From Dyella telluris (GTDB lineage: Bacteria > Pseudomonadota > Gammaproteobacteria > Xanthomonadales > Rhodanobacteraceae), in assembly GCF_014297575.1 (NCBI RefSeq), contig NZ_CP060412.1, forward strand, positions 4,216,001 through 4,280,000: a stretch of 64,000 bases of DNA. Reading direction: 5' to 3'. This document shows, piece after piece, positions 1-64,000 of the stretch. Under the pieces are notes generated by a model. That model worked only from the letters and a program-made list of their open reading frames with translations. It made no database searches and was not told the DNA's origin. A program made the position numbers and the translations under genes. Each line of letters begins with the position of its first letter. Positions within the stretch are counted from its first letter, which is position 1.

Positions 1-1
1 A

Positions 2-1756
2 TCGAAGCTGGAGGTCTTCCAGCTCGACGTGCCCGATTCGCTTATGGACAAGCCCTTGCGCGTAACGGCCGGTGAGAACGGCGTCTACATCCTCCAGGAC
101 GACGACGGCAATGTGCTGCTGGTAGGCAAGGTGGGTCAGTTCTCACAGGCCAACGGCGTGTCGGCGCAGGTCTGGTCGATGGTGGCCAATCCGGGGACGC
201 GCTTCAATGTGGTTCGCCATCGCGAACTGACGGTGATCAACAAGCTGCAGAAGGCGATTACCACCACCGAGCTTGGCAAGGACTCGGGCATCCTCCAGCT
301 GACCTACAGCAATGCAAACGCAGCGCTGGCTGCCGAGTTCCTGCAGCAGGTGGGCGAGCTCTATGTGCGGCAGGACATCGACCGCAACTCGGCAGAGGCA
401 GCCAGCAGCCTGAAGTTCGTCAGGGAGCAGTTGCCCAATGTCCGGCGGGATCTGGAGAAGGCGACTGCGGCGCTCAATGCCTACCAGAACCAGGCCCACT
501 CGGTTGACGTGAGCATGCAGACGCAGAGTCTGTTGGATCAGTCGGTGTCCATCGACACGAACATCCAGCAGCTGCAGATGCAGCAGGCGGAGATGCAGCG
601 CCAGTTCACTCCCCAGCATCCGGCCTACAAGTCGCTGATGCAGCAGATCGGCACGCTGCAGGCGCAGAAGGCGGCCATCGAGAAGAAGGTGAACGGCTTG
701 CCTGATACGCAGCAGGAGCTGCTGAAGCTCAATCGCGACGTGCAGGTGAACAACGACACCTATACCGGCCTGCTCAACCAGGCGCAGCAGCTGGACATCG
801 CCCGCGCCGGCACGGTGGGCAACGTACGCATCATCGACAAGGCGGCGGTGGATGTGACCGATCCGGTCTGGCCCAAGAAGGTCCTCGTGGTTCTTGGCGG
901 AACCTTCCTGGGTTGGTTCGTCGCGCTGATCTACGTGTTCATGCGTGAAGCCCTGAACCGCGGCATCGAGGACCCGGCAGTGATCGAACGGCTCGGCCTG
1001 CCGGTGTACGCCACCATTCCGGTGAGCGTCCGGGAGCGCTCGCTGCAGCTGAAGAGAACGCGTGGCGATGGCCGGCAGAACATGCTGGTGGTGGAGTCGC
1101 CCAAGGATCTGGCTACCGAAGCCCTGCGCAGCCTTCGCACCAGCCTTCACTTTGCCCGCCTGGAAGCGAAGAACAACGTGCTGATGATCTCCGGCGCCAG
1201 TCCGAATGCCGGCAAGACCTTCGTTGCGGCCAATCTGGCGGCGGTGGTTGCCCAGAGCGGACAGCGGGTGCTGGTGATCGACGGTGACATGCGCATGGGT
1301 TCCCTGCACAAGGTGGTCGGCGGCAAGGCGGACAAGGGCCTGTCTGAGCTGATCTCCGGGCAGGCCGAGCTGGCGGAAGTCGTCAGGCCGGTAGCGTCGC
1401 TGGACAATCTCCACTTCATTTCGCGCGGAAAGGTTCCGCCCAATCCGTCCGAGCTGCTGATGAATGCCAAGTTCTCGGATGTGGTCAATCACCTCAAGTC
1501 CCTCTACGACCTGGTCATCATCGACACTCCGCCGATCCTGGTGGCGACCGATGCATCCGTCATCGGACACCATTGCGGCACGGGCCTTCTGGTGGTTCGC
1601 TTCGGTCTGAATCAGGTACGTGAACTCGCCGTGGCCAAGCAGCGCTTCGAGCACGACGGCGTGGTAATCAAGGGCGCCATCTTCAACGCGGTGGAGAAGC
1701 GCAGCAGCGGCTACTACTCGTATGCCTACTACGAGCTTGGCGGGGCGTCTTCATGA
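2..1756 (+). CDS. wzc: Wzc-type polysaccharide tyrosine autokinase, 5'-truncated
   Basis: The open frame runs in from the window edge, so the N-terminus is missing. The visible part has a long periplasmic coiled-coil rich in Gln/Leu, a second membrane segment (VLVVLGGTFLGWFVALIYVF, about residues 294-313 of the visible part), then a cytoplasmic BY-kinase domain. That domain has Walker A (SGASPNAGKT, about residue 398), Walker A' (VLVIDGDMRMG) and Walker B (LVIIDTPP). The C-terminus carries a tyrosine cluster (GYYSYAYYE), the usual autophosphorylation tail. By family knowledge it works with Wza and Wzy to control chain length and export of a surface polysaccharide. It is followed by a 234-bp gap and then the sugar-nucleotide genes. 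Confidence 0.93.
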   Translation, partial: SKLEVFQLDVPDSLMDKPLRVTAGENGVYILQDDDGNVLLVGKVGQFSQANGVSAQVWSMVANPGTRFNVVRHRELTVINKLQKAITTTELGKDSGILQLTYSNANAALAAEFLQQVGELYVRQDIDRNSAEAASSLKFVREQLPNVRRDLEKATAALNAYQNQAHSVDVSMQTQSLLDQSVSIDTNIQQLQMQQAEMQRQFTPQHPAYKSLMQQIGTLQAQKAAIEKKVNGLPDTQQELLKLNRDVQVNNDTYTGLLNQAQQLDIARAGTVGNVRIIDKAAVDVTDPVWPKKVLVVLGGTFLGWFVALIYVFMREALNRGIEDPAVIERLGLPVYATIPVSVRERSLQLKRTRGDGRQNMLVVESPKDLATEALRSLRTSLHFARLEAKNNVLMISGASPNAGKTFVAANLAAVVAQSGQRVLVIDGDMRMGSLHKVVGGKADKGLSELISGQAELAEVVRPVASLDNLHFISRGKVPPNPSELLMNAKFSDVVNHLKSLYDLVIIDTPPILVATDASVIGHHCGTGLLVVRFGLNQVRELAVAKQRFEHDGVVIKGAIFNAVEKRSSGYYSYAYYELGGASS

Positions 1757-3527
<1,771 letters not shown>

Positions 3528-3531
<4 letters not shown>

Positions 3532-4622
3532 TCGATTTCATTGACCTCAGGCAGCAGCAGAAGCGCATCCGGGGCCGTATCGAGGCCGGCATCGCGCGCG
3601 TGATGTCGCACGGGCAATACATCCTTGGCCCTGAGGTGGACGAGCTCGAGACCAAGCTGGCCCACTACGCCGGCACCGAGTTCTGCATCTCCGTGGCCAA
3701 CGGTACCGATGCGCTGCAGATTGCGTTGATGACACTGGGCATCGGCCCGGGAGACGAAGTGATCGTGCCCGGTTTCACCCACATATCCACGGCCGAGGTG
3801 GTGGTTCTGCTGGGTGCCAAGCCGGTGTACGTGGATATCGATCCGCAGACCTACAACCTTGACCCCAGCCTTCTGAGTGGGCTGGTATCGCCTCGCACGA
3901 AAGCGATCATTGCCGTGTCGTTGTACGGGCAGTGCGCGGACTTCGACGCCATCCACGAGGTGGCCGGCAAGCACGGTATTCCCATCATCGAGGATGGGGC
4001 CCAGAGTTTTGGCGCCACCTACAAGGGGCGACGCAGCTGCAATCTGAGTGTCATCGCCTGCACCAGTTTCTTTCCCAGCAAACCACTGGGTTGCTATGGC
4101 GATGGTGGTGCCATCTTCACCAACGACGCCGGGCTCGAGAAAGTCGGGCGGCAGATCGCACGGCATGGGCAGGATCGCCGCTATCACCATGCGCGCATCG
4201 GCGTTAACAGCCGGCTGGATACCCTTCAGGCAGCCATCCTGCTCGCCAAGCTGGAGATCCTGGACAGCGAGATGCGACGTCGTTCGGAAGTGGCACACCG
4301 CTACGATCAGTTGTTGGCGGGCACCGACCTCATCGGTGTGCCGCGCATCGACGATCACAACACCAGTGCCTGGGCGCAGTACACCGTGCGGGTGCCCAAG
4401 CGGGACGAGGTGCGCAAGCATCTTGAATCCGTCGGGGTGCCCACGGCGGTGCACTATCCGATTCCCTTGAACAGGCAGCCGGCATTGCTGGATGGCGATA
4501 GCCGACTGGCGATGTGTGATGAGGCAGCGGCGCATGTTCTGAGCCTGCCGATGTCTCCCTATCTCGAAGCATCTCAGCAGGACTTCATTGCCGCTGCGCT
4601 GGTATCGAGCGTTTCCAGGTGA
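3528..4622 (+). CDS. wbpE: WbpE-type UDP-2-acetamido-2-deoxy-3-oxo-glucuronate aminotransferase
   Basis: 364 residues, DegT/DnrJ/EryC1 PLP-dependent sugar aminotransferase. It starts [16 protein letters not shown] in an ATGA overlap with wbpD. The PLP lysine lies in [16 protein letters not shown] and the cofactor aspartate region in [13 protein letters not shown]. WbpE transfers an amino group from glutamate to C3 of the WbpB product and so recycles 2-oxoglutarate, which WbpB-type enzymes need to regenerate NAD. The WbpA (6-dehydrogenase) and WbpI (2-epimerase) partners are not in this window. Confidence 0.93.
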
Positions 4623-4644
4623 CATTGCGTTCGAGGTCGGGCGT

Positions 4645-5757
4645 ATGAAAAAGCTCATCTTTGGAAAGTGCTACGCGTTCTCTGGCGAAGTGGACCATCA
4701 GGTCTGGCTGGCCGAGTGCCTGGCGTTGTATGCGGACGCCGGCGATCGGGAGGCAGAGGTGGAGATCGTCATCTCCAGGGATGTGTCATCCGATGCACCG
4801 CTGGCGATCAACCCACGATTCCACCGCAAGCTGGAAGATGGCATGTTGACGTCCTTCCCAGCCGTGGACGTTACCTGGCGCTGGGGCAGGAACGGCTGCC
4901 TGATGGTGGACGCTGTCTTCCGCCTGCGGGATGGCATCAAGCAGCGCGTAAAGAAGCTGCTGTCGATGGAGTACGCCACGGACGTGGAGTACTTCGAGCA
5001 GATACTGCATGAGTTCGTGCTGGTCCCGTCGACCTACTTCTTCAATGACCTTGCGCCCGTACACGCCTCTTGCATGACGGTGGACGGCTCGGCCTGCCTT
5101 CTGGCAGGTACCGGTGGCGCGGGCAAGTCGGCGGCGATGCTTGCCATGCGCCGCAGCGAGCGGGTGGGTTTTGTATGTGACGACATCGCCATCATGTCCA
5201 GCGGCTCACCCGCCGGCTCGATGGTCTACGCGAACATGGCCTGGCCGAAGATCTACGGCTACGACTGCTTCGGCAACGAGCTGGGTGACCTGATACTCGA
5301 AGGTCGTGGCTGGGTCGATCGCACCCATTTCCGGGTGAAGAATTGGATCGATCCGGCCATCGTGCGCAGGAAGATCCGGCCAGATCATCTTTACCGGGAA
5401 ATCGAACCGATCGCGGCACCGGCCTCACGCCTGTACTACGTGGTCCGCGAGGGCATTCCCGAGATACGCATGTCGGGGCTGGGCGTGAACAGCGCGGTGG
5501 AGATGACGGTAGCCGTCATCGGCGCCGAGTACAGCATTTTTCACGACCATCTCCACTGGGAAAAATACAACGCACTGGCCACCGGGCGGACGGCCATGCT
5601 CACCATGGACGAGGTAATGGCCAACTGGCGTTCGGTGCTGGGGAAATGCCTTTCGGGCATCTCCTGCTTCAAGTTGAGTGTTCCCTTCGATATGGATCAC
5701 GCCATGTATCGACGACGCATGGTCGAGATACTCATGGGTGAGCTGGTGGTTCAGTGA
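4645..5757 (+). CDS. HPr-kinase-like P-loop protein in polysaccharide locus
   Basis: 370 residues. The start MKKLIFGK was chosen because a GAGGT Shine-Dalgarno precedes it by about 6 bases. The C-terminal half resembles the HprK catalytic fold: a P-loop AGTGGAGKSAAM at about residues 154-165 followed by VGFVCDDIAIM, where the Asp pair fits the HprK catalytic position. The N-terminal half is unrecognised. It sits between the sugar-nucleotide genes and the first glycosyltransferase and overlaps the latter (TGATG), so it belongs to the operon. Its substrate is unknown; HprK relatives phosphorylate Ser in proteins or peptides, and some may act on small molecules. Confidence 0.7.
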   Translation: MKKLIFGKCYAFSGEVDHQVWLAECLALYADAGDREAEVEIVISRDVSSDAPLAINPRFHRKLEDGMLTSFPAVDVTWRWGRNGCLMVDAVFRLRDGIKQRVKKLLSMEYATDVEYFEQILHEFVLVPSTYFFNDLAPVHASCMTVDGSACLLAGTGGAGKSAAMLAMRRSERVGFVCDDIAIMSSGSPAGSMVYANMAWPKIYGYDCFGNELGDLILEGRGWVDRTHFRVKNWIDPAIVRRKIRPDHLYREIEPIAAPASRLYYVVREGIPEIRMSGLGVNSAVEMTVAVIGAEYSIFHDHLHWEKYNALATGRTAMLTMDEVMANWRSVLGKCLSGISCFKLSVPFDMDHAMYRRRMVEILMGELVVQ

Positions 5758-6995
5758 TGCGTATCGTGATTCTTACCAACGCCTATCCTTATCACCCGGG
5801 TGAGCAGTTCATCGATGACGAGATCGGTTACTGGGCAGAGCACGAGGAGGCCAGAGTTACCCTGATGCCGGCGGTGGCTCATGGCGAGCCGAGGCCGCTT
5901 CCGGCGGGCATGAGCATCGACACCACGTTTACCTCGGGCCGTTGGTTTGGTCGGCTGAAGGCCGTGGCCGAAGCGCTATTCAGCGACATATTCCGCCATG
6001 AAATTGATCATCTCCGTCGTACCCGGAAGCTGGAGTGGCGCACCATGGTGCGTGCGCTGCTTCACAGCTCCAAGGTGCTGCAGCAGGCCAGCCAGCTGAC
6101 GCGCTACGCCGAGCGGAACGGGGATATCGATGTTGCCTATTGCTACTGGAATGACACCCAGTCGTACGCTGCCGTCCTGGCCAAGGCACGGGGCAGGGTG
6201 CGTCGGGTGGTTTCCCGTGTCCATGGCGTTGATCTGTACGAGCCAAGGCGATATCGCGACTACATGCCGCTGAAGCGCCAGTTCATTGGAGGCTACGATC
6301 GGATCTTCGTGCTTTCCTCGCACGCCGCTGCATATATGGCTGCCACGTATGGCGCTCTACCCGAGCGGATGGAACTGATTCCGTTGGGTGTGCCGCTGGA
6401 GGAATCGCTGTCTCGCCCGAGTCCGGATGGCAGCGCCCACATCGTGTCGGTTTCCTTCTGTCTACCGGTCAAGCGACTGGAGCGGATCGTGGATGCGCTG
6501 GCGATGTTCGCGCGGGAGAATCCCGCGCTGTCAGTGAAATGGACGCATGTGGGGGGCGGTCCGTTGCTCGATGCAACCCGGGAACTGGCCAGGAGCCGGC
6601 TGGGTGGCATCGCCAATCTGTCTTTCGAGTTCATGGGCTTCGTGCCGCATGAGAACGTGAAGCGCGTCTTCCTGGATGAGCCCGTCGACGTCATGGTGAA
6701 TGCCAGCGAGTCGGAGGGGACGCCGGTCTCCATCATGGAGGCGATGAGCGCAGGCGTTCCTGCCGTAGCGCCCAACGTAGGTGGCATTTCCTACGTGGTA
6801 TCCAATCGCTGCGGTGCGCTGTTGAGTGGAAGCCCTGACGGTCGTGAGATCTCCGAAGCCATCGCGAGAGTTGCCCTTGGCAAGGACCGGGACGTGCTTC
6901 GATCGAATGCGCGAATCGAAATCGAGAACCGGTTTGATGCATCAAGGAACTACCGGGATTTCATTGCCAACGTGATCAGTGTGGGGGCGACCTGA
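5757..6995 (+). CDS. GT4-family glycosyltransferase
   Basis: 412 residues, GT-B fold. The N-terminus MRIVILTNAYPYHPGEQFIDDEI is typical of GT4 enzymes of surface-polysaccharide loci. The C-terminal domain carries the retaining-GT signature NASESEGTPVSIMEAMSAGVPAVAPNVGG, with the E-x7-E type acidic pair. The ATG at 5757 overlaps the stop of the upstream gene (TGATG); a GTG one codon earlier is also possible. It should add one sugar from a nucleotide donor to the lipid-linked repeat at the inner face of the cytoplasmic membrane. Donor and linkage cannot be read from the sequence. Confidence 0.9.
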   Translation: MRIVILTNAYPYHPGEQFIDDEIGYWAEHEEARVTLMPAVAHGEPRPLPAGMSIDTTFTSGRWFGRLKAVAEALFSDIFRHEIDHLRRTRKLEWRTMVRALLHSSKVLQQASQLTRYAERNGDIDVAYCYWNDTQSYAAVLAKARGRVRRVVSRVHGVDLYEPRRYRDYMPLKRQFIGGYDRIFVLSSHAAAYMAATYGALPERMELIPLGVPLEESLSRPSPDGSAHIVSVSFCLPVKRLERIVDALAMFARENPALSVKWTHVGGGPLLDATRELARSRLGGIANLSFEFMGFVPHENVKRVFLDEPVDVMVNASESEGTPVSIMEAMSAGVPAVAPNVGGISYVVSNRCGALLSGSPDGREISEAIARVALGKDRDVLRSNARIEIENRFDASRNYRDFIANVISVGAT

Positions 6996-7070
6996 ATGAA
7001 TATCGCGCGCGTCGTTTCGTTACCTCTCGCGAATGCGTTGAAGCACCCGATGGGATGGTGGCAATGGTAA
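6996..7070 (+). CDS. Possible 24-residue ORF overlapping the wzx start
   Basis: An ATG directly abuts the stop of the upstream glycosyltransferase (TGAATG) and opens a 24-codon frame ending in GWWQW, overlapping the wzx start at 7055 in another frame. It has no recognised relative. It may serve only to carry ribosomes onto the weak wzx ribosome-binding site, or be chance. Confidence 0.25.
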   Translation: MNIARVVSLPLANALKHPMGWWQW

Positions 7071-8524
7071 ACATCAGGACCATCCTCGCGTTCGCCATGG
7101 GTCCTGTCGCCACTGCGGTGATAGGCCTGATGACGGTGCCTGCGATTGCCTGGATCTTCTCGCCGAAAGACGTTGGTCGACTCAACATGGTTCAGGTGTC
7201 GGTCTCGTTTGGCGTACTACTATTCAATCTCGGTCTTGATCGCGCTTATGTGCGCGAATATCACGAATGGAGCGACCGCGGCGCCTTGCTCAAGGCATGT
7301 TTCGCGCCGGGATTTGCGTTGATGCTGCTGGCGGTACTGATCAGCATTCCATTCGATGATCGCATTGCTGAATGGCTGTTTGGCTCAAGCCACGTCGTGT
7401 ACTACTGGATACTCGTTGCTTGCGTGATCGTAAGCTTCGTGTCGCGATTCCTTTCTCTCATCCTGCGAATGCAGGACCGCGGCGTCGCCTTCTCCATGAG
7501 CCAGATCCTGCCAAAGATCATTCTTCTGGTAGTGATGGGAGTGTTCCTTTTGCCGATTTTCGAAAGATCATTTGGTGAACTGGAAGTGGCGTATCTCCTG
7601 TCGCTGCTGTCGGTGCTGTTCATCTACAGCTGGAACACCTGGCGAGAGTGGTTTCCTGCAGTCAAGGCCACCGTTTCGCGAAGCCAGGTAAACCACCTGC
7701 TGAGTTATGGCGTTCCACTGATCTTTGCCGGCGTGGCGTTCTGGGGACTGGATGCGACCAGCTCCATTGCACTGCGAAGCCTTTCGACGCTGCCGGAACT
7801 GGCCATCTATTCGGTATCCATGAGCTTTGCTGGTGTGGGCGTGGTGTTCCAGACCATCTTTACCGTGCTGTGGGCGCCGATGGTCTACAAGTGGGTGGCC
7901 GGTGGCGTGGATATGCGACGCGTGGACGATATTGCGCACCAGGCGCTTGCCGTGGTCTGCACGCTGTGGGTGGTGACGGGCAGCGTGTCCTGGCTGACCG
8001 ATTTCGTGTTGCCCGAGCACTACGCCAAGGTGAAGTACCTGATGTTGTGCAGCATGGGCCAGCCTCTGCTATACACCCTGTCGGAAATCACCTGTGTCGG
8101 CATCGGCATCACGCGTCGCTCCATGCTGTCGCTGTGGTCGACGATTGCTGCCCTGGCCGTGAATGTCGCCGGCAGCATCCTGCTGGTGCCTTCGCATGGC
8201 GCGTCCGGTGCTGTGGCCTCCAATGCCATCGCGTTCCTGGTGTTCTTCGTGGCGCGAACGGAGGCATCGGCCTATGTGTGGCGGAACTTTCCCCGGGTTC
8301 GCCTCTATCTGTTCGTGACCGCTGCGGTGGCGCTGTCGATAGCCACGCTGGCCATCGGCCCCGAGAGCCAGGTATCCGCCAGCCTGATCTGGGTTGCCCT
8401 GCTGCCTGTGGTGCTTTGGTGCTTCCGCAACGAATGGATGGTCATGTACCGGTCGCTGCGTAGCGCCGTCAAATCCGAATTCTTCGCTGCCGAGCCTGGA
8501 AGTGGGCCTGGAACGGTTTCATGA
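7055..8524 (+). CDS. wzx: Wzx-type polysaccharide repeat-unit flippase
   Basis: 489 residues of almost wholly hydrophobic, 12-14-helix character, MOP/MATE superfamily (RfbX/Wzx). The N-terminus NIRTILAFAMGPVATAVIGLMTVPAIAWIFSP-type segment is typical of oligosaccharide flippases. It should move undecaprenyl-PP-linked repeat units across the inner membrane for Wzy. The start at 7055 lacks a clear Shine-Dalgarno; 7064 is an alternative start three codons later. It lies between two glycosyltransferase-type genes in the same orientation. Confidence 0.88.
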   Translation: MVAMVNIRTILAFAMGPVATAVIGLMTVPAIAWIFSPKDVGRLNMVQVSVSFGVLLFNLGLDRAYVREYHEWSDRGALLKACFAPGFALMLLAVLISIPFDDRIAEWLFGSSHVVYYWILVACVIVSFVSRFLSLILRMQDRGVAFSMSQILPKIILLVVMGVFLLPIFERSFGELEVAYLLSLLSVLFIYSWNTWREWFPAVKATVSRSQVNHLLSYGVPLIFAGVAFWGLDATSSIALRSLSTLPELAIYSVSMSFAGVGVVFQTIFTVLWAPMVYKWVAGGVDMRRVDDIAHQALAVVCTLWVVTGSVSWLTDFVLPEHYAKVKYLMLCSMGQPLLYTLSEITCVGIGITRRSMLSLWSTIAALAVNVAGSILLVPSHGASGAVASNAIAFLVFFVARTEASAYVWRNFPRVRLYLFVTAAVALSIATLAIGPESQVSASLIWVALLPVVLWCFRNEWMVMYRSLRSAVKSEFFAAEPGSGPGTVS

Positions 8525-8622
8525 CTGCCATGGCTGGCCGGACTATCGAGTGCATGTTCTGCCCTACCGCGATGGTCTTGCGGGGCAGTGCACGCAGACA
8601 CGGCGGAATCCCGGCGCCCTGA
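8521..8622 (+). CDS. Possible 33-residue ORF coupled to the wzx stop
   Basis: ATG overlaps the wzx stop (ATGA) and opens 33 codons, with Cys at two closely spaced positions (IECMFCP). The 140-bp gap it occupies also contains an inverted repeat (CTGCCC with GGGCAG). No family is recognised; it may be a gene remnant or chance. Confidence 0.2.
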   Translation: MTAMAGRTIECMFCPTAMVLRGSARRHGGIPAP

Positions 8623-8664
8623 TCGGGCTGAGGGTGGCGTCGTCGCCAGAATGAGGGCAAGCAT

Positions 8665-9945
8665 GTGAGCAAGATCAACCTGTTCGTTTTTGCCGCGCAT
8701 CACTTATCCAACAACATTGCAGCGCAACGCTTCAAGGGGTTGCTGAAGTACCTGGACACCAGCAAGTACCGGGTGTTCGTGTTTGCGCGCGGCGACGAGA
8801 TGATCACGCCCGATCCGCACGTGGCGGAGGAAGAAGGTGTCGGCGTGTACGCGATCCCCGGGCATTGCGTGGGCAGTGAATCATCGTCGAAGGCTTCCTT
8901 GCCCATACTGGCTGCTGCGTTCATCCGGTCCTTGCCCTTTGCGCTGGCGCATGGCGCCGTGGGCTCACGCCAATGGCTGGTCGCCGCGTTGGCGGAGGCC
9001 GACCGCCTGTGTCGCGAAAAACTGGACGCCGGCGAGCGCTGTGTGGTCATCGGAAGCTATTCGCCGGTGGATTCCCTGATCGCCGCGGCCAGTCTTTCCG
9101 CCCGGCATGACGTGGCCTGCATCCAGGATTTCCGCGACGGACTGGTGTTCGAGTCTCTGGGTCGCGCTGGCTGGCTGCCCGGTCTCGTGCGCGGAATCAT
9201 CGAGCGTCGGGTGGTGAGTACGCGCGGCCTGATCACCTCGGTGAGCGGTCCCCTGGTGGACGATTTCAAGCGCCGCTACCCGGACAAGCCGGTGGCCATG
9301 CTCCCCAACGGGTACGACCCGGACGACTTTGCCGCACTGGACCATGACGAAGCACGCAGCGAACAGGCGGAGGCGTTGCTTGCGTCCACGGTGCCGCCGG
9401 GATGGCAGGTGATCGGTCATTTCGGCCGCATTGGCGCCAGTGACAGCTCGGCATCGAAGAGCCTCGAGTACTTCGTCGAGGCCATGAACCAGGACGAAGA
9501 GTCGGCTACCCACAAGCGCATGGTGATTTTTGCGGGTGAACTCACCACGTTCGAGAAGGCGGTGCTGGAGCGCGCACAGTTCCCCGTGGCCATGCTGGGA
9601 CAGGTGGAGCGTGGCCTGGCGCTGCAGTTGATGAAGCGCTGCGATCGCCTGCTTCTGCTTACCGGCTCGCGCGCCAGCTGTGCCACCGGAAAGTTGTTCG
9701 AATACCTGGCGGTCGGTGCGGATGTGATCTGCGTATCGGGCATACACAACGCCGCGACAGCCATTCTTGCCGAGTCGAGGTCGGGACAGTCGATCCTGAT
9801 CAGCCAGGGTGCACAGGGCGTTTTGAAGCTGCAAAAGGCCGTGGCGGCATCGGATGTCGCAGGTCAGCGGGATATCGCCGCCTACAGCAAGGTGGAGCAG
9901 GCCAGAGTGCTTGATCAATGGCTTTCAAAGGAGGTGCTGGCATGA
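8665..9945 (+). CDS. Putative GT-B glycosyltransferase-like protein
   Basis: 426 residues starting at GTG, with a GAGGG Shine-Dalgarno about 8 bases upstream. The layout resembles a GT-B glycosyltransferase: an N-terminal Rossmann-like half with LFVFAAHHLSNNIAAQRFKGLLKYL, the linker MLPNGYDPDDF (the usual N-G-x-D hinge motif), and a C-terminal half with VIGHFGRIG and GKLFEYLAVGADVICV. The E-x7-E motif is less clear than in the neighbouring transferases. It overlaps wzy in an ATGA junction. Most likely it transfers one sugar of the repeat unit; the donor is unknown. Confidence 0.78.
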   Translation: MSKINLFVFAAHHLSNNIAAQRFKGLLKYLDTSKYRVFVFARGDEMITPDPHVAEEEGVGVYAIPGHCVGSESSSKASLPILAAAFIRSLPFALAHGAVGSRQWLVAALAEADRLCREKLDAGERCVVIGSYSPVDSLIAAASLSARHDVACIQDFRDGLVFESLGRAGWLPGLVRGIIERRVVSTRGLITSVSGPLVDDFKRRYPDKPVAMLPNGYDPDDFAALDHDEARSEQAEALLASTVPPGWQVIGHFGRIGASDSSASKSLEYFVEAMNQDEESATHKRMVIFAGELTTFEKAVLERAQFPVAMLGQVERGLALQLMKRCDRLLLLTGSRASCATGKLFEYLAVGADVICVSGIHNAATAILAESRSGQSILISQGAQGVLKLQKAVAASDVAGQRDIAAYSKVEQARVLDQWLSKEVLA

Positions 9946-11255
9946 GCGCCGGGGACAGTCCCGTGACCCGTACGGTGCCGCAGGCGCCGCCTTCGCAGCT
10001 GCCCATGGGCGGTACCTACCGGCTGACGGTGCGGCATATCTTTCTTGCATCCGCCTTCGTGCTGCTTCTGCTTGCGGTGGTGATCCCCAACTCGCTGCCC
10101 ATACCCACGGCGGCGATGATGGGTTTGACTTGCCTGTTCGCCTTGCCGGGTTTCCGGTTTGGCCAGGGCATCCGAAACCTGCTAACGCTGTATATCTATG
10201 GCGTCATCGTGAGCATCATTTATCTGATCGTGGGCGGGATGCACGATGCGCCGCTGGTCGGCCTGGCCCAGATCGCCGCGGTCTACATCGTCTCCCCGTT
10301 GGCCTGGATACTGATTGCCGATGGCCTGTGCCGGTACCTGGACATGGACCGGCTGATTGAATGGTTCGTGATGCTGACGCTGCTGTGTGCCGCCAGCGTG
10401 GCGTTGTTCTTCTATCTCTTCCTGCGGCATGGCGCATCCGCCGTTGCGTTCTTCTTCGAGGGGGCCAACGTCAACCTCAACGAGGGGTTCTCGGGCGCCA
10501 CGATGCACGTGTACGGCTCGATGATCTTCCTTGCAGGCGGCTTCTTCAGCTCGCCGGAACTCATCAAGCACAGGGTCCTTCGCTTCGCTCTTCTTGGCAT
10601 GTTGTTCATCTGTGCGCTGACGTCGGGGCGTTCGGCGCTGATTCTTTCCGTGCCGACCGGCTTCGTGCTGGGCATGCTGCTGTCGTCGCGCACCGTGGGT
10701 CATGCGAAGACGTCAGTGATCACCCGCACGGTGCGTTACGGCCTGCCATTGACCATCGCCGTCGTCGCCGTGCTTTTCCTGCTGCAGGCCTATACCAAGA
10801 TCAGCCTGCCGGTGGTGATCAACGCGGTGACGTCGAAGGTGGCATCGGGTGGCGGTGACGCTCGATCGCAGATGGGTGCCTCGCTCTACGCGGGCATTCT
10901 GGAGAACGGTGGCCTGGGTTCCGGGCACGGCGTGGGCGTCAGGTTCGTCAGCGACGCGTTGCATCCCTGGCGATACGAGCTGGTGTGGCTGGCCACGCTC
11001 TACCGTGTGGGCCTGCTGGGGACGATCATCTATGTCCTGCCGTTCTTCCTGTATGTCGCATGGGTGGTCAAGCTGGCGATTTCCTGTCGCCTCACCTCGG
11101 CGCAGAAGTTCATGTTCAGCGGATTCGTCTGCGCCTTCCTCGGCACCAACACCAACCCCTATATCGAAGCCTTCTCCCTGCAATGGATGTACGCCATTCC
11201 GCTGGTGGCGATGTTTGTCGAATATCCGATGATCCTCAAACGGATGCCCAAATGA
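9942..11255 (+). CDS. wzy: Wzy-type O-antigen/exopolysaccharide polymerase
   Basis: 437 residues, about 11-12 hydrophobic segments with a large loop in the second half, as in Wzy/RfaL-like O-antigen ligase-fold proteins. A strong Shine-Dalgarno (AAGGAGGTG, 9928-9936) five bases before ATG fixes the start. It overlaps the upstream stop (ATGA), and the next gene starts in its own stop (ATGA). Wzy proteins diverge fast, so the call rests on topology, the loop segment with GSGHGVGVRFVSDALHPWRYELVW, and position beside wzx and glycosyltransferases. It should polymerise repeat units in the periplasm. Confidence 0.83.
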   Translation: MSAGDSPVTRTVPQAPPSQLPMGGTYRLTVRHIFLASAFVLLLLAVVIPNSLPIPTAAMMGLTCLFALPGFRFGQGIRNLLTLYIYGVIVSIIYLIVGGMHDAPLVGLAQIAAVYIVSPLAWILIADGLCRYLDMDRLIEWFVMLTLLCAASVALFFYLFLRHGASAVAFFFEGANVNLNEGFSGATMHVYGSMIFLAGGFFSSPELIKHRVLRFALLGMLFICALTSGRSALILSVPTGFVLGMLLSSRTVGHAKTSVITRTVRYGLPLTIAVVAVLFLLQAYTKISLPVVINAVTSKVASGGGDARSQMGASLYAGILENGGLGSGHGVGVRFVSDALHPWRYELVWLATLYRVGLLGTIIYVLPFFLYVAWVVKLAISCRLTSAQKFMFSGFVCAFLGTNTNPYIEAFSLQWMYAIPLVAMFVEYPMILKRMPK

Positions 11256-12337
11256 AGCGGGTCAAGGTATTGCTGTTTTCCAGGTACTCACGACGCGGCC
11301 CCAGTTCACGGCTGCGCAGCCTGCAATACCTGCCATTGCTGGAAGAGCAGGGCATTGATGTGCAGGTACAGGCCTTGTTTCCGGATGCCTATCTCGAATC
11401 GCTCTACGAGGGAAAAGGCAAGTCGGCTCGCTACAAGGGTCTGCTGTACGGCGGAAAGCGCATGATGCAGCTGCTGCGCGAGGACGATTTCGACCTGACC
11501 TGGATCGAGGGCGAGTTGTTTCCCTACCTGCCCAGCTGGATCGAAGCAGCGTTGCTCCGCTCCAACCGGCCCTACGTGGTCGACTATGACGATGCGCTGT
11601 TCCACCGCTACGACCTCTCGTCGAGTGCGCTGGTCAGGCGATTGCTGGGCCGAAAAATTGACGAGGTCATGCGCAGGGCCTACTGCGTGGTGGCCGGGAA
11701 TGGCTATCTGGCTGATCGCGCCGCGAGTGCCGGGGCAACCCGTATCGAGATCATCCCCACCGTGGTGGATGACGATCGCTACAACGTCACTCCTCACGAC
11801 GGGAACCGGCAGCCCGTGATCGGCTGGATCGGCTCCCCGGCTACTGAGGACTACGTGCTGGAGTACGGCGAACTGCTTGAAAAGGTGTGCCTCGCCAACC
11901 AGGCGCGGCTGTTGCTGGTCGGTGCCAAGGACGACGCGGCCGGGCATTTCACCGAGATCAAGCCCGAAGTGATGGCATGGTCGGAGGACACCGAGGCCGA
12001 CGCCATTGCCCGCATGGACATCGGCATCATGCCGTTGCGCGACAGCCCGTGGGAGCGCGGCAAGTGCGGCTACAAGATCGTGCAGTACATGGCCTGCGGA
12101 TTGCCGGTGGTGGCTTCTTCGGTGGGGGCGAACATCGACATCGTGGACCATGGCCAGAACGGTTTCCTCGCCTCGGACGAGGTGGAGTGGCGAGACGGCC
12201 TGCAGCGCCTTATCGACGATCCACGCCTGCGCCATCGCATGGGGCGGGCCGGGCGCCGACGCGTCGAGGATCACTACAGCATCCGGCAGCAGGCCCCCCG
12301 GCTTGCCGCCGTGCTGCGTACCGCGGGGGGCTGCTGA
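11252..12337 (+). CDS. GT4-family glycosyltransferase
   Basis: 361 residues, GT-B fold. The N-terminus KVLLFSRYSRRGPSSRLRSLQYLPLLEEQGI is shared by glycosyltransferases of exopolysaccharide clusters. The C-terminal domain has GWIGSPATEDY and the nucleotide-sugar site KCGYKIVQYMACGLPVVASSVG. ATGA overlap with wzy upstream and TGATG overlap with the amidotransferase downstream show tight translational coupling. The sugar donor is unknown. Confidence 0.88.
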   Translation: MKRVKVLLFSRYSRRGPSSRLRSLQYLPLLEEQGIDVQVQALFPDAYLESLYEGKGKSARYKGLLYGGKRMMQLLREDDFDLTWIEGELFPYLPSWIEAALLRSNRPYVVDYDDALFHRYDLSSSALVRRLLGRKIDEVMRRAYCVVAGNGYLADRAASAGATRIEIIPTVVDDDRYNVTPHDGNRQPVIGWIGSPATEDYVLEYGELLEKVCLANQARLLLVGAKDDAAGHFTEIKPEVMAWSEDTEADAIARMDIGIMPLRDSPWERGKCGYKIVQYMACGLPVVASSVGANIDIVDHGQNGFLASDEVEWRDGLQRLIDDPRLRHRMGRAGRRRVEDHYSIRQQAPRLAAVLRTAGGC

Positions 12338-14301
12338 TGTGTGGCATCACGGGCTTCTGGCGCATGGAAAGGGGCGGCGGCCAGGGCCTGCGCGAGCAGG
12401 TCCAGGCCATGTCGACACGACTGAAACATCGCGGGCCTGACGACTGTGGTTTCTGGTGTGACGAGGAAACCGGCATCGCGCTCGCCCAGCAGCGTCTTTC
12501 CGTGCTGGATCTGTCGGAGGCTGGGCACCAGCCCATGCCCTCGGCCTGCGGGCGATACGTGGCGGTGTTCAACGGGGAGATATACAACCACGTCGACCTG
12601 CGTGATCGTCTCGCGGGAGAGGGCGTGGCGGTGGCCTGGCGCGGTCACTCCGACACCGAGACGCTGATGGCGTGCTTCGTGGCCTGGGGCGTCGAGGAAA
12701 CCTTGCGCTCGTGCGTGGGCATGTTCGCGTTCGCGCTATGGGATCGCCAGCGCCGGGAGCTCACGCTCGGGCGCGATCGCATGGGTGAGAAGCCGCTGTA
12801 CTACGGCTGGCAGGGCGATACCCTGATCTTCGGTTCGGAACTCAAGGCGCTGAAGGCGCATCCTGCGTTTCGCGCGGAGATTGATCGAGATGCGCTGGCA
12901 TTGTTTCTTCGCCACGACTGCATACCTGCACCGCATACCATCTACCGTGGCTTCCACAAGTTGCGTCCTGGCTATCTGCTCAAGGTCACCAGCGGATCGC
13001 GACGGGAGTCGCAGCAGTGGCCCTACTGGCGCTACAACGAAGCCGTGGACTCCGCATCAGCCACCCAGTTCGGTGGTACCGATCAGGAAGCGGTGGATGC
13101 ACTGGAGCATCGCCTCGGCGACAGCATCAGCACGCAGTTGCTTTCCGACGTGCCCCTCGGAGCCTTCCTGAGCGGTGGCATCGACAGCAGCACCGTGGTG
13201 GCGCTGATGCAGGCGCGCAGCAGACGGCCGGTCAAGACCTTCACGATTGGGTTTGCCGAGGACGGTTACGACGAAGCCGCACATGCGCGCGCGGTGGCGG
13301 CGCACCTGGGCACCGAGCACACCGAGTTGTATGTCAGCCCGGACGACGCGCTTTCGGTGATTCCGAAGCTGCCTTCCATTTTCTGCGAGCCATTCGCGGA
13401 CAGCTCGCAGATTCCCACCTACCTGATCAGCCAGCTGGCACGTCAAAGCGTGACGGTGGCACTCAGTGGCGATGGTGGCGACGAACTTTTCGGCGGGTAT
13501 AACCGCTATCTCGCCGCCCGCACCACCTGGGGGCGCATGCAGCATCTTCCGCTGCCGGCACGTCGTGCCCTGGCCGGTGCGCTTCGCGCCGTGACGCCCG
13601 GAGCGTGGGACAACATCATGGAACGGGTCAAGCCGCTGCTGCCGCGCAAGTGGCATCTCGCCCGCGCGGGCGAGAAGGCGCACAAGTTGTCCGAGGTGTT
13701 GACCTTGTCATCCGGGCAGGACTATCTGCTCAACCTGGCCAGCTGCTGGAAGGATCCCGCATCCATCGTGGTGGGCGCGCGCGAACCCGCCACCGTGCTG
13801 ACCGATCCGGCGGCGTGGCCGCGCATCGACGACCTGGCGCAGTGGATGATGGCGATGGATGCGCTGAGTTATCTGCCGGACGACATCCTGGTGAAGGTCG
13901 ATCGCTCGGCCATGGCCAACAGCCTTGAGACCCGCGTGCCGATGCTGGATCACCGCGTGGTGGAGTTCGCTTTGCGTATGCCGCTGGATCTGAAGATCCG
14001 CGACGGGCAGGGCAAGTGGATTCTCCGGCAAGTGCTGCACCGTTACGTGCCGAAAGAACTGATCGAACGACCCAAGATGGGTTTCGCCTTGCCTGTGGAT
14101 CAATGGCTGCGCGGTCCACTGCGCGAATGGGCCGAGGCATTGCTGAGTGAAAAGCGGTTGCGCGAGGAGGGATTCTTTGACCCCGCGCCGATCCGCCGTA
14201 CGTGGAAGGAACACCTGAGCGGCCGACGCAACTGGCAACGCCAGTTGTGGACCGTGCTCATGTTCCAGGGATGGCTTGAGGAAAACCAGGGGGCATCGTG
14301 A
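12337..14301 (+). CDS. AsnB-type glutamine amidotransferase of the polysaccharide locus
   Basis: 654 residues. An N-terminal Ntn glutaminase domain with catalytic Cys2 (MCGITGFW) has the RHRGPDD-type loop as LKHRGPDDCGFW. The C-terminal synthetase domain has the pyrophosphate loop SGGIDSS at residues 279-285. This is the WbpS/exosortase-type AsnB subfamily found in surface-glycan clusters, longer than metabolic AsnB (about 555 residues; a separate copy lies at 27913). Known members are thought to amidate sugar carboxylates to uronamides. With WbpB/D/E making a uronic acid upstream, amidation of that acid is the likely job; this is an inference. Confidence 0.87.
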   Translation: MCGITGFWRMERGGGQGLREQVQAMSTRLKHRGPDDCGFWCDEETGIALAQQRLSVLDLSEAGHQPMPSACGRYVAVFNGEIYNHVDLRDRLAGEGVAVAWRGHSDTETLMACFVAWGVEETLRSCVGMFAFALWDRQRRELTLGRDRMGEKPLYYGWQGDTLIFGSELKALKAHPAFRAEIDRDALALFLRHDCIPAPHTIYRGFHKLRPGYLLKVTSGSRRESQQWPYWRYNEAVDSASATQFGGTDQEAVDALEHRLGDSISTQLLSDVPLGAFLSGGIDSSTVVALMQARSRRPVKTFTIGFAEDGYDEAAHARAVAAHLGTEHTELYVSPDDALSVIPKLPSIFCEPFADSSQIPTYLISQLARQSVTVALSGDGGDELFGGYNRYLAARTTWGRMQHLPLPARRALAGALRAVTPGAWDNIMERVKPLLPRKWHLARAGEKAHKLSEVLTLSSGQDYLLNLASCWKDPASIVVGAREPATVLTDPAAWPRIDDLAQWMMAMDALSYLPDDILVKVDRSAMANSLETRVPMLDHRVVEFALRMPLDLKIRDGQGKWILRQVLHRYVPKELIERPKMGFALPVDQWLRGPLREWAEALLSEKRLREEGFFDPAPIRRTWKEHLSGRRNWQRQLWTVLMFQGWLEENQGAS

Positions 14302-14385
14302 CAGTGGCCGGTTCATCGCATGGCGACATCCATGGCTGGCCATTGCCTTCAACAGCGCGTCGAAGACGGCGCGTGAGGTGCATCC

Positions 14386-15546
14386 ATGAAAGCCGTTCTG
14401 TTCGCCAACACCGACTGGTACCTCTATAACTTTCGACGAAGCCTGGCCATGTCCCTGCTCAGGGCGGGCTACGACGTGTTGCTGATTTCGCCGGACGGGC
14501 CCTATGGTCCGCGCCTGCGCGAGCTTGGCCTGCGCTGGGAACCGCTGCCGATGGAGCGGCGCAGCCTCAACGTACTGCGCGAAAGCGCGTTGCTGTTGCA
14601 TCTGGTTCGCATGCTGCGGCGCGAACAGCCCGACGTGGTCCATGGGTTCACCATCAAGTGCGCCGTGTATGGCTCGCTTGCCGCGAAGATGGCGGGCATA
14701 CCCGCTCGCATCAATGCAGTGGCAGGCATGGGGTACGTGTTCACCAGCGACCAGCTCAAGGCGCGCCTGCTGCGCCCGGTGGTGCGCGGCCTGCTGAAGC
14801 TCGCCCTGGGCGGGGAGCAGGGGCGCTTGATACTGCAGAATTCCGATGATGTGAAACTGTTCCGGCAGGCTGCGCTGGTCGAGCCTGCCCATATCCGCCT
14901 CATCCGCGGCTCGGGTGTGGACTGCGGGAAGTTTGCCGGCAACTCGCCCCGAAAGAACCGCGAGGGCGCCACGCGCATCCTGCTGGCCAGCCGCATGCTG
15001 TGGGACAAGGGCATCGGCGAATACATCGCCGCACTGCGTCTGCTTCGAAACCGGGGCTATACCGTGCAGGCCATGCTGGCCGGAACGCCGGATCCGGGTA
15101 ACCCGGCGGCCATTCCCGAACAGACCTTGCGCGAATGGGTGGACGAGGGAACCGTGACCTGGCTGGGCCACGTGGACGACATGAATGCCTTGTTGGCTTC
15201 GGTGGATATCGTGGTGTTGCCGAGTTATCGCGAGGGCCTGCCACGAACTCTGGTCGAGGCGGCGGCCTGCGCGCTGCCATTGATCACGACAGACGTTCCC
15301 GGTTGCCGCGAAGTCGTTGCCGATGGCGTTGACGGCTTGCTTGTGCCAGTGCGCAGCGTGGAGCCGCTTGCGCAGGCCATGCGTCAGTTGCTGGACGATC
15401 CCGCCCTGGCGCGACGGCTGGGAGAGGCCGCGCGCACCAAGGCGCGTAACTATTTTGATGAGCGCATCGTCATCGAGCGCACGCTGGGCGTTTACGCCGA
15501 ACTGTGCGGCCCTGGCCAGGAAGCCAGGCAGAGGCGCTACGGCTGA
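14386..15546 (+). CDS. GT4-family glycosyltransferase (PglA/WbpH-like)
   Basis: 386 residues. The N-terminus MKAVLFANTDWYLYNFRRSLA followed by LLISPDGPYGPRLRELG is typical of PglA/WbpH-like alpha-N-acetylhexosaminyl transferases. The catalytic domain has VDIVVLPSYREGLPRTLVEA with the E-x7-E pair, then PLITTDVPGCREVV. The start at 14386 follows an 84-bp gap after the amidotransferase. It probably adds an N-acetylated amino sugar near the reducing end of the repeat unit; the donor assignment is inference from family resemblance. Confidence 0.88.
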   Translation: MKAVLFANTDWYLYNFRRSLAMSLLRAGYDVLLISPDGPYGPRLRELGLRWEPLPMERRSLNVLRESALLLHLVRMLRREQPDVVHGFTIKCAVYGSLAAKMAGIPARINAVAGMGYVFTSDQLKARLLRPVVRGLLKLALGGEQGRLILQNSDDVKLFRQAALVEPAHIRLIRGSGVDCGKFAGNSPRKNREGATRILLASRMLWDKGIGEYIAALRLLRNRGYTVQAMLAGTPDPGNPAAIPEQTLREWVDEGTVTWLGHVDDMNALLASVDIVVLPSYREGLPRTLVEAAACALPLITTDVPGCREVVADGVDGLLVPVRSVEPLAQAMRQLLDDPALARRLGEAARTKARNYFDERIVIERTLGVYAELCGPGQEARQRRYG

Positions 15547-15632
15547 CCTGCGCTATCCCCTGTGATCCCACTGTCGCCAAGGCTCGAACGCCTGCACTGA
15601 CCCCCTGGACCGCCCACCATCGGAGCAATGCC

Positions 15633-17063
15633 ATGTCGCCTTCCACGAAGGTCGTGAACGTACTGGACTTCATCCCCAAGCCCGAGCAAGCCGCCATACG
15701 CAAGGGCACAAGCACCTACGACTGCACCAGGGATATCCAGTCGGCCATCAACGCGGGTTCCCGCGTGTACATTCCCGCCGGAATCTACCCGGTCACGCAG
15801 CTCAACCTGAAGTCCGACTTCGAAATGTACGGCGACGGTGCAACCACCGAACTGCGCGCCTTCGACAAGTCGCTGGCCTGCGAATTCATGCTGGTCACCT
15901 ACATCCGGGATGGCGGCACTACCAACCCGGCCGACAACATGCGCAACATCCATCTGCACGATTTCAAGCTTGAAGGCCGCGTGGACGAGTTCGGTTACTC
16001 GCAGTACTACTACCTGCTGGCGGTCAATGCGACGTCCGACCTGACGGTGGAGCGGGTCGTGTTCCGTGGCTTCCGGGGCGACGGCATGTATGTCGGATCG
16101 GGCACGTTGAAGTCGACGGAACGCCACAACCAGCGCGTGGTCGTGCGCGGCTGCATGTTCGATGGCGTGGTGAGGGACAACCGCAACGGTCTGTCCATCA
16201 TCGACTGCGATCACCTGCTGGTGGACGACTGCATTTTCCAGAACATCGGAAATGCCCAGCTGTCGCACTCGGTGGGCGGCATCGACTTCGAGCCGGACCA
16301 CGACTGGAGCATCTACCGCGATGTGCTCATCACCCGCTGCAAGTTCATCGATATCAGCAGCACCAACACCGCGGGCATCACTTTCTTCAATGGCCATCAG
16401 AAAAACGACAACATCCATAACTGGGTGGTGGTCGATTGCCAGTTCGAGAACTGCTATTGGGGTATTGATACATCCGCCAAGGCGAAGACGGTCGACAGCA
16501 CGCCGGACTTTCTTACGGTGCTGAACTGTCGCTTCTACAACTCGGTGCGCTGGGATATCTCGGTGGGCGGCCTGAGTCGCGCGCAGGTCAGTGGCTGCAC
16601 CTTTGCACGGACACCGGGTTCAGGGCCCGGCGGTGACGCCATTCGGTTGGGCGCGATCGCCTCCAAGACCAGCCGAAATGCTGTCCTTCCCGTCATTACA
16701 GGCAATCAATTCCAGGGCATTCGCCCGCAGATGGGAGCTATTGGTGTGCTGGGTGCGACTGGGCTGGTGTGCGCCGGTAATACCTTCATCGACATCTATG
16801 GTTCCTGCATTGCTTTTTCGCAGGATTCATCGCCCGATGGCCAAAGGAAGATCGACAGCGTGGTCATCTCCGGCAATGTCGCCAAACTGAGTTCCGTGGC
16901 AATGAGCAAGGCCGTGCCCATGACCTTCATGAGCACCAACGAGGACATGCGAACCACGAAGGGCGATCTGTCGCTGCAGAAGTCGTTCGAATACGACAAC
17001 GACACCAACGGATTGCATAAAACCGCTGCCGGCGCCCTGATCAAGTTCGTGGGGGCCGGCTAA
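15633..17063 (+). CDS. Right-handed beta-helix (pectate-lyase-3 fold) protein without signal peptide
   Basis: 476 residues; start chosen for the GGAG Shine-Dalgarno about seven bases upstream. The N-terminus VVNVLDFIPKPEQ followed by DIQSAINAGSRVYIPAGIYPV matches the entry of pectate-lyase-3/tailspike-type beta-helices. Repeated coil-like strands follow (for example VERVVFRGFRGDGMYVGSG and LITRCKFIDISSTNTAGITF). There is no signal peptide or membrane segment. Proteins of this fold in glycan loci may cleave, epimerise or bind the polymer, but no catalytic set can be assigned here. It ends 17 bp from the convergent WecA-like gene. Confidence 0.75.
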   Translation: MSPSTKVVNVLDFIPKPEQAAIRKGTSTYDCTRDIQSAINAGSRVYIPAGIYPVTQLNLKSDFEMYGDGATTELRAFDKSLACEFMLVTYIRDGGTTNPADNMRNIHLHDFKLEGRVDEFGYSQYYYLLAVNATSDLTVERVVFRGFRGDGMYVGSGTLKSTERHNQRVVVRGCMFDGVVRDNRNGLSIIDCDHLLVDDCIFQNIGNAQLSHSVGGIDFEPDHDWSIYRDVLITRCKFIDISSTNTAGITFFNGHQKNDNIHNWVVVDCQFENCYWGIDTSAKAKTVDSTPDFLTVLNCRFYNSVRWDISVGGLSRAQVSGCTFARTPGSGPGGDAIRLGAIASKTSRNAVLPVITGNQFQGIRPQMGAIGVLGATGLVCAGNTFIDIYGSCIAFSQDSSPDGQRKIDSVVISGNVAKLSSVAMSKAVPMTFMSTNEDMRTTKGDLSLQKSFEYDNDTNGLHKTAAGALIKFVGAG

Positions 17064-17068
17064 GCGAT

Positions 17069-17099
17069 GACCACCACGGTTCATCGCACCGTGGTGGTC
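17069..17099. terminator. Hairpin at convergent gene ends
   Basis: A perfect 12-bp inverted repeat (GACCACCACGGT, seven-base loop, ACCGTGGTGGTC) lies between the stop of the beta-helix gene and the last codons of the convergent WecA-like gene. There is no T-run on either side, so termination would be weak or Rho-assisted. It partly overlaps coding sequence of the minus gene. Confidence 0.5.
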
Positions 17100-18301
17100 G
17101 ATTCGCGCGCCGTTCCCAGCGCACGGGAAGGGCGCTCCGGGGGCGCCGCTACCTGCTCGCGGTGTGCCGCGTTAATGGGGGGCTGACTGGTATTGGCGGC
17201 AGGGCGGGTGGCGGCACGAACGCCCCGGGGGATGCTCGCGGGCTGAGCACGCAGGTCTTTCTCGTGCTGAGCCGCCTCCTGCTTGAGCCACGCGCGCGTC
17301 GTGAAAAGACCGTAGGCAAACATCAGCACGATGAACGTAGCAAGGCGGGCACCGGGCGAGGGAACCCGGTCGCGCAGCGTGGCGCCGACGAAGGCGATGG
17401 ACACCGCGATGGCGATAAGCACGACCAGCGTGGAGCGGGGCCCCAGCCCGGCACGCATCAGGATGTGGTGAATATGGCCGCGATCCGGCTTGAAGGGTGA
17501 TTTCCCCTGGCTCATGCGGCGACACATGACCGAGAGTGTGTCGCACACGGGAAGCCCCACGCACCACAGCACGTCGACCGGGGAAAGGTTGGACTCCGGC
17601 ACCTGGCTCATGCGGATCAGGGTCCAGGCAAGCAGGTAGCCGATCAGCATGCTGCCGGCGTCGCCAAGGAAGATCTTGTTGCCCATCACGCCGAGGTTGG
17701 CCAGCAGGTAGGGCAGCGATGCCATGGCGAGCAGGATGAGCAAGACCAGCGAGCTGCGCAGCGTCGAGGTGCCGACGAACATCGCGATCGCGGCGATGGA
17801 GACCAGTGCCAGGCTGCCGGCGAGGCCATCGATGCCATCCATCATGTTGAACGCGTTGACCAAACCGATGATGGCGATGATGGTCACGGGTGGTCCCAGC
17901 CATTCCAGCTCGATGTCATGGCCGAACAGGGTGCCCAGGGTGTGGATGTAGACGCCCGAGACGGCGATGACCGTGACTACGGACGCAGCCTGGATGAACA
18001 GCCTGCCTCTGACACTGAGGTCGAAGCGGTCGTCCAGCGCACCGATGAAGGTGAGGAGCGCCGCCGTGCTGATGATCGATTTCTCGAACCAGTGGAATTG
18101 CCCGTAACAGGCCGCCCCGACGGTGACGCCCATGAAGATGGCGAGGCCACCGACCAGCGGTATTTTCCCCACGTGTTGCTTGCGCTTGCTCGGATGGTCG
18201 ACCAGGCCGAACAGCACGGCATAGCGACGCAGTACCACGATGGCTATCGCCGAGGTACAGGTGGCAAGCAGACAATCAACGAGAATACGAGGCTCCTGCA
18301 C
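17081..18301 (-). CDS. wecA: WecA/TagO-like undecaprenyl-phosphate sugar-1-phosphate transferase
   Basis: 406 residues, MraY/WecA family with about ten membrane segments. Signature motifs are HVGKIPLVGG, GALDDRFDLSVRGR (Mg/substrate aspartates), NAFNMMDGIDGLAG, FLGDAGSMLIGYLLAW, and the cytoplasmic loop KPDRGHIHHILMRAGL with the HIHH motif. It starts repeat-unit synthesis by placing HexNAc-1-P on undecaprenyl phosphate. A GTG start at 18301 preceded by GGAGG is preferred over the GTG at 18343. Unusual is a roughly 70-residue Ala/Pro/Arg-rich cytoplasmic tail after the last membrane segment. It lies on the opposite strand to the transferases, downstream of wza. Confidence 0.9.
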   Translation of the reverse strand: MQEPRILVDCLLATCTSAIAIVVLRRYAVLFGLVDHPSKRKQHVGKIPLVGGLAIFMGVTVGAACYGQFHWFEKSIISTAALLTFIGALDDRFDLSVRGRLFIQAASVVTVIAVSGVYIHTLGTLFGHDIELEWLGPPVTIIAIIGLVNAFNMMDGIDGLAGSLALVSIAAIAMFVGTSTLRSSLVLLILLAMASLPYLLANLGVMGNKIFLGDAGSMLIGYLLAWTLIRMSQVPESNLSPVDVLWCVGLPVCDTLSVMCRRMSQGKSPFKPDRGHIHHILMRAGLGPRSTLVVLIAIAVSIAFVGATLRDRVPSPGARLATFIVLMFAYGLFTTRAWLKQEAAQHEKDLRAQPASIPRGVRAATRPAANTSQPPINAAHREQVAAPPERPSRALGTARESTTTVR

Positions 18302-18662
18302 GGCATTTCCTCCGCGGTGTTGCATGAGCCCCCTGATTTGCACGACCCCGCCCGAAACGCGTTCAGGTGGTTGATGGAGTCGCTTGGTGCTTTCGTCCTG
18401 AAGCGGCCAGCATGGTGCTTGTCAAAGCGTCATCGGGCCGATGGTGAGAGAGCGGGCGGTCTTTGCTCTCATGTCGAACCTACCATCATTTGATGAAGCC
18501 TTTGTTGCTTCCCGAACGCGCTGTTCAGCGCAGCGTTGTTCAGGTGGCTATCCGGTACATCGCGAAGACGCATGCGCGTCTTCGCAGTGGTGATGGCGCT
18601 GGGCATCTCAGCGGAATTTGAGTATTCGCCGTGATGCCTGCGACGTTCATGAATCGAATGCG
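18302..18662. other. Gene-free stretch between wza and the WecA-like gene
   Basis: 361 bp with no supported gene on either strand. Its main feature is a perfect 10-bp hairpin at 18562-18585, listed separately. Both flanking genes read on the minus strand, so this is the 3' flank of wza and the upstream region of the transferase and may hold a promoter that I cannot identify. Confidence 0.5.
18562..18585. repeat. Perfect 10-bp inverted repeat downstream of wza
   Basis: GCGAAGACGC, four-base loop ATGC, GCGTCTTCGC. It lies about 80 bp past the wza stop on the minus strand. There is no T-tract, so it could be an RNA stability element or a Rho-type end rather than a classical terminator. Confidence 0.5.
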
Positions 18663-19766
18663 TCAGTGCGTGGCGCTGTAGTTGGCTGCCGCCGCGCTGG
18701 TGACGATGGTCGCCGAGGGAAGCAGCTGACTGATCACGCGGTTCCAACGCGTAATGCCCGCGGCACCGACGAAGACCACGTCGCCGGGCTTGACCATGAA
18801 CTCGTCGCCAAGTGCAAAAGCGGTGGGCGAGCGCGCATCAAGCTGGAACACCTTGGGTGGCGTGTTCTCGAGGTTCTTCGCGCCACGTATGACGTAAACC
18901 TCCTTGCCGCTGGAGGTGTTGGGGTTGAGCCCGCCTGCGCGACCGATGGCCTGCGTCAACGAGAGATAGGCCACCGTGCGGAAAGGCACCGGTGCGGGTC
19001 GCATCACTTCGCCCATCACGTACACCTCCTTGGTGTCGTTGTAGGGAAGGAAGATGCGGTCGCCGGCCTTCAGGTAGATGTCATTGGGAATATTCGGCAG
19101 GTTGGCGAAGGTGGAGAGGTCGATATGGTAGTCATGTCCGTCGCGACTGAGCACCAGGTCGGATACGTTGGCCTGGTCGGCATTGACCGTGGCGATGCCG
19201 ATGGCCTGCCCCAGAGTCAGCGGAACGGCTGTGACGCTTTGCGGATCCGTCTTCATGAAGGCGCCCTGCAACACGACCTTCTGGCTGTTGAAGCCAACCA
19301 CGTTGATGTCGACCTGTGGCTTTTCGATGTATTTGGCCAGCTTGGCCGTAATGTTCTGCCGAAGCTCCTCAATCGTGAGGCCGGCGACTTTGGTTGATCC
19401 GAGGTAGGGGTAGAACAGGGTTCCGTCGGAGCGGACCAGTCGGCCATTGGCCTGTGTCTGTTGCTGTACGCCGGCCGGGGACGTCAGCTCCGGGTGATCC
19501 CATACCGTGATGTAGAGCTGGTCGCCGGGACCGATTCGATAAGGCTCGGGCTTGTAGTCGAGCAAGGCCTGGGGCACGGCCGCATTCAATGAGGCGCGGT
19601 TTGCGTCGAGAAGCTGGGGGGTGATGTCCACCAACTGGATCTCGCTGCTGTCTTTTGGTGTGCCTCGAACCACGCCATCGCTTGACATGCGTTGACCAGG
19701 AGCCATGACACATCCACTGACAAGCACGACATTCACCAGGATCGGCAAGGCGAATTTGATTTTCAC
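18663..19766 (-). CDS. wza: Wza-type outer-membrane polysaccharide export lipoprotein
   Basis: 367 residues from the GTG at 19766, which has AAAAGGAG about ten bases upstream. The signal peptide ends in a lipobox VLVSGC, giving lipidated Cys19. Then comes the polysaccharide-export domain (YRIGPGDQLYITVWDHPEL), two SLBB-like beta-grasp domains (VVLQGAFMK and VYVMGEVMRPAPVPF regions) and a C-terminal segment ITRWNRVISQLLPS matching the Wza membrane-spanning helix. It should form the octameric export channel that works with the Wzc protein at the left edge of the window. It is transcribed away from galE. Confidence 0.92.
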   Translation of the reverse strand: MKIKFALPILVNVVLVSGCVMAPGQRMSSDGVVRGTPKDSSEIQLVDITPQLLDANRASLNAAVPQALLDYKPEPYRIGPGDQLYITVWDHPELTSPAGVQQQTQANGRLVRSDGTLFYPYLGSTKVAGLTIEELRQNITAKLAKYIEKPQVDINVVGFNSQKVVLQGAFMKTDPQSVTAVPLTLGQAIGIATVNADQANVSDLVLSRDGHDYHIDLSTFANLPNIPNDIYLKAGDRIFLPYNDTKEVYVMGEVMRPAPVPFRTVAYLSLTQAIGRAGGLNPNTSSGKEVYVIRGAKNLENTPPKVFQLDARSPTAFALGDEFMVKPGDVVFVGAAGITRWNRVISQLLPSATIVTSAAAANYSATH

Positions 19767-20522
19767 GGTCTGTGGACTCCTTTTGGGAAGGTACGTCGCA
19801 GAGCGGATCATTCATTGCGTTAGCGAATGAATGACGCGTCGGATCACATGTCCGTTGCGCTCAGGCTGTTGCCTGTATTTCGCCGCGATGGCGCAGGAAA
19901 ACGAGTTCATCACGTTGCGTGATCAAGCTCTTCAGGTGTCGACCCTTGGAGATGCCTTGGCGTGATCAACTTGAAAACTGGTTGTTGAGAAATGACACAC
20001 CGCACGTGAACAGGCGTTCAACCAAGCCTTGATCAATATGAATGTGGTGATCGAAATATGGGCGTCTGGACGGCTGCTGTTCATGCCATGAGCGCGCGCT
20101 CATCACATCAATGAATGTCGTCGAAACCATGATGTTCTTCATGGTTCGAAGAAAAATTTCCTTCGTCGCATTCATGAACGAAAAATCGCTACTGATAACA
20201 AGTCGCTATCGCCAACGACATCCTTGTCTTGCTGTTGGCTGTCGAAGTGGTGCGTTGCGGCGAAGCCCGTCGTGGGCTTTCGGTTGTGCTGCCGTTGTGA
20301 TTGTCGAAACCAGAATGCGCCCGAGGTTCACGTCGCGAGATCGTGTCGTTGTCGGCATCTTTCGGATGGACCTGTCAGCTGAACGAGGCATGCGTTCATC
20401 GTCGACATGCGCAGGAAGACAAGGTTGCCGGCATCGTGCTTACCGATCGGCGTCCAAGGGGTTGTTGAGGACAGGGCATCAGGTCCGCGTTGACGATCCG
20501 CACGATTGGGCGAGGAGACGGC
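19767..20522. other. 756-bp gene-free divergent region between wza and galE
   Basis: No supported gene. It is locally more AT-rich (about 20100-20210) than the rest and rich in palindromes: CATTCATT/AATGAATG at 19809-19833, ATCACG/CGTGAT at 19909-19923, and AACCATGA/TCATGGTT at 20125-20146. GATCAA occurs repeatedly between 19921 and 20036. It must hold the promoters for wza (minus) and galE (plus); the palindromes are candidate regulator sites. I could not fix a -35/-10 pair with confidence. Confidence 0.5.
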
Positions 20523-21545
20523 ATGAAAGTACTTGTCTGCGGTGGTGCGGGTTATATCGGTAGCCACACCTGCGTGAGGCTGCTTGAGCATGGCCACGAC
20601 GTGGTCATCTTCGATAGCCTGGTCAACAGTTCCATGCACGTCGTGGAACACATCAATGAACTGAGTGGCGCGCGGGCCCGGTTCGTCCATGGCGATATAC
20701 GCGACGAGGCGGCGCTGAAGGCCGTGCTGGCCAGCGGCGTGGATGCGGTTGTTCATTTCGCAGGGCTGAAGGTGGTTGGCGAGAGCCTGGAGCAGCCGCT
20801 GTACTACTTCGACAACAACATCGTGGGCACGATCAGCCTGCTGCGCGCGATGCAGTCTGTCGGCGTGAAGCGCCTGGTGTTCAGCTCTTCCGCCAATGTC
20901 TATGGCAACCCCGATGGCGTGCCGATTGCCGAAGATGCCGCCTTGCGGGTGACCAACCCCTATGGGCGGACGAAGCTGGTCATGGAGCAGCTGATCGGTG
21001 AGCTGTGCAAGGCCGACCCCGGGTTCAGCGCGATCCTGCTGCGCTACTTCAATCCTGCCGGCGCGCACCCCAGCGGACAGATCGGCGAAGACGCCCATGG
21101 CGCACCCAGCAATCTGGTGCCTTATGTGGCTCAGGTGGCTGCGGGTCTGCGCGACCACCTGCAGATATTCGGTAACGATTACCCCACGCGCGATGGCACG
21201 GGTGTGCGCGACTACATTCATGTGATGGATCTGGCCGACGCACACATGAAGGCGCTGGACGCGATGGATCGCGTCGGTTGCATCGCCATGAACCTTGGCA
21301 CGGGGCGCGGTTACAGCGTGCTTGAAGTGGTGGCTGCGTTCGAGCGGGCGTCCGGTCACACCGTGCCCTATGAATTTGTGGAACGGCGTGCCGGTGACGT
21401 GGCGGAAGCCTGGGCCGATCCTTCGCTTGCGCAGCAGGTGCTGGGCTGGCGCGCGCAACATGGCCTTCGCCGCATGTGTGAGGATGCGTGGCGCTGGCAG
21501 GCGGCACACCCTCATGGTTATGAGCGGATGATCGCGGTGGCCTGA
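20523..21545 (+). CDS. galE: UDP-glucose 4-epimerase
   Basis: 340 residues, extended SDR fold. NAD-binding GGAGYIGS is at residues 6-13, the SSSANVYG serine region follows, and the catalytic NPYGRTK (Tyr-x3-Lys) lies near residue 150. The start MKVLVCGG has GAGGAG seven bases upstream. It interconverts UDP-Glc and UDP-Gal (or the N-acetyl forms), supplying donors for the polysaccharide. It stands alone after a long gene-free region and marks the right end of the glycan locus. Confidence 0.94.
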   Translation: MKVLVCGGAGYIGSHTCVRLLEHGHDVVIFDSLVNSSMHVVEHINELSGARARFVHGDIRDEAALKAVLASGVDAVVHFAGLKVVGESLEQPLYYFDNNIVGTISLLRAMQSVGVKRLVFSSSANVYGNPDGVPIAEDAALRVTNPYGRTKLVMEQLIGELCKADPGFSAILLRYFNPAGAHPSGQIGEDAHGAPSNLVPYVAQVAAGLRDHLQIFGNDYPTRDGTGVRDYIHVMDLADAHMKALDAMDRVGCIAMNLGTGRGYSVLEVVAAFERASGHTVPYEFVERRAGDVAEAWADPSLAQQVLGWRAQHGLRRMCEDAWRWQAAHPHGYERMIAVA

Positions 21546-21739
21546 GCACGGTGGTGCTGGCGAAGAGATCGCGCGCGGGACTTGGCTTCCCTCCGAAGGT
21601 GGATCACTTCGCAACGCGGGAGAGTGCCGGCCAACGGAACGGTCGGGACGGTCCGGGTAGGGGCGGCTTCACGGGCGATTGCTCATCCGGCACGCATTGG
21701 GCGTACTCTTGGTGGCCTCGCCGTCAGGAGGGTCGAATC

Positions 21740-22549
21740 ATGTTCCGACGTACCTGCAAGTTGCTGGCCTTGCTTCCCGCTCTGCTCCTGTTGAATTTCA
21801 CTGTGCATGCTGCCGAGACGAAGACTCCTGCGGCCGAGATGTCGTTGCAGCAGGCAGTCCAGGGCGATTGGCGTTCGGAAGCCAACAAGGCACGCGATGT
21901 TTACCGGCACCCGGTGGAAACGCTGCAGTTCTTCGGCATACAGCCCGGCATGACGGTCATCGAGCTGTCGCCGGGCGGCGGTTGGTATACCGAGATTCTC
22001 GCACCCTATCTTGCGGCGCATGGCCAGCTTATCGAGGCGGCACCGCCGAAGGCCGAGAAGTTCACGGCCAAGCTGAAAGGCAACCCGGCCGTGTTCGGCC
22101 ATATCGCCAAGGTCATTCCGTTTGCGCCGCCCGAGCAGGTGAGCCTTGGGCCCAGTCGTTCCGCCGACATGGTGCTGACATTCCGCAACACGCACGACTG
22201 GTTGATCAACAGCCCGGACACGCTGGCGGCCGTGTTCAAGTCGGCCTTTGAGGTGCTCAAGCCGGGCGGCATTCTTGGCATCGAGGAACACCGGGCCAGG
22301 CCTTTCTCGGACGGGCAGGCGACTGCCGCCGCGCTCCATCGCATCTCCGAGGATTACATGATCGCGCAGGCGATCAAGGCGGGCTTCCGCCTGGCCGATG
22401 TATCGCAGGTCAACGCCAACCCGAACGATCCGGAAGACATCAACATCCATCGTCTGCCGCCCGACCTGTCCGGGCCCGAGGACGAGCACGCGAAGATGAA
22501 GGCGATCGGTGAGTCCGATCGCATGACGCTGAAGTTCGTCAAACCCTAG
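21740..22549 (+). CDS. Secreted class I SAM-methyltransferase-like protein
   Basis: 269 residues. The N-terminal signal peptide (MFRRTCKLLALLPALLLLNFTVHA) predicts export to the periplasm. The rest resembles the UbiE/class I methyltransferase fold: motif I VIELSPGGGWYTEILAPYL near residue 72, and VLKPGGILGIEEH further on. AGGAGG precedes the start by about eight bases. An exported SAM-dependent fold is odd because SAM is cytosolic, yet this secreted family is common in proteobacteria. Its substrate is unknown. An intrinsic terminator follows. Confidence 0.8.
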   Translation: MFRRTCKLLALLPALLLLNFTVHAAETKTPAAEMSLQQAVQGDWRSEANKARDVYRHPVETLQFFGIQPGMTVIELSPGGGWYTEILAPYLAAHGQLIEAAPPKAEKFTAKLKGNPAVFGHIAKVIPFAPPEQVSLGPSRSADMVLTFRNTHDWLINSPDTLAAVFKSAFEVLKPGGILGIEEHRARPFSDGQATAAALHRISEDYMIAQAIKAGFRLADVSQVNANPNDPEDINIHRLPPDLSGPEDEHAKMKAIGESDRMTLKFVKP

Positions 22550-22881
22550 GCGATCGACCGGGCACTGGGGACGCAGGCAGCGCGCGGTATCGTGCCGCGC
22601 GCTGCGTTTGTTTCACACGATGCATCGACCGTCGAGGACCCGGCGGCAAGCGGGGTGGTTTGTACCAGCTTTCGCCGGGCAGGGGATCGCTGGCCAGCGT
22701 GCGCCTGCCGCTGCCCTGAGCCTGTCGCAATGAACGCGCTGCGATGCCGGCCTGTGAGCGTTGATGTCCGTCGCTGGCACGCTCCTTGAATCTATTCCTC
22801 GCAGAGAACGACAACTTCTTCCCCACATGACGTTCCACACCCAGACGAACGCCGCAGCTGTCCGCGGCGATGGGAGGGGCT
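22550..22881. other. Gene-free stretch with terminator
   Basis: 332 bp. It holds the terminator at 22577-22613 and otherwise nothing I can support; the promoter of the small gene at 22882 should lie here. Confidence 0.45.
22577..22613 (+). terminator. Intrinsic terminator of the methyltransferase-like gene
   Basis: An 11-bp perfect stem GCAGCGCGCGG / CCGCGCGCTGC with a seven-base loop, followed by GTTTGTTT. It lies 28 bp after the stop codon. Confidence 0.85.
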
Positions 22882-23136
22882 ATGCATCACACAGTGGTTG
22901 CTGCGATGGAAATGAACTTCATTCTGGTCGACGAGCTTGACGAACGTATCGACGTCTTCTGTGAAGTCTTCGAGCGGGGCGAATCGGTGTATTGGCGCGC
23001 CTGGCTGTATGGCTTTGCCACGTTGCTGGAGACCTTCGAAGGGCACGCGCCCAGTGAAGCGGCCATTGCCGGCCTGATCCAGGCAGAAATCCTGGTACGC
23101 GGCATCCGAGCCCAAGTTGACCCTCAGGGGCAGTAA
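22882..23136 (+). CDS. Small uncharacterised acidic protein
   Basis: 84 residues; the ATG at 22882 is preceded by GGGAGGGGC. It is acidic, without signal peptide or membrane segment, and rich in Glu/Asp near the N-terminus (ILVDELDERIDVFCEVFERGE), with aromatic residues in the middle (VYWRAWLYGF). I do not recognise a family. Codon use fits the genome and the ribosome-binding site is good, so it is probably a real gene. Confidence 0.6.
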   Translation: MHHTVVAAMEMNFILVDELDERIDVFCEVFERGESVYWRAWLYGFATLLETFEGHAPSEAAIAGLIQAEILVRGIRAQVDPQGQ

Positions 23137-23410
23137 CTGACCCGTCGCAGGGCGGCCACGTCATGGCGGCGCCGGCGCGTGGTTCGCGCCCGACGCAGTT
23201 GCCGCCCATGGTTGGACTCCCGCAAGGTCCCCGCGGCATGGCGCCCGGCCTGAAGGCCCGTTCACCCCCCGCATTCTGCGATCTTCATCGCCGGAACACT
23301 TGTTGTCCGCAACCCTGTCGGCCGGCCATGGCAGGCCGCCCGGCACGTTGACGTGCCTGCATGAGGCGCGCCGACGGCCAGCGTCGGTTCGTGACCAGGA
23401 AGAACGCACG

Positions 23411-23439
23411 TTGAAATACTGCCAGGGAGTATGCAAAAT
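23411..23439 (+). promoter_or_regulatory. Sigma-70-type promoter of frmR-frmA
   Basis: -35 TTGAAA (23411-23416), exact 17-bp spacer, -10 CAAAAT (23434-23439). It is covered by the palindromic operator, which fits repression by FrmR. Confidence 0.6.
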
Positions 23440-23456
23440 ATACTCCTTCCCAGTAT
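23416..23456. promoter_or_regulatory. Nested palindromic operator, probable FrmR site
   Basis: Two concentric inverted repeats share one centre (23436). The inner pair is GGAGTAT (23426-23432) and ATACTCC (23440-23446). The outer pair is ATACTG (23416-23421) and CAGTAT (23451-23456). The site ends 15 bp before the frmR start and overlaps the promoter. CsoR/RcnR-family tetramers bind such GC-centred, AT-flanked palindromes; assignment to FrmR is by position. Confidence 0.75.
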
Positions 23457-23471
23457 CTGGCGAGGCCTGCG

Positions 23472-24918
<1,447 letters not shown>

Positions 24919-25005
24919 GGCAATGTGCGGCGTGACGCCACCGCCTCAGGGTGGTGGTGTCACTCCACTATGATCGACCCGACAACCGTGAAGCGAGGGC
25001 GTGTC

Positions 25006-25425
25006 GTGCCGACTCAACTAGCCTCCCGTTCGCTGGCCGGACAGTGCTATTGCGGCGAGGTCCGTTACCAGGTGGACGACGCGTTTCTTTACGCGGCCAA
25101 CTGCCATTGCTCCCAATGTCGACGGACCACCGGTTCGGCGTTCAAGCCCTTTGCCGGCATCGAGCGTGCGAAACTGAGGGTGACCCGGGGTGAATCGCAG
25201 CTGCTGATCGTCGGCGAAGCGGAGGGTCACGACGCGCATTGCCGCCGATGCGGTTCGTTGCTCTGGTCCGTGGTGCGCGAGGGTGCGTTTGTCCATGTAG
25301 CCATGGGGACGCTGGTGGATGCACCGTCCATTCGACCGGACAAACATATCTACGTCGGGTCGAAAGCACCGTGGTTCGACATCACCGACGATCTTCCGCA
25401 ATACCTCGAGCTGCCCGACAGATGA
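25006..25425 (+). CDS. GFA/CENP-V-family zinc protein
   Basis: 139 residues from the GTG at 25006 (GCGAGGG upstream); an ATG at 24970 is an alternative. Zinc-binding cysteines follow the GFA pattern: CYCGEVRYQ, then CHCSQCRRTTGSAF, then CRRCGSLLW. The family is named for glutathione-dependent formaldehyde-activating enzyme, although that activity is disputed for many members. Position directly after frmA suggests a role in formaldehyde-glutathione handling; this is inference. Confidence 0.8.
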   Translation: MPTQLASRSLAGQCYCGEVRYQVDDAFLYAANCHCSQCRRTTGSAFKPFAGIERAKLRVTRGESQLLIVGEAEGHDAHCRRCGSLLWSVVREGAFVHVAMGTLVDAPSIRPDKHIYVGSKAPWFDITDDLPQYLELPDR

Positions 25426-25449
25426 AAGAAACCCCGCGCAAGGCGGGGT
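25425..25449 (-). terminator. Intrinsic terminator for the small minus-strand gene
   Basis: Stem ACCCCGC / GCGGGGT with a five-base loop. The T-tract (TTTCTT) is on the minus strand, ten bases past the stop of the 57-residue gene at 25460. It abuts the end of the plus-strand GFA gene. Confidence 0.75.
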
Positions 25450-25459
25450 CTTCGAGGGG

Positions 25460-25633
25460 TCACACGGCCAGGCTGGGTAACGACTGCAGCCGGCTCTGGT
25501 AGGTGGCGTCCGTTTCACGATAGAGACCGGACCAGGGATCCAGCACAAACCCCTCCGTGGGCTCCGGCGACACGCGCCGGGCATGGGGGTGTTCCGCGCT
25601 GGCAATCGGCGCATCAAGGGTCATCGGATCCAT
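25460..25633 (-). CDS. Small uncharacterised protein, 57 residues
   Basis: A short gene with a clear Shine-Dalgarno (AGGAG, six bases before the ATG at 25633), 57 codons and its own intrinsic terminator directly after the stop. The protein begins MDPMTLDAPIASAEHP and has a motif-like core GFVLDPWSGLYRETDATYQSRL. It has no signal peptide, membrane segment or cysteine. I do not recognise the family. The gene-plus-terminator layout argues strongly that it is expressed. Confidence 0.65.
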   Translation of the reverse strand: MDPMTLDAPIASAEHPHARRVSPEPTEGFVLDPWSGLYRETDATYQSRLQSLPSLAV

Positions 25634-25888
25634 ATGCACTCCTGAAGGTTGTCGCGTGGGAAATTCAGACTAGCGATGCGCTCGTTGGTGAGCGGTTAAA
25701 GCGAACGCCTTTTTTCACGAACGCAATTCTTATGAAATTCCTAGGAATCCGGCGGTTTTTGACGCAAGGATGACGGCGCGATGTCGACATCACGCGTGCA
25801 TGACGGAGCGCTGCGGCTGCCGATGTTTGCCCGGTCCGGGGGCAAGGCGTGCAAGAATGAGGATCCCCGCGCCGTGACGTCTCTTTCG

Positions 25889-26167
25889 ATGGCCATGAAC
25901 AAAGACGCTTTCCGCCAGTTCCAGGAAGAACTCGCCGCACTCGACAAGGAACAGGACAAGCGTCGCAAGGAAACCAGCGAAGCACCGCAGGATCGCGCCC
26001 GGCGCGAGTTCCTGGCGTTGCGCGAGCGCTATCAGCTGAGCGTTGCCGACGTGGTGGCCTTTTTCCCGGAGGAAGAGGGCATTGCCTACCTGCAGGGCCT
26101 GATTGCCGCGTCCGAGATGGCGCCACGCAAGCGTCGGGCCAGCCGCAAGGTGGCCGAGCAGGACTAA
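25889..26167 (+). CDS. Small charged protein of unknown function
   Basis: 92 residues from ATG 25889; GTG 25874 (GAGGA upstream) and ATG 25895 are alternative starts. It is highly charged: a Lys/Glu-rich helix (QFQEELAALDKEQDKRRKE), a compact segment RYQLSVADVVAFFPEEEGIAYL, and a basic tail (APRKRRASRKVAEQD). This could be a small nucleic-acid-binding or H-NS-like helper protein, but no family motif is present. It lies alone between divergent and downstream units. Confidence 0.6.
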   Translation: MAMNKDAFRQFQEELAALDKEQDKRRKETSEAPQDRARREFLALRERYQLSVADVVAFFPEEEGIAYLQGLIAASEMAPRKRRASRKVAEQD

Positions 26168-26229
26168 CTGCACTTTGCCGCTGCCGACGGTAGCGATAGC
26201 ATGCGGCACTTCCTGCGAGAGGTGTCCGG

Positions 26230-27168
26230 ATGTTGCGTGTCGCGTTCGCTGCCGTACTGACCCTGTTGTGCGCTGATGTTGTCGCGCAAGATGTCACGCC
26301 CTCCGTTTTTGCGCCGGGAGTGATTTCCGGGCCGCTGCACGACAGTGCTCCCGCGTTCGCGCCGGACGGCCGCACCGTGTACTTCACGCGCAGCGATGGT
26401 ACTGAATCCAGCATCCTGGTCAGTCATCTGGACAACGGGCACTGGTCCACGCCGACCATGGCGCCATTTTCGGGACAGTGGAGCGACATGGAGCCGGCCA
26501 TGTCACCGGACGGTCGTTTCCTGGTGTTCGTCTCCAATCGCCCGAAGACGCCCGGCGGCCAGCCGCTGGATGGCTACTTCATGGGGCGCAGCTTCCCCGG
26601 GCATGGCGGCAATCTCTGGAAGGTCTCCTGGGAAAACGGCAAGTGGGGAACCCCGGTGCGCCTGCCGGATGCCGTCAATCGCAGCGACTCGACGTTTGCG
26701 CCGGCGGTGGCGGCCGATGGCACGCTGTATTTCATGCATCCGGCGGCGGACCCGAAGCACTTCGAGTTGTTCCGTGCCGCCGCGCATCGCGGTGGTTACG
26801 ACGAGCCTCAGGCGCTGCCTTTCAGCGACGGGCATGTGACCGACGTGGATCCGGCGGTGGCGCCCGATGAGTCCTTCGTCGTGTTCGGCTCCAGTCGTTC
26901 GCCAGCGCGTCAGATCGATCTTTTCATCGTGTTTCGCGACAACGGCCAATGGGGTACGCCCATTCATCTGGGCAATGGCGTGAACAGCGCCGGCTCGGAT
27001 GCCGAGGCGCGCCTGAGCCCCGATCACCAGACGCTGTATTTCGCCAGCGATCGCCTGGAGGACATCGCGCCCGGCACGGTCCGTGCGGACTGGGACAACG
27101 GCAAGTACAACATCTGGCAGATTCCCCTGGGGCCCTGGCTGGATGCACACGCGAGGTCGCAGCACTGA
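26230..27168 (+). CDS. Periplasmic TolB-like beta-propeller protein
   Basis: 312 residues with an N-terminal signal peptide (MLRVAFAAVLTLLCADVVAQ). At least five PD40/WD40-like repeats are visible by their SPDG-type turns: APAFAPDGRTVYFTR, EPAMSPDGRFLVFVS, APAVAADGTLYFM, DPAVAPDESFVVFGS and EARLSPDHQTLYFAS. This predicts a small secreted beta-propeller. Its function is unknown; such proteins often bind protein or peptide partners in the periplasm. Confidence 0.8.
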   Translation: MLRVAFAAVLTLLCADVVAQDVTPSVFAPGVISGPLHDSAPAFAPDGRTVYFTRSDGTESSILVSHLDNGHWSTPTMAPFSGQWSDMEPAMSPDGRFLVFVSNRPKTPGGQPLDGYFMGRSFPGHGGNLWKVSWENGKWGTPVRLPDAVNRSDSTFAPAVAADGTLYFMHPAADPKHFELFRAAAHRGGYDEPQALPFSDGHVTDVDPAVAPDESFVVFGSSRSPARQIDLFIVFRDNGQWGTPIHLGNGVNSAGSDAEARLSPDHQTLYFASDRLEDIAPGTVRADWDNGKYNIWQIPLGPWLDAHARSQH

Positions 27169-27250
27169 CGGTCGTGGCCCGCTGACCATCGTGACGCACC
27201 CGTAACGTATCTTTTGCGATACAGGCGTCTGGGTCATCGGGACGTTGATC

Positions 27251-27643
27251 ATGATTGAACAGATCCCCGGATTACCGGCAGGTGCGCTGGGATTCCGTGC
27301 CAGCGGGCAGGTCACTGCCACCGATTATTCACGCGTGCTGGTGCCCGATATCGAGGCGGCCTTCGCGTTGAATCGCAAGTTGCGCCTGCTCTATCACGTC
27401 GGCCCCGACTTCACCGGTTTTGACGCCGGCGCGATGTGGGAAGACGCACAACTGGGTTTCCGCCACTTCAGCGGCTGGGACCGCGTGGCGCTGGTTACCG
27501 ATGTGCAGTGGCTGCGCGTCACGGCGAGCGCCATGGGTTTTGCGGTGCCGGCCGAGTTCAAGCTGTTTCACAACGCCCAGTTCGACGAGGCCATGGCGTG
27601 GATCGGCGAGCCGCGCCCCGTCGAGGACGATGGAAACAAATGA
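27251..27643 (+). CDS. SpoIIAA-like (STAS-related) protein
   Basis: 130 residues. MIEQIPGLPAGALGFRASGQVTATDY followed by VLVPDIEAAF and GWDRVALVTDVQWLR matches the SpoIIAA-like family (PF11964), a STAS-type fold seen in many proteobacteria. ATG 27251 is preferred to the TTG two codons earlier. It has no signal peptide. Its function is unknown. It ends just before the asnB leader and may share no transcript with it. Confidence 0.8.
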   Translation: MIEQIPGLPAGALGFRASGQVTATDYSRVLVPDIEAAFALNRKLRLLYHVGPDFTGFDAGAMWEDAQLGFRHFSGWDRVALVTDVQWLRVTASAMGFAVPAEFKLFHNAQFDEAMAWIGEPRPVEDDGNK

Positions 27644-27657
27644 AACTTTATTGGTGC

Positions 27658-27685
27658 TTGTCAGCCGGCGAGCGCTGTGTTTAAG
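27658..27685 (+). promoter_or_regulatory. Candidate promoter of the asnB leader
   Basis: -35 TTGTCA (27658-27663, five of six to consensus), 16-bp spacer, -10 TTTAAG (27680-27685, four of six). It would start RNA near 27691-27693, almost on the first in-frame ATG (27694), which makes the later ATGs (27724, 27757) more likely starts of the leader peptide. Alternatively the real promoter lies further upstream. Confidence 0.35.
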
Positions 27686-27693
27686 TCGGTGGC

Positions 27694-27822
27694 ATGTCCA
27701 GCCTTCACGCCATCCTTGTCGCCATGACCGCCGCTTCCGCGTCGGCCGACGAGTGCATGCGCGCGCTGAACAACAATAACGCCAATAACAATACCCGCTT
27801 GTACGGGTGGGCCGGCGTGTAA
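27694..27822 (+). CDS. Asn-rich leader peptide of asnB
   Basis: A short ORF of 42 codons (32 or 21 if it starts at ATG 27724 or 27757). Its C-terminal part encodes NNNNANNNT: four Asn codons at 27769-27780, one Ala codon, three Asn codons at 27784-27792. It ends TRLYGWAGV-stop. Seven Asn codons out of eight, directly before an asparagine synthetase gene and 24 bp before an intrinsic terminator, is the layout of amino-acid attenuator leaders such as hisL and thrL. No start has a strong Shine-Dalgarno, so the exact start is uncertain. Confidence 0.8.
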   Translation: MSSLHAILVAMTAASASADECMRALNNNNANNNTRLYGWAGV

Positions 27823-27879
27823 GCAGAAGCAACATACACACGCAGAAAGGCCCGCTCCCGAGCGGGCCTTTTTGTTTTT
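27769..27879 (+). promoter_or_regulatory. Predicted asparagine-sensing transcription attenuator of asnB
   Basis: Mutually exclusive pairings can be read by eye. Segment 1 (27792-27797, TACCCG) pairs with segment 2 (27804-27809, CGGGTG) right after the Asn codons. Segment 2 (27805-27813, GGGTGGGCC) can instead pair over nine bases, two of them G-U, with 27849-27857 (GGCCCGCTC), the 5' arm of the terminator. Asn starvation would stall ribosomes on the Asn codons, mask segment 1 and favour the antiterminator. Full translation to the stop at 27820 would cover segment 2 and let the terminator form. Confidence 0.75.
27846..27879 (+). terminator. Strong intrinsic terminator upstream of asnB
   Basis: An 11-bp perfect stem AAAGGCCCGCT / AGCGGGCCTTT with a four-base loop CCCG, followed by TTTTTGTTTTT (overlapping the stem end). 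It lies between the leader peptide and the asnB start, 34 bp before the ATG, so it must be read through for asnB expression. Confidence 0.9.
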
Positions 27880-27912
27880 CAGCCTCGTGAAAAAGCAAAG
27901 GGAATCCACCTC

Positions 27913-29586
27913 ATGTGTTCGATCTTCGGCATGTTCGACCTGCAGCCCGGCGACGACCTGGCGGCGTTGCGCCAGCAGGCGCTTGAGCTATCCCAGCGCC
28001 AGCGCCACCGTGGGCCGGACTGGAGTGGCGTATTCGTGGATGCGGGCGTGATCCTGGTGCATGAGCGGCTTGCCATCGTCGATCCCGCCAGTGGCGCGCA
28101 GCCGCTGCGCTCACGCGATGACGCGCTGGCGCTGGCGGTGAATGGCGAGATCTACAACCATCGCGAACTGCGTGCGGCGAGCGACTACGATTTCACCACC
28201 GGCTCCGATTGCGAGGTGATCAACGCGCTGTATCGCGATGATCAGGCGCCCGCCGAATGGGTCTCCCGGCTCAATGGCATCTTTGCGTTCGCCTTGTGGG
28301 ACAGCATCGAATCCCGTTACGTGATTGCACGCGACCCCCTTGGCGTGTGCCCGCTTTACTGGGGGCATGATGGTGAAGGTCGCCTCTGCGTGGCCTCGGA
28401 AATGAAATCGCTGGTGGGCCTGTGTACGGACGTGGCTCCGTTTCCGCCGGGGCATGTCTACGACAGCGCGGACGGTGAGCTGCGCCGTTACTACCAGAAG
28501 CCGTGGCGCGACTACGCCAGCACCCGCGGTCACGACGTGGCGCCGGCCGAGTTGCGCACCGCCTTCGAACAGGCCGTGCATCGCCAACTGATGACCGACG
28601 TGCCTTATGGCGTGCTGTTGTCCGGCGGCCTGGATTCTTCCCTGGTTGCCGCCTGCGCCGCCCGCTTCGCCCGTCACCGCGTGGAAGACGACGACCGCGC
28701 CGAGGCATGGTGGCCGCGCCTGCATTCGTTCGCGATCGGCCTGGAAGGTTCGCCCGACCTTGCTGCGGCACAGGTGGCAGCCGATGCGCTGGGCACGGTT
28801 CACCACGGCTTCGTCTACACCTTCTGGGAAGGACTGGATGCGCTGCCCGAAGTGATCCGCCATATCGAAACCTACGATGTCACTACCATCCGCGCATCCA
28901 CGCCCATGTATCTTCTCGCGCGCCGCATCAAGGCCATGGGTGTGAAGATGGTGCTCTCCGGCGAAGGATCGGACGAGATCTTCGGTGGCTACCTGTACTT
29001 CCACAAAGCGCCCTCGGCCGAAGCATTCCACGAAGAAACCGTGCGCAAGCTCGATGCACTGCACAGCTATGACTGCCTGCGCGCGAACAAGTCGATGATG
29101 GCCTGGGGCGTGGAGGCACGCGTGCCCTTCCTGGATCTCGAATTCCTGGACGTTGCCATGGGCATGGACGCCCGCCACAAGATGGCGGGGCAGGGGCGCA
29201 TCGAAAAGGCCGTGCTGCGCGAAGCCTTCCAGGGCGCATTGCCGGACGAAATCCTGTGGCGCCAGAAAGAACAGTTCAGCGACGGTGTGGGCTATGGCTG
29301 GATCGACGGCCTCAAGGCGCACGCCGAACAATCGGTGAGCGATCGTGAGTTCGCCGCGGCCGCTACGCGCTTTCCACACAACCCGCCGGCCACCAAGGAG
29401 GCCTATCTGTATCGCCGCATTTTCGAGCGCTTCTATCCGGGGCAGGCGTGTGCGGAGACGGTGCCGGGCGGGAAATCCATCGCGTGTTCATCGCCCGCTG
29501 CGCTGGCATGGGATCCGTCGTTCGCTGCCGCAGCTGATCCTTCCGGTCGCGCGGTGCGTGACGTGCACCAGCAGGCGTTGGCGTAA
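27913..29586 (+). CDS. asnB: Asparagine synthetase B (glutamine-hydrolysing)
   Basis: 557 residues, close in length and sequence character to E. coli AsnB. Catalytic Cys2 (MCSIFGMFDL), glutaminase-domain RHRGPDWSG and NGEIYNHRELR, pyrophosphate loop SGGLDSS at residues 237-243, then YDVTTIRASTPMY and SGEGSDEIFGGYLYFHKAP. It makes Asn from Asp, Gln and ATP in the cytosol. AAAGGGA lies about nine bases before ATG. It is monocistronic, with an attenuator-like leader upstream and a terminator downstream. This is the metabolic enzyme, distinct from the longer polysaccharide-locus paralogue at 12337. Confidence 0.95.
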   Translation: MCSIFGMFDLQPGDDLAALRQQALELSQRQRHRGPDWSGVFVDAGVILVHERLAIVDPASGAQPLRSRDDALALAVNGEIYNHRELRAASDYDFTTGSDCEVINALYRDDQAPAEWVSRLNGIFAFALWDSIESRYVIARDPLGVCPLYWGHDGEGRLCVASEMKSLVGLCTDVAPFPPGHVYDSADGELRRYYQKPWRDYASTRGHDVAPAELRTAFEQAVHRQLMTDVPYGVLLSGGLDSSLVAACAARFARHRVEDDDRAEAWWPRLHSFAIGLEGSPDLAAAQVAADALGTVHHGFVYTFWEGLDALPEVIRHIETYDVTTIRASTPMYLLARRIKAMGVKMVLSGEGSDEIFGGYLYFHKAPSAEAFHEETVRKLDALHSYDCLRANKSMMAWGVEARVPFLDLEFLDVAMGMDARHKMAGQGRIEKAVLREAFQGALPDEILWRQKEQFSDGVGYGWIDGLKAHAEQSVSDREFAAAATRFPHNPPATKEAYLYRRIFERFYPGQACAETVPGGKSIACSSPAALAWDPSFAAAADPSGRAVRDVHQQALA

Positions 29587-29595
29587 GGCGGGGTT

Positions 29596-29639
29596 TCGTC
29601 GCGCGGCATGGAGGACAGGCCGCGCGACGATTCATTCTT
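29596..29639 (+). terminator. Intrinsic terminator of asnB
   Basis: A 12-bp perfect stem TCGTCGCGCGGC / GCCGCGCGACGA with an 11-base loop, followed by TTCATTCTT. It lies ten bases after the asnB stop and before the convergent aspartyl-protease-like gene. Confidence 0.8.
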
Positions 29640-29660
29640 GCTCGTCGACGGCATGCGCAC

Positions 29661-30968
29661 TCAGCGAAGGTTGTCGTGCAACAGCAGGCAGGTGTGCCTT
29701 TGTTCGAAATCCATGTAGAAGTCCATATCACCGAGTGCGCCACTGCCCAGGATGTAGCTCCACGCGAGGTCCGCGTCGGGAAACACGCCGAAGGTCATGT
29801 GGATGGGCTGGCCGGAGACGATCACATTCGCGGTGGCCTGCTTGACGCGGGCCAGGCGCGAGGCGCCGATGTCACTGATGCGCATGCTGTGGTGCGAGCT
29901 GGCTTCTACTTCGTCCATCGCGGCCTGGTTGCCGTTGAGGTAGAACGAGCTGCCGGTGTCGAGCAGGCTGGCACGCAGGTTGCCGTTGACAGAGAGTGCC
30001 ACCACGGTGCGCACGGTCTGGCCCCAGAGGTCGGAAGAGACCAGCATCGGTTCGTTGCACGTGGGGCGCGTGCCTGTCTTGCCATACACGTTGAGCTCGC
30101 GCCGGGTGACGCGGAAGGCGCCCAGCAGGCGCAGCACGTCCAGGCCGATCAGGCGACGGTCGTTGGGCACGATCTCTACCGGTGCGTTCTCCAGTGTGAC
30201 CGGGCCGAGGTGACCCTGCTCGAGGATGCCGTGGGTCACGGGCACGTCCTTGGACAGCAGGCCCCGGGTCTTGCCGTCCGTGCCCAGGGCGCGCACGCCC
30301 AGCTTTACCGCGGTATCCATGTCCATCACGATGGCGCCCGCCCCGGTGTCCAGCGTCATGCGCACGGACGAGCCATTGGCGGCTTCCAGCATCACCGCGC
30401 CGCGGTTGTCGCGCAGGCTCTGAAGCAGCGGGATGGTGAAGTCGCCATCCGGCCGGCTCAGGCGGAAGGGCGGGGTGTCGCGCTGCGAGGCGACGTAGGT
30501 GCTCATGCGATCCAGTTCGCGCTGCGGCACGTGGCCGGCGAAGCGCCGGACGATGTCCTGTTCTTCGGCATCCGCTGCCGCGTCGCCCTGGGCGAGCCGG
30601 AGATTACCGCTGAGGAACCGGGCGCAATACAGCGCCACCGCGGGTTGCGTGGCGATCAGTTCCTTCTCGCACAGGCGCGCGTCTTCGGTGGCTTTGTCCA
30701 GGTTGAAATGGATGCGCTCCAGCGCCATGGCCGCCAGCACGTGCACGGCCGGATCGGGGTTCTGCTGATAGAGCGCGGCCATGGTCGGCACGTCGGCCAG
30801 GGCCAGGGCTCGATTCACGACCGGTATGGCCCGGGGCGCGGTGAGGGAGGCGAGGGCGGCGGCAGGGGCGGGTGGTGCCTGGGTGGGCGCCGTGTCCGTG
30901 GCCGCGCATGCCGATCCCGGCAAGGCCGCGGCCATCATGGCCAGGGCCAGGGTCTTCCATGACGTCAT
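29661..30968 (-). CDS. Secreted retropepsin-like aspartyl protease family protein
   Basis: 435 residues from ATG 30968 (AGCAGGG about ten bases upstream); ATG 30977 adds three residues. A signal peptide (MTSWKTLALAMMAAALPGSACA) leads into a helical N-terminal region of about 160 residues. Two Asp-protease-like halves follow, each with a DTG motif: RMTLDTGAGAIVMD and SLLDTGSSFYL. Many bacterial relatives have a single DTG and dimerise; two in one chain suggest an internally paired site. The substrate is unknown. It is convergent with asnB and divergent from prfB. Confidence 0.75.
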   Translation of the reverse strand: MTSWKTLALAMMAAALPGSACAATDTAPTQAPPAPAAALASLTAPRAIPVVNRALALADVPTMAALYQQNPDPAVHVLAAMALERIHFNLDKATEDARLCEKELIATQPAVALYCARFLSGNLRLAQGDAAADAEEQDIVRRFAGHVPQRELDRMSTYVASQRDTPPFRLSRPDGDFTIPLLQSLRDNRGAVMLEAANGSSVRMTLDTGAGAIVMDMDTAVKLGVRALGTDGKTRGLLSKDVPVTHGILEQGHLGPVTLENAPVEIVPNDRRLIGLDVLRLLGAFRVTRRELNVYGKTGTRPTCNEPMLVSSDLWGQTVRTVVALSVNGNLRASLLDTGSSFYLNGNQAAMDEVEASSHHSMRISDIGASRLARVKQATANVIVSGQPIHMTFGVFPDADLAWSYILGSGALGDMDFYMDFEQRHTCLLLHDNLR

Positions 30969-31135
30969 CCAGTGCATCCCTGCTGGTTTGGAAGCGTCGA
31001 GTATAGGCAGGCCGGCGTGTCGGTTTCATGCCCGGGAAGAGGCGCCTCCCCGGTGTTGCGGGGGTGTCCGGGCCGGGCCCCGATCTGCCTGCGCTCTGCT
31101 AACATAGACGGCCGTTTTCCCATGATTTCCCATCC

Positions 31136-32261
31136 ATGATCGAAACCAATCCGATCCTTGCGCAGATTGCGGACCTGAAGGGCCGCGTCGAGTCGCTTAG
31201 GGGGTATCTTTGACTACGCCACCAAGCGTGAGCGTCTCGAAGAAGTAAGCCGCGAACTGGAAAGCCCCACCGTGTGGGACGATCCGCCGCGCGCACAGGA
31301 GCTGGGCCGCGAACGCGCCCGCCTCGATACCATCGTCAACGGCATCGACAGCCTGATGGCCGGCCTCACCGATGCTGGCGAACTGCTCGAGATGGCGGCC
31401 GCCGACAACGACGAGGACACCGCCAACTCGGTGGTCGCCGACCTGGCTGGCCTCGAAGCCAAGGTGGGCAAGCTGGAATTCCAGCGCATGTTCTCCGGCA
31501 AGATGGACGCCAACAACGCCTTCGTGGACATCCAGGCCGGTGCCGGTGGCACCGAGGCGCAGGACTGGGCGGAAATCCTGCTGCGCATGTACCTGCGCTG
31601 GGCCGAGTCGCGCGGCTGGAAGACCGAACTACTGGAAGTCTCCGGCGGCGAAGTGGCCGGCATCAAGTCCGCTACGTTCCGCGTGGAAGGCGACTACGCC
31701 TATGGCTGGCTCAAGACCGAGATCGGCGTGCACCGCCTGGTCCGCAAGAGCCCGTTCGATTCGGACAACCGCCGCCACACCAGCTTTACCTCGGTGTTCG
31801 TGTCGCCGGAAGTGGATGACGATATCGACATCGACATCAACCCGGCTGACCTCAGGACCGACGTGTATCGCTCGTCCGGCGCCGGCGGCCAGCACGTGAA
31901 CAAGACGGAATCGGCCGTGCGTATCACGCATATCCCGACCAATACCGTCGTGGCCTGCCAGACCGAACGCAGCCAGCACGCCAACCGCGACCGCGCCATG
32001 AAGATGCTGGCCGCCAAGCTGTACGAGCTGGAACTGCAGAAGCGCAATGCCGAGAAGGACGCGCTGGAAGCCTCCAAGTCCGACATCGGCTGGGGCAGCC
32101 AGATCCGCAACTACGTGCTGGACCAGAGCCGCATCAAGGACCTGCGCACCGGCATCGAGCGTTCGGATACGCAGAAGGTGCTTGATGGCGATCTCGATGA
32201 ATTCATCGAGGCCAGCCTGAAGTCGGGCCTGGACGCCGGCGCCAAGCGCGTCGACGCCTGA
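31136..32261 (+). CDS. prfB: Peptide chain release factor 2, made by programmed +1 frameshift
   Basis: 374 residues after frameshifting. The first 25 codons (31136-31210) end at an in-frame TGA (31211-31213); reading resumes at +1 from GAC at 31212. The protein has the SPF tripeptide-anticodon motif ([11 protein letters not shown]), which recognises UGA/UAA, and the GGQ motif ([17 protein letters not shown]), which triggers peptide hydrolysis at the ribosomal centre. Expression is autoregulated: low RF2 slows UGA decoding and favours the shift. lysS follows after one small gene, the usual neighbourhood. Confidence 0.96.
31196..31213 (+). other. RF2 programmed frameshift signal
   Basis: An internal Shine-Dalgarno-like AGGGGGT sits just upstream of the slippery CTT-TGA-C at 31208-31214. 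This is the canonical prfB arrangement; tRNA-Leu slips from CUU to UUU and the U at 31211 is skipped. Confidence 0.95.
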
Positions 32262-32300
32262 CCATCCGCCATTGAATCTGCCGACGGAGGCGGAGCCCGC

Positions 32301-32663
32301 ATGAACAGCAGGAAGATTTTCCGGAATCTGATCGTGTGGGCCGCCCTGGCAGCTTGCAGTGGCGTGGCAGCTGCGCAGGACAGCGGTTCTGCCAGCCAGG
32401 GCATCAAGGACGATGCACGCACGGCGGGCAAGCATGTCGGCGATGCCGGCCGCGATGTCGGGCACGCCACCAAGGATGCCGCGGTGTCCGTAGGGCACGG
32501 CGCGCGGGAGATGGGCGTCGCCGTTGGCCACGGCACGAGAGACGCGGCGGTGACCGTCGGTCATGGCGCGAAAGAAGCCGGCCAGGGTATCGGTCACGGC
32601 GCGCGCGAAGGCTGGGACGCAACCAAACATGCGGTCAAGCACGTGTTCGGCAAAGACGACTGA
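32301..32663 (+). CDS. Exported 11-mer-repeat (LEA-like) protein
   Basis: 120 residues with a signal peptide (about residues 1-25, ending SGVAAAQ). The mature part is built of 11-residue amphipathic repeats centred on VGHG: AAVSVGHGARE, MGVAVGHGTRD, AAVTVGHGAKE, AGQGIGHGARE. Such 11-mers recall LEA group 3 and related desiccation or membrane-associated helices. Function unknown. The gene sits between prfB and lysS, an intrusion into a usually adjacent pair. Confidence 0.7.
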   Translation: MNSRKIFRNLIVWAALAACSGVAAAQDSGSASQGIKDDARTAGKHVGDAGRDVGHATKDAAVSVGHGAREMGVAVGHGTRDAAVTVGHGAKEAGQGIGHGAREGWDATKHAVKHVFGKDD

Positions 32664-32765
32664 CCTCCGGCGTCACGAAAAATCACAGTCCCCTGTCCGA
32701 TGATCGGACGACCCAACCCAGAAGCGCTCGCCACAGACGCGGGCGCCGGCAGCTACGGAAACCTC

Positions 32766-34286
<1,521 letters not shown>

Positions 34287-34290
34287 GCGG

Positions 34291-34749
34291 ATGCAGCCTT
34301 TCCGCGCATTCGGTCGAGGGAAGGCAACCAGTCCATGGGTGGCCGCGCTGGTGATACTGGCGCTGGTCGCCTGCTCGCCCTCGCAATCGCAGGACGAGCC
34401 GGCCGCTGCGGTGGCGCCGGCGGCCACGGCCAGCGTGCCGTCGCCGGCGGCCAGCACGTCCGTGGCCACGCCCGCCGCCGACAGCGATGATGCGGTGATC
34501 CGGCAGGTGAGCGAGACCATCCGCAAGCATCGGCTGACCAGTCTGGCGGACGCCTGCCTGGACTACGTGGTCGACGACTCCGATGGCGCCACCGTCGATG
34601 TCGACGTGCACGAAAAGCACGATGCCGCCTGCGGCGGCGATCCGGATACCTCGCCGCGTCTGTTCTCGTTCAAGCTGGATCGCGCGAGCGGCCAGCTTTC
34701 CACCGACGCGCTCGATCTGGCTGACGGGGATTTCCAGCCCATTGAATGA
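34291..34749 (+). CDS. Putative lipoprotein
   Basis: 152 residues. A hydrophobic signal sequence ending in lipobox LALVAC predicts a lipidated Cys near residue 28. A Pro/Ala/Ser/Thr linker of about 40 residues follows, then a globular acidic domain with two cysteines (ADACLDYVV and DAACGGDPD) that could form a disulfide. The family is not recognised. It starts four bases after lysS and is probably cotranscribed. Confidence 0.65.
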   Translation: MQPFRAFGRGKATSPWVAALVILALVACSPSQSQDEPAAAVAPAATASVPSPAASTSVATPAADSDDAVIRQVSETIRKHRLTSLADACLDYVVDDSDGATVDVDVHEKHDAACGGDPDTSPRLFSFKLDRASGQLSTDALDLADGDFQPIE

Positions 34750-34828
34750 CGGTTCCGCGGCCAGGAAACGGCCGGCCTCGCCCGCGAGCACGCTAGAATG
34801 TGCGGCTTGAACCGCTCAGGAGTTGGAC

Positions 34829-35128
34829 ATGTGGTATGCCATTGTCGGCACGGACGTGCCTGATTCGCTCGAAAAGCGCAAAAGCGCCCGCCCGGCACAT
34901 ATCGAGCGCCTGCAGAAACTGCTGGACGAAGGCCGCCTGATGGTGGCCGGTCCGTTCCCGGCCATCGACGCGGAAGACCCGGGCCCGGCCGGCTTCACGG
35001 GCAGCCTGATCCTGGCGGAATTCCCGTCGCAGGCCGACGCGGAAGCCTGGGCCAAGGACGACCCGTATGTCGCCGCCGGTGTCTATGCCAGCGTGAGCAT
35101 CAAGCCCTTCCGCAAAGCCCTGCCATGA
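34829..35128 (+). CDS. YciI-family protein
   Basis: 99 residues, ferredoxin-like alpha/beta YCII domain. [28 protein letters not shown] carries the conserved His/Asp region, with MVAGPFP and the C-terminal FAxDDPY-like segment [18 protein letters not shown] six bases upstream fixes ATG 34829. Biochemical function unknown for most members. Its stop overlaps the BolA-family start (ATGA). Confidence 0.88.
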
Positions 35129-35388
35129 GCACGGCGGTGGTGGAGCAGATCCGGGAGCGCCTGCAGCAGGCGCTCGATCCGTCCGTGCTCGAAGTGCTGG
35201 ACGAGGGCTACAAACACGCCGGCCATGCGAATGAGGGGAAAGGGCACTTCCACGTACGCGTGGTCAGTGCCGCCTTTGCCGGCCAGCTGTCGATCAAGCG
35301 GCACCGGCTGGTGTACGCAGCCCTGCAGGGTCTGATGGACAACGGCATCCACGCACTTTCCATCGACGCGAAGGCGCCGGGCGAGTAA
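35125..35388 (+). CDS. BolA/IbaG-family protein
   Basis: 87 residues with the BolA fold: an N-terminal helix ([13 protein letters not shown]), then the conserved stretch [21 protein letters not shown], where the His residues can ligate a [2Fe-2S] cluster with monothiol glutaredoxin, then [22 protein letters not shown]. It probably acts in iron-sulfur or stress regulation. It is translationally coupled to the YciI gene, a pairing common in proteobacteria upstream of septation or chromosome genes. Confidence 0.88.
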
Positions 35389-35655
35389 GCCTCGGACGCC
35401 GGACAGGCCGCCAGCCTGGCGGGTGGTGGCCTGGTGATTTCCTGACCAATCAGCGCCCCCTGTGCCGGGCTGGTTGCGTCCCGGCAGGACCAGCTGGTCG
35501 GACCTTGCTTGGAAACTCTTTCATAACATCAGCTTAGCTGCCGGTGTTAAAGTGAAACATGTAGCCGAAACGCATTGCGGCAGGGGCCTGCGTTTGGCAC
35601 AGTGACCCATCGCCCGATCTTGTCGGGCCTCACCTATTTGGCTGCTGACGCCCGC

Positions 35656-38600
35656 ATGCGCCTGACCACGATCAAACTCGCCGGTTTCAAGTCCTTCGTG
35701 GACCCGACCACGCTGCACCTGCCGACCAATATGACCGGCGTGGTGGGCCCCAACGGCTGCGGCAAGTCCAACATCATCGACGCCATCCGCTGGGTGATGG
35801 GCGAAAGCGCGGCCAGCCGCCTGCGCGGCGACTCGCTCACCGACGTGATCTTTTCCGGCTCCAATGCGCGCAAGCCGGTGGGCCAGGCCACGGTCGAACT
35901 GATTTTCGACAACGGTGACGGCACCATCCAGGGCGAGTACGGCCAGTACGCCGAAATCTCCGTGAAGCGCCAGGTGACGCGTGACGGGCAATCCGCGTAC
36001 TACCTCAACGGCGCGCGCTGCCGTCGTCGCGACATTACCGATCTGTTCCTGGGCACGGGCCTGGGCCCGCGCAGCTACTCCATCATCGAACAGGGCATGA
36101 TCAGCCAGATCGTCGAGGCCGCGCCCGACGAACTGCGCACGCACCTGGAAGAAGCTGCCGGCATCTCCAAGTACAAGGAGCGCCGCAAGGAAACCGAGAG
36201 CCGCATCAAGTCCACTCGCGAGAACCTGGACCGCGTGCGCGACGTGCGTGACGAGGTGGACAAGCAGCTCGAGCACCTCAACCGCCAGGCTCGCGCTGCC
36301 GAGCGCTGGAAGGCGCTGAAGGAAGAACAGACGCGCAAGGAAGCCGAACTGCGCGCGCTCGAATACCGCGGACTGAAGGGCCAGCACGACCACGAAGGCT
36401 CGGGGCTCAACGCCGCCGAGGTGGAGATCGAGAAACACGTTGCCACGCAGCGCCATCACGAGGCGCAGATGGAAACGATCCGTGAGCGCCACACCGACGC
36501 CACCGAGCATCTGAACAAGGTGCAGGCCGAGGTCTACAAGGTGGGTTCCGAGATCGCCCGCGTAGAGCAGCAGGTTCGCTTCAACCGCGAAACCGCCGAT
36601 CGCCTGTTGCGCGCGCAGGGCGATACCGAACGCGAGCACGCGGAACTGGCCGAGCACATCGGCAACGACCGCACGCAGGTGGAAACCTTGCGCATGGCGC
36701 TGGCCGAGGGCGAGCCCAAGCTCGAAGCGCTGCAACAGATGCAGGACGATACGTCCGAGTCGCTGCGCGATACCGAAACCAAGCTGGCCGACTGGCAGCA
36801 GCGCTGGGATACCCACACGCGCACCGCGGGCGAATCCAGCCGCGCCGCCGAAGTGGAGCGCACCAAGCTCAACTACCTCGATCGTCAGTCGGTCGACCTG
36901 TCGCGTCGCCGCGAGACGCTGGATGCCGAGCAGAAGGCCACCGACATCGCCGCGCTCGACGCCGCTGCCGAGCAGCTGCACATCGAGCACGACACGCAGC
37001 GCGAGCGCGTGGAATCGCTGGGCAGCCTGCTGGACCAGCACAAGATTTCGCATGAGAAGGTGCTCGACGAAGAGCGCCAGGTGCAGTCCTCGCTCAACGA
37101 GGCACGCCAGCAGCTGCAGACCGCGCGTGGCAGACAGGCCTCGCTCGAAGCGCTGCAGCACGCTGCGCTGGGGCAGGAAGAAAGCGCCGCCAGCGGCTGG
37201 CTGGCCCGCCTGGGCCTGGACCGCTCGCGCCGCCTCGGCGAGTCGCTGCAGGTGGAAGCCGGTTGGGAAACCGCCGTCGAAACCGCGCTCGCCGGCTTCC
37301 TTGATGCGGTGCTGGTGGATGAATCCCACGCGCTCGCCGCCGAATTCAGTGCGCTGGAAAATGCCGACGTCGCCCTGGTCAACCTGGCCGAGGGTGGCGC
37401 CAACACGGCGGGCACGTTGGCCGCGCATGTGCGTGGTCCTGCCGCGGCGCTGTCCATCCTCAATCATGTGCTGACCGCTGACTCCATCGAGCACGCGCAT
37501 CAGGTGGTGGCCGGGCTTTCGGCGCTGGCGCCGTACCAGTCGGTGATGACGCGCAACGGCGAATGGCTGGGCCCGGGCTGGGCCCGCGTGCGTCGTGCAC
37601 AGGGCAATCAGGTCGGCGTGCTGGCGCGCGAGCGCGAGATGCGCACGCTGGCCGAGCAGATCCTCGCGCTGGAAGAGCGCATCGAAGAGGCCACCGGTAC
37701 GCTGGACGACCTGCGCACCAGCAAGTTCGAAACCGAGCGCGCGCGCGACGACGCGCAGCGTGAGCTGTACAACGCGCATCGTCGCCAGTCGGAACTGGCC
37801 GGGCAGGTGCAGAGCCATCGCGGCAAGATGGAAACCGCCCGCGCCCGTGCCGAGAAGGTGGCCGGCGAACTCGGTGACCTGGCCGCCCAGCTCGACGAAC
37901 TGCAGACGCAGACGCGCGATGCACGTGCGCGCCTGGACGAATCGGTCGGCTACATGGGCGATTTGGAAGACCAGCGCCGCGAACTGGAGAACGAACGTCG
38001 CGCCTTGCTCGAGGCGCGTGAAGAAGCCCGCATGAACGCGCGCGAGGCGGCCGACCAGGCGCATGCGCTGGCGCTGTCGATGGAATCGAAGCGTTCGTCA
38101 CTGACCTCCCTGGAGCAGTCGCTGGCCCGCATGGAAACGCAGCTGCGCCAGATCGATGCGCGCCGCAACGAGATCGCCGAACAATTGGCCGCCGGCTCCG
38201 ACCCCATCGCCGAGCTGGAGGCGGAACGCCAGACCTACCTCGACCAGCGCTTGCTGGTGGACAAGCAGCTGGTGGACGCGCGCCGCGCGCTGGACGATTG
38301 CGACGGCGAATTCCGCCGCCTGGAGCAGGAACGCCAGCGCATCGAGCACCTGCTCAACGGGCTGCGCGAAAACCTCTCGCAGAAGCGCCTTGCGGCGCAG
38401 GCACTGCAGCTGCGCGCCGAACAGCTGGCCGAGGCCATCGTGGCGTCCGGCCTGGAACTGGAGCCGCTGCTGGCAGAGCTTGCCGAGGATGCCGACGCGG
38501 GCGAATGGCGCAAGCTGCTGGTCGACATCGGGCAGAAGATCGTGCGCCTGGAGCCGGTGAACCTCGCCGCGATCCAGGAACACGCCGAGCAGAGCGAACG

Positions 38601-39165
38601 CAAGACCTACCTCGACAACCAGCTCGCCGACCTGGCCAGCGCCATGGAAACGCTGGAGGCGGCGATCAAGAAGATCGATCGCGAAACGCGCCAGCGCTTC
38701 AAGGAAACCTTCGATCGCGTGAACGCCGGTGTGCAGGAGCTGTTCCCGCGCCTGTTCGGCGGTGGCCACGCGTATCTGGAGCTTACCGGTGACGACCTGC
38801 TCGATACCGGCGTGGCCATCATGGCCCGCCCGCCGGGCAAGCGCGTGTCCAACATCACGCTGCTTTCCGGTGGCGAAAAGGCACTGACCGCCGTGTCGCT
38901 GGTGTTTGCCATCTTCGGCCTCAACCCCGCGCCGTTCTGCCTGCTGGACGAGGTGGATGCGCCGCTGGACGAGGCCAACGTGGGCCGCTTCTCCAACATG
39001 GTGAAGGAGATGAGCGAGAAGGTGCAGTTCATCTTCGTCAGCCACAACAAGGCCACCATGGAAGCGGCTTCCCAGCTCTGCGGCGTCACCATGCGCGAGC
39101 CCGGTGTGTCGCGCCTGGTGCAGGTGGATCTCGCCGAAGCAGCTAAACTTGCGGGCGCAGCTTGA
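35656..39165 (+). CDS. smc: Chromosome partition protein Smc
   Basis: 1169 residues. Walker A GPNGCGKSN is at about residues 31-39. Two long coiled coils follow (heavily Glu/Arg/Gln), separated by a hinge at roughly residues 510-640 (GWLARLGLDRSRRLGE onwards). The ABC signature LLSGGEKALTAV lies near residue 1072 and Walker B FCLLDEVDAPLDEANV near 1095. It forms ring-like dimers with ScpA/ScpB to condense and segregate DNA; scpAB are not in this window. It precedes zipA, as in related genomes. Confidence 0.96.
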   Translation: MRLTTIKLAGFKSFVDPTTLHLPTNMTGVVGPNGCGKSNIIDAIRWVMGESAASRLRGDSLTDVIFSGSNARKPVGQATVELIFDNGDGTIQGEYGQYAEISVKRQVTRDGQSAYYLNGARCRRRDITDLFLGTGLGPRSYSIIEQGMISQIVEAAPDELRTHLEEAAGISKYKERRKETESRIKSTRENLDRVRDVRDEVDKQLEHLNRQARAAERWKALKEEQTRKEAELRALEYRGLKGQHDHEGSGLNAAEVEIEKHVATQRHHEAQMETIRERHTDATEHLNKVQAEVYKVGSEIARVEQQVRFNRETADRLLRAQGDTEREHAELAEHIGNDRTQVETLRMALAEGEPKLEALQQMQDDTSESLRDTETKLADWQQRWDTHTRTAGESSRAAEVERTKLNYLDRQSVDLSRRRETLDAEQKATDIAALDAAAEQLHIEHDTQRERVESLGSLLDQHKISHEKVLDEERQVQSSLNEARQQLQTARGRQASLEALQHAALGQEESAASGWLARLGLDRSRRLGESLQVEAGWETAVETALAGFLDAVLVDESHALAAEFSALENADVALVNLAEGGANTAGTLAAHVRGPAAALSILNHVLTADSIEHAHQVVAGLSALAPYQSVMTRNGEWLGPGWARVRRAQGNQVGVLAREREMRTLAEQILALEERIEEATGTLDDLRTSKFETERARDDAQRELYNAHRRQSELAGQVQSHRGKMETARARAEKVAGELGDLAAQLDELQTQTRDARARLDESVGYMGDLEDQRRELENERRALLEAREEARMNAREAADQAHALALSMESKRSSLTSLEQSLARMETQLRQIDARRNEIAEQLAAGSDPIAELEAERQTYLDQRLLVDKQLVDARRALDDCDGEFRRLEQERQRIEHLLNGLRENLSQKRLAAQALQLRAEQLAEAIVASGLELEPLLAELAEDADAGEWRKLLVDIGQKIVRLEPVNLAAIQEHAEQSERKTYLDNQLADLASAMETLEAAIKKIDRETRQRFKETFDRVNAGVQELFPRLFGGGHAYLELTGDDLLDTGVAIMARPPGKRVSNITLLSGGEKALTAVSLVFAIFGLNPAPFCLLDEVDAPLDEANVGRFSNMVKEMSEKVQFIFVSHNKATMEAASQLCGVTMREPGVSRLVQVDLAEAAKLAGAA

Positions 39166-39172
39166 GGATTTG

Positions 39173-40231
39173 ATGGATATGACCGCGCAACCCGTACTCG
39201 CTTTCGCCTGGAATGCCGCCGTTGGCGTTCCGATGCTTGTTGTTGGCCTGATCGTCCTGGCGGCGATGTGGTTGTTCGGCCAGCCCAGGAAAGAGCAGGG
39301 CAAGCGACGCGTGGTGCCGAACACGGCCGGCGAACGCCGCGAACCGACGTTCGGAGGGGAAGGCGAGTCGGTCGACGAACCGTCCTTCAGTGCGCGCGAC
39401 GATTTCAACATGGATCCGCTCGACGCCCACCAGCCCCATCAGGGCGAGCTGGATGTCGGTCTGCGGGAAGAGCTGGAACGCCTCGGCGCCACGCTCGCCG
39501 GCGAGAAGGGTCACGTCGAACCGGCACCGGTGGGCAAGCCCCGGCCGCTGGGCATGGCTGCCTCCATCGTCGACGCGCTGCGCGCGCCGCCGGAGCAGTT
39601 CGAGCAGAGCCTTGCGCAGGCCACCGGTGCCGATCATGTGCACCTGCCGCGCATGGAAGAACCCGAGCCGGTATCCGCTCCCGCACCGGCGCCCGCTCCC
39701 GTGGCTGCGCCGGCACCCGCGCCTGAGCCGGAAGCGCCGCGTACGCCGGCGCGTTCGGACGTGGGCCGTCGACCGGAACGCATGCCGGTGGAGCGCATCG
39801 TCACCTTGTTCGTGGTGGCGCGCGAGGGCAACGTGTTCCATGGCGCCGACCTGATCGTCGCCGCGGAAAAGACCGGCCTGGAATTTGGCGACATGGGCAT
39901 CTACCACCGGCTGGTGGATGGCAAGCGCGAGCTTGGCCCGATCTTCAGCATCGCCAACATGGTCAAGCCAGGCAATTTCGACCTGACTCGCGTGGATACG
40001 CTGCGCACGCCGGGCCTGAGCTTCTTCATGACGCTGCCGGCGCCGATCCCCGCACTGGATGCCTGGGACGCCATGCTGCCCACCGCCCAGCGACTGGCCG
40101 AACTGCTGGATGGCCAGGTGCTGGACGAAGAGCGCAATGCGCTGGGTCGCCAGCGCGTGGCGCACATCCGCGACGAACTGCGCGGCTGGGATCGCGACCA
40201 CGAAGGCAAGGAAATCACCTTCGGGCGTTGA
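39173..40231 (+). CDS. zipA: Cell division protein ZipA
   Basis: 352 residues. An N-terminal membrane anchor (about residues 12-35, MLVVGLIVLAAMWLFG) is followed by a basic stretch, a flexible linker with an Ala-Pro run around residues 165-185 (APAPAPAPVAAPAPAPEPEAP), and the C-terminal FtsZ-binding domain (RIVTLFVVAREGNVFHGADLIVAAEKTGLEFGDMGIYHR). It tethers FtsZ to the inner membrane. GAGG lies five bases before ATG 39173, seven bases past the smc stop, so the two are cotranscribed. ligA, the usual next gene, is 19.5 kb away. Confidence 0.93.
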   Translation: MDMTAQPVLAFAWNAAVGVPMLVVGLIVLAAMWLFGQPRKEQGKRRVVPNTAGERREPTFGGEGESVDEPSFSARDDFNMDPLDAHQPHQGELDVGLREELERLGATLAGEKGHVEPAPVGKPRPLGMAASIVDALRAPPEQFEQSLAQATGADHVHLPRMEEPEPVSAPAPAPAPVAAPAPAPEPEAPRTPARSDVGRRPERMPVERIVTLFVVAREGNVFHGADLIVAAEKTGLEFGDMGIYHRLVDGKRELGPIFSIANMVKPGNFDLTRVDTLRTPGLSFFMTLPAPIPALDAWDAMLPTAQRLAELLDGQVLDEERNALGRQRVAHIRDELRGWDRDHEGKEITFGR

Positions 40232-40269
40232 TGAGGCGGTAGCACCTGTCGGGTGGCGTCAGTTCCCCC

Positions 40270-40331
40270 TCCCGTCATTCCGGCGCAGGCCGCTCTTGCG
40301 CCCGGCTTCCGGCTCCGACAGAGTCCACGCC
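40270..40331. repeat. Probable dispersed GTCATTCCGGCG-type repeat
   Basis: The stretch starting CCGTCATTCCGGCGCAGGCC, with GGCGCA/TGCGCC pairing (40282-40302), has the look of the short dispersed repeats often seen after genes in xanthomonads and other proteobacteria (read in reverse they encode ...CAGMTG). I see only one copy in this window, so the repeat status is inferred. Confidence 0.4.
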
Positions 40332-40342
40332 AAGGAGGGAAC

Positions 40343-41914
40343 ATGGCCTGTACCTTGTTGCGTCGCCTTGCCTGTCTTGCATTGCTGGCGTTGGCCGGCT
40401 GCACCCATTCGGACTTTCGTCCCGACTATCCGCGCGTGGCCAGCACCGTCCTTCCGGTGCCGGCCGATGCGCCGTTGGCGGCGTATGCCACGCGCGTTAC
40501 CGCCGGGCACGGCAGCGACAGCGGCCTGCGGCTGATCAGCGATTCCAATGACGCGCTGCTCGCGCGCATTGCCCTGGCCAACCGTGCCGTGCATTCGCTG
40601 GACCTGCAGTACTACATGTTCCACAGCGACGCGACGGGCGGCCTGCTGGCGCAGCGCCTGCTGGCGGCGGCCGATCGCGGCGTGCGCGTGCGCCTGCTGC
40701 TGGACGATCTGCACGTAGCCGGCAAGGACAAGTTGCTGCGCGTGCTGGATGGCCACCGCAATATCGAGATCCGCCTGTTCAATCCTTTCCTCGAGCGCAA
40801 TGCCTCGATGTGGGGCATGGGCAAGCAGTTCGCGGGCGACTTCTCGCGGCTCAACCGACGCATGCACAACAAGGCCATGATTGCCGATGGGGCCATGGCC
40901 GTGGTGGGTGGACGGAATATCGGCGACGAGTATTTCGACGCCAGCGAAGGGGTGAATTTTCGCGACCTGGACGTGCTGACGGTGGGGCCGGTGGTGGCGC
41001 AGATCGGGCAGATGTTCGATCGCTACTGGAACAGCGAGCAGTCGTATCCGATAGGCGCGTTCCACCACGACACGCCGGGGCCGGAGAAGCTGGAGGAGTT
41101 GCGCAAGGACATGGACGCGCACGCGCGCCAGTTCAGTCAGGGCAGCTATGCGCATAGCCTGGTGGCGCGGGTCGGTGACCTTGCGCACGAGGTGCCCGGT
41201 ACCGAGTGGGCCTGGGGACCCACGACCTACCTTGCCGACGATCCCGACAAGAGCAATCCGCAGGCGGACAGCGCCGGCCTGAACATGGCGCCGCAGATCC
41301 GCGCGTGGATGGATGGTGCGCAGCATCGCCTCACCTTGATCTCGCCGTATTTTGTGCCGGGTCCCAAGGGGGTGGCTTATCTGCAGGGGATGCGCGAGCG
41401 TGGCGTGGCGGTGGACGTGCTCACCAATTCGCTGGCGTCCACCGACGCCGGCAATGTTTACGTGGCCTATGCGTCGTACCGCGTGGCGCTGCTCAAGTCC
41501 GGCGTGCAGCTTTTCGAGCTGAAGCCCGATGCAGGGCGCGGCCGGCACGGCAGCCATTTCTTCGGGTCGTCCTCGGGCGGCAACAGCCTGCATGCCAAGG
41601 CCATCGTGGTCGACGAGGAGCATGCCTTCGTCGGTTCGATGAACCTCGATCCGCGTTCCGTGCATCTCAATACGGAAGATGGCGTGATCGTTGATTCGCA
41701 CGCACTTGCCCAGGCCTTGCTGGCGATTTTTGCGGACGCGACCAAGCCCAACCATGCCTATCAGGTGCTACTGGACGACAAGGACCGGGTTTACTGGCAG
41801 GGCAAGGAGCCCGGCCAGCCCATGGTCCGCTACGACACGGCGCCGCAAACCAGCTGGTGGCGCCGCTTCAAGGTGAACGCTGGCGGGCTGCTGCCCATCG
41901 AAAGCCTGCTTTGA
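40343..41914 (+). CDS. Phospholipase-D-family cardiolipin synthase-like lipoprotein (ClsC type)
   Basis: 523 residues. The signal peptide ends in lipobox LALAGC. Two HKD motifs are intact: HNKAMIADGAMAVVGGRN (His175) and HAKAIVVDEEHAFVGSMN (His417). The layout matches ClsC/YmdC-type enzymes that make cardiolipin from phospholipid donors; E. coli ClsC is not obviously a lipoprotein, so the lipobox is a difference. AAGGAGGGA lies just upstream of ATG. It is the first gene of the accessory stretch that follows zipA. Confidence 0.83.
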   Translation: MACTLLRRLACLALLALAGCTHSDFRPDYPRVASTVLPVPADAPLAAYATRVTAGHGSDSGLRLISDSNDALLARIALANRAVHSLDLQYYMFHSDATGGLLAQRLLAAADRGVRVRLLLDDLHVAGKDKLLRVLDGHRNIEIRLFNPFLERNASMWGMGKQFAGDFSRLNRRMHNKAMIADGAMAVVGGRNIGDEYFDASEGVNFRDLDVLTVGPVVAQIGQMFDRYWNSEQSYPIGAFHHDTPGPEKLEELRKDMDAHARQFSQGSYAHSLVARVGDLAHEVPGTEWAWGPTTYLADDPDKSNPQADSAGLNMAPQIRAWMDGAQHRLTLISPYFVPGPKGVAYLQGMRERGVAVDVLTNSLASTDAGNVYVAYASYRVALLKSGVQLFELKPDAGRGRHGSHFFGSSSGGNSLHAKAIVVDEEHAFVGSMNLDPRSVHLNTEDGVIVDSHALAQALLAIFADATKPNHAYQVLLDDKDRVYWQGKEPGQPMVRYDTAPQTSWWRRFKVNAGGLLPIESLL

Positions 41915-41950
41915 GAGCAGGGCTTGAAAGCCGGGGTGGGCAGCCTTATG

Positions 41951-41968
41951 ATTGAGTACGCACTCAAT
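41951..41968. promoter_or_regulatory. Palindromic operator upstream of the tetR-like gene
   Basis: Perfect inverted repeat ATTGAGT-ACGC-ACTCAAT, ending 16 bp before the regulator start. A related site lies before the SDR gene, so both are probably bound by the TetR-family protein between them. Confidence 0.65.
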
Positions 41969-41984
41969 TAATGATTCGAGACTC

Positions 41985-42557
41985 ATGGCCCGCCCCCGCA
42001 GCGAAGACAAGCGCAACGCCATCCTGGATGCCGCCACCAAGGTGTTCGCGGAGCAGGGTACGAGTGCGCCGACCGCGCGGATCGCCCGGCAGGCAGGCGT
42101 GGCCGAAGGCACGTTATTCACTTATTTCGAAAGCAAGGACGTGCTGCTCAACGAGCTCTACCTGACGGTGAAAGCCGGGCTCAGGGAGGCGATGCTGGTG
42201 GACTATCCCCAGAAAGGTAGCCTCCGCGAACGGGCCCAGCATGCGTGGAACGGCTACGTGAATTGGGGCGTGGTCCATCCGGAAGGGCGCAAGGTCATGG
42301 CGCAGCTGACGGTGTCCACCGGCATCACGGACGAGGTCAAGGCGACGGGCTCGGCACCCTTCGGCGGTGTCCAGGACATGCTCCGCGAAGCGATGACCAA
42401 GGGTGTGCTGCGCGAGATGGCGCCGGCCTTCGTGGGCGCACTGATGTCGGCCATGGCGGAAGCCACCATCACCTTCATCGAGCGCGAACCGAAGCGAGCC
42501 GAAGCGTATCGCGCCGCAGGGTTCGAGGCATTCTGGAACGCCATCGGCAAGAGCTGA
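41985..42557 (+). CDS. TetR/AcrR-family transcriptional regulator
   Basis: 190 residues. The N-terminal helix-turn-helix region is standard: RNAILDAATKVFAEQGTSAPTARIARQAGVAEGTLFTYFESKDVLLNELY. The C-terminal ligand domain is unassigned. It is preceded by a perfect palindrome and followed, after 58 bp with a second palindrome, by an SDR oxidoreductase and a reductase-like gene. It most likely represses itself and these two genes until an unknown, possibly aldehyde or quinone-like, ligand binds. Confidence 0.9.
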   Translation: MARPRSEDKRNAILDAATKVFAEQGTSAPTARIARQAGVAEGTLFTYFESKDVLLNELYLTVKAGLREAMLVDYPQKGSLRERAQHAWNGYVNWGVVHPEGRKVMAQLTVSTGITDEVKATGSAPFGGVQDMLREAMTKGVLREMAPAFVGALMSAMAEATITFIEREPKRAEAYRAAGFEAFWNAIGKS

Positions 42558-42575
42558 TCATTTTTTCAATCATTT

Positions 42576-42598
42576 AATGAGTGTGTAAGCACTCAATT
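42576..42598. promoter_or_regulatory. Second palindromic site, upstream of the SDR gene
   Basis: AATGAGTG and CACTCAATT flank a six-base centre (TGTAAG). The half-sites TGAGT/ACTCA equal those of the operator at 41951, but the spacing is four bases longer. It ends 17 bp before the SDR start and just upstream of the AAAGGAG Shine-Dalgarno. Confidence 0.6.
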
Positions 42599-42615
42599 AC
42601 TAAAGGAGACATGTC

Positions 42616-43476
42616 ATGTCAAAAGTCTGGTTAGTCACAGGTAGTTCCCGCGGCCTGGGCCGCGACATCGTTGAGGCCGCACTGGCCCATGGCGACCGCG
42701 TGGTGGCCACGGCGCGCCGGCCGGAGCAACTGGCCGATCTGGCACAGCGTTACGGTGACCAGGTGCGCGCCGTGACGCTGGATGTGGCCGATGCCGCCTC
42801 GGCGCGCGCCGCAGTGCAGTCCACGGTGGATGCGTTCGGACGTCTGGACGTGCTGGTCAACAACGCCGGCTACGGCAACGCCATGCCGTTCGAGCAGAGC
42901 GACGAGGCCGGTTTCCGCGCACAGGTCGAAACCAATTTCTACGGCGTGGTGAACCTTACGCGTGCGGCCTTGCCGGTGATGCGCGCGCAGCGTTCCGGAC
43001 ACATCCTGCAGATTTCCTCGGTGGGCGGCCGCATCGGCGTGCCGGGGCTGTCGGCCTATCAGTCGGCCAAGTGGGCCGTGGGCGGTTTCACCGAAGTGGT
43101 GGCGGCCGAAGTGGAGCATCTCGGCATCAAGGTATGTGCACTGGAACCGGGTGGCATGCGCACGGGTTGGGCCGAGGAAGCCAACAGCACGCTGGGTGAA
43201 CTGATGCCCGACTATGAGGCCTCGGTGGGCACGTTCCGCAGCCGCATCCGCGAGCATCAGGGCAAGGAAGCGAGCGACCCCGCACGTGTGGCGCAGGTGG
43301 TGCTGACGCTGGCGTACCATGAAAAGCTGCCGCGCCACCTGCTGTTGGGCAGCGACGCCCTGCATTACTTCGGGATGGTGGAGCAGGACCGCGTGGCAGC
43401 CGCGGAACGCTGGCGCGAGGTGAGTCTGTCCACTGATTTCAACAAGGGCCCCATGCCCGCCTTTCCGGCGTACTGA
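42616..43476 (+). CDS. Short-chain dehydrogenase/reductase
   Basis: 286 residues, classical SDR. NAD(P)-binding TGSSRGLGRDI lies near the N-terminus, the NNAGYG motif near residue 85, Ser in LQISSVGG and the catalytic YQSAK (Tyr-x3-Lys) near residue 155. Arg residues after beta-2 (TARRPEQL) suggest NADPH. AAAGGAG precedes the ATG. The substrate is unknown; control by the adjacent TetR-family protein is likely from the shared palindromes. Confidence 0.88.
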   Translation: MSKVWLVTGSSRGLGRDIVEAALAHGDRVVATARRPEQLADLAQRYGDQVRAVTLDVADAASARAAVQSTVDAFGRLDVLVNNAGYGNAMPFEQSDEAGFRAQVETNFYGVVNLTRAALPVMRAQRSGHILQISSVGGRIGVPGLSAYQSAKWAVGGFTEVVAAEVEHLGIKVCALEPGGMRTGWAEEANSTLGELMPDYEASVGTFRSRIREHQGKEASDPARVAQVVLTLAYHEKLPRHLLLGSDALHYFGMVEQDRVAAAERWREVSLSTDFNKGPMPAFPAY

Positions 43477-43485
43477 GGTCAGGCC

Positions 43486-44160
43486 ATGAAGATCATCCTC
43501 TTCGGCGCCAGCGGCATGGTGGGCCAGGGCGTGTTGCGCGAATGCCTGGCCGCTCCTGACGTGGACCAGGTGCTGGTGGTGGGAAGGAGCACGACCGGGG
43601 TGACGCATCCCCGGTTGCGCGAACTGCTCCACCAGGATTTTTTCGACTACGCGTCGATCGAGCCGGCGCTGAAGGGGTATGACGCCTGTTTCTTCTGCCT
43701 GGGCGTGAGCGCAGGCGGCATGGACGAGTCGCGCTATGCCCATCTCACCTATGACCTCACGCTGGCGGCAGCGGGCACCTTGGCGCGGCTCAACCCGGCC
43801 ATGGTCTTCGTCTACGTGTCGGGTGCAGGCACCGACAGCAGCGAGCAAGGACGCAGCATGTGGGCGCGGGTGAAAGGGCGTACCGAGAACGCGCTGCAAC
43901 GCCTGCCGTTCCGCGCGGTGTACCAGTTCCGGCCGGGGTTTATCGAGCCAGTGCAGGGCGAAAGGTCGAAGACCCCGTCCTATCGCCTGATCTATGGCTT
44001 GTCGCGACCACTGTTTCCCTTGCTGCGACGCCTGTTCCCGCGGCACATGCTGAGCACCATCGACATGGGGCGGGCCATGTTGTCCGTAGTGCGGCATGGC
44101 GCGCCGACGGCTGTGCTTGAGATCCCCGATATCCAGGCGGCCGCACGGCGCAACGACTGA
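43486..44160 (+). CDS. NAD(P)-binding epimerase/NmrA-like protein
   Basis: 224 residues, atypical SDR fold. The N-terminus MKIILFGASGMVGQGVLRECL has the GxxGxxG nucleotide loop. It lacks the classical YxxxK catalytic pair; a Lys is found in WARVKGRTENAL. It starts nine bases after the SDR gene and is probably part of the same TetR-controlled transcript. Function unknown. Confidence 0.8.
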   Translation: MKIILFGASGMVGQGVLRECLAAPDVDQVLVVGRSTTGVTHPRLRELLHQDFFDYASIEPALKGYDACFFCLGVSAGGMDESRYAHLTYDLTLAAAGTLARLNPAMVFVYVSGAGTDSSEQGRSMWARVKGRTENALQRLPFRAVYQFRPGFIEPVQGERSKTPSYRLIYGLSRPLFPLLRRLFPRHMLSTIDMGRAMLSVVRHGAPTAVLEIPDIQAAARRND

Positions 44161-44290
44161 TCTGTCCACTCAGCGGAAGGGTGGTGCGCAAAGCCGGCGA
44201 ATGTCGTAGCGTGGCGCGGCATCTGATCGGTGGCGGGCCCGTGCGTGAGGGCCTGCGTTGACTCCAGCCCACTGGCCCAAGAGCGCTCGC

Positions 44291-45952
44291 ATGCACCGTT
44301 CGCGTGGTTCCCGCAAAACGCATGCAACTCGCTGGGGCCGGTGCCTGGGCCTGCTGGGGCTGGCCCTGCTGGCGGCCTGCAGCAGTGCGGTGCGCACGGA
44401 TGCCCCCGCGAAAGACGATCCGCTGATGACGGCCCGGCGTCTGTGGCACGACGCGGCGGCGATCCAGCGCAAGGATCTGGCGGCGCGCAACTGGATGCAC
44501 TGCGCGCTGGCGGCGTATCGCGCCGCCGACACCGACAATGTGCTGCGGGCGCAGGAAGCCCAGGCCATGGCCGGTGGCTGCACCCACGAGTTGATGGGCT
44601 ATCTGCTCGACCAGGAGCCGGCACCGTGGCGTCCGCACACGATCACCGTGGTGGGCGAACCCTTGCGCGTCGTGTTCCGCGACATGCCTGACAGTCTGGA
44701 CGACGGCCCGGTCGCGCTGGCGCGCGCCGACGAAGTGACCTTGCCGGACGTGATGGGCCAGCGCTACATCTCCGCCGGCTATGGCGTGTCGATGGTGGGG
44801 TGGCAGCCGCCTTGCCATGACAAGCCGATCTGCAAGCTGTATCCACCGGACGGCGTGACGCGCGCACTCACGGCGTGGATCGAACCCGGCGATGACGGTG
44901 TGCCCCAGCTGGTACTGACCGGCACGCGCAAACATCCGGAGATGACCATCGGCCATCGCAGCGTGCCCTTGGCGACGGATTTCTCCGCGCCGTATGCAGC
45001 CTTGGTGGACCGCTCGCACATCAACCGGATGGCGCTGTGGGGCCTGGTGGGCGGACAGCAGCTGGCGATGCGCGAAGGGCTGTACCTGCTGCAGGATTAC
45101 GACCCGTCCAAGACGCCGATCATCATGGTGCACGGGCTGGGGCGCAGCCCGCTGATCTGGGCCCGCCTGACCAACCTTATCGACGGCACGCCCGAGTTGC
45201 GTGCGCGCTACCAGGTGTGGCACGTCGTGTATCCCACCAACACGCCGGTGCTGCTCAACCGCATGGTCGTGCAACGCATGATGGATCGCGCCTGGCACAC
45301 GCTGGACCCCGACGGCACGGCGCCGGCGCACCAGGACATGGTGATGATCGGGCACAGCATGGGCGGCGTGATTTCGCGCCTGATGGTGTCCGACAGCAGC
45401 GACGTGGTGTGGAAGGCGGTGTTCGACATCCCGCCGGATCAATTGCGGGGCAAGGCGTCCGATATCGCCACGCTGGATTCGCTGTTCCGTTTCCAGCCCT
45501 ATACAGGCGTGAACCGGGTGATCTTCCTGGCTACGCCGCACCTTGGCAGCCCGCTCGCCGACAGCTTCATCGGCTGGGTGGCGCGTCGCGTGGTGCGCGC
45601 ACACACGCCCGAGCTGGATGCGCTGGAGCGTGTGGTGGCCGAGAACCGCGCCCACGAAAATCCACTGCTGGCGCTGGACTACGCCAGCCATGGGCTGAGC
45701 AGCATCAGTACGCTGAGTGCCGCGCAGCCGGTCAGTCGCGCCGCGCAAACGCTGATGCCGGCGCAGGGCGTGCGTTATTACACCTTCGCCGGCAAGCTGC
45801 CAGGCGCCAACCCGCCCGGCGACGGCATCGTGCCGTTGCAAAGCGCGCTCATCGCCGGTGCCGTGTCGACCACGGTGGTGAAAGACGGCCACCAGCTCTA
45901 CCTCAACGATGAAGTGCTGGCGAAGATCGTGGATATCCTCCGCCAGCCCTGA
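44291..45952 (+). CDS. Alpha/beta-hydrolase lipoprotein (lipase/esterase-like)
   Basis: 553 residues. A basic N-terminus is followed by a signal sequence with lipobox LALLAAC. The C-terminal half has the hydrolase core: PIIMVHGLGRSPLIWARL, nucleophile elbow GHSMGG (catalytic Ser), and a late His in VVKDGHQLYLN. The N-terminal 230 residues are unassigned. It is predicted to be membrane-anchored and to act on lipids or esters in the envelope. ATG 44291 was preferred to the TTG at 44258. Confidence 0.8.
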   Translation: MHRSRGSRKTHATRWGRCLGLLGLALLAACSSAVRTDAPAKDDPLMTARRLWHDAAAIQRKDLAARNWMHCALAAYRAADTDNVLRAQEAQAMAGGCTHELMGYLLDQEPAPWRPHTITVVGEPLRVVFRDMPDSLDDGPVALARADEVTLPDVMGQRYISAGYGVSMVGWQPPCHDKPICKLYPPDGVTRALTAWIEPGDDGVPQLVLTGTRKHPEMTIGHRSVPLATDFSAPYAALVDRSHINRMALWGLVGGQQLAMREGLYLLQDYDPSKTPIIMVHGLGRSPLIWARLTNLIDGTPELRARYQVWHVVYPTNTPVLLNRMVVQRMMDRAWHTLDPDGTAPAHQDMVMIGHSMGGVISRLMVSDSSDVVWKAVFDIPPDQLRGKASDIATLDSLFRFQPYTGVNRVIFLATPHLGSPLADSFIGWVARRVVRAHTPELDALERVVAENRAHENPLLALDYASHGLSSISTLSAAQPVSRAAQTLMPAQGVRYYTFAGKLPGANPPGDGIVPLQSALIAGAVSTTVVKDGHQLYLNDEVLAKIVDILRQP

Positions 45953-45959
45953 GGCCGGT

Positions 45960-46421
45960 TCAGTGCGAGGCGAGCGTTGGCAGGGCTGGTGCCAGCGACG
46001 AGGTCTGCGGCAGCGGCAACTTGATCGGATCCTGCGGACCGACGATGGCCCAGACCAGCAGGGTGGCTGGCCGGTTGCCTGCGTTGCGGGTCACCAGATG
46101 ATGGGCGCGCGGCGGCTCGTACCAGCTCTGGCCGGCTGTGTACGTCTTCGGCTCCTGTCCTTCGAGCTGGGATGTCACCGCGCCTTCAAGCACGTAGGCA
46201 AAGATGGAGCCGGGGTGCAGGTGCGGTGCCGCGCTCTGGCCGGGAGCGAGCGTGACCGTGGCCATCATCACGTTCTTGCCCGGTACGTCGGCCAGCGCTT
46301 GCTTCATCAATGGCTGGACGAGCTCCTCGCCACCATCGTGAGCCCATGCGCTACCGGCCATGCCGATAGTCGCGGCTAGCGAAAACAGCAGCGAGGCAAA
46401 GGGTGAAAACGAAGTCTTCAT
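45960..46421 (-). CDS. Secreted cupin-domain protein
   Basis: 153 residues with a signal peptide ending near SAWAH. The cupin motif 1 region HLHPGSIFAYVLEGAVTSQLEG and motif 2 region PRAHHLVTRNAGNRPATLL provide three or four metal-binding His. It lies just downstream of the carboxymuconolactone-decarboxylase-family gene on the same strand and is probably cotranscribed with it. Function unknown; such cupins often accompany AhpD-like proteins in redox or quinone-related loci. Confidence 0.8.
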   Translation of the reverse strand: MKTSFSPFASLLFSLAATIGMAGSAWAHDGGEELVQPLMKQALADVPGKNVMMATVTLAPGQSAAPHLHPGSIFAYVLEGAVTSQLEGQEPKTYTAGQSWYEPPRAHHLVTRNAGNRPATLLVWAIVGPQDPIKLPLPQTSSLAPALPTLASH

Positions 46422-46437
46422 GGTGGCGTTGCTCCGT

Positions 46438-46875
46438 TCAGGCCGGCAGCTTGCGGAAGGCGATCGCGAAGCGGTTCCAGCCGTTGATGGCGACGACCAG
46501 CAAGGTCAGGTCGGCCAGGTCTTCCTCGGAAAAATGGGGCTGCACGGCCTGCCACACGCTGTCGGGCACATGGTTGCCGGCGATCAGGGTGAGCGATTCG
46601 GTCCATTCCAGTGCGGCGCGTTCGCGATCGGTGAAGAACGGCGTTTCGCGCCATACGCTGAGCGTGGCAAGGCGGCGCTCGTTCTCGCCGGCTTTGCGCG
46701 CATCCGTCGAATGCATGTCCACGCAGTACGCACAACCGTTGATCTGGGACGCGCGCAGGCGGACCAGTTCGATCAGCGACTTTTCCAGGCCGCTTTTGCC
46801 GATGCGCTGTTCCAGGCCCACCATCGCCTTGATGGCTTCGGGGCTGGCCTTGTAGAAGTCGAGACGCTGGTTCAT
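46438..46875 (-). CDS. Carboxymuconolactone decarboxylase/AhpD-family protein
   Basis: 145 residues. LIELVRLRASQINGCAYCVDMHSTDARKAGE contains the CxxC-x3-H site of AhpD-type alkylhydroperoxidases, so a peroxidase-like thiol function is likelier than lactone decarboxylation. It is divergent from the MocR regulator across a 103-bp gap with an inverted repeat and is a probable target of that regulator. The cupin gene follows 16 bp downstream. Confidence 0.88.
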   Translation of the reverse strand: MNQRLDFYKASPEAIKAMVGLEQRIGKSGLEKSLIELVRLRASQINGCAYCVDMHSTDARKAGENERRLATLSVWRETPFFTDRERAALEWTESLTLIAGNHVPDSVWQAVQPHFSEEDLADLTLLVVAINGWNRFAIAFRKLPA

Positions 46876-46902
46876 GGCGTGATCCTCGTGACGGGTTCGG
46901 TA

Positions 46903-46930
46903 GGGAAGGTAAAGTCAGGTTAGACTTCCC
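46903..46930. promoter_or_regulatory. Inverted repeat in the mocR divergent region
   Basis: GGGAAG (46903-46908) and CTTCCC (46925-46930), with AAGTC/GACTT inside. It lies midway between the two divergent starts and is a candidate MocR operator. Confidence 0.4.
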
Positions 46931-46978
46931 ACTGGCCTTCTTGAATGTCCATTTTCAGGAGAATTGAGGTAGCCACTG

Positions 46979-48412
46979 ATGGACATCCAGCTCAACATAG
47001 TGGGCCGGCGTGATCTGGCCGGGCAGCTCTACCAGCAACTGCGTGCCGCCATCGTCGATGGGCGTATCGCCGCAGGCTCGCGCCTGCCGTCCACGCGCAA
47101 CCTTGCCGACCAGCTCGGCGTGTCGCGCAAGACCACGCTGGAAGTGTTCGAGCGACTGACCGCCGAAGGGTTTCTGCAGGGCCGGCAGGGCGACGGTACC
47201 TTTGTCGCCGAAGGCATGGCCGCGATGCCGCCGCCGGCGCGTGCGCGGGGCACCGTGTCGCCCCGGCCGGCCAAGGTCTGGCAGCGTGTTCCCGACGCAC
47301 TCTCGCTGCCCAAACCGGGCGAGCGCCTGCGCTACGACTATCTGGGTGGCGTTACCGACAAGTCGCTTTTCCACGTGGATGCCTGGCGCAAGTGCGTGGC
47401 CCATGCCTTGCGCATGCAGGCACGTGGCCGTGGCATATACCGCGACCCGGCGGGCGAACAGGAACTGCGGCTGGCCATAGCCCGCTACATCGGTTTCAGC
47501 CGTGGCGTGGTGTGCAACTGGACGGACGTGATCGTGACGCAGGGTGCGCAACAGGCGGTAGACCTGGCAGCACGGGTGATGGTTGACCGAGGCGACGTGG
47601 TGGCCGTGGAAGACCCGGGCTATCCGCCGGCACGCAGCAGCCTGCTGGCGCTGGGGGCGCGGGTGAAGCCGGTTCGCGTGGACCGCGAAGGCCTTTGCGT
47701 GGACGAGCTTCCCGACAACGCGCGGCTCGTCTACGTGACGCCGTCGCACCAGTTTCCCCTGGGCATGCCCATGAGCCTGGAGCGGCGCATGGCCCTGCTG
47801 GAATGGGCGGCGCGTCGCGGGGCGCTGGTGGTGGAGGACGACTACGACGGCGAATTCCGCTTCGAAGGCCGGCCGATGGAGTCGCTCAAGAGCCTGGACC
47901 GAAGCGGCGTGGTGGCCTACGTCGGCACGTTTTCCAAGACGCTGTTCCCGGAGTTGCGCACCGGCTACGTGGTGCCACCGGCGTCGCTGGCCACGGATTT
48001 CCTCAAGGCCCGGCAGATCAACGACTGGCACGGATGCACCCTGACCCAGACCGCGCTGGCCCGCTACATGCTGGACGGGGAATTCGGTCGTCACATCCGT
48101 CGCGTGCAGAAGCACTACGCACAACGCCGCGACGCACTGCTGCAGCACCTGGCCGGGCCGCTGCTCGACTGGCTGGAGCCCATCGCGCCGGCGGCCGGCA
48201 TCCACATGGCGGCGCTGTTGCGCCCCGGCCTTACCGAGGACGCGCTGATCGCCACGGCGCGCAAGGCGTCGATCGCGCTGTACGGCATCCGCGGGTTCCA
48301 CGCCGGACGCCGGGTGCGCCCGGGCCTGCTGTTCGGTTATGGCGACACGCCGGTGGACGACATCCACGCCTCGATGGAGCGCCTGGCGGCACTGCTTGGC
48401 GGCCGCGGATGA
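46979..48412 (+). CDS. MocR-family (GntR-HTH plus aminotransferase) regulator
   Basis: 477 residues. An N-terminal winged helix (GQLYQQLRAAIVDGRIAAGSRLPSTRNLADQLGVSRKTTLEVFERL) is fused to a fold-type I aminotransferase domain. The PLP lysine is Lys320 in GTFSKTLFPELRTGY. MocR proteins such as PdxR and GabR sense PLP-linked ligands. Here it is divergent from the AhpD-like and cupin genes, which it probably controls; nothing nearby points to vitamin B6 synthesis. Confidence 0.9.
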   Translation: MDIQLNIVGRRDLAGQLYQQLRAAIVDGRIAAGSRLPSTRNLADQLGVSRKTTLEVFERLTAEGFLQGRQGDGTFVAEGMAAMPPPARARGTVSPRPAKVWQRVPDALSLPKPGERLRYDYLGGVTDKSLFHVDAWRKCVAHALRMQARGRGIYRDPAGEQELRLAIARYIGFSRGVVCNWTDVIVTQGAQQAVDLAARVMVDRGDVVAVEDPGYPPARSSLLALGARVKPVRVDREGLCVDELPDNARLVYVTPSHQFPLGMPMSLERRMALLEWAARRGALVVEDDYDGEFRFEGRPMESLKSLDRSGVVAYVGTFSKTLFPELRTGYVVPPASLATDFLKARQINDWHGCTLTQTALARYMLDGEFGRHIRRVQKHYAQRRDALLQHLAGPLLDWLEPIAPAAGIHMAALLRPGLTEDALIATARKASIALYGIRGFHAGRRVRPGLLFGYGDTPVDDIHASMERLAALLGGRG

Positions 48413-48430
48413 AGGTCGGCGTCGACCTTC
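48411..48430. repeat. Hairpin at the mocR stop
   Basis: Perfect 8-bp inverted repeat GAAGGTCG / CGACCTTC with a four-base loop, starting in the stop codon of the MocR gene. It has no T-run. A second pair (ATCACC/GGTGAT) follows within 35 bp. Possibly a weak transcription end. Confidence 0.35.
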
Positions 48431-48663
48431 GGACATCACCCGAAAGTATTAGGTGATCGGCTCGCTGATTTCACGCAAATTCGCCATTTGCTTGAGCATG
48501 ATCAGGGCGCACGTCAGACATTTGCGAGTGCAGGCGACTGGCGCGTATCGAGCAATGCGAGGCTCATGGAAGAGCGAACAGGCGTCCAGGCGTTGCTTCC
48601 GCATGACGGTGGCGCGGCCCGGATGACATAGCGGACGACGTGGGGGGAAAAGGGAGCCAACGC

Positions 48664-48981
48664 ATGCGCAAGGTTACGATCAGGTTTCAGGACGTCGCCA
48701 CCGAATTGGCCCAGATCAACACGGCGCGTGACGACGTGATGGAGCGGGCTTTCAGCATGCTCGAGCAGCGCCACGGCACCCTTGCCGCGATGCTGGTGCA
48801 GAGCCTTGGCGATCGCCAGCGCGCGGTGCGATGGATGTGCCGTCACCAGAATGCCTTCGACGGACGCACGGCTTACGAACTGCTGGCCGATGGCGAGGAA
48901 GACACCGTCTGGGACGAGATTGCGCTGCTGAGCGATGCGCCCGTGTCGGCACGCATGAACGCGGTGCGGATGGCCTACTGA
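48664..48981 (+). CDS. Orphan Xre/MbcA/ParS-type toxin-binding domain protein
   Basis: 105 residues; AAAGGGAG about eight bases before ATG 48664. The C-terminal half (LGDRQRAVRWMCRHQNAFDGRTAYELLADGEEDTVWDEIALL) has the helical W..x..FDGRTAYELLA pattern of the MbcA/ParS (DUF2384) toxin-binding domain. The N-terminal half is not a recognisable helix-turn-helix. No RES-type or other toxin gene is adjacent. It ends with a 7-bp overlap with the convergent PepSY gene. Family assignment is by pattern only. Confidence 0.55.
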   Translation: MRKVTIRFQDVATELAQINTARDDVMERAFSMLEQRHGTLAAMLVQSLGDRQRAVRWMCRHQNAFDGRTAYELLADGEEDTVWDEIALLSDAPVSARMNAVRMAY

Positions 48982-50564
48982 GAAAGTCCGGACCCGGTGG
49001 CACTTGGCGATGCCGCCCTGAGCGCCCACACGCTGTTGGCGTCGCCGGTACGCGCGCGTCTGGCGGCAGCGCGGGCGAACAGGGCGAACACGATGCCCAG
49101 AGCGATACCGGTGAGATCAACGCCGATCACCCGCCATGTCAGCGGCGACCCGTCGTGAAGCATCGCTGATGCATTGACGGCCAGATCCACGATGGCCATG
49201 GCCGACGTAAGCGCGGCTGTGGCCCACAGCAGTTCCACCGTGGCCCGCGCGACCGGGCGCAGGCAGGCATAGGCGCAGGCGCCCAGGAACAGCCCGTAGC
49301 AGGCCGCGCGTTGCGGCACGCCGGCATCCACACCCAGCCGTTCGGCGACCCACGTCGCCACGAAGGCGCCGCTGATGGCCAGGCAACTGCCGATGCATAC
49401 ACCCACCGTGGCACGCGCCATCACCCACGTCTTGCGCGGTTGGTCGAGGTGGCGGCGCTTGCGCCGCGACTCGATCCACAGCAGGTTGCCCGAATAGAAC
49501 AGGAAGGCCCCGCCCAGGCCAAGGATGAAATACAGCCACTGCACGGTGCGCCCGCCGAAGCTGCCGAAGTGCAGGCCGAACAGCGAGGCATAGCTGATGC
49601 CGTTGAGGCTGTAGCGGTCGCCCACGTAGGTGCCGAGCACGCGGCCATCATGCGCCGACATGGCCACCGTGCCATACGAGCCGAGCGTGTGTTGCGAAAG
49701 CCCGCGCACCTCGGCCACGGCATTGCGGTCGCCGTAATGCACGAAATGCATGTAGTCAGGTTCGAAGGTGGTGACGCCGCTCTTCATCGCCTCGGCGCGT
49801 GCGCGCTCGATCAAGGCGTCGGTGGTCAGCATGGTGGCGGGCGTGCCGCTGGCGGTGACGGTCGGCGTGGTCGCGGTGGCGCGGGCAAAGGCGTCGAACA
49901 GCTTGCCGTCGAAGGCGATGGTGTTGAGCGATACCAGCGTGATGGTGAACAGGCAGAACAGCGCGCCGGTAACGGCAAAGATCACGTGGAACGGCAGGCT
50001 GATCACGCCGATGGCGTTATGCGCATCCTGCCAGAGACGCTTCAGGTTGCGGCCCACGCGCATGGCGAAGAAGTCCTTCGCCAACTGCGGCAGGTGGATG
50101 AGGATGCCCGAGAGCAGCGCCAGCCCGTACAGCACGCTGACGATGCCCATCAGGTAAAGCCCGATCACCGGCAGGCCCAGCGAGTCGTGCAGCGCGTAGA
50201 CGAAATCGGCCAGTTCGTTCTCGGCGGCTTCCGTGCGCGGCGCTTCCATCTGGCTGGCCGTGGCGAAACGGGTACCGTCCTTGGCCTCCCAGTAGGCGTA
50301 GGCGGCATGCGAGCCGTCGCGCGGCAGGATGATGCCGAAGTCGTCGCGGACATCCGGATGCTGGGCCAGCAGGCGTTCCATCAGCGTATCCAGCGACACC
50401 TCCGCGTCGGCGGCGGCGCGCCACGGCGGGTTCTGCCACGCGGCGATGTCGTCATGGAACACCGTCAGCGCGCCGGCGTAGAAGGCAACGAACAGGGCGA
50501 AACCGGCGAGCAGCCCGGTCCATGTGTGCACCGTCTGGAAGGTGCGGAGGGTGGCGGCTTTCAT
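48975..50564 (-). CDS. PepSY-associated transmembrane protein (iron-uptake ferric reductase-like)
   Basis: 529 residues starting MKAATLRTFQTVHTWTGLLAGFALFVAFYAGALTVF, the typical PepSY_TM start (His in the first helix). It has four core membrane helices (for example PVIGLYLMGIVSVLYGLALLSGILIHLP and GVISLPFHVIFAVTGALF) and further C-terminal helices. It has periplasmic PepSY-like stretches. Relatives occur with siderophore receptors and are thought to reduce ferric siderophores at the inner membrane. It ends a minus-strand operon with DUF3325 and DUF3649 genes, preceded by a Fur box. Confidence 0.85.
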   Translation of the reverse strand: MKAATLRTFQTVHTWTGLLAGFALFVAFYAGALTVFHDDIAAWQNPPWRAAADAEVSLDTLMERLLAQHPDVRDDFGIILPRDGSHAAYAYWEAKDGTRFATASQMEAPRTEAAENELADFVYALHDSLGLPVIGLYLMGIVSVLYGLALLSGILIHLPQLAKDFFAMRVGRNLKRLWQDAHNAIGVISLPFHVIFAVTGALFCLFTITLVSLNTIAFDGKLFDAFARATATTPTVTASGTPATMLTTDALIERARAEAMKSGVTTFEPDYMHFVHYGDRNAVAEVRGLSQHTLGSYGTVAMSAHDGRVLGTYVGDRYSLNGISYASLFGLHFGSFGGRTVQWLYFILGLGGAFLFYSGNLLWIESRRKRRHLDQPRKTWVMARATVGVCIGSCLAISGAFVATWVAERLGVDAGVPQRAACYGLFLGACAYACLRPVARATVELLWATAALTSAMAIVDLAVNASAMLHDGSPLTWRVIGVDLTGIALGIVFALFARAAARRARTGDANSVWALRAASPSATGSGLSQ

Positions 50565-50580
50565 CTGGACGTCCCTGTAA

Positions 50581-50835
50581 TCAGCCGGGCAGGCGCAACA
50601 GCCACAGCGCGCCGAAGACGACGGCGTTGGCACCGCCCATCACCAGCCAGGCGCGCAGGCCATTGCGGAACATGTAGGCGCCGGCCATGAACGCTGTCCA
50701 CAGCGGGAAGAACAGGATCAGCGCGGGAATGAGGAAGGCTTCACCGTGACCGGGCAGCAGGTGCAGCAGCAGGGCCAGCAGCAGGGCCGCCAGCGGAAAG
50801 CCGAGCAGGGTGCCCGCCAGGCAACGCGCGATCAT
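50581..50835 (-). CDS. DUF3649-like small membrane protein
   Basis: 84 residues, three hydrophobic helices (CLAGTLLGFPLAALLLALLLHLLP; AFLIPALILFFPLWTAFMAGAYMF; WLVMGGANAVVFGALWLLRL). The layout matches DUF3649 proteins found between PepSY_TM and DUF3325 genes in iron-uptake operons. Its start overlaps the stop of the upstream DUF3325-like gene (ATGA), and the PepSY gene begins 16 bp later. Function unknown. Confidence 0.72.
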   Translation of the reverse strand: MIARCLAGTLLGFPLAALLLALLLHLLPGHGEAFLIPALILFFPLWTAFMAGAYMFRNGLRAWLVMGGANAVVFGALWLLRLPG

Positions 50836-51104
50836 GGGCCGTCTGCCTTGGTGGTGCTGGTGCGCCACCAGGCGACATACGGCAAGGTGACCCACATCAG
50901 CATCACGGCAGTGAGCGCCGCGGTGATGCCCGGGCCCATGCCGGCGGCGTGCCACCAGCCGGCCGTGCCTGCACCGACCAGCAACCATCCGGCGACTTTG
51001 GCGCCGGCACGCAGTGGCGAGGCGAGCAAGCGCTGCTGTTCGCTGGCGAGGTAGACCAGTGTTGCGCCCGCAAGGGTCAGCAACAGGGCACAAAGAGTGA
51101 TCAC
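50832..51104 (-). CDS. DUF3325-like small membrane protein
   Basis: 90 residues, three hydrophobic segments (MITLCALLLTLAGATLVYLAS, KVAGWLLVGAGTAGWWHAAG, ITAALTAVMLMWVTLPYVAWW). The segment ASEQQRLL after helix 1 is typical of DUF3325. It is the first gene of the iron operon; the Fur-box-like site lies 39 bp upstream of its start. Function unknown, presumed to aid siderophore-iron handling. Confidence 0.72.
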   Translation of the reverse strand: MITLCALLLTLAGATLVYLASEQQRLLASPLRAGAKVAGWLLVGAGTAGWWHAAGMGPGITAALTAVMLMWVTLPYVAWWRTSTTKADGP

Positions 51105-51142
51105 GCGGGGCCTTGTAAGCGATGCCGGTTATATCTTGAAAG

Positions 51143-51157
51143 TGAGAATTATTCTCG
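51143..51157. promoter_or_regulatory. Fur box
   Basis: TGAGAAT-T-ATTCTCG, a near-perfect 7-1-7 Fur inverted repeat (one mismatch at the end), just upstream of the DUF3325-DUF3649-PepSY operon on the minus strand. It predicts repression by Fur-iron. Confidence 0.8.
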
Positions 51158-51234
51158 TTTAAGCGGTGCGGTGTCAACCGCGCGACAGGAACGCGCAGGC
51201 GGCTGCACGAAAGGGTTCTGCGCCAAGGGCTGGC

Positions 51235-52578
51235 TCAGAACTGGTACTGGAAACGGCCCACGATGGCCGCCGGATGCTTGCCGCTGTCCGGGTCGCCCGG
51301 CTTGTTGAGGTCGAGCGCACGAACCACGTTGGCCGACAGCCGCACGGACTTGTCCAGATACCAGTTCACGCCGACGGTGAGGTTGGTTTCCTTGCCGCCC
51401 ACGACATCGCGGTTGTTGAGGTCGGTCATGCTCAGTCGCACGCCCACTTCCAGCGCGCCGCCGCTGTGTCCGTTCCACGAAGCGCGCGGAACCACCGGGC
51501 CGAAGGTGGCGTTGCTCTCGCGGTACTGGCGGCTTTCGCCGGTGATCATCCAGCTTGCGTAGGCGTACCAGCCGCGGAAGCGCAGCTTGGGCAGGCCGTC
51601 GTCGCGTTGCAGGTGGGCCTCCATGTATTCGGCCTGCCAGGAAAACGGGCCGGCCACATGGGCAGCTTCCAGCCCGTAGCGCTGCACCTTGTTCGAGCTC
51701 TTGATGCTGCCGGTGTTGAGGAAGTAGTCGCTGGAGGACAAGGCCACTTCGGGGGCCGACTTGAAGCTCTGGTCGTTTTCCGGCCCTGCGCGGCGCGTGG
51801 AGTAGTCGAGCGCGAGGTGATAGGGGCCGCTGGCGGCCTTCAGCAGGTAAGCGACGCGACCGGTCACCGCCACGCCGCGCTGGGTGCGGCCCTCGTCCTT
51901 GGTGCCGGCGGTGAAGAAGCCATAGCTCCATATCCACGGCCCATGGAGGTCGCTGGAGGTGACGCCGATGCTTCGGCTGGGCGCCAGCGCATTGGTGGTG
52001 GCGCGTTCCAGGAAGGTGGTGTTGCGGAAGCTGCCGTACTGCTCCAGCCCAAACGGTTCCTGCTGGTTGCCCAGGGTGACCACGCCGAAGTACTGGGTGG
52101 GCTTGCGCACATAGACGTCCTTGAACTCCAGGTGCCCATCCACCAGCTGGGTATCGGCGTAGAACAGCCAGCCGAAGTGGAGGTTGCGTTCGAAACTGAT
52201 GTCCGCGCGGCGTATGGAAAACTGCGCGTCGCCAAGGCCACGGTCGGTGTAGTTGGCCACATCGACCATCACGTAGCCGTGGATCTGGGTGTGGATCAGC
52301 GGCGTATCGATGCCGCCTTCGAAGGGACGCATGAGTGAAAGACGCCGCAGCTTGTCCAGCGCTTCGCTGTCGCTTGCACTGGCGGCGCCGTCGGCGGTCG
52401 TGGTCGCGGGCGTGGTGGCTGCCGCTGTGGCCGGGGTGCCTGCTGCTGCGGCAGGCGGTGCCGATGCATGGGATTTTGGCGGCTGATGGACGCAGCCGGC
52501 AGCGCTTGCGCAGGCCAGGCCGGCGGTCAACCAGGCGGAGGCATGGCCTGCCAGCCTCTTGCGCGCGATATCCGCCAT
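51235..52578 (-). CDS. OprO/OprP-like phosphate-selective porin family protein
   Basis: 447 residues. The N-terminal leader contains a possible lipobox-like ASAAGC, then an Ala/Thr-rich linker of about 45 residues, then a beta-barrel: YVMVDVANYTDRGLGDAQFSIRRADISFERNLHFGWLFYADTQL and many alternating strands, ending in Phe (GRFQYQF), the outer-membrane assembly signal. This matches the porin O/P family (PF07396). It may take up phosphate or polyphosphate; selectivity cannot be judged. It ends 78 bp before the Fur box of the next minus-strand operon. Confidence 0.8.
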   Translation of the reverse strand: MADIARKRLAGHASAWLTAGLACASAAGCVHQPPKSHASAPPAAAAGTPATAAATTPATTTADGAASASDSEALDKLRRLSLMRPFEGGIDTPLIHTQIHGYVMVDVANYTDRGLGDAQFSIRRADISFERNLHFGWLFYADTQLVDGHLEFKDVYVRKPTQYFGVVTLGNQQEPFGLEQYGSFRNTTFLERATTNALAPSRSIGVTSSDLHGPWIWSYGFFTAGTKDEGRTQRGVAVTGRVAYLLKAASGPYHLALDYSTRRAGPENDQSFKSAPEVALSSSDYFLNTGSIKSSNKVQRYGLEAAHVAGPFSWQAEYMEAHLQRDDGLPKLRFRGWYAYASWMITGESRQYRESNATFGPVVPRASWNGHSGGALEVGVRLSMTDLNNRDVVGGKETNLTVGVNWYLDKSVRLSANVVRALDLNKPGDPDSGKHPAAIVGRFQYQF

Positions 52579-52834
52579 GGTCCCTATGATCCTTCGCCAA
52601 GTCCGGCCGTCGTGTTACCCCACCGGGACTCCTTGCCCGGCGATTCGCCCGTGATCATGCAAGGATCGTAAAGCTTTGGTCTGTAGGTTCGAACCGCAAA
52701 ATTACTGGTTTGCGCCGCCGCTCTGTTGTGCGCCTCCCCGCCGGGCGGGGAATGTCGCCTATCCCTACGGCAGCGCATGGCAAGGCACGCGGGGTAATAT
52801 GCGGGTTTGCCATGCTCTCCCTAGGAGTCTCCGA

Positions 52835-54040
52835 GTGATCATCAACCCCAAGGTGCGCGGTTTCATCTGCGTGACGGCCCATCCGGTCGGCTGCGAGCGC
52901 AATGTGCTCGATCAGATCAACACCACCAAGGCGCAGGGTGACCTGGGCGAAGGTCCCAAGCGCGTGCTGGTGATCGGTGCCTCCACCGGCTATGGCCTGG
53001 CCTCGCGCATCACGGCGGCGTTCGGTTACGGCGCGGCGACCCTGGGCGTGTTCTTCGAGAAGCCCAGCAGCGAAACCAAGACCGGCACGGCGGGTTGGTA
53101 CAACTCGGCGGCCTTCGACAAGTTCGCCAAGGAAGCGGGCCTGTTCAGTCGCTCGATCAATGGCGATGCGTTCGCCAACGAAACGCGCGAGCGCGCCATC
53201 GAGATCATCAAGAACGAGATGGGCGGCAAGATCGACCTGGTCGTCTATTCGCTGGCCTCGCCGGTGCGCAAGCTGCCGGACACGGGCGAAGTGGTGCGTT
53301 CCTCGCTCAAGACCATCGGTGAAACCTTCACCGCCAACTCGATCGACACCAACCGTGACACGGTGGTGCAGGCATCGGTGGAGCCGGCCACCGAGCAGGA
53401 GATCAAGGACACCGTCACCGTGATGGGTGGCGAGGACTGGAAGCTCTGGATCGACGCGCTGAGCAAGGCTGGCGTGCTGGCCGATCACGCCAAGACCGTG
53501 GCCTACAGCTACATCGGCACGGAAATCACCTGGCCGATGTACTGGCACGGCACCCTGGGCCAGGCCAAGCAGCATCTGGACAACACCGCCAGGCAGCTGG
53601 TGGCCGAGCACAAGGCCGAGCATCTGGACGCCTACGTGGGCGTGATGAAGTCGGTGGTGACGCAGGCCAGCGCGGCCATTCCCGTGCTGCCGCTGTATAT
53701 CGCCATTTCTTTCCGCGTGATGAAGGAAAAGGGCATCCACGAAGGCACCATCGAGCAGATCAACCGCCTGTTCCGCGACCGCATGTACCGCAAGGATCAC
53801 CAGGCGCCGGAAACCGACAGCGATGGTCGCCTGCGCCTGGATGACTGGGAGCTGCGCGAAGACGTGCAGCAGGAGTGCAAGGCGCTGTGGCCGACGGTCA
53901 CCACCGAAACGCTCAACCAGCTCACCGACTACGCGGGCTACAAGAACGACTTCCTGCACCTGTTCGGCTTTGGCCGCACCGACGTGAACTACGAGGAAGA
54001 CGTGAACCCGGATCGCCGCTTCGACGTCGTCGAGCTCTGA
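52835..54040 (+). CDS. fabV: Trans-2-enoyl-ACP/CoA reductase FabV
   Basis: 401 residues, full FabV length. GTG start with AGGAG seven bases upstream; the N-terminus [24 protein letters not shown] is the family hallmark. Nucleotide-binding loop [14 protein letters not shown] and active-site motif with the Tyr-x8-Lys spacing in [22 protein letters not shown]. It catalyses the last step of the fatty-acid elongation cycle using NADH and is insensitive to triclosan in known members. It is followed by a hairpin terminator. Confidence 0.95.
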
Positions 54041-54048
54041 CCGGAACG

Positions 54049-54087
54049 CACCGGATGCCGTCGTCATGGCGGCATCCGGTGACGGTT
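54049..54087 (+). terminator. Terminator-like hairpin after fabV
   Basis: A 12-bp perfect stem CACCGGATGCCG / CGGCATCCGGTG with a nine-base loop, followed by a short ACGGTTTC. The T-run is weak but the stem is strong; it lies eight bases after the fabV stop. Confidence 0.65.
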
Positions 54088-54133
54088 TCACCGACGAGGC
54101 CCCCTGGGGCGCCGCCCTGACCGAGCCGCCGCC

Positions 54134-55549
54134 ATGAGCACCGCCATCGTCTGGTTTCGTCGCGACCTTAGGCTCGCCGACCATCCCGCGCTCGACGCCG
54201 CCTGCAGCGCGCACGAGCACATCCTGCCGCTGTATATCCACGCACCACAGGAAGACGGCCCGTGGGCGCCCGGTGGCGCGAGCCGCTGGTGGCTGCATCA
54301 TTCGCTGTCGAGCCTGGATACCCAGCTGCGCGAGCGCGGCAGTGCACTGCATCTGGCGCAGGGCGACAGTCTTTCCACACTGCGTGACCTGATCGATCGC
54401 ACCGGCGCATCGGCGGTGTACTGGCATCGCCAGTACGAACCCGCGGTGATCACCCGGGACAGCGCCATCAAGGCCGCGCTGCGCGAGCAGGGCATCGAGG
54501 CGCACAGCTTCAATGCCGCGCTGTGGTGCGAGCCCTGGCAGATCGAGACGAAGCAGCAGGCACCGTATGGCGTGTTCACGCCGTTCTGGCGAAACCTGCG
54601 CACCCGGCTGGATGCGGCGCGGCCCCTGGCGGCGCCTGCATCGTTGCGCAGCCCTGCCGTCGATGGCGGACTGCCGCTGGATGCCCTCCGATTGCTGCCG
54701 TCGATCCGCTGGGACACCGGCATGCAGGACGCCTGGCAGCCGGGCGAGCAGGGGGCGCAGGAACTGCTGGAAATCTTCATCGATGACGCGCTGGGCGATT
54801 ACGCGCAGGCACGTGACCTTCCCGCGCGGCACGGTACCTCACGCCTGTCGCCGCACCTGCATTTCGGCGAGATATCGCCGCGCCAGATCCATCACGAGCT
54901 GGCGGAGCGCGCGAGTGCGGCAAGCGCGCGTCGACGTCCGGACATCGAGCCTTACCTGCGCGAGCTGGGCTGGCGTGAATTCGCCCATCACCTGCTTTAT
55001 CACTTTCCGCACACGCCCACGGAAAACTACAACGAAAAATTCAACGGGTTTGCGTGGACCGATGACGCCGCCGCGCTGGAACGGTGGCAGCGTGGACAGA
55101 CCGGCATCCCGCTGGTCGACGCGGGCATGCGTGAGCTGTGGCACACAGGCTGGATGCACAACCGCGTGCGCATGATCGTGGCCAGCTTCCTCACCAAGAA
55201 CCTTCGCCTGCACTGGCGCCATGGCGCCCGTTGGTTCTGGGACACGCTGGTGGATGCCGACCTGGCCAACAACACGCTGGGCTGGCAGTGGGTGGCCGGC
55301 AGCGGTGCGGACGCCGCGCCCTATTTCCGCGTGTTCAATCCGGTGACGCAGGCGCAGAAATTCGATCCGCAGGGGCAGTACCTGCGCCGCTGGTTGCCGG
55401 AGCTTGCCTCCGCCCCACTGCCGTTGCTGTTCGAGCCGTGGAAGGATCCCGCACTGCTGCGCCGCAGTGGTTATCCCGCGCCGATGGTTGATGTCGGCGA
55501 GACGCGCCTGGCTGCACTGGATGCCTGGCAACGCATGCGCAACGGGTGA
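54134..55549 (+). CDS. phrB: Deoxyribodipyrimidine photolyase
   Basis: 471 residues, class I CPD photolyase. N-terminal antenna domain (STAIVWFRRDLRLADHPAL), C-terminal FAD domain with GTSRLSPHLHFGEISPRQI, the DNA/flavin region GMRELWHTGWMHNRVRMIVASFLTKNL and the flavin-binding DADLANNTLGWQWVAGSGADAAPYFRVFNP. It repairs UV-made pyrimidine dimers with blue light. It stands alone, with its stop one base from the stop of the convergent antiporter gene. Confidence 0.95.
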   Translation: MSTAIVWFRRDLRLADHPALDAACSAHEHILPLYIHAPQEDGPWAPGGASRWWLHHSLSSLDTQLRERGSALHLAQGDSLSTLRDLIDRTGASAVYWHRQYEPAVITRDSAIKAALREQGIEAHSFNAALWCEPWQIETKQQAPYGVFTPFWRNLRTRLDAARPLAAPASLRSPAVDGGLPLDALRLLPSIRWDTGMQDAWQPGEQGAQELLEIFIDDALGDYAQARDLPARHGTSRLSPHLHFGEISPRQIHHELAERASAASARRRPDIEPYLRELGWREFAHHLLYHFPHTPTENYNEKFNGFAWTDDAAALERWQRGQTGIPLVDAGMRELWHTGWMHNRVRMIVASFLTKNLRLHWRHGARWFWDTLVDADLANNTLGWQWVAGSGADAAPYFRVFNPVTQAQKFDPQGQYLRRWLPELASAPLPLLFEPWKDPALLRRSGYPAPMVDVGETRLAALDAWQRMRNG

Positions 55550-55550
55550 T

Positions 55551-56741
55551 TCAGGCGGCCTTTCCGGCGCTGCCGGTGGTTCGCCGGAGCAGCCAGGCAA
55601 GCACTGGCGGTGTGACCATCGCTGTCAGCAGCGACATCGCCACGATGATGGCGTAGATGCGGTCGGTGAATACACCGGCGGCCAGGCCAAGGCTGGCGAT
55701 GACCACGCCTACTTCGCCGCGCGGCACCATGCCGAAGCCCACCACCGTGGCACTGCGCGAACCCAGCGAGAGCGAGCCCAGGAAGCCGCCGATCAGCTTG
55801 GAGACAATGGCGATCAGTGTGACCACCAGCAGCATGATCCCGGCCTCGGCGTTCGCCAGCTGGTGCAGGTCGATCTTGCTGCCGGTGATGACGAAGAAGA
55901 ACGGCGTGAGCAGCGCGAGCAACGGTTGCATCTGTTTCTCCAGCGTGTGCTGCTGGCGTGTTTCAGAGGCCATCATGCCTGCGAGGAAGGCGCCGATGAT
56001 CGCCGCCAGCCCGAACAGCGTGGAGATATAGGCCAGGCCAAGGCATAGCGCCAGCACGATGGCCAGCGCCGAATGCGGGCTCAGTGGCTTGTCCAGCCAG
56101 CTGGAGTTCCAGCGCATCACGCGCGCACCGCCCACACCGATGACGGCGATGAAACCGATGGCGCCGGCCAGTACGGCAAGCAGATGCACCACGTCGATGC
56201 CTTCGCCTCCTTGTAGTGACACGACCACGCCGAGCAGCAGCATGGCCAGGATGTCGTCGATGACCGCAGCGCCCAGAATGACCTTGCTCTCGATGCGCTG
56301 CAGCGCGCCCAGCTCCTGCAGGACGCGCGCGGTAATGCCGGCAGAAGTTGCCACGAAGGCGGCGGCGATGAACAGTGAGCGGCTCCAGTCGAAGCCGCTG
56401 CCGTGAGCCCACAGGCCGCCCATGCCGAAGGGCACCAACACGCCCAGTACGCCCACCAGGAAGGCCACCTTGCCGACCTTCTTCAGGTCTTCCAGGCGGG
56501 TTTCCAGGCCCACGGAGAACAGCAGCAGCACCACGCCGATCTCCGACAGCACGTCCAGCGGCGTGCCCGTGGCGACCTGGTCGGGTGTGATCCACCCCAA
56601 CAAGGACGGGCCGACCACGCAGCCCGCGGCGATCTCGCCCACGACGCCGGGCAGCTTCAGGCGCTGGGCGATTTCGCTGCCGATCTGCGCGGCAACGAAC
56701 ACGATGAAAAGCGTGAGCAGGATGTCGGCGGCGTGGTGCAT
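55551..56741 (-). CDS. CPA2-family cation:proton antiporter (KefB-like), no RCK domain
   Basis: 396 residues, about 12 membrane helices. Family signatures include LPGVVGEIAAGCVVGPSLLGW, the ion-binding region AAAFVATSAGITARVL and ILGAAVIDDILAMLLLG (the conserved Asp pair). It ends right after the last helix, so the cytosolic TrkA-N/RCK domain of full KefB/KefC proteins is absent. It probably exchanges Na+ or K+ for H+. Convergent with the photolyase. Confidence 0.88.
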   Translation of the reverse strand: MHHAADILLTLFIVFVAAQIGSEIAQRLKLPGVVGEIAAGCVVGPSLLGWITPDQVATGTPLDVLSEIGVVLLLFSVGLETRLEDLKKVGKVAFLVGVLGVLVPFGMGGLWAHGSGFDWSRSLFIAAAFVATSAGITARVLQELGALQRIESKVILGAAVIDDILAMLLLGVVVSLQGGEGIDVVHLLAVLAGAIGFIAVIGVGGARVMRWNSSWLDKPLSPHSALAIVLALCLGLAYISTLFGLAAIIGAFLAGMMASETRQQHTLEKQMQPLLALLTPFFFVITGSKIDLHQLANAEAGIMLLVVTLIAIVSKLIGGFLGSLSLGSRSATVVGFGMVPRGEVGVVIASLGLAAGVFTDRIYAIIVAMSLLTAMVTPPVLAWLLRRTTGSAGKAA

Positions 56742-56787
56742 GGGCAGGGACGGCCCCGTGATCAGGTCCGGTGCATGCTACAGGCTC

Positions 56788-58263
56788 TTAGCCGGAGGCG
56801 TGGCCGGCGCGCGCCACGGTTTCATTCTTCAGGCGACTGAATACCCAGCTGGCCGTGGCCGTCACGATGGCCAGCAGCAGCACCGTCCAGCGGAAGGCGG
56901 GAATGTAGTCATCGTGCGCATGGCCCTGCAGCAGCGCTTCCATCAGCAGCGAAGCCAGCGCAATGCCGAAGCTCATCGACAGGTATTGCGCTGTCGATGC
57001 CATGGACGAGGCCTGAGAGGCGAACTTCACGTCCAGATCGTTGTAGATCAAGGTGTTCATGGCGGTGTACTGCATGCCCATGAAACCGCCGTAGACAAAC
57101 ACCATCAGGGCGATGAGCCACATGGGCGAGCCCTTGCCGAGCAGCGCGAACATGGCCAGCAGCACCGCTACCATCAGCGTGTTGGTGAACAGCAGCCGGC
57201 GATAGCCGAAACGCTGCAGCAGCCGGTTGATGCCCCACTTGGCGGTGATCGAGCCCAGCGCCTGCGGCACCATCATCAGGCCGGCCATCAACGGCGACCA
57301 GCCGCAACCCACCTGCAGGAACAGCACCAGCAGCAGGAACATGCCCGATACGCCCAGGCGGGTGAACAGGTTGCCGGCCAGCGATACCCACACGCTGCGC
57401 ACGCGCAGCAGGCTCAGGTCCGCCACGGGGTGATCCGTGCGGCGGCTATGCCACACGTAGATGACGCCGAACACCACGGCGAGCACGCCGTAGATCGCAA
57501 TGCGCACCCACTGGCCGCCACCGCCGCTGGCCACTTCCGAGGCTGTCAGCAGCATGGCCGAGGCGGCCGCGAACAGCAGGAAACCCAGCAGGTCGAACGG
57601 GTGGATGTCGTCGAGCCGGTAATCAGGCATGGATTGGCGATTCATCCACATGCCGACCAGCCCCACCGGCACGTTGATCAGGAAGATCAGTCGCCAGGTG
57701 GTGTATTGCGCCAGCGCGCCGCCAAGCAACGGGCCCAGCACCGAGCCGAGCAGGCCGACGGTGGCCACCGTGCTCATCGCCCTGACGAATTCCCGTTTGT
57801 CGATGCTGCGCACCAGCACATATCGCCCGACGGGCATCAGCGCCGCGCCGCCCAGGCCCTGCAGCACGCGGGCAGCCACCAGCTGCGGCAAGGTCTGCGC
57901 GATGCCGCACAACAACGAGCCGATGGTGAAAGTGGCGATGGCGGCAGCGAAGATGCGTCGCGTGCCAAAGCGATCGCACAACCACGGGCTGGCGGGAATG
58001 AAGATCGCCAGTGTCAGCACATAGCTGGTGAGCGCGGTGCGCATGCCCAGCGGCGTGACGTTCAGTGCCTCGGCCATCGCAGGCACCGCCGTATTGACGA
58101 TGGTGGAGTCCAGCGCCTGCATGAAGAAGGCGGCGGCCACCAGCCAGATCAGTCCGCGATAGCGCTCACGCGAGGATTCCGTCGGCGGCTGCGGCGCCGG
58201 TGCTTCCTCGCCGGGAGGCGGTACGGGAAGGCTGGTCTGGGTAGCGGCGAGATTCTCGGGCAT
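56788..58263 (-). CDS. DHA2-type MFS drug exporter (EmrB/QacA-like)
   Basis: 491 residues, 14 predicted helices. The N-terminus MQALDSTIVNTAVPAMAEALN (motif D1) and LTSYVLTLAIFIPASPWLCDRFGTRRIF (motif A) identify the DHA2 drug:H+ antiporter family, with VLQGLGGAALMPVGRYVL as motif C-like. It exports unknown compounds. No membrane-fusion partner is adjacent, so it may act alone at the inner membrane. Confidence 0.9.
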   Translation of the reverse strand: MPENLAATQTSLPVPPPGEEAPAPQPPTESSRERYRGLIWLVAAAFFMQALDSTIVNTAVPAMAEALNVTPLGMRTALTSYVLTLAIFIPASPWLCDRFGTRRIFAAAIATFTIGSLLCGIAQTLPQLVAARVLQGLGGAALMPVGRYVLVRSIDKREFVRAMSTVATVGLLGSVLGPLLGGALAQYTTWRLIFLINVPVGLVGMWMNRQSMPDYRLDDIHPFDLLGFLLFAAASAMLLTASEVASGGGGQWVRIAIYGVLAVVFGVIYVWHSRRTDHPVADLSLLRVRSVWVSLAGNLFTRLGVSGMFLLLVLFLQVGCGWSPLMAGLMMVPQALGSITAKWGINRLLQRFGYRRLLFTNTLMVAVLLAMFALLGKGSPMWLIALMVFVYGGFMGMQYTAMNTLIYNDLDVKFASQASSMASTAQYLSMSFGIALASLLMEALLQGHAHDDYIPAFRWTVLLLAIVTATASWVFSRLKNETVARAGHASG

Positions 58264-58417
58264 GTCTCACTATGATAGCTGTTATGGCAGCTTGCTTTTG
58301 CCTATTGAAGCGTCCACAGTCGGTCGCGTTTCATCTTTGACGGCCGCTTGTGCGGATCGTGTCAACGACACGGCGACCACCCCGCAGGGATGAATGGAAA
58401 AACAGCGAAGGAATGAG

Positions 58418-58454
58418 CGCGCCGGGGCGGCACCGTCCCGGCGCGTCGTCTTTT
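58418..58454 (+). terminator. Terminator-like hairpin in the rnk leader
   Basis: Stem CGCGCCGGG / CCCGGCGCG with a ten-base loop, followed by TCGTCTTTT. It lies 50 bp upstream of the rnk start, on the plus strand. It may end an unrecognised short transcript or act as a leader structure for rnk. Confidence 0.45.
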
Positions 58455-58503
58455 GCGACAGCACACGGTCGATGCATGACCCGTTCGGACGACAGGAGTC
58501 CCC

Positions 58504-58914
58504 ATGAGCAACAAGCCACCCATTGTTATTTCCTCGCTTGACCTGGATCGCATCGAAGCCTTGCTGGAGCGCATGCCGCCGGTGCAGGCGGCGCAGTACC
58601 AGGCATTGCGTGGTGAGCTGGATCGGGCGGACGTGGTGGACCCGGCGCAGATTCCCACGGACGTGGTCACCATGAATTCCGTGGTCACTTTCAAGGACGA
58701 CGATTCGAGCGATGAGCTCACCGTGACGCTGACCTATCCCTCCGGCGCGGGCTTGCCGGGCACGGTGTCGATTTTTGCGCCGGTCGGCAGTGCCTTGCTG
58801 GGCCTGAAGGTGGGGCAGCACATCGAATGGCCCACCCCCGATGGCCGCCGTCGCCAGCTGCGTGTGCTGGAAATCGAGTATCAGCCCGAAGCGTCCGGCG
58901 ACCTGCATCGTTGA
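58504..58914 (+). CDS. rnk: Nucleoside diphosphate kinase regulator (Rnk, GreA/B C-terminal fold)
   Basis: 136 residues. A short N-terminal coiled-coil (ISSLDLDRIEALLERMPPVQAAQYQALRGELDRADVV) and a C-terminal FKBP-like GreA/GreB domain (VVTMNSVVTFKDDDSSDELTVTLTYP and ISIFAPVGSALLGLKVGQHIEWPTPDG-type region). The short coiled coil distinguishes Rnk from GreA/GreB. Rnk binds RNA polymerase and influences NTP balance. CAGGAG lies seven bases before ATG. Confidence 0.9.
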   Translation: MSNKPPIVISSLDLDRIEALLERMPPVQAAQYQALRGELDRADVVDPAQIPTDVVTMNSVVTFKDDDSSDELTVTLTYPSGAGLPGTVSIFAPVGSALLGLKVGQHIEWPTPDGRRRQLRVLEIEYQPEASGDLHR

Positions 58915-58968
58915 CGTCATCGTCACGCCATGCCCATGGCGGGCTGGCGTGGCTGCCCCGATGCCGTG

Positions 58969-59589
58969 TCAGTCAAAGTGGTGCCGGAAACCCACCTGGA
59001 AACCACCCGGCAGCAACGACACGATCCACGGCGAGTCCCGGTGCGAGGCCCACAGGCCGACGCCGACGCCGATGGCGGCGCCAAACACCACGTCGCTCTG
59101 CCAGTGGCCATGGGTTTTCACGCGCGCCACGGCGTCATACGCAGGCAATAACGCCAGCAGGTAGACCGAGGGATGGTCGCTGCCGTAGCTGGCGATGATC
59201 GGCGTGACGGCCGCCGAGATGGTGGCCACTTCGCCGCTCGGAAAGCTCTGCGCATGGATGCCCTGGAACCACTTGTTGGGATTACTGGTCTGCGACGGCC
59301 GCTCGCGCTGGAAGGTCCACTTGAGCACCTGCGTGCCGGCCGCGGTGACGGCCATGGAATCCACGGAGCGCCACAGGGTATCGCCGAAGCGGTCGTCGTC
59401 GCCCAGCCAGATGGCGCCACCGGCGATCGACAACACGGTGCCATAGAGCAGAATCTGCTGGTTGCTGCGTTTCCAGATGCCGCTGTCGTCATAGGGCACA
59501 AGGTGGTCCATGCCCAGAATGCCGCTGCCCGCCCAGGCGGGGCTGAGGGCGAAGACGAGTGCCAGAGCCGCCAACTGTCGAGGACGCAT
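58969..59589 (-). CDS. PAP2-superfamily membrane or periplasmic protein
   Basis: 206 residues with a signal peptide (ending SPAWAGS). PAP2 motif 1 is KWTFQRERP (K-x6-RP). Motif 2 reads FPSGE instead of the usual PSGH, so the general-acid His is replaced by Glu. Motif 3 ARVKTHGHWQSD keeps the R-x5-H-x3-D pattern. A PSGE variant is seen in some bacterial PAP2 subfamilies and may have altered or no phosphatase activity. It is divergent from ligA. Confidence 0.82.
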   Translation of the reverse strand: MRPRQLAALALVFALSPAWAGSGILGMDHLVPYDDSGIWKRSNQQILLYGTVLSIAGGAIWLGDDDRFGDTLWRSVDSMAVTAAGTQVLKWTFQRERPSQTSNPNKWFQGIHAQSFPSGEVATISAAVTPIIASYGSDHPSVYLLALLPAYDAVARVKTHGHWQSDVVFGAAIGVGVGLWASHRDSPWIVSLLPGGFQVGFRHHFD

Positions 59590-59697
59590 AAGTCCACCCT
59601 CCAGAGTGCGAAACGGCTTGAGTTGTCGGCGGGAACACTACGCCGGACGGCTTTCTTTCTGCTTAGGAGGGGGCGAAAACACGGACTGAGCCGTTAA

Positions 59698-63068
<3,371 letters not shown>

Positions 63069-63072
63069 GTCG

Positions 63073-63468
63073 ATGGCGTCAAACCTGTTGCCGGCGATCC
63101 ATCATGTGGCGCTGATCTGTTCGGACTATGCGCGCTCCAAGGCGTTCTACAGCGAGACGCTGGGTTTGCGCATCATCCACGAGGCGTACCGGGCTGAGCG
63201 CGATTCGTGGAAGCTCGATCTGGAAGTGTCGCCGGGCGTCAGCCTTGAGCTTTTTTCGTTTCCTGCGGCGCCGAAGCGTCCGTCGCGACCCGAGGCACAA
63301 GGCTTGCGCCATCTGGCGTTCGCCGTGCCGGACGTCGATGCAGTGATCACCACGTTGAACGAGCGTGGCGTGACCTGCGAGCCCGTGCGCGTGGATGAGT
63401 TCACGGGGCGGCGCTTTACCTTCTTCGCCGACCCAGACGACCTGCCCATCGAGCTGTACGAGGCATAG
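63073..63468 (+). CDS. VOC-family protein (GloA2/YaeR-like)
   Basis: 131 residues, vicinal oxygen chelate (glyoxalase) fold. AIHHVALICSDYARSKAFYSETLGLRIIHEAYRAERDSWKLDLEV is nearly the YaeR consensus; ELFSF, LRHLAFAV and PIELYE mark the metal-site strands (His and Glu). It follows epmA by four bases and is likely cotranscribed. Activity unknown. Confidence 0.9.
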   Translation: MASNLLPAIHHVALICSDYARSKAFYSETLGLRIIHEAYRAERDSWKLDLEVSPGVSLELFSFPAAPKRPSRPEAQGLRHLAFAVPDVDAVITTLNERGVTCEPVRVDEFTGRRFTFFADPDDLPIELYEA

Positions 63469-63485
63469 GGTCTCGCGTTGCAACC

Positions 63486-63521
63486 AAAAGAAAGCCCGGC
63501 AGCTCTGGCGAGCCGCCGGGC
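63486..63521 (-). terminator. Intrinsic terminator of aqpZ
   Basis: Stem GCCCGGC / GCCGGGC with a 14-base internal region that can pair further, followed on the minus strand by TTTCTTTT. It lies 24 bp past the aqpZ stop. Confidence 0.8.
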
Positions 63522-63545
63522 CTGGCAGTGGGACGCCGGTTGCGC

Positions 63546-64000
63546 TCAGCTTTCGCGCGAATCCAGCAGGTGCTTGTAGATCAGGCCTCCCACCGCGCCT
63601 CCGATCAGCGGAATGAGCCAGAACATCCACAGCTGGCTGATGGCCCAGCTGCCCTGGAAGAAGGCCACGGCCGTGCTGCGTGCCGGGTTCACCGAGGTGT
63701 TGGTGATCGGGATGCTGATCAAGTGGATAAGGGTAAGCGTGAGGCCGATGGCCAGCGGAGCGAAGCCGGTCGGTGCCAGCTTGTGGGTGGTGCCGTTGAT
63801 GACAATCAGGAAGAAGGCGGTAAGGATGAACTCGGCAACCATGCACGCGGCCAGCGAATAACCGCCGGGCGAATGCTCGCCGTAGCCGTTGGAGGCAAAG
63901 CCCGCGCTGGCGTCAAACCCCAGCTTGCCGCTGGCGATGACGTAGAGCGCCGTGCCGGCCACCAGGCCGCCGATGACCTGGGCGACCCAGTAGGGCACGA
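63546..64000 (-). CDS. aqpZ: Aquaporin Z, N-terminal part outside the window
   Basis: About 151 visible C-terminal residues; the reading frame continues past the right edge. The second NPA half-helix motif is present as [20 protein letters not shown], with the selectivity Arg directly after it. [35 protein letters not shown] and [18 protein letters not shown] follow AqpZ closely. It is a water channel in the inner membrane. Confidence 0.93.

Follow-up and report, generated by a model that had tools for sequence, protein, structure and literature searches.

What is a small ORF that carries the run NNNNANNN doing directly 5' of a T-tract hairpin and of asnB, the gene for asparagine synthetase? 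It was met at 27694-27822 of the window, by which we mean the whole 64,000-nt stretch of Dyella telluris DNA analysed here, and all coordinates below refer to that stretch. The initial annotation read the arrangement as an asparagine-codon leader peptide with an attenuator, and predicted that low charged tRNA-Asn raises asnB transcription. Below we ask whether the run could be fortuitous, which of the RNA pairings matter, how far the design extends beyond this one locus, and how a ribosome might operate it.

The leader ORF and its asparagine run

The leader peptide ORF (27694-27822, + strand) consists of 42 codons plus a stop, reads MSSLHAILVAMTAASASADECMRALNNNNANNNTRLYGWAGV in translation, and is predicted to be leaderless. 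Its seven Asn codons fall into two runs on the + strand, AAC AAC AAT AAC at 27769-27780 and AAT AAC AAT at 27784-27792, and Asn runs occur in relatives as well. Translation and coordinates confirm that a leader ORF with Asn codons stands ahead of a terminator and asnB, with a slight correction to the spacing, since the distance from the stop of the ORF to 27846 is 23 nt and not 24, and the outermost predicted pair of the hairpin begins 19 nt past the stop. Just 5' of the leader, on the same strand, lies a SpoIIAA-like (PF11964) gene at 27245-27643.

A search of the 4.99-Mb genome for the 24-nt pattern AAYx4-NNN-AAYx3 gives one match, and its backwards-pattern control none, and at least four Asn codons are found in 11 of the 109,575 stop-free 9-codon windows in the six frames of the 64 kb, that of the leader included; the Asn run in the leader exceeds chance expectation. 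Across the leaders collected upstream of other asnB genes (see below), the median number of Asn codons is 7 in family f1 and 6 in family f2, and what is conserved is the ATG together with Asn codons, AAC and AAT both being used, while Shine-Dalgarno (SD) sequences are rare. AAT makes up about half of the leader Asn codons in f1 (325/683) against 55/445 in the readable f1 asnB genes (odds ratio 6.4), a usage that perhaps keeps the run slow or free of pairing. A GC-rich inverted repeat in the middle of the ORF (27728-27747 in the window; for example CGCCGCTTCCGCGGCG in locus L044) seems to be recurrent in f1 of alignment A1, and could possibly be a pause site.

The gene behind the leader, asnB (27913-29586, + strand), encodes a glutamine-dependent asparagine synthetase B (NF006949 at 851 bits with a cut-off of 499; PF00733 and GATase_7) and is preceded by the SD-like AAAGGGA at 27897-27903 (+ strand). 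The window's AsnB holds 6 Asn in 557 residues, so that it may itself be made when asparagine is short. A second asparagine-synthase-like gene is seen at 12337-12852 of the window (open frame of 806 aa, MCGITGF type, 38% identity over query residues 1-167).

Could the short ORF serve the translation of asnB rather than its transcription? Such a leader would boost asnB translation by ribosome reinitiation and leave termination uncontrolled, an idea taken from the accessible part of PMC4833913. A short ORF does precede asnB, as reinitiation would require, but asnB has its own SD-like 4-mer in 165 of 170 cases, and between the leader stop and asnB there are 83 to 441 nt in the loci measured, a distance judged too great for efficient reinitiation, which makes this explanation extremely unlikely.

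Terminator, antiterminator and hairpin 1:2 in the window

The intrinsic terminator (27842-27879, + strand) consists of a stem, 27842-27856/27861-27875, and a T-rich stretch at 27869-27879 (TTTTTGTTTTT), and its helix is backed by covariation in f1. The 5' arm of this stem doubles, as segment 3 (GGCCCGCTC, 27849-27857, + strand), as the 3' arm of an antiterminator whose own 5' arm, segment 2 (GGGTGGGCC, 27805-27813, + strand), lies within the last codons of the leader ORF; complementarity and folding point to both arms. An inner antiterminator helix, predicted by folding with p 0.97 before the terminator 3' arm, joins 27815-27820 to 27838-27843 (both + strand; folding and alignment indicate the latter arm). 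In this register one of its pairs is C-A in 42 of 85 relatives, and on our uncounted reading the helix takes a shifted register in those 42. Hairpin 1:2 is formed by TACCCG (segment 1, 27792-27797, + strand) and CGGGTG (27804-27809, + strand), which are complementary and belong to a short-loop type that scores above codon-shuffled controls in f1. Both pairings named at the outset, 27792-27797/27804-27809 and 27805-27813/27849-27857, are thus complementary, with some G-U pairs.

What decides between these structures? In folding of the window, the antiterminator core forms with p 0.997-1.0 before the terminator 3' arm is made, whether segment 1 is visible or not; when the RNA is covered to 27831, as by a ribosome at the stop, no antiterminator forms; and with the 3' arm added, the terminator becomes the most stable structure. 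Of the antiterminator pairs, hairpin 1:2 overlaps the outer 4 and no others. Since hairpin 1:2 can coexist with the antiterminator core, masking of segment 1 is unnecessary, and the caveat originally attached to the locus, that stalls at the first Asn codons may leave segment 1 unmasked, largely dissolves. Hairpin 1:2 is present, but folding makes it neither required nor exclusive of the antiterminator.

An additional upstream match had been proposed to pre-empt the antiterminator without translation. The match (27738-27747 with 27810-27819) is indeed complementary but not conserved, and the pre-emptor was rejected, the first three 5' positions of the 27740-27747 match being gaps in 66 of 85 aligned relatives. 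Its p is 0.002 before the terminator 3' arm exists and 0.43 in the full-length fold with the terminator formed.

These results bear on a strict trp-like design, in which hairpin 1:2 or the upstream match at 27740-27747 is decisive, antitermination needs a stall that masks segment 1 (one at the last Asn codons), and leaders that are not translated terminate. Hairpin 1:2 does exist, and in f1 the short-loop hairpin beside segment 2 (loops of 3-10 nt) scores 12.85 against 8.48 for codon-shuffled leaders, with 81/104 at or above 11 versus 27% of shuffles; in f2 the mean is likewise higher (14.27 versus 10.68), yet 30/63 reach 11 against 59% of shuffles, so that the excess holds by mean in both families and by threshold only in f1. 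Moreover, in 32 aligned f2 leaders the Asn run includes CCGCA, which is complementary to TGCGG in segment 2, the commonest form of each pair occurring in 28-32 of them. The near-certain folding of the antiterminator core with or without segment 1, and the restriction of the overlap to its outer pairs, argue against this design, as do the poor conservation of the upstream match and the finding that, with long loops allowed, pairing of the 1:2 type hardly rises above shuffles (13.69 versus 12.86 in f1, 13.61 versus 13.28 in f2). Taken together, we regard the strict trp-like design as rather unlikely, albeit one to be taken seriously.

Recurrence of the leader upstream of asnB

How widespread is the arrangement? 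Relatives of asnB were drawn from 40 related genomes and 80 named contigs (Dyella, Rhodanobacter, Frateuria, Fulvimonas, Dokdonella and others). The 112 loci were reduced to 92 by dropping 16 duplicates together with L002 and L003 (another asparagine-synthase-like gene) and L092 and L095 (contig ends), which went unscored, as did L254, L260 and L275 (no start found) and L277 (partial gene) in the wider set; the upstream sequence of L255 (95 nt) and L264 (325 nt) is short, and L188 and L228 come from one genome (G451). An Asn leader followed by a GC-rich hairpin 19-29 nt past its stop was found at 88 of the 92 distinct loci, the four loci without it (L029-L032) being from other families. In the order as a whole, asnB was found at E<=1e-150 in 214 of 299 genomes, and 96 further upstream regions had the leader in 65/65 cases in f2, 20/20 in f1, 1/1 in f3, 0/9 in f10 and 0/1 in a class outlier. 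The leader design hence stands before asnB at 174 loci, the window's own included, with 170 unique leaders (104 in f1, 63 in f2 and 3 in f3) and the hairpin 19-34 nt past the leader stop. The size of f2 within the order makes Xanthomonadaceae its probable identity.

These first counts used a loose threshold of 3 Asn in 9 codons, and ten leaders (8 in f2, 2 in f1) have just 3. All readable regions were therefore put through a uniform re-test whose criteria were an Asn run, counted over 9 codons, in a short ORF and a GC-rich, T-tailed hairpin within 40 nt. At a threshold of at least 4 Asn, 100/104 regions passed in f1, 59/67 in f2 and 3/3 in f3, against 0/6 divergent asnB copies, 1/28 in f8, 0/14 in f10, 0/3 in f5, f6 and f11, and 0/18 in the class outgroup. 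At least 3 Asn gave 102/104, 67/67 and 3/3 in f1, f2 and f3, and again 0/6 divergent copies, 1/28 in f8, 0/14 in f10 and 0/3 in f5, f6 and f11, with 2/18 in the outgroup; these two outgroup passes (L227 and L246) are taken as chance ends of longer frames. Two f1 failures are technical, the frame of L099 starting outside the 500 nt of sequence used and too few T's following the hairpin in L109, and the outgroup loci L234, L235, L236 and L244, unplaced by the uniform test, had at most 3 Asn in 9 codons in a separate count. The divergent asnB copies without a leader (64-66% identity) belong to four f1 genomes (G087, G249, G293 and G295) and two f2 genomes (G110 and G256). Asn codon runs, terminator and pairing thus recur in 170 unique leaders; conservation of the runs in relatives was a check named beforehand, and the recurrence supports the core of the initial annotation, an Asn-codon leader peptide with an attenuator at asnB.

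A covariance model, R1, was built from 45 f1 leaders, which match it by construction. Run against the 299 genomes, it gave 78 matches at E<=1e-8, all 14-162 nt upstream of asnB and on the same strand, and it matched in 65 of the 69 f1 genomes with asnB, the remaining 4 carrying divergent asnB (64-66% identity). Weaker matches are numerous (at E<=0.01, 267/299 genomes have one) and are often confined to the terminator portion.

Since 27 of 28 f8 and 14 of 14 f10 asnB loci have no leader, asnB can do without one. The remaining f8 locus, L212 (G102), has a lone divergent Asn leader, MFAIYNTINTTNNRLLRSAGSF, with its own terminator 21 nt past the stop, in a family whose other 27 readable loci lack a leader; it may be either a relic or of separate origin. 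As a separate observation, 6 of the 170 leader loci (L053, L072, L088, L093, L099 and L109) share, upstream of asnB, a repeat holding ATGGCCGGTATGCCGG; it lies 3' of the terminator in L088, L093, L099 and L109.

Different arms, similar pairing

Is the pairing between leader end and terminator arm itself under selection, or does it merely accompany a conserved sequence? In f1, GGGCC and adjoining bases at the leader end pair with GGCCCGC in the terminator arm, and in f2 a leader end such as CCGATGCGGG pairs with CCCGCATCGG; the two families have unlike arm sequences, yet both retain the pairing of leader end and terminator arm. When arms were swapped between loci (134 distinct arm pairs), native combinations scored 19.3 and swapped ones 17.7 (z 8.9; 0/500 permutations as high), and within f2 the values were 21.0 and 18.7 (z 6.9; 0/500 as high). 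Within f1, native arms scored slightly below swapped ones (18.3 versus 18.6; z -2.9; 499/500 as high), because the arms there are nearly invariant. Shuffling the codon order of the leader end cut the helix score in both families, from 18.3 to 14.3 in f1 and from 21.0 to 13.5 in f2.

Aligned helices give a similarly mixed picture. The f1 terminator has 98.7% of cells paired and 30 cells with double changes (45 sequences), and the f2 antiterminator 93.7% of cells paired and double changes at 2 pairs (32 sequences); in the f1 antiterminator 93.3% of cells are paired (8 pairs, 45 sequences), with compensatory changes at 0 pairs. Covariation of both helices had been put forward as a check at the outset, and the f1 terminator shows it, as does the antiterminator in f2 and in comparisons between families, but the antiterminator within f1 does not.

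Might the hairpin nonetheless be a constitutive partial terminator, for instance of the SpoIIAA-like gene, placed behind a small protein-coding gene and indifferent to asparagine? A + strand gene ending at 27643 does lie 5' of it. Against this, the length of the peptide and its sequence outside the Asn run vary by family, and the codons that recur near the stop are those making up the RNA arm; furthermore, the Asn run and the terminator stay with asnB across families of differing RNA arms. A constitutive terminator is accordingly a very unlikely account of the locus.

A predicted leaderless start

The region just upstream of the leader holds a predicted -10-like element, TTAAGT (27681-27686, + strand), 7 nt before the leader ATG, and, 17 nt from it, a predicted -35-like element, TTGTCA (27658-27663, + strand); in alignment A1 a TTG-type -35 occupies the same place as the latter. 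In 154 of 169 leaders the -10-like box lies 6 or 7 nt from the leader start, and in 159 of 169 the -35-like hexamer lies 17 or 18 nt from the -10-like box, both counts being made with leader starts picked partly by promoter score. The + strand list of a simple promoter/terminator scan contained neither a consensus promoter nor this terminator. The ATG column of the leader is at least 90% conserved in alignment A1, and an SD-like 4-mer precedes the leader start in 13/169 cases as against 165/170 for asnB. Because the -10-like box lies 6-7 nt upstream of the start and SD sequences are rare, the leader transcript is predicted to be leaderless, starting at or next to the ATG. Transcripts that begin at the leader start codon are likewise described for trpL of S. 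meliloti and for trpL, leuL, ilvL, metL and thrL of Streptomyces lividans (accessible parts of PMC7298713 and PMC8079986); those leaders, however, serve other amino acids, and the start site in Dyella is a prediction.

Ribosome positions and the proposed switch

Where would a ribosome have to stand for the structures to be exchanged? The front edge of a ribosome was set 12 nt from the first base of its A-site codon. If the ribosome is placed on the first Asn codon, folding allows the antiterminator in all leaders (104/104 in f1, 63/63 in f2 and 3/3 in f3); if it is placed on the last, folding does so in 82/104, 63/63 and 3/3, the lower f1 figure arising because some leaders have an Asn codon near or in segment 2. 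With the ribosome absent, the antiterminator can form in 92/104, 56/63 and 3/3 leaders, and therefore untranslated leaders might read through, unlike those of trp. The antiterminator 5' arm starts at a median of -16 (f1) or -19 (f2) relative to the end of the stop, and lies fully within -24 to +9 of that point in 104/104 f1, 43/63 f2 and 3/3 f3 leaders.

Because of these folding results and the position of the 5' arm near the stop, the simplest switch would be a ribosome that has finished the ORF and covers segment 2. This modelling suggests a switch simpler than the one first proposed, in that the antiterminator would form unless a ribosome at the stop covers its 5' arm; whichever of the Asn codons in the window the ribosome stalled on, the switch could therefore work. 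Polymerase would start at or next to the ATG, and ribosomes would load on the leaderless start. When Asn-tRNA is ample, the first ribosome would reach the stop and cover segment 2 (27805-27820), whereupon segment 3 would fold with segment 4 and transcription would end near 27879. When Asn-tRNA is scarce, the ribosome would wait on the Asn codons with its front edge at or before about 27801, segment 2 would have paired with segment 3 by the time segment 4 is transcribed, and polymerase would enter asnB. Hairpin 1:2 would, on this model, time polymerase or weaken the outer antiterminator pairs. We thus consider it very probable that 27694-27879 is a ribosome-mediated transcription attenuator of asnB whose Asn run senses the supply of Asn-tRNA(Asn), and the prediction that low charged tRNA-Asn raises asnB transcription is retained.

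Does charging report free asparagine?

The attenuator idea needs Asn-tRNA to depend on free asparagine. AsnRS was found above the cut-off in all 36 genomes tested. GatB is part of an amidotransferase able to make Asn on tRNA; it was found in 6 of these 36 genomes, all 6 among the 7 without this asnB, and in 0 of the 29 with it. Among the 299 genomes of the order, gatB is present in 55 (E<=1e-50), asnB in 214 and both in 0, where an overlap of 39 would be expected if the two were independent, shared ancestry being uncorrected in that figure; 30 genomes (G020 and 29 others) have neither gene. This exclusion is no general rule, since GatCAB is reported together with AsnB in many other bacteria (the accessible part of PMC4206432, a survey of 547 genera). 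Nor does the absence of GatB alone bring the leader, since f8 and f10 have asnB mostly without it.

A broader reading is offered tentatively and with somewhat less than even confidence: that these leaders form an Asn-specific attenuator class of at least two families in the order, with a default the reverse of that of trp, in which the antiterminator would form unaided on a leaderless transcript, termination being signalled by a ribosome that has reached the stop, and which would be kept only where free asparagine made by AsnB, and not GatCAB acting on tRNA, feeds Asn-tRNA(Asn), so that charging truly reports free asparagine.

Relation to known systems and meaning

Could the RNA sense asparagine without translation? 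T-box riboswitches bind tRNA directly and have no translated ORF, whereas one is predicted in the asnB leader. Those reported at Asn-related genes in Firmicutes, for example at asnS in a few species and at predicted Asn transporters, read tRNA charging and control terminators, as the asnB leader is predicted to do (accessible part of PMC2494555). A translation-free riboswitch binding tRNA or a metabolite, be it T-box-like or an Asn aptamer, would not be expected to carry a reading frame of Asn codons, and Rfam gave no T-box match in the window: no family reached its gathering score anywhere in the 64 kb, and a T-box is absent from the list at E<=1 for 27000-28500. Such a riboswitch is scarcely credible here. 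The best sub-threshold Rfam match of the asnB leader, at 31.8 bits, is the threonine operon leader (RF00506), which has a similar layout; the asnB leader differs from it in falling below the gathering score of 55, in having Asn rather than Thr codons and in having asnB behind it.

The ribosome-mediated attenuator that we favour is thus of a familiar kind. The trp, his, thr, leu, ilv and phe operons have known ribosome-mediated leader peptide attenuators, which share with the asnB leader codons for the product amino acid in a short ORF, an antiterminator competing with an intrinsic terminator, and a biosynthetic gene behind (accessible part of PMC1183508). The asnB leader differs from them in that it is predicted to sense asparagine and to be leaderless, and in that, by prediction, only a ribosome standing at the stop keeps its antiterminator from forming. 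The initial annotation knew of no described asparagine peptide attenuator, and neither did a literature search find one: covering asparagine and asnB leader peptides, attenuators, T-boxes, leaderless leaders, attenuation surveys other than those of Vitreschak et al. 2004 and Lopatovskaya et al. 2010, and Xanthomonas start sites, it showed no Asn leader peptide among the papers listed, and the accessible parts of PMC2965389 and PMC1262725 contain no word starting with 'asparagin'. While the kind of attenuator is known, its asparagine version on asnB appears to be new.

If true, asparagine would join the amino acids that are read by leader-peptide attenuators, and a means by which a large proteobacterial order controls its asparagine synthetase would be at hand. 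The 170 leaders would make up a natural set, in which RNA has solved one switch in at least two unrelated ways, for tests of a minimal attenuator. Is hairpin 1:2 needed? Can a leaderless ORF be coupled to polymerase in time? And does tRNA-dependent Asn synthesis render such a sensor useless?
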